A stretch of 45,504 bases of DNA from Lachnospiraceae bacterium (GTDB taxonomy: Bacteria > Bacillota > Clostridia > Lachnospirales > Lachnospiraceae), in assembly GCA_017626325.1 (NCBI GenBank), contig JAGAIZ010000039.1:1-45504 (forward strand). Direction: 5' to 3'. Below, in pieces: positions 1 to 45,504 of this stretch; position 1 is the first letter of the stretch, and each line of letters starts with the position of its first letter. The notes under the pieces are model-generated. The model had not been told where the DNA came from. It made no database searches and saw nothing but the letters and a program-made list of their open reading frames with translations. Position numbers and translations under genes: made by a program.

Positions 1-2064
1 ATCTTATCGGATTCCCGGACAAATTCGCCGGAGCACACAACAGATCATATATGGAAAAACATCGGAAAGCTTCCCGGACGCGAGGACGCACAGGGGATAG
101 AAGGCGTTTTATGCTATATGAGCGCCGACCGGGAGGAGGTGCCGCGCATGGGAAGCTTTGTCATAATGCGAGGGACATTTTATGCCTTTTCCCATGCCTC
201 TAACCCGGGAGAATTTGACAGTGCAGAATATTACCGGATTCTGAATATGCAGGGAAGAGTTATGCAGGCGGAATGCGCAGCGGAAGGCGGCGGTTACAGC
301 GCGTTTCGGGAGGAATTGTATCAGATCAGGGAATATGTGTCGCTGCTTCTGTCTGCCTGCTTTGACGCGCAGGACGCTTCCGTGATGAAGGCGATGCTGC
401 TGGGAGAAAAGGGAACGCTTGATGAGGAGATCAAAAACCTCTATCAGCAGAATGGTATTATTCATATTCTGGCAATCAGCGGACTGCATCTGTCCATTCT
501 CGGCATGGGACTTTATAAAATGCTTGGAAAAGCCGGATTGCCCAAGGTGGTAAGCATAATCATATCGATGGCGGCTATGTATTGTTACGGGACCATGACA
601 GGGATGGGAACATCTATGATCAGAGCCTGCGTTATGTTTGCTCTGCATCTGTGCGCACAGCTTATCGGGAGGACTTATGATTTATTTACGGCATTGATGA
701 CAGCGGCACTGATTGTCCTGCTCAGACAGCCTCTGTATCTTCTGCACAGCGGATTCCTGTTCAGCTTCGGCGCTGTCTGCGGAATCGGTATTCTTGTGCC
801 GGCAGTGGAGCGCAATCTTCTGACAGGGAGCAGGGCAGAGAAGCTTCTGCTGTCAGGGGCGGCAATCTCGGCTGCTACGCTGCCGGTATATCTGCGTTTC
901 TATTACGAATTTCCGCCATATTCCGTGCTCTTAAATCTGTTCGTAATCCCCTGTATGACGCTTGTTCTCGTGTGCGGCCTGTGCGCCGCAGGGCTGGCGG
1001 TATGCTATCTGCCGCTTGGGATGCTGGCGTCCCTGCCGTGTCATCTGATGCTGTGCATCTATGAGAAGAGCTGTGAATGGTGCAGCAAGCTTCCGGGCAG
1101 CAAATGGGTAACAGGCTGCCCGGAGATATGGCAGGTAGTATTGTATCTGGGAATTCTGGCAGGAGTAGTTGTATGGGAACAAAAAATGCCCAAGATGCTA
1201 TTCTGGCAGGGTGTTTTGTGTGCGCTGTGTGTCTTTACCATCAGACTTCCGCAGGGGCTTGAGATTACTATGGTGGATGTGGGACAGGGCGACTGCATCT
1301 ATTTGGCGGAGGATGGCGGTATGAAGCTTTTGATCGACGGAGGGAGCACCGGCAAAAAAGACGTGGAGAATTATCAGATACTGCCTTTTCTGAAATACAG
1401 GGGTGCGGCGAAGCTGGACGCCGTGTTTGTCACCCACCCGGACAGCGACCATGAGAATGGTATCCGCGCCTGGCTGGAACATTATGAAGAGAATGGAATC
1501 GCGATCGGAACGCTGATACTGCCGGATGTGGACGAGAAAAGTAAAAACGCGGAATACAGGAAACTGGAAGCGTTAGCCGCACAAAAGGGTGTGCCTGTAC
1601 ACTATATCCATGCGGGAGAGGCGTTAAGAGGCAAAAAGCTTACGCTGACCTGTATACATCCGGAACAGGGATGGTACTCTGAAGATGTCAATGCCTACTC
1701 GATCGTACTGCATCTGATTTATGGCGATTTCTCCGCTCTTTTTACGGGAGACCTGGAAGGGGAAGGTGAGCAGCTTGTGCTTGACAGAATAGAGAGCGGG
1801 GAGCTGGCAGGAGGGCGATTAACCGTTCTTAAGGTTGCACATCATGGTTCGCGTAATTCTACATCGGCGCAGTTTCTTGCCGCCGTCCGTCCGCGCATCG
1901 CCCTGATTTCAGCAGGGGAGGACAATTCCTACGGACACCCTCATGAGGAGACGCTTACACGGCTTTGCGACTGCAGGGCCAAAGTGTTTATTACTTATGA
2001 GACAGGCGCGGTTACCCTGCGCACGGATGGCAGGAAGGTTACCGCAGAGACGTTTGTGAGGTGA
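1..2064 (+). CDS. comEC: ComEC/Rec2 competence DNA-uptake channel protein (5' end outside window)
   Basis: The reading frame is open from base 1 to the TGA at 2062-2064, so the gene begins before the window; the ATG at 118 is internal, because the upstream residues continue the N-terminal DUF4131 domain (the SNPGEFD motif follows at about nt 205). The middle part holds many hydrophobic helices and the competence-domain motif ILAISGLHLSILGMG near nt 468. The C-terminal third is a metallo-beta-lactamase-like domain: VDVGQGD near 1273, HPDSDHENG near 1435 and AHHGSRNS near 1840. ComEC forms the membrane channel that carries single-stranded DNA into the cytoplasm during transformation, and the MBL-like domain is thought to act as a nuclease. 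The stop codon lies inside the first unit of a tandem repeat. Identification is firm; whether the strain is competent cannot be seen here. Confidence 0.95.
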   Translation: MLSDSRTNSPEHTTDHIWKNIGKLPGREDAQGIEGVLCYMSADREEVPRMGSFVIMRGTFYAFSHASNPGEFDSAEYYRILNMQGRVMQAECAAEGGGYSAFREELYQIREYVSLLLSACFDAQDASVMKAMLLGEKGTLDEEIKNLYQQNGIIHILAISGLHLSILGMGLYKMLGKAGLPKVVSIIISMAAMYCYGTMTGMGTSMIRACVMFALHLCAQLIGRTYDLFTALMTAALIVLLRQPLYLLHSGFLFSFGAVCGIGILVPAVERNLLTGSRAEKLLLSGAAISAATLPVYLRFYYEFPPYSVLLNLFVIPCMTLVLVCGLCAAGLAVCYLPLGMLASLPCHLMLCIYEKSCEWCSKLPGSKWVTGCPEIWQVVLYLGILAGVVVWEQKMPKMLFWQGVLCALCVFTIRLPQGLEITMVDVGQGDCIYLAEDGGMKLLIDGGSTGKKDVENYQILPFLKYRGAAKLDAVFVTHPDSDHENGIRAWLEHYEENGIAIGTLILPDVDEKSKNAEYRKLEALAAQKGVPVHYIHAGEALRGKKLTLTCIHPEQGWYSEDVNAYSIVLHLIYGDFSALFTGDLEGEGEQLVLDRIESGELAGGRLTVLKVAHHGSRNSTSAQFLAAVRPRIALISAGEDNSYGHPHEETLTRLCDCRAKVFITYETGAVTLRTDGRKVTAETFVR

Positions 2065-2192
2065 GAATCCGTCAGCGGACAGGAAGATTTGTGAGGTGAG
2101 AATCTGTCAGCGGACAGGAAGATTTGTGAGGTGAGAATCCGTCAGCGGACAGGTGGATTTATGAGATGAGAATCCGTCAACAGTGGGAACAT
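2053..2192. repeat. Four tandem copies of a 35-bp unit overlapping the comEC stop codon
   Basis: Units begin at 2053, 2088, 2123 and 2158, each starting TTTGTGAG and containing GTGAGAATCCGTCAGCGGAC. The first unit contains the last codons and stop of comEC, so the array looks like duplication of the gene's own 3' end. Copies 1-3 are nearly identical and copy 4 has decayed. Together with the following 100 bp it fills the gap before holA. No gene or clear terminator was seen in this gap. Confidence 0.9.
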
Positions 2193-2318
2193 TTGTCAGG
2201 GAAAGCATCATTGGTCAAGGTATGACTTGACACCCGATGCAAAAACGAAGATACTAATAGGGACAGGATAAAGTAGCAGTATCACAGCAATGCACCCTTG
2301 AAGGATGATGGATGCCCG

Positions 2319-3302
2319 ATGCAGAAACTCAATGAAGAAATAAAGACAGGACAATTAAAACAGGTATATCTGCTCTACGGAGAAGAAGCCTATCTGCGCA
2401 GTCAGTACAGAGATAAGCTCAAAGCTGCTCTGTTAGGTGACGGCGATTCCATGAATTATCATTATTTTGAGGGCAAGGCTGTGTCTGTGGGAGAAGTCAT
2501 CGATCTGGCGGAGACGATGCCCTTTTTGGCACAGCGCCGGGTCATTATCCTGGAAAACAGCAGCCTCTTCGCCCATGGAGGAGAACAGCTTGCCGAATAT
2601 CTCTCGTCGCCTGCGCAGACTGCTTTCTTTGTATTCGTGGAACAGACGGTGGATAAGCGGAGCAGGCTTTATAAGGCGGTTACTGCGAAAGGCCGCGCCA
2701 TAGAGTTCAAGACGCAGGATGAGACGGTTCTGAAACGATGGATCCTGGGATTCCTGAAAAAGGAAAACAAGAATATTACGGAACGCGATTTAAATTTCTT
2801 TCTGGAGAAGACCGGAACAGATATGGAGAACATCAGAGGGGAATTGGAGAAGCTGCTGTGCTATTGCCTGGAGCGGGATGTGATCTGTGCGCAGGATATC
2901 GAAGCGGTCTGCACGAAACAGATAAACAATCAGATCTTTGAAATGATAAATGCGCTTGCTTTAAAGCAGCAGAAGAAGGCTATGGATCTGTATTATGATC
3001 TGCTGACACTGAAAGAACCGCCCATGAGGATTCTCTATCTGATCACCAGACAGTTCAATATGCTCCTGCAGGTCAAGGAGCTGAAGAATAAGGGCTGCAG
3101 CGATAACGTGATCGGTGAGAAAATCGGGCTCGCAGGATTTATCGCCAGAAAATATGCCGCGCAGGCGGCGAAATTCAAAGAGGCGGATTTAAGGCAGGCG
3201 GTAAACGACTGTGTGGAAACAGAAGAAGCAGTAAAAACAGGCAGGATGAACGACGTTATGAGTGTGGAACTTCTGATTGTGAAATACAGCAGTCTGGCAT
3301 AA
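2319..3302 (+). CDS. holA: DNA polymerase III subunit delta
   Basis: The 327-aa product matches the length and pattern of HolA, the clamp-loader subunit that opens the beta sliding clamp. The N-terminus has the typical LKQVYLLYGEEAYL motif of the AAA+ -like fold (about residues 13-26), a middle helical region, and a C-terminal collar domain with repeated helices (PPMRILYLITRQFNMLL near residue 238). I chose the ATG at 2319; a TTG at 2298 in the same frame would add seven residues, and an AAGGA stretch at 2301-2305 could serve the ATG. It follows comEC, the usual order in Firmicutes, where comEC and holA are often neighbours. Confidence 0.93.
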   Translation: MQKLNEEIKTGQLKQVYLLYGEEAYLRSQYRDKLKAALLGDGDSMNYHYFEGKAVSVGEVIDLAETMPFLAQRRVIILENSSLFAHGGEQLAEYLSSPAQTAFFVFVEQTVDKRSRLYKAVTAKGRAIEFKTQDETVLKRWILGFLKKENKNITERDLNFFLEKTGTDMENIRGELEKLLCYCLERDVICAQDIEAVCTKQINNQIFEMINALALKQQKKAMDLYYDLLTLKEPPMRILYLITRQFNMLLQVKELKNKGCSDNVIGEKIGLAGFIARKYAAQAAKFKEADLRQAVNDCVETEEAVKTGRMNDVMSVELLIVKYSSLA

Positions 3303-3343
3303 ACAGGCAGAGAACGAATATAGAAATAACGGAGGATAAAAGG

Positions 3344-3811
3344 ATGTTTGAGATAATCTTCATCATTATTATAGCTGTATGGATTGCGAATATTAAGAAG
3401 AAAAGAACGAATAGTTCAGGCGGACCCGGAAGAAGCATACAGACTCCCAATACGACGGTGACGACTGCGGCGCATGATAGACGGAGTATGGGAGGCCAGC
3501 ACAGACCGTTACGCCAGACGGCGGCAAAATCAGCCATTGATGAAGCGAAAGGGGACGGCAACTCCACTACCGCGTATCTGATGGAGAAGGCGGAAGCGGA
3601 TGCCAGAGAGCACGCCAGAGAGAAGTACGAGGAGCAGAAGCGTCTGCATGAAGCATCGGGAGGCCTTGCGGTTGCGCAGAGACTCTATGACGGAGATCCT
3701 GTTCCCCAGGGGATGCAGTGTGTGGTCTGCGGCTACTGCGCCGCAGAGAATCTGGTGCCGATGGTTCCCAGAACCCGGTACAGTTGTTATTTCTGCAGAG
3801 AGCCTTTATAA
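3344..3811 (+). CDS. Membrane-anchored zinc-ribbon protein of unknown function
   Basis: 155 aa. The N-terminus is one short hydrophobic segment (IIFIIIIAVWIAN, about residues 4-16) followed by lysines, which suggests a single-pass anchor with the bulk of the protein in the cytoplasm. The middle is polar and low in complexity, with many charged residues from about 70 to 105. The C-terminus carries a four-cysteine zinc ribbon: CVVCGYC near residues 126-132 and CYFC near 149-152. GGAGG precedes the ATG at a good distance. I do not recognise a named family, and function is unknown. It lies between holA and yqeY and may be transcribed with them. Confidence 0.75.
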   Translation: MFEIIFIIIIAVWIANIKKKRTNSSGGPGRSIQTPNTTVTTAAHDRRSMGGQHRPLRQTAAKSAIDEAKGDGNSTTAYLMEKAEADAREHAREKYEEQKRLHEASGGLAVAQRLYDGDPVPQGMQCVVCGYCAAENLVPMVPRTRYSCYFCREPL

Positions 3812-3918
3812 TCCGCCTGCGGAGCGGGTATAGGCCAGAGATCCGGTAATGAAGCAAAAGCGGATATTCCGAAAGAATAAAATGTGATTGCTATTATTGA
3901 AAGGAAGGATGATACAAC

Positions 3919-4365
3919 ATGAGTAAAATTGATGAAGTAAGACAGGAAATGGTAGCGGCGATGAAGAATAAGGACAAAGAGCGCAAGGACTCGCTGTCCA
4001 TGCTTCTGTCCGCATTGAAGAACAAGGCGATTGACAAGAGAGCCGATCTGACAGAAGCGGAGGAATTTGAAGTCATTGCCAAAGAGATCAAGCAGACGAA
4101 AGAGACTATGGAGACGGCGCCGGCAGACAGGACGGATATTAAGGAACAGTGCCAGAGAAGGTTAGATGTTTATCAGGAGTTCGCCCCGGCACAGATGAGT
4201 GAAGAAGAGATTAAAGCGGCAGTAGGCGAAGTCCTGGCTTCTCTTGGCATTGAGACCCCTACCGGCAGAGACAAAGGAAAGGTTATGAAGGAATTAATGC
4301 CGAAGGTAAAGGGCCGCGCGGACGGCGGTGTGGTGAACCGGATCGTGGGAGAGATGCTGCAGTAA
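3919..4365 (+). CDS. yqeY: GatB/YqeY domain protein
   Basis: 148 aa, the usual length of the stand-alone YqeY family. It begins with the typical helical block (VRQEMVAAMKNKDKERKDSLSMLLSALKNK), has the central EEEIKAAVGEVLASLG region, and ends in the conserved GKVMKELMPKVKGRADGGVVNRIVGEML block. This fold resembles the tail of GatB, the amidotransferase subunit that makes Gln-tRNA, and the family is thought to bind tRNA; the cellular role of the free protein is not settled. An AAGGAAGGA stretch precedes the start. Confidence 0.93.
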   Translation: MSKIDEVRQEMVAAMKNKDKERKDSLSMLLSALKNKAIDKRADLTEAEEFEVIAKEIKQTKETMETAPADRTDIKEQCQRRLDVYQEFAPAQMSEEEIKAAVGEVLASLGIETPTGRDKGKVMKELMPKVKGRADGGVVNRIVGEMLQ

Positions 4366-4404
4366 TGCAGGGACCGGACAGCAGACAGCAACCACAAAAT
4401 ATAG

Positions 4405-4434
4405 TTGCGAACAGGGCTTAAGATGGTCTATACT
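4405..4434 (+). promoter_or_regulatory. Likely sigma-A promoter for thrH
   Basis: TTGCGA (4405-4410) and TATACT (4429-4434) are separated by 18 bp. They lie about 115 bp before the thrH start in an otherwise empty gap. Confidence 0.55.
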
Positions 4435-4548
4435 GATACATAGAACATACATAAATACAGGAAAATAAGCGGGAAGAACGCTGAATATAAGGCAGAAGCC
4501 GAAATTGTGCCGCAGTCTTGGCGTGAACGCTTTTGGATGGAGGAAGAA

Positions 4549-5157
4549 ATGAGTATGAATATTGTGTGCCTGGATTTGGAGGGCGTATTGGTGCCGGAGA
4601 TTTGGATTGCGTTTGCAGAGGCAAGCGGTATTCCGGAACTTAAGAGGACGACCAGAGACGAGCCGGACTATGATAAGCTGATGAAATGGAGACTTGGTAT
4701 CTTAAAGGAGCACGGACTCGGCTTGAAGGAAATCCAGGAGACGATCGCCACTATCGATCCCATTCCGGGGGCGAAGGAGTTCCTGGATGAGCTGCGCAGT
4801 TTGACGCAGGTTATTATTATCAGCGATACCTTTACGCAGTTTGCGGGACCGCTTATGAAGAAGCTTGGCTGGCCCACGATTTTCTGCAATTCTCTGGAGG
4901 TTGCGCCTGACGGGGAGATTACAGGCTTTAAGATGCGGATTGAGAATTCCAAGCTGACTACGGTCAAAGCGCTGCAGTCTATCGGGTATGAGACGATTGC
5001 CAGCGGCGACAGCCATAATGATCTGGGAATGATCAGGGCAAGCAAAGCGGGCTTCCTGTTTAAAAGCACGGAGCAGATTAAGAAAGATAACCCTGATCTG
5101 CCCGCCTATGAGACATATGAGGAACTGATGGCGGCGATTAAGGAAGCGCTTAACTGA
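4549..5157 (+). CDS. thrH: ThrH-type phosphoserine phosphatase / homoserine phosphotransferase
   Basis: 202 aa, HAD superfamily. Motif I is LDLEGVLVPEIW (nucleophile Asp and general acid Glu, the ThrH variant of DxDxT), motif II is IISDT, and motif III is ASGDSHNDLGM. The sequence follows Pseudomonas ThrH closely (EIWIAFAEASGI, TTRDEPDYDKLMKWRL, SDTFTQFAGPLMKKLG). ThrH removes phosphate from phosphoserine and can also transfer it to homoserine, so it may stand in for ordinary SerB and possibly for a homoserine kinase. The start at 4549 is chosen because GGAGGAAG sits just before it; the frame runs further up to 4507 without a site. Homoserine dehydrogenase and aspartate kinase lie about 13 kb away in the same window, with no homoserine kinase visible. 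Confidence 0.88.
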   Translation: MSMNIVCLDLEGVLVPEIWIAFAEASGIPELKRTTRDEPDYDKLMKWRLGILKEHGLGLKEIQETIATIDPIPGAKEFLDELRSLTQVIIISDTFTQFAGPLMKKLGWPTIFCNSLEVAPDGEITGFKMRIENSKLTTVKALQSIGYETIASGDSHNDLGMIRASKAGFLFKSTEQIKKDNPDLPAYETYEELMAAIKEALN

Positions 5158-5231
5158 GAAATCAACTGATAATAGTATATTGAGCGGAAACGCGGACTGC
5201 CTGCGGGCAGAACGAAATGGGAGGAAAACAG

Positions 5232-5522
5232 ATGAAATGTATTCGCGTAGCGATGGAATCAGAGGTCGAGCAATACGAGGTCGGCAAAGGTATGGAAGAC
5301 GGCTTTGAATTGTGGGTGGACGTAGTAACCAAGGGATGGATCGTCACGGACGGACTGGTTAAGATAGAGAAAGAAAACGGCGCTATTGTGTGTCCTTATA
5401 TCATGAGCCGCAGGGGGCGCACCTTTATCGGGGAAGGCGACTATATTATTACGGATGCGGACGGCACGAAGCACGTCTGCGGCAAAGATAAGATCTTTGA
5501 AAGATATCGCAAAGTTGATTGA
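5232..5522 (+). CDS. Small PGDYG-like domain protein
   Basis: 96 aa, soluble and mixed alpha/beta by appearance. The C-terminal half has the pattern GEGDYIITDADGTKHVC...IFERYRKV, which resembles the small PGDYG domain found alone or attached to other proteins in many bacteria; no catalytic function is known. The start at 5232 is supported by GGGAGGA at 5219-5225; the ATG at 5217 overlaps that site. A strong terminator follows 65 bp after the stop, so thrH and this gene probably form one short unit. Confidence 0.7.
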   Translation: MKCIRVAMESEVEQYEVGKGMEDGFELWVDVVTKGWIVTDGLVKIEKENGAIVCPYIMSRRGRTFIGEGDYIITDADGTKHVCGKDKIFERYRKVD

Positions 5523-5587
5523 TCGCATTTTGTGTTTTGTTTATGTAAACCAAATGGATACTGAAATAAATAGTATGTATAAACAGG

Positions 5588-5619
5588 CATCCGCCAGATT
5601 TTCTGGCGGATGTTTTTTT
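5588..5619 (+). terminator. Intrinsic terminator after the thrH unit
   Basis: CATCCGCCAGA (5588-5598) pairs perfectly with TCTGGCGGATG (5602-5612), followed by seven T. Confidence 0.93.
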
Positions 5620-5793
5620 GCAGAAAGCAAAAAAATTCGGCAGAAAAAGAATATGTCCGTTTTATGGGACTCATCATATGCTATCTTAATACCAGAGAAT
5701 GAGTGCTGCATCAGACGGCACGGCTGTTGATTATTATGTTGGGGCTGCGCGGAGGCGTATGACCTATGAGCTGAGAGTAGAGAGGTGATGGCA

Positions 5794-6171
5794 ATGAAGG
5801 GAAGATTTGGAATTATTACGGTTTTGCTTGTTCTGGTAATCGTATTTTGTATACGAGGCACTGTTTTTAGCAAAGAGAATGATAAGCGTGCCAGAGAAAA
5901 CCAGTATTACGCCGTGATGCAGGATGAATATGTAAAACAGGCAAAGCAGAGAATGGAGGAGCAGGGGTATGGCAATTGCGGTGTAACTGTAACCTGGGTT
6001 GCTCAGAGTGATGGAAGAAGGGAATATACGGTACTGCTGCATCACAGGAAGCTGGAGAGACTTAGTCCGGAAGAGAAAGGAGAGGTGATCAGGTCTTTAT
6101 CGGATATGGAATTTGGACGCGGTACATGTCGGTTTCGGTATGATACGGCGGTTGATTTTGAAGCTTTATAA
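5794..6171 (+). CDS. Small single-pass membrane or secreted protein, unknown
   Basis: 125 aa from the ATG at 5794, which has AGAGGTG just upstream; a GTG at 5785 and an ATG at 5788 in the same frame overlap that site. Residues 5-20 (FGIITVLLVLVIVFCI) form a membrane segment or uncleaved signal. The rest is hydrophilic and looks extracytoplasmic, with a pattern (YGNCGVTVTWVAQSDGRREYTVLLHH) suggestive of a small beta sheet and two cysteines about 54 residues apart. I do not recognise the family. Confidence 0.6.
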   Translation: MKGRFGIITVLLVLVIVFCIRGTVFSKENDKRARENQYYAVMQDEYVKQAKQRMEEQGYGNCGVTVTWVAQSDGRREYTVLLHHRKLERLSPEEKGEVIRSLSDMEFGRGTCRFRYDTAVDFEAL

Positions 6172-6280
6172 AGAGAATGATTTTGAAGTTTCATAAAGAG
6201 AAACGAATGACATTTTGGCGATTTGGGATTATACTAAAGGATAGTAGTTGAAGAATTATATGATCAGATAGGAGCAAGCT

Positions 6281-6901
6281 ATGAGACATAATCCCAAGCC
6301 ACAGGAGATGTACAGACATTTTAAAGGAAATTTATATCAGATTCGCTGCCTGGCGAGGCATAGTGAGACGGGAGAAATGATGGTGGTGTATCAGGCAATG
6401 TATGATACGTTTGAAATCTATGTCAGACCGCTCGCCATGTTCATGGATGAGGTGGATCACGTGAAATATCCCAATGCGACGCAGAGATATCGTTTTGAGT
6501 TATTACAGGATATGTATGCCGGAGAGGAAGAGTTCCGGACAGAGCGTTTGGTTGCTTCGCCGGAAGCCGAAGAGAGGAGTATCGCCTCAACGGAAGTCGC
6601 AGAGAAGAAAACCGCAGAGCCGGAAGCGGCGGCAGACGGGGTACAGACAGACGGGCAGGAGACAGAATCTGAAGAATTGAATATTGATCCTCTGGTGATG
6701 GATTTTCTGGAGGCGGACACTTATGAGCAGAGACTTGGCATTCTCGCGGCGCTGCACAGCCGGGTTACCAATGAGATGATTAATACGATGGCAGTCGCCG
6801 TCGATCTGGAGATCAAGGATGGTGATGTGGAAGAGCGGTATGAAGAGCTTAAGAACTGTCTGCTGACTTTTGAGAAGTACGAGTGTAACAGGCTGAGATA
6901 A
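6281..6901 (+). CDS. DUF1653 domain protein with C-terminal helical extension
   Basis: 206 aa. Residues 7-68 match DUF1653: YRHFKGNLYQIRCLARHSETGE, VVYQAMYDTFEIYVRPLAMF and VDHVKYP. Most DUF1653 proteins are about 70-100 aa and little more than this domain. Here an acidic, alanine-rich linker (about 90-130) leads to a second region with FLEADTYEQRLGILAALHSRV, likely helical, of unknown function. GGAGC precedes the ATG. The domain's biochemical role is not known. Confidence 0.8.
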   Translation: MRHNPKPQEMYRHFKGNLYQIRCLARHSETGEMMVVYQAMYDTFEIYVRPLAMFMDEVDHVKYPNATQRYRFELLQDMYAGEEEFRTERLVASPEAEERSIASTEVAEKKTAEPEAAADGVQTDGQETESEELNIDPLVMDFLEADTYEQRLGILAALHSRVTNEMINTMAVAVDLEIKDGDVEERYEELKNCLLTFEKYECNRLR

Positions 6902-6997
6902 CTTGACTGTTTCCGACGTACGGAGTGCTGCCGTGCCTTGCAGACAGCAGTATTACCTCCCGGAGAATCACAGAGATTCATGTAAGGAGGTATTTCT

Positions 6998-7933
6998 ATG
7001 GCTTACGATTTAGAGAATAAACTGGTAGTGGGCGTTTCATCCAGAGCGTTGTTTGATCTCACGTACGAGAATACGATATACGAATCGGACGGTGTGGAGG
7101 CGTATTGCCGTTACCAGATCGAGCATGAAAATGACATGCTGAGACCGGGACCGGGATTTCCGCTGATTAAGGCGCTGCTTAATTTGAATAATTTACCAGG
7201 TAAAAAGGGAAGCGTAGAGGTTATTATTATGTCCAGGAACAGTCCGGATTCTTCGCTCCGCGTTTTTAAGGCAATCGAGTATTATGGACTGGATATAACG
7301 AGGGCGGTTCTCGCCAGCGGAGCGTCGCTTGCACCTTATCTGACATCGTTTAAAACAGATTTATTTCTGTCCGCCTATGAGGACGATGTGTTAAGAGCGA
7401 TTGATTCTAATATTGCGGCAGGCATTATCTGTACTGACGGGCTGCAGACTTACGATTACGATCATCAGATCAGGCAGATAAGAATTGCTTTTGATGGTGA
7501 CGCGGTGCTTTTTTCCGATGAATCGGAGCGGATATATCAGGAGCATGGACTGGAAGCATTCGAAGATAATGAGAGACGCAACGCCAATAATCCGCTTCAG
7601 GCAGGACCGTTTGCCAGGTTCTTAAAGACCCTGTCAGGTCTTCAGAAGGATTTTCCGGCTAAGGAAGCGCCTATCAGAACCGCGCTTGTTACTACAAGGT
7701 GCGCGCCTGCGCATGAAAGAGTCATCAGGACTCTTCGGGCATGGAATGTACGCATTGATGAAGTGTTTTTCTTAGGGGGTATCCGCAAGAAGGATGTGCT
7801 GCAGGCGTTTGGCGCGCATATTTTCTTCGACGATCAGTCAGTACATACGGAATCTGCAGCGGAGGTTGTTCCGGCGGCAAGGGTACCGTACAAAAACAGT
7901 AGAAATTTGAAACAATTGGTTGACATAACATGA
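6998..7933 (+). CDS. Cytosolic 5'-nucleotidase (NT5C1-like)
   Basis: 311 aa. The sequence follows the bacterial members of the 5'-nucleotidase family related to animal cytosolic 5'-nucleotidase I: LVVGVSSRALFDL near the N-terminus, the GPGFPLIKALLNLN block, EVIIMSRNSPDSSLRVFKAIEYYGLDITR, and IRIAFDGDAVLFSDESE near residue 163. FDGDAVLFSDE is a HAD-like catalytic motif. The expected reaction is removal of phosphate from nucleoside monophosphates such as AMP. GGAGG precedes the ATG. Its stop codon overlaps the next start as ATGA, so it is translationally coupled to the SfsA-MutY fusion. Confidence 0.85.
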   Translation: MAYDLENKLVVGVSSRALFDLTYENTIYESDGVEAYCRYQIEHENDMLRPGPGFPLIKALLNLNNLPGKKGSVEVIIMSRNSPDSSLRVFKAIEYYGLDITRAVLASGASLAPYLTSFKTDLFLSAYEDDVLRAIDSNIAAGIICTDGLQTYDYDHQIRQIRIAFDGDAVLFSDESERIYQEHGLEAFEDNERRNANNPLQAGPFARFLKTLSGLQKDFPAKEAPIRTALVTTRCAPAHERVIRTLRAWNVRIDEVFFLGGIRKKDVLQAFGAHIFFDDQSVHTESAAEVVPAARVPYKNSRNLKQLVDIT

Positions 7934-9699
7934 AATACAATGAGATAGTTTCAGCGAGATTCATAGAAAGACCTAACCGTTTTATTGCGTATGTTGAGAT
8001 GGCGGGTAAGAGGACGAAGGTACACGTAAAGAATACAGGCAGATGCAGGGAATTGCTGCAGGAGCACGCGCAGGTGTATCTGGAGAAAAGCAGTAATCCG
8101 GACAGAGCTACAGCCTATGATCTGATTGCAGTTGACAAGGGAGGAAGACTTGTCAATATGGATTCCAACGCGCCGAATAAAGTGGTAGGGGAATGGCTGT
8201 CCCTGGGAGGACTTTATCAGGATATCAGTTTGGTCAGACCGGAAACAGTTTTCGGCAATTCCAGATTTGATTTCTATGTAGAGAGCGCTTCCGGCAGGAG
8301 AGCCTTTATAGAAGTAAAGGGTGTTACTCTGGAAACGGATAATGTGGCGGCGTTTCCGGACGCGCCCTCCGAGCGGGCGGTTAAGCATGTGGAAGAATTG
8401 ATACAAGCAAGGTCAGAGGGATATGAGGCGTATCTTATCTTTGTGGTGCAGATGAAAGGTATCGCCCATGTGGAACCAAACTGGCAGACGCAGCCAGTAT
8501 TTGGCGAGGCGCTTAAGAGGGCGAGGAGTGCGGGTGTGAAGCTGTTAGCTTACGACTGTGCCGTAGAAAAGGACAGTCTGAGGATCAATACACAGGTACC
8601 GGTGATCGTGGACAGTCTGGATCAAATAGCGAAGCCTCTTCTGGCGTGGTACGATAAAGGCAGGCGTATTCTTCCATGGCGTGAAGAGCCTACGCCTTAT
8701 CATGTATGGCTGTCTGAGATTATGCTCCAGCAGACCAGAGTGGAAGCGGTTAAGCCATATTATGACAGATTTCTGAGAGTACTTCCGGATATTCCAAGTC
8801 TGGCGCAGGTGGATGAGGAGAAGCTTCTGAAATTATGGGAAGGGCTTGGGTATTATAACAGAGCGCGTAATCTGAAGAAGGCTGCGGAGATGATTATGTC
8901 GGAATACGGCGGAGAAATGCCGGGAAATTATGAAGAATTATGTAAACTCCCTGGAATTGGGAGCTATACGGCGGGAGCTATTGCGTCGATAGCTTTCGGC
9001 AATCCGGTTCCGGCGGTAGATGGCAATGTGCTTCGGATACTCTCCAGACTGCGGATGGATGACAGAGATATTCTGGATGCGAAGGTCAGGAAATCCATGG
9101 AGCAGGAACTATGCCAGATTATGCCCGCAGACAGACCGGGAGACTTTAATCAGGCGCTGATGGAACTGGGCGCTATGGTGTGTATTCCGAATGGTATGGC
9201 GAAATGTGAGGAATGCCCATGGAATCAATTGTGTCAGGCGAGAAAACAGGAGAGGGTTCTGGATTTCCCGAAGAAATCACCTAAGAAACCACGGAGTATT
9301 GAGAAGAAGACCATTCTTGTCATACAGGATGCGGAGAGAGTGGCACTTCATAAAAGACCGGATAAAGGGCTTCTTGCCGGGATGTATGAATTCCCCTCGA
9401 TGGAAGGTTACCGGAATGAGACAGAGGTGATAGATTATTTGAAGCGGCTGGGGTTACAGCCGCTGCATATCCGCAAATTGCAAAACACAAAACATATCTT
9501 TACGCATAAAGAATGGCATATGACCGGTTATATTATCAGGGTTGATGAATTATGTAAACTTGAAAGAGAGGAAGCGGGAGAACAATTTCTCTTTGTTGAT
9601 CCGGCGGAGACGAAGAGTCATTATCCGATTCCGTCCGCTTTCGCCGCGTATGCAGATTATATGGAGTTGACACGCGGTATACAGAAAGAGTCCGGTTGA
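7930..9699 (+). CDS. mutY: SfsA-MutY fusion: SfsA-type nuclease domain joined to A/G-specific adenine glycosylase
   Basis: One uninterrupted 589-aa frame holds two normally separate proteins. Residues 1 to about 228 are SfsA: FIERPNRFIAYVE, HVKNTGRCRELL, NMDSNAPNKVVGEWL, SRFDFYVES and FIEVKGVTLE, with the D...ExK nuclease-type signature. Residues about 235-589 are MutY: PWREEPTPYHVWLSEIMLQQTRV, the helix-hairpin-helix LPGIGSYTAGAIASIAFG with the catalytic Asp in PAVDGNV, four cysteines for a 4Fe-4S cluster (MVCIPNGMAKCEECPWNQLC), and a Nudix-like C-terminal domain that recognises 8-oxoG. MutY removes adenine mispaired with 8-oxoguanine. SfsA is reported as a DNA/RNA-binding nuclease, first found through maltose-gene effects. 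Both domains look intact. The start overlaps the previous stop by 4 bp. Confidence 0.93.
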   Translation: MKYNEIVSARFIERPNRFIAYVEMAGKRTKVHVKNTGRCRELLQEHAQVYLEKSSNPDRATAYDLIAVDKGGRLVNMDSNAPNKVVGEWLSLGGLYQDISLVRPETVFGNSRFDFYVESASGRRAFIEVKGVTLETDNVAAFPDAPSERAVKHVEELIQARSEGYEAYLIFVVQMKGIAHVEPNWQTQPVFGEALKRARSAGVKLLAYDCAVEKDSLRINTQVPVIVDSLDQIAKPLLAWYDKGRRILPWREEPTPYHVWLSEIMLQQTRVEAVKPYYDRFLRVLPDIPSLAQVDEEKLLKLWEGLGYYNRARNLKKAAEMIMSEYGGEMPGNYEELCKLPGIGSYTAGAIASIAFGNPVPAVDGNVLRILSRLRMDDRDILDAKVRKSMEQELCQIMPADRPGDFNQALMELGAMVCIPNGMAKCEECPWNQLCQARKQERVLDFPKKSPKKPRSIEKKTILVIQDAERVALHKRPDKGLLAGMYEFPSMEGYRNETEVIDYLKRLGLQPLHIRKLQNTKHIFTHKEWHMTGYIIRVDELCKLEREEAGEQFLFVDPAETKSHYPIPSAFAAYADYMELTRGIQKESG

Positions 9700-9792
9700 A
9701 TACGGGCTGATCGGAAATAGCCGCCAGAGCCGAAAATAAGAAAATCCTAAGAAAAGGGTAAACAAAAGATATGTTTTATATGATAAAATACT

Positions 9793-9822
9793 ACAATAAA
9801 TAGCTCTGATATGGAGGATTGG
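9793..9822 (+). promoter_or_regulatory. Third, partial copy of the hom/ilvE leader element (3' end only)
   Basis: By eye, 26 of 30 positions here match the 3' end of the element before ilvE (41914-41943), including GCTCTGA and ATGGAGGATT. Here GGAGGA is the ribosome binding site of the glycosyltransferase gene, six bases before its ATG. The hairpins found upstream in the other two copies are not recognisable. A CAGAGC at about 9726 could pair with GCTCTG. Confidence 0.5.
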
Positions 9823-9824
9823 TT

Positions 9825-10847
9825 ATGAAATTATTATCCGTAGCGATTCCATGCTACAATTCCGAACAATATATGAAGAAATGTATTGAGTCGCTCTTAA
9901 CAGGCGGGGAGGATGTCGAAATTCTGATTGTAGATGACGGTTCCGTTGACAGGACGGCATCCATTGCAGACGAATATGAAGCAATGTATCCTTCTATCGT
10001 GAAGGCGATCCATAAGGAGAATGGAGGTCATGGTTCTGCGGTTAATGCGGGCCTTTCCTACGCAACGGGTCTGTACTTCAAAGTGGTGGACAGCGATGAC
10101 TGGGTGAAGGAAAGCGCCTATCAAAAGATCCTGGAGACGCTGCGGGATATTATGGCGGGTGGACTGTCGCTGGATATGCTGATCAGTAACTTCGTATATG
10201 AGAAGGAAGGCGAGAAGAACAAGGTCATGAAATACCGCCATGCGCTGCCTGAGAATAAGATTTTTGGCTGGAATGAGGTAAAGCATTTTCACAAAGGGCA
10301 GTATATTCTGATGCATTCTGTGATATTCCGTACGAAATTACTTAGGGAGTGCGGATTAAAACTGCCGGAGCATACCTTTTATGTAGATAATATCTTTGTG
10401 TTTGAACCGCTTCCGTTTGTCAGGAATATGTATTATCTGGATGTAAATTTCTATCGCTATTATATCGGGAGAGAAGGGCAGTCTGTCAACGAACAGGTTA
10501 TGATTTCCAGAATTGACCAGCAGATTAAGGTCAATAAGATTATGATAGATTATTTGGTGGAGAATAAATCAAAGATCTACGGCAGGCGGAAGCTGAAGAA
10601 TTATATGCTTAATTATCTGGAGATTATTACGGTTATTTCTTCTATCCTGCTGATTCGTTCCGATACAGAAGAAAGCCTGGAGAAAAAACAGGAATTGTGG
10701 CAGTATATCAAACAGAAAGACAGAGGGCTGTTTTTCAGACTGCGCTACGGCGTGCTTGGCAGTTCCATGAATCTTCCGGGTAAAGGAGGAAGAAAGATTT
10801 CCGTGGAAGGATATAAGCTCTGCCAGAGATTTTTCAAATTTAATTAG
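9825..10847 (+). CDS. Family 2 glycosyltransferase
   Basis: 340 aa. The N-terminal GT-A fold is clear: LLSVAIPCYNSEQYMKKCIESLL, EILIVDDGSVDRTASIADEY, NGGHGSAVNAGLSYATG and the DxD-type metal and sugar-nucleotide site VVDSDDWV near residue 90. The C-terminal 120 residues are helical and basic, and no transmembrane segments are obvious, so it is probably a peripheral cytoplasmic enzyme building a cell-surface glycan. The donor and acceptor cannot be told. The start at 9825 is preceded by GGAGGA; a TTG at 9819 overlaps that site. A bidirectional terminator separates it from the convergent PAP2 gene. Confidence 0.9.
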   Translation: MKLLSVAIPCYNSEQYMKKCIESLLTGGEDVEILIVDDGSVDRTASIADEYEAMYPSIVKAIHKENGGHGSAVNAGLSYATGLYFKVVDSDDWVKESAYQKILETLRDIMAGGLSLDMLISNFVYEKEGEKNKVMKYRHALPENKIFGWNEVKHFHKGQYILMHSVIFRTKLLRECGLKLPEHTFYVDNIFVFEPLPFVRNMYYLDVNFYRYYIGREGQSVNEQVMISRIDQQIKVNKIMIDYLVENKSKIYGRRKLKNYMLNYLEIITVISSILLIRSDTEESLEKKQELWQYIKQKDRGLFFRLRYGVLGSSMNLPGKGGRKISVEGYKLCQRFFKFN

Positions 10848-10856
10848 AATAGAAGC

Positions 10857-10898
10857 AGGAAACCGGAGACTCTGAGATTACAGAGTTTCCGGTTTCCT
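10857..10898. terminator. Bidirectional terminator between the glycosyltransferase and PAP2 genes
   Basis: An 18-nt arm (10857-10874) pairs with 10881-10898 with one mismatch, around the loop AGATTA. T-rich sequence follows on the + strand, and A-rich sequence precedes it for use on the - strand. The PAP2 stop codon lies in the loop. Confidence 0.85.
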
Positions 10899-11588
10899 TT
10901 TGTTTCTTTTGGTCAGACCGTGATAGAAATTGAGCAGTACATCTGAGCCGTATACTAAAGCATACATAATCGCTGCCATAATGAAAGCGGTCGTTACGTC
11001 AAACACAGAATGCTGTTTGATAAACATGGTTGACATAATGATCGATGTACAAAGAATCAGAGAAGCAATGCGTATGCCCTTTTTATTAGCGAAACACTTA
11101 CTTTTCATAATCGCAATATGACATCCGAGAGAGTTATATACATGGATGCTGGGCCATAAATTCGTCGGGGTATCCGCTTTGTAGATAACGGATACTAATT
11201 GTGTAAATACATTATCACGCGGCATAGCGTAAGGCCTTAAGTGGTGGCCGTTGGGCCATAGCGTGGATATCAGCAGGAAGATTGTCATACCTGTAAAAAG
11301 GAAAGTACAGGTTCTGAAATAATCGTCCTTATCTTTAAAGAAGAAATAAAGAGTAACCACGGCTACGTAGGCGAACCACAGCATATACGGGATCACAAAG
11401 ACTTCGCAGAAGGGAATGTGATCGTCCAAAGCTACGTGGATTACTTTGTAATGACTTGTAACAGTTTTTTCCAGATGAGCAAACCAGGACATATAAATGA
11501 TGCCATAGATAATGAGAGGAATGGCATGTTTATATGCATGGTAAAAGTTTATTATTGGCTGCAGATTCTTTCGAGTCGGAATCTTCAT
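10878..11588 (-). CDS. PAP2-superfamily membrane phosphatase
   Basis: 236 aa with about six hydrophobic segments. PAP2 motifs are present: LRPYAMPRDN (motif 1 region), LWPSIHVYNSLGCH (motif 2, the SxH signature) and IKQHSVFDVTTAFIM (motif 3, catalytic His with Asp). The spacing resembles the bacterial proteins related to inositol phosphorylceramide synthase. The likely role is dephosphorylation or transfer on a lipid phosphate at the membrane; the substrate is unknown. AAGGA lies about 11 bases before the ATG. It has its own promoter at 11660-11687 and converges on the glycosyltransferase gene. Confidence 0.85.
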   Translation of the reverse strand: MKIPTRKNLQPIINFYHAYKHAIPLIIYGIIYMSWFAHLEKTVTSHYKVIHVALDDHIPFCEVFVIPYMLWFAYVAVVTLYFFFKDKDDYFRTCTFLFTGMTIFLLISTLWPNGHHLRPYAMPRDNVFTQLVSVIYKADTPTNLWPSIHVYNSLGCHIAIMKSKCFANKKGIRIASLILCTSIIMSTMFIKQHSVFDVTTAFIMAAIMYALVYGSDVLLNFYHGLTKRNKRKPETL

Positions 11589-11659
11589 GATTTCACGTCC
11601 TTGTCTGACGATTGATTCGTCTCCTTGATTATATGTTTGTTTATTTGTTCATAGAAGAT

Positions 11660-11687
11660 ATCATAGCAGAATAAGTGCAAAAGTCAA
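11660..11687 (-). promoter_or_regulatory. Promoter of the PAP2 gene
   Basis: On the - strand, TTGACT (complement of 11682-11687) and TATGAT (complement of 11660-11665) are 16 bp apart, with TGC before the -10 hexamer. The start codon is about 70 bp downstream. Confidence 0.7.
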
Positions 11688-11828
11688 AATGCGTTTTACA
11701 TAAATTTTTCTTAAGTTTTCATTAATTTCTGTCCATAATGTCGGTTCCGGATTTTTACGTATAAGAATTACCGTGAATGTTATCCTGCGCCTGATACAAA
11801 GGCGAGTGACGTATCCCGCTTTGGCGTG

Positions 11829-11881
11829 AAATCCGGCTGTGATATCCCGTGATATTTAATGGAGATATCGGACGGATTTTT
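11829..11881 (+). terminator. Hairpin with T-run in the glyA upstream region, possible attenuator
   Basis: AATCCG (11830-11835) pairs with CGGATT (11873-11878); inside, GATATC at 11841-11846 can pair with GATATC at 11864-11869. Five T end the structure. Further up, CGCCT (11788-11792) pairs with AGGCG (11800-11804). The hairpin is imperfect. It could end a leader transcript reading toward glyA, but no known riboswitch class was recognised in the 421-bp gap. Confidence 0.4.
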
Positions 11882-11886
11882 GCAGG

Positions 11887-11916
11887 TTGCGTCCGGCGAA
11901 CCTGTTGTGTTATACT
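11887..11916 (+). promoter_or_regulatory. Possible extended -10 promoter for glyA
   Basis: TATACT at 11911-11916 has TG one base upstream (11908-11909). A weak -35, TTGCGT (11887-11892), lies 18 bp away. It sits after the hairpin at 11829-11881 and about 95 bp before the glyA start. Confidence 0.45.
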
Positions 11917-12009
11917 TACTGTGATTTTATGTGATAGAATCGATTATACAGATCGGCAACAGGAACGAATCAGACCGGCAGGTTAATTTAAGAAAGGCAG
12001 GAACAAGGA

Positions 12010-13248
12010 ATGTATTCATTAGACGAAGTGAAGATGGTAGATCCTGAGATCGCGCAGGCTATCGTGGACGAGCAGCAGCGTCAGAATTCCCATATTGAGC
12101 TGATTGCTTCGGAGAACTGGGTAAGTAAGGCAGTTATGGCGGCTATGGGAAGCCCGCTTACCAATAAATATGCGGAAGGATATCCGGGCAAGAGATACTA
12201 TGGCGGCTGCGAGTGCGTCGATGTAGTGGAAGACCTGGCAAGAGACAGAGCGAAAGAACTGTTTGGCTGCGAGTATGTCAATGTGCAGCCCCATTCCGGC
12301 GCGCAGGCGAATATGGCCGTATTTTTTGCGGTAATGGAGCCGGGCGATACCTTCATGGGTATGAATCTGGATCATGGCGGACATCTTTCTCACGGTTCAC
12401 CGGTCAATATGTCCGGCAAGTACTTTCATTGCGTGCCCTACGGCGTTAATGACGACGGTTTCCTTGATTATGATAATGTGCGTAAGATTGCGTTAGAGTG
12501 CAAGCCCAAGATGATCGTGGCGGGCGCTTCCGCTTATGCAAGAACGATTGATTTCAAGAAATTCAGAGAGATTGCTGACGAAGTGGGCGCTGTGCTTATG
12601 GTAGATATCGCGCATATTGCAGGTCTTGTTGCAGCAGGTCTTCATCCGAGTCCGATTCCGTATGCGCATGTGACGACTACTACGACCCACAAGACGCTGC
12701 GTGGTCCCCGGGGCGGCATGATCATGTCCAGTCAGGAAGTGGCGGATAAATATAATTTTAACAAAGCTATTTTTCCCGGTATCCAGGGTGGTCCGCTGAT
12801 GCATGTCATCGCGGCGAAAGCGGTCTGCTTCAAGGAAGCGCTGTCTCCTGAGTTTAAGACCTATATGCAGAATGTTGCTGATAACGCGCAGGCGCTTTGC
12901 AAGGGATTGCAGAGCAGAGATGTGAAGATCGTATCAGGAGGCACGGACAATCATCTGATGCTGGTTGACCTGACGCCCTACGACCTGACCGGTAAAGCGG
13001 TGGAGAAGCTGCTTGACGAGGCGCACATCACGGCTAACAAGAACACGATTCCCAACGATCCCAAGTCTCCTTTTGTGACGAGCGGTATTCGTCTGGGAAC
13101 GCCTGCGGCAACCTCCCGCGGTCTGAACACGGAAGATATGGACCAAGTGGCAGAGGCAATTTCTATCGTCATCAAAGAGGGCGAGGCAGGCATCGAGAAA
13201 GCCCGCGCCATAATCAAGACACTGACGGACAAGTATCCGTTGATTTAA
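12010..13248 (+). CDS. glyA: Serine hydroxymethyltransferase
   Basis: 412 aa, the normal length. It converts serine and tetrahydrofolate to glycine and 5,10-methylene-THF, the main source of one-carbon units; thyA and folA later in the window use and recycle these units. Recognisable blocks: [53 protein letters not shown], the PLP lysine in [16 protein letters not shown], and [14 protein letters not shown] near the C-terminus. AAAGGCAGGA precedes the ATG. It is flanked by a 421-bp regulatory gap and a terminator, so it is probably monocistronic. Confidence 0.97.
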
Positions 13249-13275
13249 GCTATAGTACATACGAGTAAGCTGATG

Positions 13276-13308
13276 AGAGAGGTTTGTCCGCCGGATGAAC
13301 CTCTTTTT
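13276..13308 (+). terminator. Terminator of glyA
   Basis: AGAGGTT (13278-13284) pairs with AACCTCT (13298-13304), with an inner TCC/GGA pair, followed by five T. Confidence 0.88.
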
Positions 13309-13343
13309 GTCTTCTTTTGTTTCAAATTCCTTGAAATTCGGAT

Positions 13344-14126
13344 TTACAGTTCTCTCATATCATTTAACTGTTTTGCTTTTTGATATGCACAATCTAAAAA
13401 TTCCTGAATAGATAAATCTTCATAATCCCAATTCATAGGCTCTAGCGTTGTTGGACCTTGATAGCCTGTAAGAGTTATCCTCTTCATAACATCCGTCCAA
13501 TCGATATTCCCGTCGAAAGGAAGCTGATGCTGATTATGCTTTCCGCCATTATCCTGCAGATGTAATGCCATTAAACGATTTCCGTACTTGTTCAGCAAAT
13601 CAATATCGGGAGCATAGTTTTGATGATGACAACTGTCATAACAGAACCCTGCATAGTTTGATTGAAAAGTGTTTAACACCATATCCAGATTATTTATATT
13701 TGCTAAATTTTCAAAGGCAATTTGAACCTCATTATCCTCTGCCTTATGAATAATCTTCTCTAATCTTTTTAACCCAAGTTCATTAACAGGATATTTGTCA
13801 GTGGGCAAATGGATAACCATTGTAGGTATATTAAAAGCGGCACAATCTTCCACACATTGCCGATAGGTTTGATAGACACTTTCTCCGTTCAAATTATCTA
13901 ATGATAAACAATTCTGCTCACTGACCGGCGTATGCATATTATCTATTTTCAGTCCGGCTTTTTTTGCCAGACGAACATCCTCTTGGTATCCTGAACCCCT
14001 TCCAAACTTGTCACTCCACCACAACATCACGCAATCAAACCCAGCCAGTTTTATTAGCCTGTACCTTTCTTCAAAAGATACATCAAAACTTCCGCCATAT
14101 CCAAAACAGTCATATATTCCTACCAT
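13344..14126 (-). CDS. Sugar phosphate isomerase/epimerase-like TIM-barrel protein
   Basis: 260 aa of the xylose isomerase-like AP_endonuc_2 fold. Typical strands and metal ligands are visible: GIYDCFGYGG, FDCVMLWW, IDNMHTP, PTMVIHLPTDKYP, VQIAFENLAN (metal Glu), FCYDSCHHQNY (Asp and His ligands), LMALHLQDN (His) and GPTTLEPMNW (Glu). The substrate is unknown; such proteins act on sugars, inositols or hydroxypyruvate. The start at 14126 has AGAGGAGA upstream; the longer frame to 14183 has none. The gene and its upstream region are clearly more AT-rich than the neighbours, which suggests acquisition from elsewhere. It is transcribed away from hipBA. Confidence 0.82.
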   Translation of the reverse strand: MVGIYDCFGYGGSFDVSFEERYRLIKLAGFDCVMLWWSDKFGRGSGYQEDVRLAKKAGLKIDNMHTPVSEQNCLSLDNLNGESVYQTYRQCVEDCAAFNIPTMVIHLPTDKYPVNELGLKRLEKIIHKAEDNEVQIAFENLANINNLDMVLNTFQSNYAGFCYDSCHHQNYAPDIDLLNKYGNRLMALHLQDNGGKHNQHQLPFDGNIDWTDVMKRITLTGYQGPTTLEPMNWDYEDLSIQEFLDCAYQKAKQLNDMREL

Positions 14127-14366
14127 AACTGTCTCCTCTGTAAATTCTGATTTGCCATTTTTATGACATATACATTTTATCATTAAGATGTAAATCTTTC
14201 TATTATTTCTTTACCTCTTAATAAACAGCAAAGCCATTCACACTCGTCAACGGTCAAAATGAACAAGCTTCGCCCGCCATTTACAAGACGAATGCCCCTG
14301 CTTGCATAACAGACAGGAGGACAAAAACAACGAGTGCCAAAATAAAATCAAATAATATTTTTAAAA

Positions 14367-14421
14367 TGTCAAATTTGGCATATTATATTAAGAAATGATT
14401 TATAAAATGTCATATTTGACT
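14367..14421. promoter_or_regulatory. hipBA operators O1 and O2
   Basis: TGTCAAATTTGGCA (14367-14380) and TGTCATATTTGACT (14408-14421) are near-palindromes of the form TGTCA-N4-TGACA, 41 bp apart start to start. O2 covers the -35 hexamer of the promoter at 14416-14444. They are inferred to be sites for the HipB-like repressor. Confidence 0.75.
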
Positions 14422-14444
14422 TTTTATTATGTTTCAAATATAAT
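14416..14444 (+). promoter_or_regulatory. hipBA promoter
   Basis: TTGACT (14416-14421), 17 bp, TATAAT (14439-14444): near-consensus sigma-A. Transcription would begin near 14451, giving a leader of about 180 nt. The leader contains an inverted repeat GCAGGTT (14459-14465) / AACCTGC (14499-14505) and operators O3 and O4. Confidence 0.8.
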
Positions 14445-14521
14445 ATTTTTATAAAAGTGCAGGTTGAAAAATACAGAGAACTTAGAAAATAACCTATTAA
14501 CCTGCAAGAAGAAAATTAAAA

Positions 14522-14576
14522 TGTCAAAAATGACAATTTTATATGAAAGATGAGTGATAAATTGCCAAATATGACA
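14522..14576. promoter_or_regulatory. hipBA operators O3 and O4
   Basis: TGTCAAAAATGACA (14522-14535, a complete palindrome in its outer arms) and TGCCAAATATGACA (14563-14576) repeat the motif of O1 and O2, again exactly 41 bp apart. They lie between the promoter and the hipB start. Confidence 0.75.
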
Positions 14577-14629
14577 TTTTAAATTTAAAGCTGTGTTGAT
14601 TGCGGGCTTGCTTGGGAGAGAGGAAACGT

Positions 14630-14974
14630 ATGAAACTATATGGAACAGAAAACAATGAAGTAATAATGAAAGAACTGGGGAAACGGATTCAGGATATGAG
14701 AATCGCCATGAATCTGACGCAGTCTGAAATGGCGGAGCGTTCCGGGGTATCTCTTCGGACGGTATGCAGGATTGAGAAGGGCGAGAGCGCCAGAGTCGAA
14801 AGCGTCTTAAATGTGCTCAGGATTCTGCAGGCACTGCCGAATCTGGAGCTGTTGGTGCAGGAGCAGGTATTAAAGCCTACGGAACTGGTGGACCATGGCA
14901 AGAAACCAAGCCGTGTTTCGTCTGGCCGGAGAACGCGGGAGACCGAATGGATCTGGGGGGATGAGAAAGAATGA
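14630..14974 (+). CDS. hipB: HipB-like XRE-family antitoxin
   Basis: 114 aa. Residues about 13-70 are a Cro/CI-type helix-turn-helix: LGKRIQDMRIAMNLTQSEMAERSGVSLRTVCRIEKGE. The C-terminal tail is basic and polar and would be flexible. As in known HipB proteins, it should bind operators as a dimer and hold the HipA kinase in check. The start at 14630 is preceded by GAGAGAGG; a TTG at 14600 in frame is less likely. Its stop overlaps the hipA start (ATGA). Four matching palindromes upstream suggest autoregulation. Confidence 0.88.
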   Translation: MKLYGTENNEVIMKELGKRIQDMRIAMNLTQSEMAERSGVSLRTVCRIEKGESARVESVLNVLRILQALPNLELLVQEQVLKPTELVDHGKKPSRVSSGRRTRETEWIWGDEKE

Positions 14975-16257
14975 TTACTGCGGAAGTATATTTATGGGGG
15001 ACGCGGATTGGCGTGGCGGCCCAGGAAAGCCCGGACGCCGTTCCGATGTTTAACTATGATGAGAAATTCCTGAAAAGCGGGATAGAGGTTTCTCCAATCG
15101 TCATGCCGCTGTCAGAGAGAGTATATTCCTTTCCGGCGCTGCCTGAAAATACGTTTCATGGATTGCCGGGGCTTCTGGCGGATTCCCTGCCGGATAAATT
15201 CGGAACGAAGCTAATCGAAAGATACCTGTCAGAGCAGGGCAGGGATATCCGGTCCTTTTCGGCGGTGGAAAGGCTTCTGTATACGGGGAAACGGGGCATG
15301 GGTGCGCTTGAATATGTACCGGCCAGGGATTATGGCGAAGGGAAAGACTGCTCGGTGGATATCAATGCGCTGGTAGAGCTTGCGTCTGATATCCTGACGG
15401 AGCGGGAGAACCTTCATGTGGGCAAAGGCGAGCATGCGATGGAGCAGATTATTAACGTGGGAACTTCCGCAGGAGGCGCCAGAGCGAAAGCGGTTATCGC
15501 CTGGAATCCGTCTACGGGAGATTTCCGTTCCGGTCAGATTGACGCGGGAGAAGGATATGAGTACTGGCTGATTAAGTTCGACGGAGTCAGGAATAATAAG
15601 GATAAAGGCGATAAGGAAGACGGGACTGCATACACGAGAATAGAGTACGCTTATTACCTGCTGGCGCAGAAGGCGGGCATTGTCATGAACGACTGCAGGC
15701 TGTATCAGGAGTCCGGCAGATACCATTTCATGACGAAGCGCTTCGACAGAGGGATAAACGGCGCGAAGCTTCATATGCAGTCGCTTGGCGCAATCGCGCA
15801 CTATGATTATAATATGCCCGGAGCATACAGCTATGAACAGGCGGTATCTGTGATAAACAGTCTGGAATTGGGGCAGGCCGCCGTAGAGCAGATGTTTCGC
15901 CGGATGGTTTTCAACATATTGTACCGCAATCAGGACGATCATGTGAAAAATATCTCCTTCCTGATGGACAGACGCGGCAACTGGAGTCTTGCACCTGCCT
16001 ATGACATTACGTATGCGAATGATGCGGACAATAAGTGGCTTGCCAGACATCAGATGAGCCTGAATGGTAAAACAGAGGGATTTGAAACCGACGACTTCTA
16101 TGCAGGCGGCAGGCACATGAATCTGACGAAGCGAAAAGTGGATAAAATAGTCGAACAGGTGCGTTCTGTTATACAAGAGTGGGAGGACTGCGCCGGTCTT
16201 GCTTATCTGGATGAAGAAAGCATGGAGACGGTCAGACAGCAGTTTATCAGACTGTAA
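14971..16257 (+). CDS. hipA: HipA-family serine/threonine kinase toxin
   Basis: 428 aa, near the usual 440. The N-terminal subdomain holds the FHGLPGLLADSLPDKFG motif (about residues 64-80). The Gly-rich loop is NVGTSAGGARAKAVI (about 165-179), where HipA proteins carry the autophosphorylated serine. The catalytic block is YRNQDDHVKNISFL, followed by the metal-binding LAPAYDITY. All key residues look intact, so the toxin should be active. HipA of E. coli phosphorylates glutamyl-tRNA synthetase and causes persistence; the target here is unknown. Its GC content is like the chromosome, unlike the AT-rich promoter region before hipB. Confidence 0.92.
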   Translation: MITAEVYLWGTRIGVAAQESPDAVPMFNYDEKFLKSGIEVSPIVMPLSERVYSFPALPENTFHGLPGLLADSLPDKFGTKLIERYLSEQGRDIRSFSAVERLLYTGKRGMGALEYVPARDYGEGKDCSVDINALVELASDILTERENLHVGKGEHAMEQIINVGTSAGGARAKAVIAWNPSTGDFRSGQIDAGEGYEYWLIKFDGVRNNKDKGDKEDGTAYTRIEYAYYLLAQKAGIVMNDCRLYQESGRYHFMTKRFDRGINGAKLHMQSLGAIAHYDYNMPGAYSYEQAVSVINSLELGQAAVEQMFRRMVFNILYRNQDDHVKNISFLMDRRGNWSLAPAYDITYANDADNKWLARHQMSLNGKTEGFETDDFYAGGRHMNLTKRKVDKIVEQVRSVIQEWEDCAGLAYLDEESMETVRQQFIRL

Positions 16258-16311
16258 TATCAGATAAAATAAGATTAGGGAGATATTAGAGAGATAAAAT
16301 AAGATTAGGGG

Positions 16312-16340
16312 TTGCCATAAAATAGTAAGTGTGCTAGAAT
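16312..16340 (+). promoter_or_regulatory. Promoter of the ACT-hom-lysC cluster
   Basis: TTGCCA (16312-16317), 17 bp, TAGAAT (16335-16340) with TGC before the -10. Just upstream a 19-bp sequence, AGATAAAATAAGATTAGGG, occurs twice (16262-16280 and 16292-16310). The leader to the start at 16523 is about 175 nt and has possible small hairpins but no riboswitch I recognise. Confidence 0.65.
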
Positions 16341-16522
16341 ATCCCTCGGTGACAAACAAGTGTCTTTTTCACAAGGACACATCGATACAGATGTACGCAC
16401 AGAAGCTTAGGCGGCTGTTTGGTGGAAGCGGAAGCCGATAAGAGGGTTTGGGCGATAAGACGCAGAGACGATGCGGACAGATGGTGCGTGAAATTTGCAG
16501 GTCAGGAAGTTGTGGGAGTAAG

Positions 16523-16966
16523 ATGCAGGAAACAACCGGATATTATGTAGTAAAACAGAAAGCGGTTCCGGAGGTTCTTCTCAAAGTAGTGGAAGCCAAA
16601 CGGCTGGTGGAATCCGGGAAGGCGGCATCCATACAGGAAGCGGTGGATGAGGTCGGAATCAGCCGCAGTTCTTTCTATAAATACAAGGACGACATTTTTC
16701 CGTTTCATGACAACGCGCAGGGCACTACGATCACTCTGATGTTCCAGATGGATGATAAGACGGGACTTTTGTCTGACGTGCTGAAGATTATCGCGGAATT
16801 TGGCGCCAATATCTTAACGATTCATCAGAGCATACCGATTAACGGCGTGGCTTCCCTGAGTTTAAGCGTACAGGTGCTTCCTACGACCGGGGACATGTCC
16901 AGGATGATTGAGGCGATGGAAGAGAAATCCGGGGTGCATCATGTGAAGATATTAGCCAAAGAGTAG
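16523..16966 (+). CDS. ACT domain protein, PheB/UPF0735 family
   Basis: 147 aa, the family length. An N-terminal part with a helix-turn-helix-like stretch (AASIQEAVDEVGISRSSFYKYKDDIFPF, about residues 32-59) is followed by an ACT domain (TITLMFQMDDKTGLLSDVLKIIAEFGANILTIHQS). ACT domains bind amino acids, so the protein may be a regulator sensing an end product. The start at 16523 is supported by GGGAG upstream; the frame extends to 16448. It stands first in a cluster with homoserine dehydrogenase and aspartate kinase. Its TAG stop is also the first three bases of the structured element that follows. Confidence 0.87.
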   Translation: MQETTGYYVVKQKAVPEVLLKVVEAKRLVESGKAASIQEAVDEVGISRSSFYKYKDDIFPFHDNAQGTTITLMFQMDDKTGLLSDVLKIIAEFGANILTIHQSIPINGVASLSLSVQVLPTTGDMSRMIEAMEEKSGVHHVKILAKE

Positions 16967-17166
16967 GTTGAAAAATCACTCTGATGAGCTGATTGTTTCA
17001 AAAACTGAGTAAACTCAGTTGACACTTTGAGTCAGAGTCTCAAAGTGTCTTGATCGCAGTCGGAAATAAAAGTATTTCTTCGAAAAACTTTGAAATTTCC
17101 GACGCGTGTTCAAGAGTATGCTTATCAGCAAACTCAGAAATAAATTGCTCTGACATGGAGGAGTAG
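16964..17166 (+). ncRNA. Structured leader element, copy A (before homoserine dehydrogenase)
   Basis: The element shares blocks with 41804-41943. Hairpin P0: TTGAAAAATC (16968-16977) with GATTGTTTCAA (16991-17001). A hairpin specific to this copy: AACTGAGT/ACTCAGTT. P2: GACACTTTGAG (17021-17031) with CTCAAAGTGTC (17039-17049), loop TCAGAGT. P3: GTCGGAAAT (17059-17067) with ATTTCCGAC (17095-17103). GTCAGAG (17031-17037) is the exact complement of CTCTGAC (17148-17154), a possible pseudoknot; GGAGGA follows at 17157-17162. The hom start codon is 70 bp further on with its own ribosome binding site. No known RNA class was recognised. Confidence 0.72.
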
Positions 17167-17236
17167 GCTTCTGGCTGTCCCGGAAGCGGCTGCAGGAAAA
17201 GGGAAAGAAACATATAAGAAGAAAGAGGATAAAATT

Positions 17237-18442
17237 ATGATTCAAATTGCGGTATTAGGATACGGTACGGTGGGAAGCGGCGTTGTGGAGGTTATCGAGA
17301 CCAACAAGGCGGATATCAATAAGAAAGCGGGAGAAGAACTGAATGTCAAATACATTCTGGATCTGCGGGATTTTCCGGGCGACCCTTATGAGAGCAAGGT
17401 GGTGCATGATTATAATATCATCTTAAATGACCCGGAGGTAGCGATTATCTGCGAGACCATGGGCGGTCAGAAGCCGGCGTATGATTTTACGAAGCAGGCG
17501 CTGCTTGCGGGCAAAAGCGTGTGTACCTCCAATAAGGAGCTGGTGGCGGCGCATGGGCCGGAGCTGATTCAGATCGCGAAGGAGAATCACTGTAATTATC
17601 TGTTTGAAGCAAGTGTTGGCGGCGGTATTCCTATTATCCGTCCGCTGAATTACTCTCTGACGGCGGAGAAAATCGATGGAATTACCGGTATTCTGAACGG
17701 AACTACGAACTATATACTGACGAAGATGGACAAGGAAGGCGCGGACTTTGAAGAAGTTCTGAAGGAAGCCCAGGAGAAGGGCTATGCGGAGCGCAATCCG
17801 GAAGCCGATGTGGAAGGCTACGATGCCTGCCGCAAGATTGCTATTCTTTCATCTTTGATGTGCGGCAAGAATGTAAAATATGAAGATATCTATACGGAAG
17901 GCATTACGAAGATTTCTGCGGCGGATTTCAAGTACGCAAAGCAGATGAACAAGTCTGTGAAGCTGCTTGCCATGAGCAGAGATACGCAGGACGGTTTCTT
18001 TGCTATGGTAGCGCCTTTTATGATTTCCAGGGAGCATCCGCTCTATAGTGTCAGCGATGTGTTCAACGCGGTATATGTGCACGGCAACATGCTGGGCGAC
18101 TCTATGTATTACGGCCGCGGCGCGGGCAAGCTGCCCACGGCAAGCGCGGTGGTTTCTGATGTGGTGGACTGCGCGAGACATCAGGGTAAGACTATTATGT
18201 GCTTCTGGGACGCGGAGGATGTGCAGGTGGCGGACATCGGAGAGGCGAAGCGTAAGTTTTTCGTGAGAGTGAAGGCTGATCAGAGAGAGGCGGCGATGGA
18301 GGCCTTCGGTTCTCTGGCGGAGGTCAATGTAGGGCTTACAGACGAGTTCGCTTTTATGACCCAGGTGCTCAGCGAGAAGGAATTTGATGAGAAGCTTGAG
18401 AAAGCCGGCGGATGTATCAACAGAATCCGTATGATGGCATAA
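17237..18442 (+). CDS. hom: Homoserine dehydrogenase
   Basis: 401 aa. The N-terminal Rossmann domain has IAVLGYGTVGSGVVEVI; the catalytic region has TSNKELVAAHG, FEASVGGGIPIIRPL, GILNGTTNYILTKM and the signature AERNPEADVEGYDACRKIAILSSL with the active-site Asp and Lys. It reduces aspartate semialdehyde to homoserine, the branch toward threonine, isoleucine and methionine. The C-terminal 80 residues look like a short or degenerate ACT domain (KFFVRVKADQR...EKLEKAGG), below the about 430-aa full type. AGAGGAT precedes the ATG. The structured leader lies between it and the ACT protein gene. Confidence 0.96.
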   Translation: MIQIAVLGYGTVGSGVVEVIETNKADINKKAGEELNVKYILDLRDFPGDPYESKVVHDYNIILNDPEVAIICETMGGQKPAYDFTKQALLAGKSVCTSNKELVAAHGPELIQIAKENHCNYLFEASVGGGIPIIRPLNYSLTAEKIDGITGILNGTTNYILTKMDKEGADFEEVLKEAQEKGYAERNPEADVEGYDACRKIAILSSLMCGKNVKYEDIYTEGITKISAADFKYAKQMNKSVKLLAMSRDTQDGFFAMVAPFMISREHPLYSVSDVFNAVYVHGNMLGDSMYYGRGAGKLPTASAVVSDVVDCARHQGKTIMCFWDAEDVQVADIGEAKRKFFVRVKADQREAAMEAFGSLAEVNVGLTDEFAFMTQVLSEKEFDEKLEKAGGCINRIRMMA

Positions 18443-18547
18443 ATGGAAGCATAGCTGATTGGCGTACTGTGTCGGCACGAGGCGGGTATGTAATCAGAAT
18501 TGCTCATGATTTAAGATACAAAATGAGGGAAAGGCAGAGATTTATCT

Positions 18548-19867
18548 ATGAGAAAAGTGGTTAAGTTCGGCGGCAGTTCGCTGGCAAGTGCGGAGCAGTT
18601 TCAGAAAGTAGGCGCGATTATCCGCGCGGATAAGGAGCGCAGGTTCGTGGTGCCTTCCGCACCGGGCAAGAGGTCTTCTGACGACACTAAGGTGACGGAC
18701 ATGCTCTATCAGTGCTATGATCTGGCAGAGCAGGGGAAGGATTTTAAGAAAGAACTGAAGGCGATTCAGGACAGATATCAGGAGATTATAGACGGACTGT
18801 CTTTGAGTCTTTCGCTGGATGAGGAATTTAAGACGATTGAGAAGCAGTTTAAGGACAAAGCGGGAACCAACTACGCGGCGTCCCGAGGCGAATATTTAAA
18901 TGGTATTATCATGGCGAATTATCTGGGCTATGAATTTATTGACGCGGCGGAAGTGATTCTTTTTAATGAAGACGGAGAGTTTAACGCGGAAGTTACAAAC
19001 CAGAATCTCAGAAAGCGGCTGGAAAGCCTGGAATCGGCGGTTATTCCCGGATTCTACGGCGCTTATGCGGACGGAAGGGTTAAGACTTTTTCCAGAGGCG
19101 GCTCTGATGTTACGGGTTCTATTGTCGCGAGAGCCATCAAGGCGAACGTATATGAGAACTGGACGGATGTATCGGGCTTTTTGATTGCGGATCCACGGAT
19201 TATTTATAAGCCGGAAGGCATCGAGACGATTACTTACAGGGAACTGCGTGAGCTGGCGTATATGGGGGCCTCCGTATTGCATGAGGATGCCATTTTCCCG
19301 GTTCGAAGCGAGGGTATTCCGATTAATATTCGCAATACGAATGCGCCGGAAGATAACGGCACCTGGATTGTGGAGAGCACATGTCAGAAACCGAAGTATG
19401 TCATCACGGGCATTGCGGGCAAAAAGGGCTTCTGTGCGGTAAATATCGAGAAAGACAAGATGAATTCTGAGATCGGGTTTGGACGTAAGGTGCTGCAGGC
19501 ATTTGAAGAAAACGGTATTTCCTTTGAGCATGTTCCGTCGGGTATCGATACGATGACGGTATTTGTGCATCAGGATGAGTTTATGCACAAGGAACAGCAG
19601 GTAGTATCGGCAATCCACAGGCTTGCGGATCCCGACTCTGTTGACATCGAGGGAGATTTCGCGTTGATCGCGGTGGTTGGACGCGGTATGAAATCCACCA
19701 GAGGTACGGCGGGAAGAATTTTTTCCGCGCTGGCACATGCTAATGTCAATATCAAGATGATCGATCAGGGTTCCAGCGAGCTCAACATCATTATCGGCGT
19801 GGCGAATGCGGATTTCGAAACGGCAATTAAGGCGGTTTATGATATTTTCGTGCTTTCTCAGATTTAA
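18548..19867 (+). CDS. lysC: Aspartate kinase
   Basis: 439 aa. The kinase domain begins VVKFGGSSLASAEQF and contains the substrate motifs FSRGGSDVTGSIVARAI and WTDVSGFLIADPRI. Two C-terminal ACT domains follow (about residues 295-360 and 370-435; VVGRGMKSTRGTAGRIFSAL and NIIIGVANADFETAIKAVY), so feedback control by lysine or threonine is expected. It makes aspartyl phosphate, the first step to lysine, threonine and methionine. It lies 105 bp after hom and probably shares a transcript; a terminator follows. Confidence 0.95.
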   Translation: MRKVVKFGGSSLASAEQFQKVGAIIRADKERRFVVPSAPGKRSSDDTKVTDMLYQCYDLAEQGKDFKKELKAIQDRYQEIIDGLSLSLSLDEEFKTIEKQFKDKAGTNYAASRGEYLNGIIMANYLGYEFIDAAEVILFNEDGEFNAEVTNQNLRKRLESLESAVIPGFYGAYADGRVKTFSRGGSDVTGSIVARAIKANVYENWTDVSGFLIADPRIIYKPEGIETITYRELRELAYMGASVLHEDAIFPVRSEGIPINIRNTNAPEDNGTWIVESTCQKPKYVITGIAGKKGFCAVNIEKDKMNSEIGFGRKVLQAFEENGISFEHVPSGIDTMTVFVHQDEFMHKEQQVVSAIHRLADPDSVDIEGDFALIAVVGRGMKSTRGTAGRIFSALAHANVNIKMIDQGSSELNIIIGVANADFETAIKAVYDIFVLSQI

Positions 19868-19924
19868 GACCACGTATCAGAGGATAAGCTGCTGATTACA
19901 ATATAAAGAAGATAAAAAACAAAG

Positions 19925-19972
19925 AAATGCCGAATAATGCGGAGCTTATATTTCGCTTTATTTGGCATTTTT
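19925..19972 (+). terminator. Terminator after aspartate kinase
   Basis: AAATGCC (19925-19931) pairs with GGCATTT (19964-19970), with AAT/ATT extending the stem, followed by a T-run. Confidence 0.85.
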
Positions 19973-20134
19973 GTGTGAATCCGGACAAAAAATACAATTG
20001 TATTGTATAAAATACACTAAAAAACTTTATTTCTCGATGGATTTATGTTATATTTTTATATGTTGATACACTTTTGCCTTAATAATGAAGAAGATAACCG
20101 TTTTAATAGATACAATGATTTGGAGGGCACATAG

Positions 20135-21178
20135 ATGGCAGATCAGTTAGAGCGTTCATTGGTATATACCAATGACAATTGTGTGGGATGCAATAAATGT
20201 ATTTCAGTTTGTCCTGTACTTACGGCGAATCGGGCGATAGAGGAGAACGGACGGAATAAGATTGTTGTAGACGGCAAAGCGTGTATTAGCTGCGGCGCAT
20301 GTTTTGACGCGTGCGCTCATGATGCCAGGAGCTATCATGACGATACGGAGAGGTTTTTTGCGGATCTGGCGAAAGGAGAGAAAATTTCCCTGCTGCTGGC
20401 GCCGGCGTTTCTGGCGAATTATCCGAATGAGTATGAGAGTGTTCTCGGCGGATTGAAGAAGCTGGGGGTGAACCGTATTATCAGTGTCAGCTTTGGCGCG
20501 GATATTACGACATGGGGGTATATTAAGTATATTACGGAACACAAGTTCACAGGCGGTATTTCTCAGCCTTGTCCTGCGGTTGTAGGGTATATCGAGAAGT
20601 ATGTTCCGGAATTGATACCGAGCCTGATGCCGATTCATTCGCCCATGATGTGCGGGGCGATCTATGCGAAGAAATATATGAAGGTTACGGATAAGCTGGC
20701 ATTTATCAGCCCCTGCATTGCGAAGAAGAATGAAATTGACGATCCTGACTGCGGCGGCTATGTTTCTTATAACGTAACGTTTGATCATCTGATGAAATAT
20801 GTAAGGAAGCACAACATTTCAGGACCGAAGGTGAAGGATGAGATTGAGTATGGTCTGGGGTCTATCTATCCTATGCCGGGCGGTCTGAAGGAGAATGTAT
20901 ACTGGTTCTGCGGAGAGGATATGTTTATACGCCAGATTGAAGGTGAGAAGCATGCCTACGAGTTTCTGGAGGATTACAGGAAGAGAGTTCTCGGCAACAA
21001 GGAACTGCCGTTTATGGTGGATGCGCTGAACTGTGCCAAAGGATGTATTTACGGAACAGGCGTGGAGAGCGATAAGACGGAATCGGATGATATTCTCTAT
21101 GAACTGCAGAAAATCAAATCAGCGAGCAAGAAGACAGGCAGACACCATACATGGAGCAGGAACCTGTCGCCCAAGTAG
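20135..21178 (+). CDS. Sensory-type FeFe-hydrogenase domain protein (N-terminal part, ends at an in-frame TAG)
   Basis: 347 aa up to the TAG at 21176-21178. Two 4Fe-4S clusters at the N-terminus (CVGCNKCISVCP, CISCGACFDACAH) precede an FeFe-hydrogenase domain. The H-cluster motifs are divergent: QPCPAVVGY for L1, SPCIAKKNE for L2 and NCAKGCIYGTG for L3. This is the pattern of group C (HydS-like) hydrogenases, thought to sense rather than produce hydrogen. After the TAG the same frame stays open into a 4Fe-4S and chemotaxis-receptor module, so the original protein was about 650 aa. GGAGG precedes the ATG. A terminator-like gap and a palindrome (ATACAATTGTAT, 19992-20003) lie upstream. Confidence 0.88.
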   Translation: MADQLERSLVYTNDNCVGCNKCISVCPVLTANRAIEENGRNKIVVDGKACISCGACFDACAHDARSYHDDTERFFADLAKGEKISLLLAPAFLANYPNEYESVLGGLKKLGVNRIISVSFGADITTWGYIKYITEHKFTGGISQPCPAVVGYIEKYVPELIPSLMPIHSPMMCGAIYAKKYMKVTDKLAFISPCIAKKNEIDDPDCGGYVSYNVTFDHLMKYVRKHNISGPKVKDEIEYGLGSIYPMPGGLKENVYWFCGEDMFIRQIEGEKHAYEFLEDYRKRVLGNKELPFMVDALNCAKGCIYGTGVESDKTESDDILYELQKIKSASKKTGRHHTWSRNLSPK

Positions 21179-21310
21179 AGACTTGCCTGCCTGAACAGAC
21201 AGTTTAAGAGGCTTGATATCAACGACTTTATCAGACATTACACGGATAAATCCAAAGGGCTTGAAATCGCGAAGCCAAGTGCCGCAGAACTGGACGCAAT
21301 CTTTGCTTCC

Positions 21311-22087
21311 ATGGATAAGACGACGAAGGAGGCGCAGAATATCAATTGTTCCGCCTGCGGCTATGAGACATGTAAGAAGATGGCGAAGGCGATACATAAC
21401 GGGTGCAATAATAAGGATAATTGTATTCAGTATATTAAGGGTAAGGTAGAAGAGGAAGGTAATCTTGCAAGACAGATGGCGCAGGAAATGGAAGGCAAGA
21501 ATGCGGAGATTCAGTCCAAGAACGAACTGATAGCGCAGTTGATAGCGGAAGTTGCCGTTGATTTCGAGAGCCTGGATTCTTCTATTACAGAGATGTCCAG
21601 CGGCAATAACAGCAATGCGGAAGAGAGCACAGGTATCTCGGTATCTATGAGCGATGTAGTAACCTTCTGTGATGATCTGAAAACCGCGCTTGAGAAGATT
21701 CAGGAATTGCTTGCGAAGCTGGAAGAGAACAATACCGAGATTACAGACGTGGCGGAAGAGACGAATTTATTGTCCCTGAATGCAAGCATCGAAGCGGCGA
21801 GAGCAGGCGAGGCAGGAAGAGGTTTTGCGATTATTGCCGAGAATATCAAGAAGCTTGCCGATCATTCCAAGGATACGGCAAGTGACAGTGACCAGAATAA
21901 GGAGCAGATTCAGAATGCAATTCAAGAGCTTCTTTCAGATGCGGGCAGGCTGATCGATATTATTGACAGTGTCAATGTGAGAGTGACAAACCTGGCGGCG
22001 TCTACGGAGCAGATCGCGGCGTCTGCGGATATGGTCAGCGCTATTTCCGCAGACTTGAAAGAAAAACTGGAACGTTTGAACGCATAA
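21311..22087 (+). CDS. Chemotaxis-receptor signalling module, C-terminal part of the split hydrogenase protein
   Basis: 258 aa from the first ATG after the TAG, in the same frame as the gene upstream; the homologous sequence begins right after the stop ([17 protein letters not shown]). A small Fe-S domain ([16 protein letters not shown]...C) is followed by a coiled coil and an MCP signalling domain: [38 protein letters not shown], which contacts CheA/CheW. No ribosome binding site precedes this ATG, so the fragment would need read-through or is not made. The original whole would be a cytoplasmic hydrogen or redox sensor feeding a chemotaxis-like pathway. Confidence 0.72.
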
Positions 22088-22115
22088 TACTTTTATTTTT
22101 AGAGAAGGTTATATA

Positions 22116-22153
22116 GAAACAGGACTTTACGCGGGGGTGTAGAGTCCTGTTTC
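22116..22153. terminator. Hairpin after the split hydrogenase gene
   Basis: GAAACAGGACT (22116-22126) pairs perfectly with AGTCCTGTTTC (22143-22153). There is no long T-run after it, so termination is likely but not certain. Confidence 0.65.
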
Positions 22154-22229
22154 GCTTATGCGCAGAGCAAGAGATGGACAGGGAAGAGACGGGAACAAGA
22201 GGGAAGGCTGTCGGTCGGTGAGAGGGGTA

Positions 22230-22309
22230 GACAGAAAGCCGGGAGGATCGGTGTTCAGCGGGAGATGTGGACAGAAAGCCGGGAGGATCGGTGTTCAGTG
22301 AGAAGTGTG
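22230..22309. repeat. Tandem repeat, 40-bp period
   Basis: GACAGAAAGCCGGGAGGATC starts at 22230 and again at 22270. The two units are nearly identical over 40 bp and a partial third follows. No coding frame runs through it. Confidence 0.85.
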
Positions 22310-22432
22310 GACTGTCAGAAGAATACATGCAGAAGAATAAACTGTAAATAAATGGAAAAACATCTAAAAAATAGAAAAAAAGACATAAATAGAAATAAAT
22401 TGCAAAAATTAAGAAAAATTTGAAAAAATGTG

Positions 22433-22460
22433 TTGACAAATAAAAATCAGATGCTATAAT
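22433..22460 (+). promoter_or_regulatory. Strong sigma-A promoter in a gene-free stretch
   Basis: TTGACA (22433-22438), 16 bp, TATAAT (22455-22460), with TGC before the -10 and a long A/T-rich tract upstream that could act as an UP element. The nearest start codon downstream is over 400 bp away. Confidence 0.82.
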
Positions 22461-22466
22461 AAAGAC

Positions 22467-22760
22467 ATAAACAAAACAAATTCACATAGATATCCTAAAG
22501 AAAGAGAGGTACAGACCACCGAAAACTTAATTTAACCATCCAATTAAAGTACAAATGAATAAGGAACCAATGAAAAGAACGTAGTCGAGTACATAAGAAA
22601 AAGTAACGAATCACAGAAGAAAAAAGAATAAGACGTTACAGTATATGCATACAAAAGAAGAGTGGAAAGAGTACGAAAGAAGAAAATTGGAGGTAGGACC
22701 ATTGGAGAGCATAGTTTAGAAGCGGGTATTGATTCTTAAGAGAATTGGTACCCGCTTCAA
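22467..22760 (+). ncRNA. Candidate non-coding RNA of about 290 nt
   Basis: It is bounded by the strong promoter at 22433-22460 and a long hairpin: GAAGCGGGTA (22719-22728) with TACCCGCTTC (22749-22758), inner ATTCT/AGAAT, loop TAAG. The stretch is very A-rich and purine-rich and has no good reading frame; a 24-codon frame at 22645-22719 lacks a ribosome binding site. It could instead be a long leader of the glycosidase gene. No tmRNA, RNase P, 6S or SRP features were recognised. Confidence 0.4.
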
Positions 22761-22875
22761 TGTGTATAAAAATGTGGATATTTGATGAATTAAGAAAATA
22801 TAAGTGGCTTTTTCCCTAAAAATAGGTTATAGTATACTTGCTTTACAGGTTAAGAGAAAGGCATGGGTATTATTT

Positions 22876-24420
22876 ATGAGTAAATTGTTTCATAAAAAAA
22901 GGGGATACTCTGACGAAGACTATGAAGAAGAGTTAGAGGATGAAATGTTAGAAGATGATGAAGAGGAAGACATCTGGGATGATGAAATAGAAGACGGCGA
23001 TGATGCCGATGACGAAGAAGATGAAGATGACGAAGCTGACGACAGTGAGGATGACGACGAAATTGATGAGGATGAAGATGATGACGAAGAAGACGAGGAT
23101 GAAGAAATAGATGACGAGGATGAACGTCGTGCTTACCGCAGACGGAGAAGAATCCGCAATCAGATTATTTCTTATTTGGTAGTGTTTGTCTTGCTCGCGG
23201 CCGTTGTTGCGGGCGGCGTCGTGGCTGGCATGCGGATCTCATCGCGTCTTCAGGAGAAGAAGCGGGCGGAGGCTCTGGCACAGCAGCAGGCGGAAGAGGA
23301 AGAGCAGGCGGTGACAGAGATGGTGATTGATACGCCGGAGACCATTACAGAAGATGTTGGCGAGGAAGAGGACGCTCTGGAGATGCTTGTAGACGCATGC
23401 ATCTCAGAAATGCCAATAGAAGATAAGGTGGCAGGGCTTTTCGTGGTGACTCCTGAGGCGATTACCGGTGTTTCGACGGCAATACAGGCGGGAAACGGCA
23501 CGCAGGAAGCTTTGAGCCAGTATGCGGTCGGTGGCCTGATTTATTTTGATAAGAATATTACCGATAAAGAACAGATCACAGAGATGTTGTCTAATACGAC
23601 ATCTATGAGTAAATATCCTGTTTTCCTGGCGGTAGACGAAGAAGGCGGGGCGGTCAGCCGGGTGGCCAACAGCGGTATTGAAGTGATACAAACGGACGAT
23701 ATGGCGACGATCGGGGCTTCAGGCGATACGGCGCAGGCTTATGAGTCCGGCGTCACGATAGGCGCTTATCTGAAAGAAATCGGATTTAATGTAGATTTCG
23801 CACCGGTAGCGGATGTAGTACCGGAGGGCGGAAACGACGTGCTGGAAGACAGGGCGTTTGGCTCGGATCCGCAGACGGTAGGCGATATGGTCGCCAATAT
23901 GGTAGAAGGTATCGAGGGCACCGGAGTCAGTTCGTGTCTGAAGCACTTCCCGGGTATTGGCAGCGCATCTGAGGATACGCACGATGGAAGAGTGGAGATT
24001 ACAGAGACGCTTGAAGAGATGAAGCAGACAGATTTCGTGCCTTTTCAGGCAGGAATCGAGGCGGGAGCAAATTTCGTGATGGTGAGTCATGTTACGGCTT
24101 CCGGACTGGATGAGGACGGCGTCCCCAGTTCGCTGTCAGAGACTGTTATAACGGATATTCTGCGCGGAGAGCTGGGGTTTGAGGGCATTGTGATTACGGA
24201 TGCTCTTGATATGACTGCAATTACGGACTATTATACCTCTGAGGACGCGGCGGTTATGGCCATTCAGGCAGGCGCGGATATGCTGCTGATGCCGGAGGAT
24301 TTCAATGCGGCGTATGAAGCTCTCCTGGCGGCGGTTCAGGACGGCACGATTTCAGAAGACAGGATTGATGAGTCTCTGCGCCGCATTTATCGGGTCAAGT
24401 GCGCGGATAAGCTGGAGTAG
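22876..24420 (+). CDS. Membrane-anchored family 3 glycoside hydrolase (NagZ-like)
   Basis: 514 aa from the ATG at 22876. The frame runs on to 22804, but a likely -10 box (TATACT, 22833-22838) lies in that part. Residues about 11-80 are almost all Asp and Glu, then a basic patch (RRAYRRRRRIRNQ) and one membrane helix (IISYLVVFVLLAAVVAGGVV), so the enzyme faces outward. The catalytic domain from about residue 170 has LAVDEEGGAVSRV, VDFAPVADV, CLKHFPGIGSASEDTHDG and VITDALDMTAI with the likely nucleophile Asp. NagZ-type enzymes release N-acetylglucosamine from cell-wall fragments; the exact substrate here is inferred. The acidic head on the cytoplasmic side is unusual. Confidence 0.9.
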   Translation: MSKLFHKKRGYSDEDYEEELEDEMLEDDEEEDIWDDEIEDGDDADDEEDEDDEADDSEDDDEIDEDEDDDEEDEDEEIDDEDERRAYRRRRRIRNQIISYLVVFVLLAAVVAGGVVAGMRISSRLQEKKRAEALAQQQAEEEEQAVTEMVIDTPETITEDVGEEEDALEMLVDACISEMPIEDKVAGLFVVTPEAITGVSTAIQAGNGTQEALSQYAVGGLIYFDKNITDKEQITEMLSNTTSMSKYPVFLAVDEEGGAVSRVANSGIEVIQTDDMATIGASGDTAQAYESGVTIGAYLKEIGFNVDFAPVADVVPEGGNDVLEDRAFGSDPQTVGDMVANMVEGIEGTGVSSCLKHFPGIGSASEDTHDGRVEITETLEEMKQTDFVPFQAGIEAGANFVMVSHVTASGLDEDGVPSSLSETVITDILRGELGFEGIVITDALDMTAITDYYTSEDAAVMAIQAGADMLLMPEDFNAAYEALLAAVQDGTISEDRIDESLRRIYRVKCADKLE

Positions 24421-24544
24421 TATTTATGTAAACTAATAGGGTGTATTGGAATTGACTGAAAATAATTCGAATCGTATATTTATTTAGAAAAATTTAAAAA
24501 GATTATTGAATTTAAAAAATAGCAAAAAAATTTGATTTTTTCTG

Positions 24545-24573
24545 TTGACAAAATAAAACCCATATAGTATAGT
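24545..24573 (+). promoter_or_regulatory. Promoter of tRNA-Gly
   Basis: TTGACA (24545-24550), 17 bp, TATAGT (24568-24573), 47 bp before the tRNA. Confidence 0.85.
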
Positions 24574-24619
24574 AATACTTGTCCGAGGGATACAGAAGAA
24601 ATAACTCAGACAAGTACAT

Positions 24620-24692
24620 GCGCGAGTGGCTCAGTTGGTGGAGCACGACCTTGCCAAGGTCGGGGTCGCGGGTTCGAGTCCCGTCTCGCGCT
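24620..24692 (+). tRNA. tRNA-Gly (anticodon GCC)
   Basis: A full cloverleaf was drawn by eye: acceptor GCGCGAG/CTCGCGC, D-stem GCTC/GAGC, anticodon stem CGACC/GGTCG with loop TTGCCAA, and T-arm GCGGG-TTCGAGT-CCCGT. CCA is not encoded. Its 3' end is the att site of an integrated element, and the insertion has kept the tRNA whole. Confidence 0.97.
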
Positions 24693-24694
24693 CT
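24673..24694. repeat. attL: 22-bp att core at the tRNA-Gly 3' end
   Basis: The 22 bases from TTCGAGTCCC to CGCGCTCT are repeated exactly at 26324-26345. They cover the T-loop, the 3' half of the T-stem, the acceptor 3' strand and two bases beyond. Confidence 0.92.
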
Positions 24695-24706
24695 CATCTA
24701 AGATTT

Positions 24707-24731
24707 ACCCAGAGTTTTCTCTGGGTATTTT
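24707..24731 (+). terminator. Terminator after tRNA-Gly, supplied by the element
   Basis: ACCCAGAG (24707-24714), TTTT, CTCTGGGT (24719-24726), then ATTTTT. It lies inside the element; the presumed original terminator lies after attR at 26350-26375. Confidence 0.9.
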
Positions 24732-24778
24732 TAATATAAGGATGACTTGCGGAGCGAAGCATTCGTTATTTTTTATAG

Positions 24779-25045
24779 TTACAGATTGAAATCAAGCCCT
24801 TTTTGCATGTACCCAAGAGTCCGGTCGAGGGAACGCACTAATATTGTCCTCCTGCCGTCATAAGCAAGATACGGGTTATCATACCTGCAGGCATCATGAT
24901 GTGCACGTAATTCCTGCAGGATATAAACGGCTTCCGGAAGCGGCGGGATCTCCCGGATAGAATAGATCGTCTTGGTATCTTCAACAACACGGTAGACCAT
25001 GGAACCGCAGCGGTTGCCATCTTCGTCCGCTTTTCTATTGCTTTT
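24779..25045 (-). pseudogene. Frame fragment of unknown origin in the tRNA-Gly element
   Basis: An open frame ending REIPPLPEAVYILQELR...LDRTLGYMQKGLDFNL has protein-like composition, but its first ATG (25000) has no ribosome binding site. The frame is open upstream to a stop at 25046-25048. At 25031-25050 an 11-bp stretch is nearly duplicated (CTTTTCTATT twice), which shifts the frame relative to one continuing from 25128. That upstream frame overlaps the antisense RNA promoter and may not be coding. No family recognised. Confidence 0.25.
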
Positions 25046-25063
25046 CTATTTGATTCATGCATC

Positions 25064-25092
25064 TTGCAATTAAATTCTGCATATGCTATAAT
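25064..25092 (+). promoter_or_regulatory. Promoter of the antisense RNA
   Basis: TTGCAA (25064-25069), 17 bp, TATAAT (25087-25092), with TGC before the -10. Confidence 0.82.
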
Positions 25093-25098
25093 TGCCTC

Positions 25099-25172
25099 AG
25101 GCAACAGAGATAATAGTGCATCCGTCATAAATGCACCAAGCGAAAACCCCGGAGCGGCTACTCCGGGGTTTT
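25099..25172 (+). ncRNA. Antisense RNA antitoxin of an Fst/par-like type I system (RNAII-like)
   Basis: From the predicted start near 25099 to the shared terminator the RNA would be about 74 nt. It carries ACAGAGATAATA (25104-25115) and ATCCGTCATAAA (25120-25131), both repeated exactly at 25280-25291 and 25294-25305 across the toxin start codon. It can therefore pair with the toxin mRNA in trans. GTGCAT (25116-25121) pairs with ATGCAC (25131-25136), exposing the anti-start-codon CAT in the loop. This is the layout known for the par locus of plasmid pAD1. Confidence 0.8.
25143..25172. terminator. Bidirectional terminator shared by toxin mRNA and antisense RNA
   Basis: AAAACCCCGGAG (25143-25154) pairs perfectly with CTCCGGGGTTTT (25161-25172), loop CGGCTA. 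It ends in T on both strands. Confidence 0.92.
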
Positions 25173-25203
25173 CTTATCCCATCACGGCGGGATCAGACCG
25201 AGG

Positions 25204-25302
25204 CTAGTTGTCATTGTCATCGCCGTCCAGCCATTTAGTGATGCAGTGACATATAACACCACCTACGACGGCGACCAAAACAGAGATAATAAAATCCGTC
25301 AT
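25204..25302 (-). CDS. Small membrane toxin, Fst/Ldr-like type I toxin
   Basis: 32 aa. A hydrophobic segment (about residues 4-21, IISVLVAVVGGVICHCI) is followed by KWLDGDDNDN, the same plan as Fst-type toxins: a short helix that inserts in the membrane, then a charged, partly disordered tail. AAAGGGGGTG sits seven bases before the ATG, an excellent ribosome binding site. The transcript would run from about 25343 to the hairpin at 25143-25172, about 200 nt, also the size of pAD1 RNAI. The start-codon region is matched by the antisense RNA through two 12-nt repeats. The gene is shorter than usual annotation cut-offs. The family call rests on sequence plan and locus structure, not a search. Confidence 0.83.
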   Translation of the reverse strand: MTDFIISVLVAVVGGVICHCITKWLDGDDNDN

Positions 25303-25349
25303 AAACAACACCCCCTTTCCGTTGCCGGACTGGGAATGACAACACAAGC

Positions 25350-25378
25350 AGTATATCACATTTTGTCAGATTTAGGAA
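25350..25378 (-). promoter_or_regulatory. Likely promoter of the type I toxin mRNA
   Basis: On the - strand, TATACT (complement of 25350-25355) is preceded by TG one base away, and a weak -35 TTCCTA lies 17 bp upstream. It is about 48 bp before the toxin start. Confidence 0.55.
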
Positions 25379-25515
25379 ATATTTTATCAATTCCACGCAA
25401 AAGAAGCGGAAGACCAGCCCCGCGACCGAATTGTGTATGAAACTGTTTATTAGGGCTTCCGAGCCCGTGCACCTACCCCCCCTATGCCATCCGTCGCGCT
25501 TTGCGCTCGTCGCTG

Positions 25516-25555
25516 TCTAAGATAATCTAAGATACGAAAATACCGCATCTAAGAT
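25516..25555. repeat. Short direct repeats TCTAAGAT, also next to attL
   Basis: TCTAAGAT occurs at 25516-25523, 25526-25533 and 25548-25555. CATCTAAGATT at 25546-25556 is identical to 24695-24705, immediately after the attL core. They could be arm-type sites for the lost integrase. The rest of 25380-25609 shows nothing else I can name. Confidence 0.5.
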
Positions 25556-25609
25556 TACCTAAGCATCGCCCACAGGGGGAACCGGTACCGCCCTATGTAC
25601 TTTACCGGA

Positions 25610-26323
25610 TCACGCCAGCAGCGCATCATAATCCTGCATCCAGTCAGGATTCTTTGCAGCGACAAGATACCGCAGGCTGTTGTTCATGCGCGACACGGCA
25701 TCATCGAAATGCTGCGTAATGATATCAAAACTTCCGCCGTCAGAAATGATCACTCCGGCAATCGCCGGAAGACACTGCCTGATCAGCCAGCGTTTCTTAT
25801 CCTCGATCGTCTTCTGTGCGGCTTCCACGTACAGCCGGAGCTTGCCGACCATTCCGACAAACTTTTCCCAGAGCGGATGGGAAGAGCAGCGCGACCTGTT
25901 GGAAGCAAGATCCAGACGGGTGAATCAGCCGATATTTTTCACCTGCTGCAGAAACTCGATCATGATATTGTTATCGAGATCTGACAGGCAGATCACATCC
26001 TCGGCAAAAGGAGTATCGGAAGTGATCGATGCACGGAAATGGACAAGCAGATCCGGCACGGCGGAACCGCTGATCACGACATGAATACCCATATCTTCAT
26101 TGCCGTCTGACAGGATGCTTATGGGAAAGCTGCTTAGTCTGTGCAGCTTCTTATAACCGTTGGCGCCTTTGGGAAGCAGCAGGAAATCTTCCGGAGAATA
26201 TCCGAGGAATGAGATCATCTCCTTTACATCTGAAATGACAGTGGAAGTGAAGGCGATCCAGTCTATAGAAGCCCTTTCCGACGAGAGGCAAGTTGTCAGA
26301 AAATTCTGCTTCTTGGGAAAAAA
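25610..26323 (-). pseudogene. Decayed rolling-circle-type replication initiation protein (Rep_trans-like)
   Basis: One frame carries the N-terminal part (SIDWIAFTSTVISDVKEM, FLGYSPEDFLLLPKGANGYKK, DGNEDMGIHVVISGSAVPDLL, EFLQQVKNIG), then TGA at 25925-25927, then FTRLDLA and, after an apparent internal deletion, the C-terminal part (WEKFVGMVGKLRLYVEAAQK, DGGSFDIITQHFDDAVSRMN). These blocks match the replication-initiation proteins of Tn916-like and related integrative elements. The frame stays open to the attR core, so the true start is lost or very close to it. Nonsense codon plus deletion make the gene dead. Confidence 0.75.
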
Positions 26324-26345
26324 TTCGAGTCCCGTCTCGCGCTCT
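26324..26345. repeat. attR: 22-bp copy of the tRNA-Gly 3' end
   Basis: Identical to 24673-24694; only this part of the tRNA is present. It marks the right end of the integrated element. Confidence 0.92.
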
Positions 26346-26349
26346 TAGG

Positions 26350-26375
26350 AAGCCTGGTAGATACTAGGCTTTTTT
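26350..26375 (+). terminator. Terminator after attR, probably the original tRNA-Gly terminator
   Basis: AAGCCT (26350-26355) pairs with AGGCTT (26366-26371), with inner GTA/TAC, followed by T. It sits four bases after attR. Confidence 0.8.
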
Positions 26376-26531
26376 GTATTGCATTTCATGTTAAACTACG
26401 TGCGTTATGGGCGCTTTCAGGTATAGTTCTGCACACTTTATTGCTGCAACGCCAAGTCGGACAACCGAGTTAAACGGCAGCTAAGTCAGATATCCAGGTC
26501 AATATTGTGGTGATCGTCGCATAAAAAATAT

Positions 26532-26559
26532 TTGACAAGACTGCCAAAATGTGTAATAT
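26532..26559 (+). promoter_or_regulatory. Promoter of the 78-aa protein gene
   Basis: TTGACA (26532-26537), 16 bp, TAATAT (26554-26559). The rest of the gap from 26376 shows nothing notable. Confidence 0.75.
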
Positions 26560-26612
26560 GTTAAGTGTACACAGAAATAATATAAAGAAGAGATCATGAG
26601 GAGGAGAAAATC

Positions 26613-26849
26613 ATGAAAGTAATGAACATTGACGATCCTGAAAAGTTTTTTGAAGTAGTAAACAAGTGTAAAGGAACAGTAGAGCTTGTAACGTCAGAAG
26701 GCGACAGATTAAATCTGAAATCTCAGTTGACAAAATACGTAGCGCTCACAAAGCTGTTTGCAGATAACATGATTCCCGAGATGGAAATCGTAGCGCACGA
26801 TCCTGATGATGTGAACCGTCTTCTGGAGTACATGGTAAGCGGCAAATAA
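26613..26849 (+). CDS. Small conserved-looking protein, unknown function
   Basis: 78 aa, soluble. AGGAGG precedes the ATG at a good distance, and a clear promoter and terminator bracket the gene, so it is probably expressed alone. The pattern (DDPEKFFEVVNKCKGTVELVTSEGDRLNLKSQLTKYVAL) suggests a small alpha/beta domain. I recall similar short proteins in Lachnospiraceae, some mislabelled as polyA polymerase, but no function can be given from the sequence. Confidence 0.75.
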   Translation: MKVMNIDDPEKFFEVVNKCKGTVELVTSEGDRLNLKSQLTKYVALTKLFADNMIPEMEIVAHDPDDVNRLLEYMVSGK

Positions 26850-26889
26850 GGCTCGGGTCTGTTTTATTGAAATTGGACAAACGAATGGA

Positions 26890-26920
26890 GAATCCTGTGT
26901 TTCGCAGGATTCTTTGTTTT
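26890..26920 (+). terminator. Terminator between the 78-aa gene and greA
   Basis: GAATCCTG (26890-26897) pairs with CAGGATTC (26905-26912), followed by TTTGTTTT. Confidence 0.88.
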
Positions 26921-26949
26921 CTGTGGAAGTGGGGAAGGAGAAAGTTATT

Positions 26950-27453
26950 ATGCACAACGAACTGACGAAGCAGGATATTCAGAAGATGGAAGAAGAAATT
27001 GAGTACCGCAAGCTGGTAGTGCGCAAGAATGCTCTGGAGGATGTGAAGGAAGCGAGGGCGCAGGGTGACTTGAGCGAGAATTTCGAATATTATGCGGCGA
27101 AGAAGTTCAAGAACCAGAATGAGAGCCGGATTCGTTATCTGGAGCGTATGATCAAGACGGCGGTAGTAGTGTCTGATGAGTCTGCGGAGGATGAAGTCGG
27201 CATGAATAATACGGTGGAGGTTTTCTTCGAGGATGACAATCTGACGGAGAAGTACAAGCTGGTGACTACGGTGCGCGGCAATTCCTTAGAAGGGCTTATC
27301 AGTACGGAGTCGCCGCTTGGCAAGGCGCTGTTGGGACATAAGGTAAACGATCGCGTGTATGTGGAAGTGAACCAGAATGCGGGCTATTATGTTGTGATTA
27401 AGTCCATTGAGAATACGGTAGATGACGGAAGCGATAAGCTGCGCAGCTTTTAA
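26950..27453 (+). CDS. greA: Transcription elongation factor GreA family
   Basis: 167 aa. The N-terminal coiled coil carries the hallmark QGDLSENFEYYAAKKFKNQNE (about residues 36-56), whose acidic tip enters the RNA polymerase channel to stimulate cleavage of backtracked RNA. The C-terminal half is the FKBP-like domain (PLGKALLGHKVNDRVYVEV). The start at 26950 is preceded by GGAAGGAG; the frame extends to 26914 inside the upstream terminator. It is slightly longer than the standard 157 aa and lacks the usual GreA C-terminal spacing, so it may be a GreA/GreB-type variant. Confidence 0.9.
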   Translation: MHNELTKQDIQKMEEEIEYRKLVVRKNALEDVKEARAQGDLSENFEYYAAKKFKNQNESRIRYLERMIKTAVVVSDESAEDEVGMNNTVEVFFEDDNLTEKYKLVTTVRGNSLEGLISTESPLGKALLGHKVNDRVYVEVNQNAGYYVVIKSIENTVDDGSDKLRSF

Positions 27454-27460
27454 TCAAAAG

Positions 27461-27505
27461 GAGCAGTTGTTTAAGCAGATAAATAATCTGTCTAAGCAAC
27501 TGCTC
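27461..27505. terminator. Terminator between greA and the convergent ABC permease gene
   Basis: GAGCAGTTG (27461-27469) pairs with CAACTGCTC (27497-27505), with inner CAGAT/ATCTG pairing. Confidence 0.8.
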
Positions 27506-27528
27506 TGTTTCTATGTCATGCTTTATGA

Positions 27529-30258
27529 TCATTCCGCTTCCCGCAATCGTTCCACAATGGATTTGCGTGCGCTGTACTTGTAGGTGACAAGCGGTATCAG
27601 CGCGCCGAGTACGGCGAAGAAAGGAGCAACGATGAAGACGGGCAGTATGGTGAAACGGTAGGTAAAGAACCAGAACATACTGCTAAGAGCTTTGGCGCAC
27701 AGCGGTCCGGCTGCCAGAATAAAGAGGAAGGAGAATACGACAGAGCCGAGGGTGAGCAGCAGTCCTTCCGCTGCCAGCATGATTCTAAGCTGTCTTCCTG
27801 TCATGCCGACAGCCTGCAGCACGGCGAATTCACGATGTCTTGTAAAGATGCTCGTCAGAATCGCGTTGATGAAGTTCAGGATGCCCACAAGACCGATGAT
27901 GAAGCTCAGCGCACCGCCCATGATGAGGAACATATTACGGAAGGATTCGAAGTCCTTGGCGTAATAGGCGCGGCTTTCGTAATCGTACTGAGGCATTACG
28001 CTGGTGGTAAAGTCCGCGAGGAAGTTCTCCATAGCGGCGGTGTTGTTTTCATGCTTTGCGGTGTTTTCCTCATCCGCCATATTGAAGGCATAGTACATAA
28101 TGGTGTCTGTACCGGTATCCTTTTTAAAGGTGTTCGAGTTCAGGACAAAGGAATGGGCGCCATAGAGGCGGTAGGAGAGCGCGTGCGGAACCGCTACGAG
28201 GGCGGCGACTTCATACTCTTTGTCATCGTAGTTGAGGGTGCGCATCCTGACGTTGCCAAGCGATGGATCAGGATTGTCGTAGACCGCGCCCGTTTCAGGA
28301 TTATAATATTCCCAATCTTCAAGATAGCGGAGCTTCACGGTATCGCCTACCTTCGCCCAATGGGATTCGGGTTCTACATGTCCGTAGTCATCCAGGACAT
28401 AAACGGCGGCAATATAGTTACCATCCTCGTATAGTTTACTTAAGTCCCCTTCCAGCAAGGTAAGCTGATCCAGACAGAAAGGATCCATGCCGTAGAGCTT
28501 TGCTTCTCTTTGCAGCAAGCCGTCCACGACTTCGCATGAATTGACGATAGAATCGACGATTGTATTCGGATAGCTGGAATAGAGCGCGCGCAGTTCCTGT
28601 TCTGTGATAAATTCTGCAATATTGCTTGTCTGGCCGTAGGTTCTGCCGCCTGCCTTGATGTCTCCCGCACGGCTGACGGTATCAATAACCTCTTCGGGGA
28701 GAGCCTCGGCGGACCAGCCGCCGGTGCCGACATTCATATAGTTGGCATCCGCAAGGACGAAGTCGGTTACAAAGGAATGGCTGACATATTTATTCATGTC
28801 GAAACCATTTGTAAAAGTGAAGGTCAGGTTCAGCAGTACCACAGCGAGGGAAAGGGACAGTACCGTGATTATTGTCTTTCTGCGGTTTCTGCCCAGATTT
28901 GCCAGCGCCATCCTGAGAAGAGAAGCGCCCTTATAAGCCCGGCGGTTCTGTCGGGATCCGCGCTGCTGTCTGGTATGAGGTTGTCTGCGGCCTGGTTTCC
29001 TGCCTTGTTTCGGATTGTCGACGGTGCGTTCGGTGTAACGGACTGCCTCAATGGGAGTCACTTTGGCTGCCATTTTGCCTGGTTTCCGACAGGATATGAT
29101 GATTGTTGTCAGAGCAAAGAGGGCGGCAATTATGAAAATAAGCGGATTGACGGACAGTGAGTCTGTGGGTACGCCATCCAGCGTTGACAGAATGATGGGC
29201 AGAAGCAGCGCGCCGATACCATAACCGATCAGCAGTCCGATGGGAATACCGATGGCGGAGAGTAAGAGCGCCTGGTGAAGTACGATGCGCCTGATCTGCT
29301 TTCCGGTGGTACCGATCGTCTTCAGCAGTCCGTAGAAACGTATGTCATTAGAGACGGATATCTGAAAGACATTGTAAATAATCAGATATCCCGTAGCGAT
29401 AATGAGAAGCAGGATCGCGGCGATAGCGATGACGGTTAAGGGATCCGCATTGCTGTTGAGCTGTGCGCTGACATAGCCCCAGTTTACGCCGGTGTTGATA
29501 TAGGTGTCCGCCTCGGAGGGGTCTTTGGACTGGTAACCATAGTGAGACAGGACGGTTTCCATATTCTCTTCGATATGATTGGCATTTCGGAACATGACAT
29601 TCAGGACGTAGGCGCCAATCCAGCTCGTGCGGTTGGTACGCGCTGATTTGTTAAGAAGCTCTCTGCACAGGTCCTCGGGCAATAGAACATGGCTTGCCGT
29701 GATCACTTCGTCATATTCCCAATAACCGCATAGTGTGAAGGTCTCGGTAACAGGAGTGCCGTCTATGTCGATGGTGAGGGTAAATTCCGTGCCGATTTCC
29801 GGTTTCACGCCGAGCAGGGAGAGAACCCTTGTGTCTGTGGCGGCTTCTTTCGTGCCTTCTTTGGGCAGGCGACCCTCAACAGGGTGAAGGAAGTAGAAAT
29901 CCGCTGTGTTCTCGTCGCAGTAGCTGACCTCTACGTGGGATTTGTTAAAAGGCTCCTCGGAGAGCATACCGATTGCAAACCGGATGCCGTATCTTAGGAT
30001 CAAGTCGTCGTCTTTCAACAGATTTGCCTGTTCTTTAGTCAGATCCTTGAAGGAGCCGTGGGCGTAGCCGCCTGCCTGGCGGAAATTGCTTTGCTCGAAG
30101 CTGTAGGAGAGGGACATGGCGATCGTGAAGAGGGCGGTGAACAGGACGGTTGTCAGCGTGATAGCCAGTACGGCGATAATGTTTCTGGTCTTCGATGATT
30201 TCATGCTCTGGAAGCTGATGTGCCGTATTACTTTCTTGTTTGCTACGTTGAGGCTCAT
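27529..30258 (-). CDS. ABC transporter permease, FtsX/MacB type
   Basis: 909 aa with two FtsX-like units. An N-terminal helix (IIAVLAITLTTVLFTALFTIAMSLSY) precedes a large extracytoplasmic domain; helices follow near residues 275-300, 330-355 and 370-390; a basic linker (RRQPHTRQQRGSRQNRR, about 430) leads to a second such unit ending in three helices. The conserved ISVSNDIRFYGLLKTIGTTGKQIR and FTRHREFAVLQAVGMTGRQLR blocks sit at the cytoplasmic junctions. These permeases work by mechanotransmission rather than classic transport and often deal with peptide antibiotics or cell-envelope substrates. It follows the ATPase gene by three bases and belongs to one locus with the two-component genes. 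Confidence 0.92.
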   Translation of the reverse strand: MSLNVANKKVIRHISFQSMKSSKTRNIIAVLAITLTTVLFTALFTIAMSLSYSFEQSNFRQAGGYAHGSFKDLTKEQANLLKDDDLILRYGIRFAIGMLSEEPFNKSHVEVSYCDENTADFYFLHPVEGRLPKEGTKEAATDTRVLSLLGVKPEIGTEFTLTIDIDGTPVTETFTLCGYWEYDEVITASHVLLPEDLCRELLNKSARTNRTSWIGAYVLNVMFRNANHIEENMETVLSHYGYQSKDPSEADTYINTGVNWGYVSAQLNSNADPLTVIAIAAILLLIIATGYLIIYNVFQISVSNDIRFYGLLKTIGTTGKQIRRIVLHQALLLSAIGIPIGLLIGYGIGALLLPIILSTLDGVPTDSLSVNPLIFIIAALFALTTIIISCRKPGKMAAKVTPIEAVRYTERTVDNPKQGRKPGRRQPHTRQQRGSRQNRRAYKGASLLRMALANLGRNRRKTIITVLSLSLAVVLLNLTFTFTNGFDMNKYVSHSFVTDFVLADANYMNVGTGGWSAEALPEEVIDTVSRAGDIKAGGRTYGQTSNIAEFITEQELRALYSSYPNTIVDSIVNSCEVVDGLLQREAKLYGMDPFCLDQLTLLEGDLSKLYEDGNYIAAVYVLDDYGHVEPESHWAKVGDTVKLRYLEDWEYYNPETGAVYDNPDPSLGNVRMRTLNYDDKEYEVAALVAVPHALSYRLYGAHSFVLNSNTFKKDTGTDTIMYYAFNMADEENTAKHENNTAAMENFLADFTTSVMPQYDYESRAYYAKDFESFRNMFLIMGGALSFIIGLVGILNFINAILTSIFTRHREFAVLQAVGMTGRQLRIMLAAEGLLLTLGSVVFSFLFILAAGPLCAKALSSMFWFFTYRFTILPVFIVAPFFAVLGALIPLVTYKYSARKSIVERLREAE

Positions 30259-30261
30259 ATG

Positions 30262-30948
30262 CTACACCTGCCTTTCTTTGACGCCGGAAACAATCCTTCC
30301 GTCTTCGATGCGGATGATGCGGTCTGCGAGCTGTGCGATTTCCTCATTGTGAGTAATCATGATGATGGTCTGGGAGAATTTGTGACTTGTGATTTTCAAT
30401 AGTCCCAGCACATCCAGCGAGGTCTTACTGTCCAGGTTGCCTGTCGGTTCGTCGGCAAGGATGATGGCGGGCTTGGCGGCTAAGGCTCTTGCGATGGCTA
30501 CACGCTGCTGCTGGCCGCCGGAGAGGTTGTTGGGCAGATTGTTCAGTTTGCTGGTAAGGCCCAGCGTCTCGATGATGGACGTAAGATAGGCATTGTCCGC
30601 TGTACCGCCGTCGAGCTGGATGGGAAGTACGATGTTTTCGTATACGTTTAAGACGGGAACCAGATTGTACTGCTGGAATACGAAACCGATTTTGCGTCTG
30701 CGGAAGATGGTTAAGGCTTCATCCTTCAGGGTGAAAATCTCCCTGCCGTCTACAGTGACGGAGCCGCTTGTGGGGCGGTCTAAGCCGCCTAACATATGGA
30801 GCAGAGTGGACTTGCCGCTGCCGCTGGTGCCTACGATGGCGACGAATTCGCCCTTTTCCACAGAAAGGGTCACACCGTCTAAGGCCCGGACTTCATTTTC
30901 TCCGCTTCCGTAGATTTTCTTCAGATTGTCAGTAGATAAGATTGTCAT
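30262..30948 (-). CDS. ABC transporter ATP-binding protein (LolD/MacB type)
   Basis: 228 aa. Walker [11 protein letters not shown]-loop [12 protein letters not shown], signature LSGGQQQR, Walker [13 protein letters not shown], and switch His in MITHNEEIA are all present. Such ATPases pair with FtsX-type permeases. The start at 30948 has GGAGGAAATT before it; the frame extends four codons to 30960. The gene is preceded by a tandem repeat and a promoter region of its own (30961-31033). Confidence 0.95.
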
Positions 30949-30960
30949 AATTTCCTCCAT

Positions 30961-31045
30961 TTCGAAGCGCTTTGCGTTTCATATACATTCGAAGCGCTTT
31001 ATGTTTTTATACATTTTCATTGTACCAGTACAATCTTTCCAGATT
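30961..31045 (-). promoter_or_regulatory. Promoter and likely operator of the ABC transporter genes
   Basis: TTCGAAGCGCTTT occurs at 30961-30973 and 30988-31000 (27-bp period). Further upstream is the palindrome TTGTACCAGTACAA (31020-31033). Read on the - strand, TTGTAC and TATAAA 16 bp apart form a possible promoter. Either repeat could bind the response regulator encoded next door; that is inference. Confidence 0.55.
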
Positions 31046-31110
31046 CTTTCGGGAAATGAGAGGATTCTTACAGTTTTGAAAGATTTGAATTCAGGGGCAG
31101 ATAAGGGGTG

Positions 31111-32112
31111 TTATCTTGGCAGATAGACAGCGAAGGAGGAACCTTGCCCCGGCGCGGAGGTCAGCTTGAGATAACCGCCCTGTCTGGTTATGATCTCGCG
31201 GGCCAGATACAGTCCGATTCCAACTCCTTCCTGGTCATGCACCTGGGGAGAACGGTAGAACCGGGAGAAAATCCTGGCGTGCTCTTCCTCGGCGATTCCG
31301 ATGCCGGTATCTGTTATGGTGACGCACAGGAACATTTCATATGTGGTGACTTCGATGGTGATGCTGCCTGCCTTGGTATATTTGACTGCGTTGTCGAGCA
31401 GATTATAAAGCGCTTCCTGTGTCCATTTGGCGTCGAAGACAGCGGCATCGGCGGACAAAGCGCTGTTGTGCGGGGCGCTATTGCTGGATAAAGCGCTGCC
31501 GCAGGGCGTGGCCTTTTCCGGCAGGATGACGCCCTGGGGCATAATGATGCGAAGTCCCTTTTGGGCTGCTTCTGGCGCAAGCTGCCGAACCGCTTCGGTA
31601 AGAACGGGCATAATGGGAGCGGCGGACGGACAGAGCGTAAAGACGTCGGTTTCCAGACGGGACATTTTGACCAGCGAGGCAATCAGAAAGCTCAGCTTTT
31701 CTGTCTGTGCGTGGAGCGCCGTAAGGTTATGTTTCCCCTGAGAGGACAGATTCTGTTCCTGTTCTGAGAGAAGCTCGCTGTAGAGAAGGATATTGGCGAT
31801 GGGAGTCTTGGTCTGGTGGGAAATATCGGAAATCAGTTCTTTGATGGTATTCTTTTCGTCTGCTGTATGCTGCGTCTCGGATTCTCTGGCGGACAGATAG
31901 GCTGCCAATTTGCTTTCCAGTGACGAAAGCATGGATTCGTCTATATGACTCTCTTTAAAAGTCCCGTTTATGGCGCAGTCAAGCATCGTATCTACTTTCT
32001 TAAGGGTATTCCGGGCGCGGTAATAAGATATGGCGCTCAGAACCAGAAACGACAGGATGACAAGAATGTCTGCGGCAATGCATATTTGCAGAAACGGCGG
32101 GATGTTCAGCAT
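31111..32112 (-). CDS. Sensor histidine kinase
   Basis: 333 aa. A single membrane helix (about residues 9-30) and no large outside domain leave little room for ligand sensing, so it may sense through the neighbouring ABC transporter, as intramembrane-type kinases do. The H-box is ISDISHQTKTPIANIL (His near 98), the N-box LLDNAVKYTKAGS, and the G-boxes DTGIGIAEEE and GVGIGLYLAREII. It overlaps the response regulator stop by seven bases. The transporter genes follow after a 150-bp gap. Confidence 0.92.
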   Translation of the reverse strand: MLNIPPFLQICIAADILVILSFLVLSAISYYRARNTLKKVDTMLDCAINGTFKESHIDESMLSSLESKLAAYLSARESETQHTADEKNTIKELISDISHQTKTPIANILLYSELLSEQEQNLSSQGKHNLTALHAQTEKLSFLIASLVKMSRLETDVFTLCPSAAPIMPVLTEAVRQLAPEAAQKGLRIIMPQGVILPEKATPCGSALSSNSAPHNSALSADAAVFDAKWTQEALYNLLDNAVKYTKAGSITIEVTTYEMFLCVTITDTGIGIAEEEHARIFSRFYRSPQVHDQEGVGIGLYLAREIITRQGGYLKLTSAPGQGSSFAVYLPR

Positions 32113-32858
32113 GGGTTGCGTCTCCTTGTGTCTGTGATTGTGCGGGCCTGTGGTTTTACCCAGGTATACCCGATTCCGTATATGGTTTTGATATAGCTGT
32201 GCGCGGACAGCTTGTCACGAAGTCTCTTGACCGCAAGGGAGAGCGCGTTCTCATCCACGTAAGCGGCGCCGTCTGTCCAGATGCGGTCGATTAAGTAACT
32301 GCGGGATAAGGTAATGTCCGCGTTCTCTACGAGAAGCCGCAGGAGCTTCTGTTCGGTCTTGCTCAGTTCTATCATGACGCCTGCGCGGGAGAATTCCATT
32401 CTGTCAAAATCGAACCTGTACGTATCGAAGCAAAACGGAGCATGGCGCAGGGGGTCGGGGGATTCGCATACTGTAGTCTGCGCATCTGCTTCTTCTCGTC
32501 TTGTGCGCAGGCGTGCGGCTACTCTGGCGCGCAGCACGGCAAGAGAGAAGGGCTTGGTGATATAATCGTCTGCGCCTGTTTCCAATCCGGTGACAATGTC
32601 TGTTTCCATATCGTTGGCGGTCAGCAGGATGACCGGAATTCTGCTTGTCTGCCGCAGTTTTGCAAGGAAATCAAGTCCGTTTCCATCAGGCAGATTCACG
32701 TCTAAGAGCAATAAATCGTAGGAGCCTGTACTTAATCTGTCTTCGGCTTCTGCAATCGTACAGCAGGCGTCTGCCGTCTGGGCGGCGTTAGTCAGTGCGC
32801 GGCGGAGTCCTTCCGCAAGTGTTCTGTCGTCTTCTATTACTAATATGGAATACATCAT
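32106..32858 (-). CDS. OmpR-family response regulator
   Basis: 250 aa. The receiver domain has VIEDD, the phospho-acceptor Asp in LLLLDVNLPDGNG (about 53) and the Lys in DYITKPF (about 103); the C-terminal winged helix has LSKTEQKLLRLL, RSYLIDRIW and LRDKL...IKTIYGIGYTW. It has its own promoter at 32907-32935. It should control the ABC genes downstream; the paired repeats at 30961-31000 are candidate sites. Confidence 0.94.
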   Translation of the reverse strand: MMYSILVIEDDRTLAEGLRRALTNAAQTADACCTIAEAEDRLSTGSYDLLLLDVNLPDGNGLDFLAKLRQTSRIPVILLTANDMETDIVTGLETGADDYITKPFSLAVLRARVAARLRTRREEADAQTTVCESPDPLRHAPFCFDTYRFDFDRMEFSRAGVMIELSKTEQKLLRLLVENADITLSRSYLIDRIWTDGAAYVDENALSLAVKRLRDKLSAHSYIKTIYGIGYTWVKPQARTITDTRRRNPC

Positions 32859-32906
32859 GGTCGTATTACACTCTCCCTGGTATACGCGGCGGCATATTTG
32901 CAGTCT

Positions 32907-32935
32907 ATTATAGGATGCGCAGGGTTGATTTTCAA
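32907..32935 (-). promoter_or_regulatory. Promoter of the two-component genes
   Basis: On the - strand, TTGAAA (complement of 32930-32935), 17 bp, TATAAT (complement of 32907-32912), about 50 bp before the response regulator start. Confidence 0.8.
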
Positions 32936-33097
32936 TAGGAAATGAAAGCTGCGCAAGTTATGCGCCAGTTATGGGTAATATTTCACGCAAAATCCACATA
33001 TATCTTACAGAGAAATGACAAGCTTACGAGCCTGAAGTCCTGATGGATGACGGATTGCTGTGGCGGTGATTTCAGGATAAGTGTAGGAGGAATGCGC

Positions 33098-35845
33098 ATG
33101 TATGAGATGAAAACGGCGTCTGAGGTGACAGAGAGTCTGGGAACTGATACAGAGTCAGGACTTAGCCGCAGAGAGGCGATGGAGCGTAAAGCGAAATACG
33201 GCGCCAATAAGCTTAAGGATCAGGAACAAAAGAGCGTGGGGCAGATGCTTCTGGAACAGTTGAACGATCCGTTGATTCTGATTCTGGTGGTGGCTATGGC
33301 AATCTCAGTGATGCTTGGGGAGATCGGGGACGCAATCATTATTGTTACGGTAGTAGTGCTCAACGCCACCATAGGGATCATACAGGAAGGCAAGGCAGGC
33401 AGAGCGGTGGAGGCGCTGAAGGAGATATCCGCGCCGCAGGCGGTCGTCCTGCGTGAGGGAGAGCATGTGAAGGTTCCGGCGGAGGATCTGGTGCAGGGAG
33501 ATATTGTATTGCTGGAAGCCGGTAATATGGTTCCTGCGGATTTGAGACTGCTCAAAACACAGGGACTTTACACGGAAGAGTCTACTCTTACGGGAGAGTC
33601 TGCGCCGGTGGAAAAGGACGCCGGATATGTGGCGGAGGTACAGGGGGATAATAGCTGCATGAATATGGCTTATATGTCCACTTATGTGACGAAAGGACGG
33701 GGCAGGGGCGTCGTAACTGCGACAGGAATGGATACCCGTATCGGTCATATTGCGGATATGCTGCATGGCGGTAAGGAAAAACTGACGCCCCTGCAGGTGA
33801 AGCTGGGAGAATTGGGGAAGGCGCTCAGTGCGCTTGCGGTGGGCATCTGTGTCCTTCTGTTCCTGGTGGCCGTGCTGCAGAAGCGGGATGTGGGAGAAAT
33901 GCTGCTTACTTCCGTATCGCTTGCCGTAGCGGCGGTGCCGGAAGGGCTGCCTGCCATCGTGACGATTGTGCTGGCGCTTGGCGTATCCCGCATGGTACGC
34001 GCCAGAACGATTGTCCGCAAACTGGCGTCGGTGGAGACGCTGGGTGCTGTGGAGGTGGTATGCTCGGATAAAACAGGTACGCTGACGCAGAATAAGATGA
34101 CGGTGACAGAGTGTTATATCGAGGGCAGGCTGGTGAAGAGAGAGCGGTTCGGGGCGATTTTTGCGCCGGCTGTAAATGGGCAGGAGAATAATCCGTGTCT
34201 GAAGCATTTCGTGATGGGAAGTGTTCTGTGCAATGACGGTATGATCACGGAGGAAGCAAATCTGGGAGATCCCACTGAGATGGCGCTGCTTCATATGGCG
34301 CAGGAATGCGGCGCTTCCATCGAACAGATCAGGACCGGCTGCCCGCGTGCAGAGGAACGGGGGTTTGATGCGGAACGCAAGATGATGACTACGGTGCATC
34401 AGGAGGAGGGAGCAAGAATCGCCTATTCGAAGGGCGCGGCGGAACGGATTCTGGAGGGCTGCGATTACTGGTACCGGTATGGACGGGTGGAGGATATGTG
34501 CCAGTCTGACCGTGACGCGGCGATCCGCATCCAGAAGCAGTTGATGGCGGACGGCAGACGCGTCATGGCGCTTGCCATGGAGCTGCATGGCAGTATGCAG
34601 GAAAAGCATATGATTTTCCTGGGACTGGTCAGTATGCAGGATCCTGTCAGACCGGAGGCTGTGGAGGCTGTGGAGGCGTTCAGACAGGCGGGCGTATCTA
34701 CCGTGATGATTACGGGAGATCACCCGGATACGGCGTTCTCTATTGCCAAAGAGCTGGGAATCGCTTCAAGCGCGGCACAGTGCATTACGGGGCGGGAACT
34801 GGATCATTTGAAGGAGCACAGTTTCTTACAGAAGCTGCCGACCCTTAAGGTATTTGCCAGAGTAACGCCGGAGCATAAGGTACGGATCGTGGAGGGATAC
34901 AGGGCGCTTGGCAAAACGGTGGCAATGACAGGAGACGGGGTGAATGACGCGCCTTCCCTGCAGGCGGCGGATATCGGTATTGCCATGGGACTAAACGGTA
35001 CGGATGTGGCGCGCGGAGCGGCGGATTTTATCCTGATGGATGATAATTTCGCAACCATTCATCTGGCCATCCGGGAAGGCAGAGGTATTTATGAAAATAT
35101 CAGAAAGACGGTGCTTTTCCTGTTATCGTCCAATCTGGGAGAAATCATCACGATGCTGCTTACCATTATTGCGGGGCTTCCCAGCCCGTTGAAGGCAAGC
35201 TTTATCCTGTGGATCAACCTGATCACGGATTCATTGCCGGCACTGGCGCTTGGAGTGGATGACAATGAGACGGAGACGCTGATGCGCGAGCCGCCCCGCA
35301 GGAAGGAGGACTCGCTTTTTGCCAAAGGAGGCTTTCTGTGCGTGGTATGCTATGGAATGGTGATCGGCGGCGTAAGCCTGGCAGCGTTTTTGAAAGTGCC
35401 GTATGACAGGATTGTGTCAGAAGGGCTGCCGGTGAATCTGCATAATATATTGGCGGGACTCAGGATTTCCGCCGTGCTGGCACAGGCGCAGACGCATGCC
35501 TTTATGGTGCTGGGAATCAGTCAGTTATTTCATGCTGTGGGAATGCGGGATGTAAACCGGTCTGTGTTCAGAATGAATCACAGGAATAATCCGTATATGC
35601 TTCTTGCCCTGGCGGCAGGCATCCTGCTTCAGATTGCGGTAACGGAGATTGCTCCTCTGATTCGTTTATTTGGGACGGTGCGCCTTAGCGTGACGGAGTG
35701 GGCACAGCTTATCGCGCTTTCCGCTACGCCGCTGATCGTTCATGAGCTGCTCGCAGCCGCGGGAAAGGGCAGACACAAAGAGAGTACCCGGATGCGGGCT
35801 ATGAGAGCGCGTGCACCGCTAACAGAAGGAGAAGCAGACCGCTGA
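33098..35845 (+). CDS. P-type calcium-transporting ATPase (PMR1/SERCA-like)
   Basis: 915 aa, type II P-ATPase. The actuator motif is TLTGESAPVEK, the M4 ion site VAAVPEGLPAIVTIVLALG, the phosphorylation site CSDKTGTLTQNKMT, the nucleotide-binding KGAAERILEGC, the hinge TGDGVNDAPSLQAADIGIAMG, and M6 NLITDSLPALALG. These match calcium-type pumps that export Ca2+ (or Mn2+). AGGAGG lies seven bases before the ATG at 33098; the ATG at 33092 is too close. The 3' end overlaps the convergent YtaF-like gene by 47 bp. Confidence 0.94.
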   Translation: MYEMKTASEVTESLGTDTESGLSRREAMERKAKYGANKLKDQEQKSVGQMLLEQLNDPLILILVVAMAISVMLGEIGDAIIIVTVVVLNATIGIIQEGKAGRAVEALKEISAPQAVVLREGEHVKVPAEDLVQGDIVLLEAGNMVPADLRLLKTQGLYTEESTLTGESAPVEKDAGYVAEVQGDNSCMNMAYMSTYVTKGRGRGVVTATGMDTRIGHIADMLHGGKEKLTPLQVKLGELGKALSALAVGICVLLFLVAVLQKRDVGEMLLTSVSLAVAAVPEGLPAIVTIVLALGVSRMVRARTIVRKLASVETLGAVEVVCSDKTGTLTQNKMTVTECYIEGRLVKRERFGAIFAPAVNGQENNPCLKHFVMGSVLCNDGMITEEANLGDPTEMALLHMAQECGASIEQIRTGCPRAEERGFDAERKMMTTVHQEEGARIAYSKGAAERILEGCDYWYRYGRVEDMCQSDRDAAIRIQKQLMADGRRVMALAMELHGSMQEKHMIFLGLVSMQDPVRPEAVEAVEAFRQAGVSTVMITGDHPDTAFSIAKELGIASSAAQCITGRELDHLKEHSFLQKLPTLKVFARVTPEHKVRIVEGYRALGKTVAMTGDGVNDAPSLQAADIGIAMGLNGTDVARGAADFILMDDNFATIHLAIREGRGIYENIRKTVLFLLSSNLGEIITMLLTIIAGLPSPLKASFILWINLITDSLPALALGVDDNETETLMREPPRRKEDSLFAKGGFLCVVCYGMVIGGVSLAAFLKVPYDRIVSEGLPVNLHNILAGLRISAVLAQAQTHAFMVLGISQLFHAVGMRDVNRSVFRMNHRNNPYMLLALAAGILLQIAVTEIAPLIRLFGTVRLSVTEWAQLIALSATPLIVHELLAAAGKGRHKESTRMRAMRARAPLTEGEADR

Positions 35846-36434
35846 GCCAGGACAGATCAACAGGAAACAGATGACAGAGAAAATGCCCCAGAAGATAGCC
35901 CAGCACAAAAAAGAACAGGTTAAAAAGCATGGCGGAGAGAAACAGAAACAGCACTGAGACGGGTTCCGTGGTAAAAGCCATACCCACCAGAATACTGTCC
36001 AGAGAAAGCGCCAGACTAAGAAGGAGCGCTTCCTTGGCGCTTAATGTCTGCAGATCTTCCTGATTGGCGTCTTCAGGTGATAAATAGATCGTAAAAATAA
36101 TATTGATCTGTTTGATTTTACAGCCCCAGTTTCTGGCGAGACTGGGGTGTTTTCCTGCCAGGCGGCGGATCAGGCTTTCTATAAGCTTGCTGATACCCAG
36201 CATGAACAGGAGCGTGAAGCAAATAAAAGGAAGCGCCCGGGGCGGCAGCAGGTAAGCCAGAAACGAGCTGATCTGACGGGCGGCGGCGATGAAAAACGCC
36301 GGAACGCAGACCAGAATGATATAGGAAACAACCTTAATGCGGACCTTCCGGGCGCCGTAGCTGAGTCCGGCAGTCAGAGAATCTAATGTGACCGCCAGGA
36401 GAAAGAAGATCAGGGCGGAGGATATGTGAAACAT
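35799..36434 (-). CDS. ytaF: YtaF-like sporulation membrane protein (MntP/YtaF family)
   Basis: 211 aa with about six membrane helices in two halves. Each half has the family motif with an acidic residue in the first helix: LLAVTLDSLTAGLSYGARKV and LSLALSLDSILVGMAF. The central loop is basic. B. subtilis YtaF is a sporulation-linked membrane protein, and the wider family exports manganese. It sits tail to tail with the Ca-ATPase gene, overlapping by 47 bp, an arrangement that would produce complementary mRNA ends. AGGTGA precedes the ATG. Confidence 0.85.
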   Translation of the reverse strand: MFHISSALIFFLLAVTLDSLTAGLSYGARKVRIKVVSYIILVCVPAFFIAAARQISSFLAYLLPPRALPFICFTLLFMLGISKLIESLIRRLAGKHPSLARNWGCKIKQINIIFTIYLSPEDANQEDLQTLSAKEALLLSLALSLDSILVGMAFTTEPVSVLFLFLSAMLFNLFFFVLGYLLGHFLCHLFPVDLSWLSGLLLLLLAVHALS

Positions 36435-36584
36435 GGGTTTTCACCTGCTGGAAGCTTTACTTTATTGTATGGAAAAGAAGGAAGGGTGCGATAGGAACCA
36501 TGAAAGAAAATATGAAAAGATATTCTGGAAAAGATTTACGCGTCAATCAAAAAATGATATGATAAATAAACAGGAGGGTTACTT

Positions 36585-38183
36585 ATGGAACTTATGTTTA
36601 TTGGAGCCGATCACGAGGTGACTGGCAGTTGTCATTATCTGCGTGTCGGCGAGAAAAATATACTGGTTGATTATGGCATGGAGCAGGGAAATCAGGCGTT
36701 TGAGAACTGTGAACTGCCGGTGGAGCCTGCAAGAATAGATTATGTGTTCCTGACGCATGCGCATGTGGATCATTCCGGGCTGCTTCCGCTTCTGTATGCG
36801 AGGGGCTTCAGAGGACAGATATACGCTACGGCAGCGACCTGTGATCTGTGCAGTATCATGCTTCGCGACTGCGCGCATATTCAGATGCAGGAAGCGGAGT
36901 GGAAGAATCGTAAGGCGAAGCGAAGCGCGAATAACGCGCTGGTAGAGCCTCTCTATACAATGGAAGACGCCGATGGGACGATCAGAAGGCTTGTTCCCTG
37001 CGATTATGACAGAGAAGTGACAGTCTGCGACGGCGTAACAATACGATTTACGGATATCGGACATCTGCTTGGTTCCTCCAGTATCGAGGTCTGGGCGGAG
37101 GAGAACGGCGTAACGAAGAAACTCGTTTTCTCCGGCGATATCGGCAATTATGATCAGCCTCTGATCAAGGACCCGAAGCTGACGGCGGAAGCAGATTACG
37201 TGGTTATGGAATCTACTTATGGAGACAGGCTGCACGGGAAGGAGAAACCGGACTATATCGGGGAACTGACGAAGATACTTAAGGCCACCTTTGATCGGGG
37301 CGGTAATGTGGTGATTCCTTCCTTTGCTGTGGGAAGAACGCAGGAGATGCTGTATTTCTTAAGGCAGATCAAGGAAGAACGTCTGGTGGAAGGACATGAG
37401 GATTTTCCGGTTTATGTGGACAGCCCGTTAGCGGTGGAGGCTACCGGAATCTTTCAGAAGAATGAATTCGACTGCTTCGATGAGGAAGCGATGGAACTGG
37501 TAAAACAGGGAGTCAATCCCATTGCGTTTCCGGGACTTCGGCTGGCGGTTACCAGTGAAGAATCCAAGGCGATCAATTTTGAGAATACGCCGAAGGTTAT
37601 CATATCCGCATCCGGTATGTGCGAGGCAGGACGTATCAGGCATCATCTCAAGCATAACCTGTGGCGGCCGGAATGTACGATTCTGTTTGTGGGATATCAG
37701 GCAGTAGGAACACTCGGACGCGCAATTGTAGAGGGCGCCAAAGAAGTGAAACTGTTCGGAGAGCCGATCGAGATCCGCGCACAGATTCTGAAGCTTGCGG
37801 GCATGAGCGGACATGCGGATAAAAACGGCTTAATAGACTGGCTGAACGGTTTTACGCAGAAGCCGAAGAAGGTATTTGTAGTGCACGGCGAGGACAGCGT
37901 CTGTAAGCTGTTTACCGAGAGCCTGAAAATTGAACACGGCATCAATGCCTACGCGCCATACAGCGGCACCAGATTTGATCTGATAAGCGGCAGCTTTATT
38001 TACGAGGCTGAGCCTGTGGCGGTGAAGAAGAAAGCCCACGGCGTATCGGACGTCTTTGCAAGGCTTCTTGCCAGCGGGCAGAGACTTATCGCTGTCATTC
38101 ATAAGAATGAGGGCGGTGCGAATAAGGATCTGGCGAAATTCGCGGATCAGATTAATTCGTTGTGCGATAAGTGGGAAGCGTGA
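36585..38183 (+). CDS. Beta-CASP metallo-beta-lactamase-fold nuclease
   Basis: 532 aa. Metallo motif 2 is HAHVDHSG (His58, His60, Asp62, His63); further ligands are DIGHLLGSSSIEVW and FSGDIGNYDQPL. Beta-CASP motif A is ESTYGDR, and motifs B and C are in SASGMCEAGRIRHH and SGHADKNGLIDW, which is the arrangement of RNA-processing enzymes of the CPSF73/Ysh1 group. A short C-terminal RMMBL-like region follows. It is probably an RNase; its target is unknown. GGAGGG precedes the ATG. Confidence 0.92.
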   Translation: MELMFIGADHEVTGSCHYLRVGEKNILVDYGMEQGNQAFENCELPVEPARIDYVFLTHAHVDHSGLLPLLYARGFRGQIYATAATCDLCSIMLRDCAHIQMQEAEWKNRKAKRSANNALVEPLYTMEDADGTIRRLVPCDYDREVTVCDGVTIRFTDIGHLLGSSSIEVWAEENGVTKKLVFSGDIGNYDQPLIKDPKLTAEADYVVMESTYGDRLHGKEKPDYIGELTKILKATFDRGGNVVIPSFAVGRTQEMLYFLRQIKEERLVEGHEDFPVYVDSPLAVEATGIFQKNEFDCFDEEAMELVKQGVNPIAFPGLRLAVTSEESKAINFENTPKVIISASGMCEAGRIRHHLKHNLWRPECTILFVGYQAVGTLGRAIVEGAKEVKLFGEPIEIRAQILKLAGMSGHADKNGLIDWLNGFTQKPKKVFVVHGEDSVCKLFTESLKIEHGINAYAPYSGTRFDLISGSFIYEAEPVAVKKKAHGVSDVFARLLASGQRLIAVIHKNEGGANKDLAKFADQINSLCDKWEA

Positions 38184-38277
38184 GAAGAACTTCTAAAGCG
38201 GCGTTCTTCCCGTAGAATAGTAGATAGTTAGAATAGTAAATTTTTACAGATTAGACAGAGAGAAAAGGAAAAGAGGC

Positions 38278-39126
38278 ATGAGTGCGGCAGATCAGATTTT
38301 TATCAATATGTGCAAGGACATTCTGGAGAATGGAACAAGTACGGAGGGAGAGAAGGTAAGGCCCCATTGGGAGGATGGAACGCCGGCTTATACGATTAAG
38401 AAGTTCGGCGTTGTCAACCGTTATGATCTGTCGAAGGAATTCCCGATTATGACGCTCCGCAGGACTGCCTTAAAGAGCGCGACGGATGAAATGCTCTGGA
38501 TCTGGCAGGAGAAATCCAATAATGTGAATGACCTGCACAGTCATATATGGGATGAATGGGCGGATGAGGACGGTTCTATCGGCAAGGCATACGGCTATCA
38601 GATGGGTGTGAAGCATCAGTATAAAGAAGGAATGATGGATCAGGTGGACAGAGTGATCTATGATCTTAAGAACAATCCTTTCAGCCGCCGTATTATGACG
38701 AATATTTTCGTACATCAGGATATGCATGAGATGAATCTTTATCCCTGCGCCTATAGCATGACATTTAACGTGACACAGAAAAAGGGGCATGATAAGCTGA
38801 CCTTAAACGCGATCTTAAACCAGAGATCCCAGGATGTGCTTGCCGCGAACAACTGGAATGTGGTACAGTATGCTGTGCTTGTCCATATGCTGGCGCAGGT
38901 CTGCGATATGGAGGTGGGCGAACTGGTACACGTGATCGCGGACGCTCATATCTATGACAGGCATATTCCGATGATTCAGGAGCTGATCTCGCGCCCCTGT
39001 TATGAGGCGCCGTCTTTCTGGCTGAATCCCGAAATTAAGGATTTCTATCAGTTTACGAGAAATGACGTGAAGGTGGAGCATTATGAGTACGGACCGCAGA
39101 TAGAAAATATTCCGGTTGCGATATAA
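38278..39126 (+). CDS. thyA: Thymidylate synthase
   Basis: 282 aa. It methylates dUMP to dTMP with methylene-THF. Recognisable: FPIMTLRRTALKSATDEMLWIWQ, IWDEWADEDGSIGKAYGYQMG, the active site LYPCAYSMTFNVTQ, QRSQDVLAANNWNVVQYAVLVHMLAQV and HVIADAHIYDRHIPMIQELI. The catalytic Cys is followed by Ala where most ThyA proteins have His (PCH), and the QRSxD loop has LAANNWN for the usual LGxPFN, so this is a divergent branch. It lies 30 bp before folA, which recycles the dihydrofolate it produces. Confidence 0.95.
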   Translation: MSAADQIFINMCKDILENGTSTEGEKVRPHWEDGTPAYTIKKFGVVNRYDLSKEFPIMTLRRTALKSATDEMLWIWQEKSNNVNDLHSHIWDEWADEDGSIGKAYGYQMGVKHQYKEGMMDQVDRVIYDLKNNPFSRRIMTNIFVHQDMHEMNLYPCAYSMTFNVTQKKGHDKLTLNAILNQRSQDVLAANNWNVVQYAVLVHMLAQVCDMEVGELVHVIADAHIYDRHIPMIQELISRPCYEAPSFWLNPEIKDFYQFTRNDVKVEHYEYGPQIENIPVAI

Positions 39127-39156
39127 ACCGGGGAGAAGGAAGGAACAGCGTAAGAT

Positions 39157-39648
39157 ATGAATATTATAGTGGCGGTGGACAATAATTGGGCGATTGGCTG
39201 CAGGAACAGCCTGCTGGTGAGTATCCCGGCGGATCATAAGATGTTCCGGCAGGAGACTACGGGTAAAGTAGTGGTGCTTGGCAGAAAGACACTGGAAACC
39301 TTTCCCCAGGGAATGCCTTTGAAAAACCGGACGAATATCATTCTTTCCACCAATCCTGATTACCAGGTCAGGGATGCCGTTATCGTTCACAGCAAAGAAG
39401 AATTGTTGGAAGAGCTTAAGAAGTATAACAGCGAGGATGTGTACATTATCGGCGGAGAGAGTGTCTATCGGATGATGCTGCCGTACTGTGATGTGGCGCA
39501 TGTGACGAAGATTGATCATGCGTATGAGGCGGATGCGTATTTCCCCAATCTGGACGGGATGGACGATTGGGAAGTGACCGCAGGCAGCGAGGAACAGACG
39601 TATTTTGATATTGCGTACGAGTTTGTCAGATATGAGCGTAAGAAATAA
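39157..39648 (+). CDS. folA: Dihydrofolate reductase
   Basis: 163 aa, the standard length. IIVAVDNNWAIGCRNSLLVSIPADHKMFRQET holds the active site, with Asp in PADHKMF as the proton donor; VVVLGRKTLETFP and VYIIGGESVYRMML are the NADPH-binding blocks. It regenerates tetrahydrofolate after ThyA. GGGAGAAGGAAGG precedes the gene; thyA-folA form an operon. Confidence 0.96.
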   Translation: MNIIVAVDNNWAIGCRNSLLVSIPADHKMFRQETTGKVVVLGRKTLETFPQGMPLKNRTNIILSTNPDYQVRDAVIVHSKEELLEELKKYNSEDVYIIGGESVYRMMLPYCDVAHVTKIDHAYEADAYFPNLDGMDDWEVTAGSEEQTYFDIAYEFVRYERKK

Positions 39649-39731
39649 CGGTTATATTGTAATAGTCATGAGGGATAACCGGAAGAGCGGATATAAAGGG
39701 GAGTAATCACAGCAAGGAGGGATGCGCTGAA

Positions 39732-41708
39732 ATGAGCCAGGAGATCAATCAGTCTGCGGAAGGCAAAAAGGAGAAAAAGGTGTCCGAACTTTTACAGGCG
39801 AAGGAACAGCTTGAACAGAAGAATGTGGAACTGAAGGACGCCATGAATGCGGCGAAGAAGGCGGAAGGCGCCAGAGACATATTCTTAGCCAACATGTCTC
39901 ATGAATTGAGAACACCGATCAATACCATTCTGGGGTTAAATGAACTGATTATCCGGGAGAGTCAGGATGAAACGATCAAAGAATACGCGTTGGATATCAG
40001 GCAGGCAGGTAATATTCTGCTGACATTAGTCAGCGATATTCTGGATTTCTCCAAGCTGGAAGCGGGACAGTTACAGTTGACGGAGGGAATCTATGATATC
40101 AGTTCGCTGCTCAATGATCTGATCAACAGTATTTCCATACAGCTCCGCAGGAAGAAGCTGGAGCTTGTGTTGGATATTGCAAAGGATATTCCCTATAAAC
40201 TGCTGGGCGATGAGATTCATATCCGGCAGATTATAAGCAATCTCCTTTCCAATGCCGTAAAATTCACAGAAGAAGGAAGAGTTACGCTGCATCTTGGCTG
40301 GAAACAGCTTGAGAATGACGATATAGAGATTCACGTCATCGTTAAGGATACGGGAATCGGCATTAAGGAACAGGATATGCCGAAGCTGTTCGGCGCGTTC
40401 CAGCGTATGGATTCTACTGTCAGAAGCTCCGGTAAAAGAACAGGGCTTGGGCTTGCGATCACAAACCGTCTGGTGGAGATGATGGGCGGCAAACTGGAAG
40501 TGCAGAGCGTCTATGGCAAAGGCTCCGCTTTTTCTTTTAAGCTGGTTCAGCATGTAGTGGACAGAGAGCCGCTTGGCGATTTCGAGAAGCAGTATAAAGA
40601 AAGCCTTAGAAGCAGAGAAAATTATCAGCAGAAATTCATTGCGCCGCTTGGCAGAATACTGATCGTGGACGATAACGCCATGAATCTTGCTGTAGCGCAG
40701 GGGCTTTTGAAGCAGACAAGGCTGCAGATTGATGTGGCGAGCAGCGGAGAAGAGTGTCTGGAGTTAATTAAGCGAAAGACTTATCATCTGATCTGTCTGG
40801 ATCATATGATGCCTGTGATGGACGGCGTGCAGACGCTTCATGCGATCCGGGCAATGGAAGGGAATCCGTCTAAGGATATTCCGATTATTGCGCTGACGGC
40901 GAACGCTGTGGCAGGCGCCAGGGAATTCTATATCAACGAAGGCTTTCAGGACTATCTGACGAAGCCTATTGACGCCGATAAATTCGAAAATATGCTGATC
41001 GAGTATCTGCCGGATAACGTAGTGTATCTGACTGAGGAGCGGGATATGGGCAGAGACTACGAGAAGGAAGACGCCGAGATGGCGCTGAGTATCAAAGAAA
41101 GCCAGTTGTATATGATAGGCTTCAATATCCGTAACGGATTGAAATATATGAATGGCGATAAGGCGCTTTACGGTAAGGTGCTTCATGATTTTCACAGTAT
41201 TTTACAGGAAAAAGAAGAAGCGCTGCAGGATTTCCTTAAGAAAGGCGATATGCCGGGTTATGCCATCATCGTGCATTCTTTAAAAGGAAATGCCAGAAAT
41301 GTGGGAGCGGATGACCTGGCGGATGAAGCGTTCACCTTAGAAAAGATGAGCAAGGCAGGACAGCTTGAGGATGTGGAGGTTCGTTCGCCGATTCTGTTCA
41401 GTATGATGAGAAGGATGCGCGAAAGCCTGAAGGTATATCTGGATCATGAGGAGAAGACAACGTCCGTAAAGGAAGAAGTACAGGATAACAGGATTCAGAA
41501 GATTACGGAGGGCGACTGGAAGAAGGCCCTTCAGGAGCTGGCGGACCGGCTGGATGATTTTGACTCGGACAGCGCGAATGAGAAGATTCGGGAGCTTAAG
41601 AAGTATGACAGACCGGAGTCAGATCAGAAGATGCTTCGTTTGTGCGAGAAAGCGGTCAAGGATTACGCTTATGATATCGCGCTGGAAATAATCAACACCG
41701 TGCTGTAG
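39732..41708 (+). CDS. Soluble hybrid histidine kinase with receiver and HPt domains
   Basis: 658 aa with no membrane helix. An N-terminal coiled coil (LLQAKEQLEQKNVELKDAM) leads to HisKA (FLANMSHELRTPINTI, His near 57) and HATPase (IISNLLSNAVKFTEEG, DTGIGIKEQD, GLGLAITNRLVEMMGG), a receiver domain (ILIVDDNAMN, phospho-acceptor in CLDHMMPVMDG), and an HPt-like domain with HSLKGNARNVGADDLADEAF. All phosphorelay steps are therefore in one chain. The input is unknown: there is no sensor domain beyond the coiled coil. AAGGAGGGATG precedes the start. Confidence 0.92.
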   Translation: MSQEINQSAEGKKEKKVSELLQAKEQLEQKNVELKDAMNAAKKAEGARDIFLANMSHELRTPINTILGLNELIIRESQDETIKEYALDIRQAGNILLTLVSDILDFSKLEAGQLQLTEGIYDISSLLNDLINSISIQLRRKKLELVLDIAKDIPYKLLGDEIHIRQIISNLLSNAVKFTEEGRVTLHLGWKQLENDDIEIHVIVKDTGIGIKEQDMPKLFGAFQRMDSTVRSSGKRTGLGLAITNRLVEMMGGKLEVQSVYGKGSAFSFKLVQHVVDREPLGDFEKQYKESLRSRENYQQKFIAPLGRILIVDDNAMNLAVAQGLLKQTRLQIDVASSGEECLELIKRKTYHLICLDHMMPVMDGVQTLHAIRAMEGNPSKDIPIIALTANAVAGAREFYINEGFQDYLTKPIDADKFENMLIEYLPDNVVYLTEERDMGRDYEKEDAEMALSIKESQLYMIGFNIRNGLKYMNGDKALYGKVLHDFHSILQEKEEALQDFLKKGDMPGYAIIVHSLKGNARNVGADDLADEAFTLEKMSKAGQLEDVEVRSPILFSMMRRMRESLKVYLDHEEKTTSVKEEVQDNRIQKITEGDWKKALQELADRLDDFDSDSANEKIRELKKYDRPESDQKMLRLCEKAVKDYAYDIALEIINTVL

Positions 41709-41735
41709 GGCAGCGCATATTTGAATCACAGTCTC

Positions 41736-41766
41736 TTGACTTTTATTGATAAAAGTATAATATAAT
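41736..41766 (+). promoter_or_regulatory. Promoter of ilvE and its leader
   Basis: TTGACT (41736-41741) is followed by overlapping -10 candidates in TATAATATAAT (41756-41766), of which TAATAT at 41758 has a 16-bp spacer. Transcription would start about 30-40 bp before the structured element. Confidence 0.7.
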
Positions 41767-41803
41767 GTGTAGGTCAAAAGCATTCAGAGAGTTTATGAGA
41801 GAA

Positions 41804-41943
41804 TAGGTTGAAAAATCACACTGATGTGCAGATTTTTCAACCGACAATTTGAGTCAGAGCCTCAAATTGCCTTGATCGCAGTCGGAAATCTGATATTTCC
41901 GACGCGTGTCATCGCAATAAATTGCTCTGACATGGAGGATTAG
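41804..41943 (+). ncRNA. Structured leader element, copy B (before ilvE)
   Basis: Shares sequence blocks and fold with 16964-17166. P0 is a perfect 12-bp hairpin, GGTTGAAAAATC (41806-41817) with GATTTTTCAACC (41831-41842), inner CACA/TGTG. P2: CAATTTGAG (41845-41853) with CTCAAATTG (41861-41869), loop TCAGAGC. P3: GTCGGAAAT (41881-41889) with ATTTCCGAC (41895-41903). GTCAGAGC (41853-41860) is complementary over 8 bases to GCTCTGAC (41924-41931); GGAGGA follows at 41934-41939. The ilvE ATG is 40 bp downstream with a separate ribosome binding site. Confidence 0.75.
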
Positions 41944-41978
41944 TGTAAAATACGTTGAGGGAAAAGGAGTAGAGGAAG

Positions 41979-43004
41979 ATGGAGAAGAAAAATATTGACT
42001 GGGCAAATCTTGGATTCGCTTATCAGGAGACGGACAAGAGATTTGTGGCAAACTATAAGAATGGCGCATGGGACGAAGGAGCGCTTACCTCTGAGGCAAA
42101 TATTACGATTAACGAGTGCGCGGGAGTATTCCAGTATGCGCAGACATGCTTCGAGGGCTTAAAGGCATATACGACAGAGGATGGTCACATCGTATGCTTC
42201 CGCCCGGACTTAAATGCACAGCGTATGGAAGATTCCTGTAAGAGACTGGAGATGCCTGTATTTCCCAAGGATCGCTTCGTGCAGGCGATTAATGATGTGG
42301 TAGCGGCCAATGAGGCGTTTGTCCCGCCTTACGGTTCCGGCGCGACTCTGTATATCCGTCCTTATATGTTTGGCAGTTCCGCAGTAATCGGCGTAAAGCC
42401 TGCGGAGGAATATCAGTTCAGAATCTTTACCACGCCGGTAGGCCCTTATTTCAAGGGCGGTGTGAAACCTTTGACTATCAAGGTAAGTGATTTCGACAGA
42501 GCGGCTCCGCATGGCACGGGTCATATCAAGGCCGGTTTGAATTATGCCATGAGCTTACACGCTATCGTAACGGCCCATGAAGAGGGCTATGACGAGAATA
42601 TGTATCTGGATGCGGCTACCAGAACGAATGTGGAAGAGACAGGCGGCGCGAATTTCCTGTTTGTAACGAAAGACAATAAGGTAGTAACGCCCAAGTCCGG
42701 CAGCATTCTTCCTTCTATTACAAGACGTTCTCTGATGGTAGTTGCGAAGGAATATCTGGGCTTAGAGGTAGAGGAAAGAGAAGTACCTTTTGAAGAAGTA
42801 AAAGAGTTCGCAGAGTGCGGTCTGTGCGGCACGGCGGCAGTAATCTCACCGGTAGGCAAGATTGTGAACCACGGCGAGGAAATTGCATTCCCAAGCGGTA
42901 TGAGCGAGATGGGACCGATTACCAAGAAGCTGTATGATACGCTGACAGGTATCCAGATGGGCCGGATCGAAGCGCCTGAAGGATGGATTCATGTGATTAA
43001 ATAA
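41979..43004 (+). CDS. ilvE: Branched-chain amino acid aminotransferase
   Basis: 341 aa, PLP fold type IV. Recognisable: GVFQYAQTCFEGLKAY, FRPDLNAQRMEDSC, YIRPYMFGSS, the PLP lysine in GTGHIKAGLNYAMS, NVEETGGANFLFV, SILPSITRRSLM and CGTAAVISPVGKI. It makes the last step to isoleucine, leucine and valine, or starts their breakdown. AAAAGGAGTAGAGGA precedes the ATG. Its 270-bp leader has a promoter and the structured element shared with hom, which suggests common control of two genes of the isoleucine route. Confidence 0.96.
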   Translation: MEKKNIDWANLGFAYQETDKRFVANYKNGAWDEGALTSEANITINECAGVFQYAQTCFEGLKAYTTEDGHIVCFRPDLNAQRMEDSCKRLEMPVFPKDRFVQAINDVVAANEAFVPPYGSGATLYIRPYMFGSSAVIGVKPAEEYQFRIFTTPVGPYFKGGVKPLTIKVSDFDRAAPHGTGHIKAGLNYAMSLHAIVTAHEEGYDENMYLDAATRTNVEETGGANFLFVTKDNKVVTPKSGSILPSITRRSLMVVAKEYLGLEVEEREVPFEEVKEFAECGLCGTAAVISPVGKIVNHGEEIAFPSGMSEMGPITKKLYDTLTGIQMGRIEAPEGWIHVIK

Positions 43005-43092
43005 AGTCCGGTCTGCCTGTAATTGTGTTATTGGCACAAGCATTGTAATGCAGCGGCGGAGTTTGCAATTGTTTCACGGTATGAAAAAGGAG

Positions 43093-43137
43093 AGGGATTA
43101 GGTTTCTATGCGCAGGCAGAGGATTTAATCCCTTTTA
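43093..43137 (+). terminator. Terminator after ilvE
   Basis: AGGGATTA (43093-43100) pairs with TAATCCCT (43126-43133), followed by TTT. The 25-nt loop is long. Confidence 0.65.
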
Positions 43138-43194
43138 TTCTGCATTTCATCTGATATATCATTGGGGAAAGAACAGGAAAGAAATGGAGATACT

Positions 43195-43956
43195 ATGAAC
43201 ATGAAAATCAGGGAACGATACCCTTATTTATACGAAACGCACCTGCACACCAGCGAGGCCAGCGCCTGTGCGCGTAACACGGGAGCCGAGATGGCAAGAG
43301 CCTGCCGGGAGTACGGTTATGCGGGAATCTTCGTAACAGATCATAACTGGGGAGGCAATACGGCCATTGACAGGTCGCTTCCCTGGGAAAACTGGGTAGA
43401 CCGGTTCTGCGAAGGATATGAACACGCAAGAGACGAGGGAGAGAAGATTGGACTGGATGTGTTCTTCGGCTATGAAGCGGGCTTTCGGGGGACGGAATTT
43501 CTTATCTACGGAATCGATAAGGCGTGGATGAAAGCGCACCCCGGGCTCAGGACGGCAGGAATCCAGGACCAGTACCGGCTGGTGCATGGGGCAGGCGGAC
43601 TTGTCATGCATGCGCATCCATACAGAGAGGAGCCCTATATCCCTGAGATACGTCTTTTCCCGGAATGGGTGGACGGCGTGGAAGGAATCAATGCCACGCA
43701 TTCCAATTCCCGGAGTATGGCACATAATGAGCCGGCATATGACAGCAAAGCCATCGCATACGCGAGACAACACGGACTGCGTATGAGCGCGGGCTCTGAT
43801 ATCCATACTGTGAAGCTGCTTGGCGGCGGCGTGGCGTTCAGAAGGCGGCTTGTCAGCGCGCAGGATTATGTGAAAGCCATCCTGACGGGAGAGGATTACG
43901 TGCTGACCAACGGGGAAGTGTGGTATGATAAGGAAGGAAATGTGCTTACAGTATAG
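43195..43956 (+). CDS. PHP-domain metal-dependent hydrolase
   Basis: 253 aa. PHP motifs: YETHLHTSEASAC (metal His pair), IFVTDHNWGG, FFGYEAGFRGTEFLIYG (metal Glu), GLVMHAHPYREEPY and GLRMSAGSDIHTV. Such proteins cleave phosphoesters or phosphomonoesters such as histidinol phosphate or 3',5'-nucleotides; the substrate cannot be told from sequence. The start at 43195 has GGAG seven bases upstream; the frame extends to 43162. Note NATHSNSRSMAHNEPAY near residue 170, typical of the small PHP family. Confidence 0.85.
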   Translation: MNMKIRERYPYLYETHLHTSEASACARNTGAEMARACREYGYAGIFVTDHNWGGNTAIDRSLPWENWVDRFCEGYEHARDEGEKIGLDVFFGYEAGFRGTEFLIYGIDKAWMKAHPGLRTAGIQDQYRLVHGAGGLVMHAHPYREEPYIPEIRLFPEWVDGVEGINATHSNSRSMAHNEPAYDSKAIAYARQHGLRMSAGSDIHTVKLLGGGVAFRRRLVSAQDYVKAILTGEDYVLTNGEVWYDKEGNVLTV

Positions 43957-44048
43957 ATACACGCAGAAAGGTATGAAAACATGCGGACTGGAAACTGTGA
44001 GCGCGAACGGCGAAATAAAGGCGCCTTGAATAGTGAAAGGGTGAATGA

Positions 44049-45113
44049 ATGAAGAATTTTCGATGGATGAAGGTTGCGCTGTCTGTGCTTATATTTGGAA
44101 TGACGTTTGGCACGCTGACAGGCTGTAACGGCGGAAATGGAATCGGAACGAAGGTGGTGCTTACCACCGGATTTGACAAGGATGAGGTCTTCCGTATCGA
44201 GACCAGTTCTTGTACATTGCCGGAGCTTATGGTGTATCTGACCAATATCCAGAACCGTTATGAGAGCGTATACGGCGAGGAGATCTGGGAGACGAACGTA
44301 GACGGCGTAACCCTGGAGGAAAATGTGAAGAATATGGCGCTGGCACAGATTGCCCGGATCAAAACCATGAATCTGATGGCGGAGAAGTATCAGGTGGAGC
44401 TGAATGAGGAAGAAAAGGCCGGAGTCGAGAATGCGTCCAGGGCTTATTATGATTCTCTGACGGAATCGGAAATCGAGAAGATGGGCGTGAACGAGAAGAC
44501 GATCAGAACCCTTTATTCTGAATTCGCGCTGGCGCAGAAAGTGTACCAGTATACGATTAAGGATATCAACCCGGAAATCAGCGATGACGAGGCCAGGACA
44601 ATCACGGTGCAGCATATTCTGATCAAGACCTATGCGCTGGACGGTACCGGCAGGAAGATAGAGTATACGCAGCAGGCCAGAGAGGAGGCTTATGAACTGG
44701 CCTGCGAGGTGCTGCGGCTTGCCAGAGACGGGGAAGATTTCGAAGAGTTGATTCGTAAATACAATGAGGATGATCAGTCAACCTATTCCTTCGGCAAGGG
44801 CGAGATGGATCCGGCTTTCGAGACAGCGGCTTTTAATCTGGGTACGGATGAAATCAGCGACGTGGTGGAGACGGAATACGGCTATCATATCATCAAATGT
44901 CTGACTACCTTCGATAAGGACGAGACCGACGCCAACAAAGTAAAGATCGTAGAGCAGAGACGGGAAGAGGCGTTCGGTCAGGAATATGATGCCTATGTGG
45001 CGACCCTGACCAGGAATCTCAACGAAGAACTGTGGGACAGCGTGGCCTTTATTCATGACGACGAGGTGAATACCCAGGATTTCTTCCGTGTGTATTCGGA
45101 GTATTTCGAGTGA
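44049..45113 (+). CDS. prsA: Foldase lipoprotein, PrsA-like parvulin peptidyl-prolyl isomerase
   Basis: 354 aa. The N-terminal signal ends in the lipobox LTGC (Cys26), so the mature protein is lipid-anchored outside the membrane. An N-terminal SurA-like helical region (LEENVKNMALAQIARIKTMNLMAEKY) is followed by a parvulin domain at about residues 195-300: TVQHILIKTYAL, FEELIRKYNEDD, FGKGEMDPAFETAAFNLG and VETEYGYHIIKCL. It should help exported proteins fold. A ribosome binding site is weak (GGGTGAATG); an alternative start was not seen. Confidence 0.9.
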   Translation: MKNFRWMKVALSVLIFGMTFGTLTGCNGGNGIGTKVVLTTGFDKDEVFRIETSSCTLPELMVYLTNIQNRYESVYGEEIWETNVDGVTLEENVKNMALAQIARIKTMNLMAEKYQVELNEEEKAGVENASRAYYDSLTESEIEKMGVNEKTIRTLYSEFALAQKVYQYTIKDINPEISDDEARTITVQHILIKTYALDGTGRKIEYTQQAREEAYELACEVLRLARDGEDFEELIRKYNEDDQSTYSFGKGEMDPAFETAAFNLGTDEISDVVETEYGYHIIKCLTTFDKDETDANKVKIVEQRREEAFGQEYDAYVATLTRNLNEELWDSVAFIHDDEVNTQDFFRVYSEYFE

Positions 45114-45165
45114 GCCGGCGGCTTGAGAAGCGGCTGCCAGGAAAAGCAGGACTTAGCGGGTGAAG

Positions 45166-45194
45166 CTGCGGCTTTACGTTATGGGAAGCCGCAG
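45166..45194 (+). terminator. Hairpin after the foldase gene
   Basis: CTGCGGCTT (45166-45174) pairs perfectly with AAGCCGCAG (45186-45194). No T-run follows. Confidence 0.6.
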
Positions 45195-45260
45195 TCTCTG
45201 CGATTAACGAAATTCAGAATAAAATGAAAGATAAAAATGTAGAGTAAAAAGCAAAAAATG

Positions 45261-45504
45261 TTGTAATGAAGAAAATTGTGTGATAAGATAAACGTAAAGC
45301 AAAAGATTTCTGGGGAGATATCCCGTTTGCAGTTGGACTGCGTCTAGGAAACAATCTGTTTCGCATATCTATAATCCGCCTTTCTGCGAAAGGCACCAAT
45401 GCGTCATGAAACATATTGGATAACCTTCGCTTTCTATTTTATTTTCCTTCTGATATTATTCCCTATAAGACTGACACACTACAGAACACGTGGAGGTGAG
45501 TGGC
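45261..45504 (+). promoter_or_regulatory. Likely promoter and hairpin-rich leader of the next gene
   Basis: TTGTAA and TAAGAT 17 bp apart (from about 45261) could start a transcript. Four short hairpins follow in a row: GGGA/TCCC (45313-45324), GCAG/CTGC (45329-45341), GAAACA/TGTTTC (45348-45362) and GCCTTTC/GAAAGGC (45378-45394). The window ends in TGGAGGTGAGTGGC, a ribosome binding site for a gene starting just outside. No named riboswitch was recognised. Confidence 0.35.

Follow-up and report, generated by a model that had tools for sequence, protein, structure and literature searches.

In the window (the whole 45,504-nt stretch of Lachnospiraceae DNA that was analysed), the homoserine dehydrogenase gene hom and an ilvE-type aminotransferase gene are each preceded by a copy of the same folded sequence element (Table 1). 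A HipA-like kinase gene (PF07804, PF13657), at positions 14971-16257, immediately precedes the ACT/hom pair. In the hom copy, the opening triplet TAG (16964-16966) doubles as the stop codon of the upstream ACT-domain gene. At locus L069, a copy (1501-1640) sits between two genes resembling a toxin-antitoxin pair, and the upstream frame there seems to end in the element's TAG.

Table 1. Positions of the element copies, their predicted parts and the adjoining genes in the window, with a shorter relative found at other loci
Feature	Position	Strand	Evidence
Element copy before hom, full length, modified	16964..17166	+	blastn; R1 match; sequence reading
Extra hairpin AACTGAG-TAAA-CTCAGTT, hom copy	17003..17020	+	sequence reading
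P2 hairpin, hom copy; loop 17031-17037 forms the pseudoknot 5' strand	17022..17048	+	helix backed by covariation
P3 hairpin, hom copy, 17060-17067 with 17095-17102; longer loop variant	17060..17102	+	covariation
Pseudoknot 3' strand CTCTGAC, hom copy	17148..17154	+	sequence, covariation, pseudoknot test
Element-borne Shine-Dalgarno-like GGAGGA, hom copy	17157..17162	+	sequence reading
hom, homoserine dehydrogenase	17237..18442	+	PF00742, PF03447
Element copy before ilvE, canonical full length, subfamily A	41804..41943	+	blastn; R1 match 41804-41942, 146.8 bits
P1 hairpin, ilvE copy, UGAU apical loop	41806..41842	+	alignment, covariation
P2 hairpin, ilvE copy; loop 41854-41860 pairs in the pseudoknot	41844..41870	+	alignment, covariation, pseudoknot test
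P3 hairpin, ilvE copy, with outer CGC/GCG extension	41877..41906	+	alignment, covariation
P4 hairpin GCAA/TTGC, ilvE copy	41914..41925	+	alignment, covariation
Pseudoknot 3' strand, ilvE copy	41923..41931	+	covariation, pseudoknot test
Element-borne Shine-Dalgarno-like GGAGGA, ilvE copy	41934..41939	+	sequence reading
ilvE-type aminotransferase	41979..43004	+	PF01063
Shorter relative AAGATTGAAAATTAAAATTTTCAATC...	L092 left flank; L326 ~18247; L379 right flank		

The hom copy differs from the canonical form in an extra hairpin, lengthened loops in P3 and P4 and a longer stretch between these two hairpins; its P4 can still pair, across the longer loop. The R1 covariance model recovers it as 17001-17165 (64.9 bits), with P1 reported apart as a fragment at 16969-17000. 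The extra hairpin recurs in four other copies (L008, L010, L011 and L030). In the ilvE copy, the 3' strand of P4 overlaps the pseudoknot strand, and P4 and the longest form of the pseudoknot therefore partly exclude each other. The hom copy ends 70 nt before the ATG of hom (17237), so that its GGAGGA is not the immediate ribosome-binding site (RBS) of this gene, and nearer bases resembling a Shine-Dalgarno (SD) sequence are present. The ilvE ATG (41979) lies 35 nt past the element and also has its own nearer SD-like bases. Unlike most copies of the family, the two window copies thus lie 35-70 nt from the starts. They are ordinary family members, which probably do not set the translation of hom and ilvE, and regulation of these genes by their element copies is the least likely reading of the finding.

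A first-pass annotation of the window had reported that the hom and ilvE leaders share blocks of sequence. The blocks are where it placed them, and the sharing is beyond chance, as blastn with the ilvE copy finds the hom copy (E=3.1e-15 and 2.7e-6). The three hairpins that it described as kept, P1 (its 'P0'), P2 and P3, are all present. The compensatory swaps are real, with CAC/GTG against CTC/GAG inside P1 as well as swaps in P2, and they recur across copies. The P2 loop GTCAGAG (17031-17037) is fully complementary to CTCTGAC (17148-17154), which adjoins GGAGGA, and the pseudoknot proposed from this match is real, covaries across copies and lies beside the SD. The structure drawn from the two-copy comparison thus stands, but dozens of other copies share it, so that the two copies had sampled a family.

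In a blastn search of its own genome (G000, a 3.1-Mb draft of which the window makes up one entire contig, C20), the ilvE copy gives 63 matches, some of which are pieces of one copy. The copies of this genome fall into at least three sequence subfamilies, in which many helix letters differ and pairing is kept. The R1 covariance model gives 65 matches in the same genome at E<=1, 29 of them above 55 bits; the weaker matches include P1 fragments and opposite-strand P1 matches, and not all are separate copies. The sites are many and unrelated, in agreement with the 'dispersed structured repeat' that had been named as an alternative. At E<=0.01 and with stricter filters, R1 finds matches in the own genome, in 29 of 36 same-genus genomes and in one of 24 genomes from other families of the order. 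This last genome (G043) has 14 matches, which may reflect lateral transfer; the other 23 sampled genomes of other families have none. Matches per genome range from 103 in G031 to 10 in its sister G099 and two in G094. In GTDB genomes, an exact P1 pattern matches at least 115 stretches. Among the 80 of these records listed, most are labelled Lachnospiraceae or Acetatifactor, and Clostridiales, Roseburia, Eubacterium, Lachnospira, Bacillota and three Bacillus sp. are also represented. A search of IMG/VR viral contigs for phage carriage, with one exact P1 pattern, gave no match. A shorter relative (Table 1), seemingly without P3 and with a similar SD and ATG context, is found in G031 and G099.

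The two window leaders have no match in Rfam 15 at gathering scores, and the only matches below gathering appear at relaxed E-values (best E 0.062 and 0.066); the earlier view that no known class fits is supported as far as Rfam families go. In 20 loci from several subfamilies the element was likewise unmatched in Rfam, with only a T-box and a 6S RNA elsewhere in L193. Among the titles and starts of abstracts listed in literature searches, none describes such an element, which does not prove its absence from print.

The covariance-model search and covariation test that the first-pass annotation had suggested reveal a family spread across Lachnospiraceae with covarying helices. Four hairpins and a pseudoknot are maintained across copies by covarying changes. 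In alignment A2 (15 own-genome copies, with the proposed structure), 97.9% of cells are paired, and the pairs changed on both sides number 17 with the full pseudoknot and 19 with P4. None of 500 shuffles reaches these values on four of five measures; on the fifth, which counts pair types, 240 and 336 of 500 do. When the partner is slid by 1-3 columns, pairing falls to 33-45%. Alignment A3 has 96 distinct rows, from 97 matches in 91 chosen loci (64 of the 80 listed P1-pattern loci and 27 others). Here 97.5% of cells are paired, both sides have changed in 33 of 40 pairs, and none of 500 shuffles reaches any of the five measures; the rows are aligned to the model, a fit that favours pairing, and P1-pattern loci were chosen by P1, so that conservation of P1 there is partly ascertainment. 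Outside the model, the pseudoknot forms at least six contiguous base pairs (G-U allowed) in 80 of the 97 copies, with a mean score of 17.97 against 14.60 (sd 0.30, maximum 15.73) in 5000 re-pairings. At least five base pairs are found in 88% of true and 69% of re-paired cases, and the latter value is high because the motif is shared among copies.

The P1 apical loop repeatedly carries UGAU, a sequence that many copies of A3 also have in the linker before P3 and that may be a binding signature. A hammerhead-like CUGAUGA in P1 was considered and rejected, as inspection by eye shows CUGAUGU in other copies and simple hairpin pairing of the strands.

Wobble cells in A3 bear on the question of whether the fold acts as DNA or as RNA. 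In P1, G-T and A-C are rare and about equal (10 vs 9), and A-C is in excess in P3 (G-T:A-C 4:18) and P4 (3:14). Over all nested helices the totals are 34 and 49, with no pointer to sense RNA. These counts are as for a palindromic DNA repeat, in which pairing matters in DNA only and RNA folding is a by-product. Such a repeat is nonetheless an unlikely explanation of the family, given the sense-strand bias in the pseudoknot (56:12) and in P2 (17:8), counts in which the cells are not independent since copies share descent.

The relation of the element to genes was determined from a flank set of 144 distinct rows. These come from 73 of 106 and 54 of 64 matches and 20 own-genome copies (147), minus three with a left flank too short or repeated; weak, contig-cut, split and opposite-strand matches are left out. 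Of these rows, 142 have enough downstream sequence for a placement count. An ATG frame of at least 50 codons begins within -6 to +40 of the model end in 114 of them, against 22 of 142 on the opposite strand and 31% at random same-strand points, and the ATG is at the same offset (+1) in 75 of the 142 copies. Among the 28 copies without an ATG frame, seven have a GTG or TTG frame only. The copies are strongly oriented relative to the unrelated genes downstream. The first-pass annotation had held that many copies at random sites, in both orientations and with no covariation, would mean a plain dispersed repeat; the copies are instead oriented, located at start codons and covarying.

The placement also involves an SD sequence carried by the element. 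Where a copy has both an exact GGAG and an ATG, their spacing is 6 nt in 58 of 82 cases, and in a crude scan of native genes GGAG is found 6 nt before the ATG in 49 of 302. The left flank tends to have G-rich SD-like bases at -6 to -3 (logo of 79 copies). Among the 64 distinct copies of G031, an ATG or GTG lies exactly at +1 in 49 and within -3 to +5 in 59. Of these 59 start triplets, 18 lead frames of fewer than 50 codons, five with a stop as the second codon, and some of the 18 (L092, L397) have a longer frame that begins a few bases on. The ATGs with short frames or immediate stops argue that the motif is at least partly a DNA target and not a by-product of genes. Long frames are over-represented, with 41 of the 59 G031 sites against 240 of 839 non-coding AADNATG sites in G099 (binomial tail 9e-11), in a comparison where the G099 gene calls are crude and not every copy fits the exact motif. 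Either a target preference for the SD or survival of those insertions that keep translation would explain this excess.

The 114 proteins encoded downstream are varied, with 13 similar pairs at E<=1e-5, six of them above 60% identity. Genes read from the N-termini include hisS, mutS, pyrG, proC, cdd, gltB, argC, atpC, an engB-like gene and ABC transporters. A few genes carry copies in more than one species, namely hom (the own genome and two relatives), proC (three) and cdd (two); these cases count against the dispersed-repeat reading. At the hom locus, two of 29 relatives (L262 and L264) carry a match. Remnants are seen by eye in L247, L255 and L257, and others, such as L268, have an ordinary SD and no element. 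The main proposal of the first-pass annotation, a cis-regulatory RNA for genes of the aspartate-to-isoleucine route, is thus not borne out, given the varied downstream genes and the two of 29 hom loci with a match. An amino-acid riboswitch or T-box was rejected on the varied gene context together with the lack of an Rfam match. Four other genomes have a different-looking repeat before hom, AGTGTGAGAAGAACTTCTAA with a GAAGAAGTT partner in L254 and L256 and similar sequences in L246 and L250, which may represent a second family with the same habit.

A translational cis-regulator of a more general kind, either a riboswitch-like or a protein-binding leader, would work by letting a signal choose between two pairings of the pseudoknot strand CUCC, with the P2 loop (SD free) or with GGAG (SD hidden). 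The pseudoknot covaries and abuts the SD, and its wobble ratio is as expected for sense RNA, in cells that are not independent. In nested folding of 136 copies, computed without the pseudoknot and with no shuffled control, the SD has a mean unpaired probability of 0.32 and pairs locally just upstream at P>0.5 in 25% of copies, and the bases that pair with it lie where the pseudoknot strand lies. On these predicted folds, a switch between SD and pseudoknot pairing is possible but unproved. Translational riboswitches such as SAM-II and preQ1 also have a pseudoknot next to or including the SD region. Unlike these, the element has no shared regulon, is mobile and is also found where no gene is evident. 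The downstream genes have no common function, precise insertions are lineage-specific, and by eye the SD and the CUCC strand covary inconsistently, with a mixed picture, while the orthologous gltB copies L151 and L185 differ by pair-breaking changes. A cis-regulator as the primary nature of the element is therefore very unlikely.

Evidence for mobility comes from filled and empty sites. Flanks of the 64 distinct copies in G031 were set against 1.67 Mb of the sister genome G099. Both flanks fall in one G099 locus for 12 copies, and only three of these pairs are precise, all from one genome pair (L374/L333, L100/L417 and L394/L348). The empty site has the form X-AAA-Y and the filled site X-[AAGGTTG or AAAGTTG ... 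GGAGGN or GGGGGT]-AAA-Y, with a net insert of 133-136 bp (136 in L374 and L100, 133 in L394). In these three pairs, which belong to the G031 subfamily, insertion is on the 5' side of AAA-N-(A/G)TG with 0 or 2 duplicated bases; in other subfamilies the motif is about TA-N-N-ATG, as judged from the logo only. The L374 empty site is without an SD, and the SD thus belongs to the insert. The L394 empty site already holds the 3' end of an old element, and this pair is therefore open to deletion between repeats. A fourth pair, L376/L345, keeps the left flank and the ATG and has ACTG in the empty site at the position of AAA-N-like bases in the filled site. Empty sites read by eye are AAAG-ATG (L391), AAAC-ATG (L102, mutS) and GACG-ATG (L400); in G031 all three have older element pieces to the left, and the mutS empty site shows no clear SD. 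To judge by these sequences, the ATG side of the target is firm, and AAA-N is a preference that is not always the native target.

Orthologous DNA of G031 and G099 is ~87% identical (first segment compared). Copies at unrelated sites of the two genomes are 82-98% identical, many of them 92-97%, with other subfamilies lower. Identity is 95-97% in some islands common to both genomes, and lateral transfer can therefore contribute.

With respect to target duplication, the similarity of left and right flanks is 4.96 against 4.58, a value reached by none of 5000 permutations (33 of the 144 rows were set aside as tandem), so that a short duplication is possible. The first base of the element follows the right-side base between subfamilies (T..T, A..A; z 7.1). 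Duplication of the SD as a target site is weakened by the L374 empty site, by a spacing of the element SD that is far narrower than in native genes and by the weak in-register identity of left and right flanks, except for the subfamily base at the left end. Duplication of the left dinucleotide AA was also considered. By eye, L393, L378 and L410 keep AA on the left despite AC, GC and TA on the right, and this evidence leans towards no duplication, unless these right sites have mutated. No terminal inverted repeats (TIRs) are seen by eye, as the ends AAGGTTG / TAGTGTG and GGAATGGAGG are not complementary.

Truncation and internal deletion affect many copies, and copy number varies widely between sister genomes. 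At the proC locus, a copy is present in G031 and a remnant left by deletion in G094, with none in G099 or G100. In G031, the 3'-end motif is found at 224 sites and the 5' motif at 107 (one mismatch allowed; reversed-pattern controls 0), an excess that is an upper bound, since the 5' pattern misses other P1 variants. Among the 92 3' ends in loci retrieved around full copies, 26 come from copies shortened by truncation or internal deletion, in which 17-106 nt are kept. This raises the question of whether the element is a bacterial SINE-like retroelement, with target-primed reverse transcription that leaves 5'-truncated copies. Internal deletions that keep both ends also occur, however, selection for keeping the SD gives the same asymmetry, and deletion after insertion is equally possible. 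In addition, a reverse transcriptase gene (RVT_1, PF00078) is found in only six of 17 genomes, including G000, G014, G029 and G031, and is absent from the copy-bearing G002, G006, G009, G035, G099 and G043. A retroelement is thus improbable.

Like the reverse transcriptase, the transposase and recombinase genes do not follow copy number. The Y1 transposase (PF01797) is found in four of the 17 genomes and in none of the seven copy-rich drafts (G000, G002, G006, G009, G014, G029 and G031; completeness 80-99%). The IS110 recombinase (PF01548) is found in six of 17; it is present in G031, G009, G035 and G099 and absent from the copy-rich G000, G002, G006, G014 and G029. None of 24 loci fetched around Y1, reverse-transcriptase and IS110 genes has an R1 element match. 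The drafts are incomplete, and copies may outlive their mobiliser. A non-autonomous derivative of an insertion sequence without TIRs has nevertheless several features in its favour. Members of IS200/IS605 are mobilised by Y1 as single strands with hairpin ends, and their REP/PATE-type derivatives have no TIR or target-site duplication and insert beside a short motif; IS110 has a bridge RNA, a 2-nt core and a two-sided target. The element shares with these the lack of TIRs by eye, a duplication of 0-2 nt, a motif kept beside one end, a 5'-terminal hairpin, re-insertion next to an older 3' end and a first base that follows the right-side base. It differs from REP/PATE sequences in the absence of Y1 from the copy-rich drafts and in a motif that includes ATG. 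Descent from either type is rather doubtful, given the distribution of the two enzymes and the fetched loci without an element.

The element is short, lacks an open reading frame, has a stable fold and is present in many copies, as are MITEs; it is also mobile, folded, non-autonomous and found at many unrelated sites, which are the characteristics of small interspersed repeats of the BOX/ERIC type as a kind. According to PMC3049150, the BOX, RUP and SPRITE repeats of Streptococcus pneumoniae are small interspersed, folded (BOX being modular) and non-autonomous, and have spread in a burst. The same paper reports transcription of BOX, TIRs and target-site duplications in BOX and RUP and over-representation of repeats between convergent genes (PMC3049150). 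The present element resembles BOX, RUP and SPRITE in being small, interspersed, folded and non-autonomous, and differs from BOX and RUP in its lack of TIRs, its 0-2 nt duplication, its strict orientation, its placement at start codons and the SD that it carries. Short length, absence of an open reading frame, stable RNA folds and many copies are also shared with MITEs, ERIC and Correia sequences (PMC10969869; PMC3049150). MITEs are defined there by TIRs and direct repeats (PMC10969869), and the element has no TIR. A term search of the main text of this MITE review finds no 'ribosome', 'Shine' or 'start codon' (PMC10969869). IS110 with its bridge RNA links a structured non-coding RNA to insertion (PMC11208160, PMC11208158). 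It also has a core dinucleotide. The likeness to IS110 extends to a possible target specificity on both sides; by comparison, the element has no recombinase gene of its own, and none is consistently present in the genome.

Taken together, the sequences before hom and ilvE are probably copies of a ~140-bp non-autonomous mobile repeat family of Lachnospiraceae that is folded, directed to start codons and equipped with an RBS. The kind is known from small interspersed repeats such as BOX, and the variant is new as far as the literature searched shows. In three sister-genome comparisons it has inserted precisely, on the 5' side of a motif that contains ATG. Insertion would push the old SD of the gene upstream, and the SD of the element, six bases from the ATG, would take over translation; an insertion at a start codon would be tolerated and survive for this reason. 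The fold is presumably needed by a mobilising machine, as DNA or as RNA, and the pseudoknot beside the SD may also tune translation. Perhaps, and this is put forward only tentatively, the family is a new class of mobile element whose own folded nucleic acid recognises translation start sites in DNA (SD plus N-ATG), which is moved by a yet-undescribed machine and which replaces the RBS of the target gene with a structured and potentially regulated one.

The family is a caution against taking every conserved structured RNA upstream of biosynthetic genes for a riboswitch, since such an RNA may instead be a mobile repeat. It also makes accessible to study a non-autonomous element that has a pseudoknot and no obvious mobilising enzyme. 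If the proposed scheme is true, landing at start codons with an RBS of its own would offer a genome parasite a natural means of spreading without loss of the genes that it hits. In these gut bacteria, where a single genome can have about a hundred matches, it would rewrite the leaders from which tens of genes are translated.
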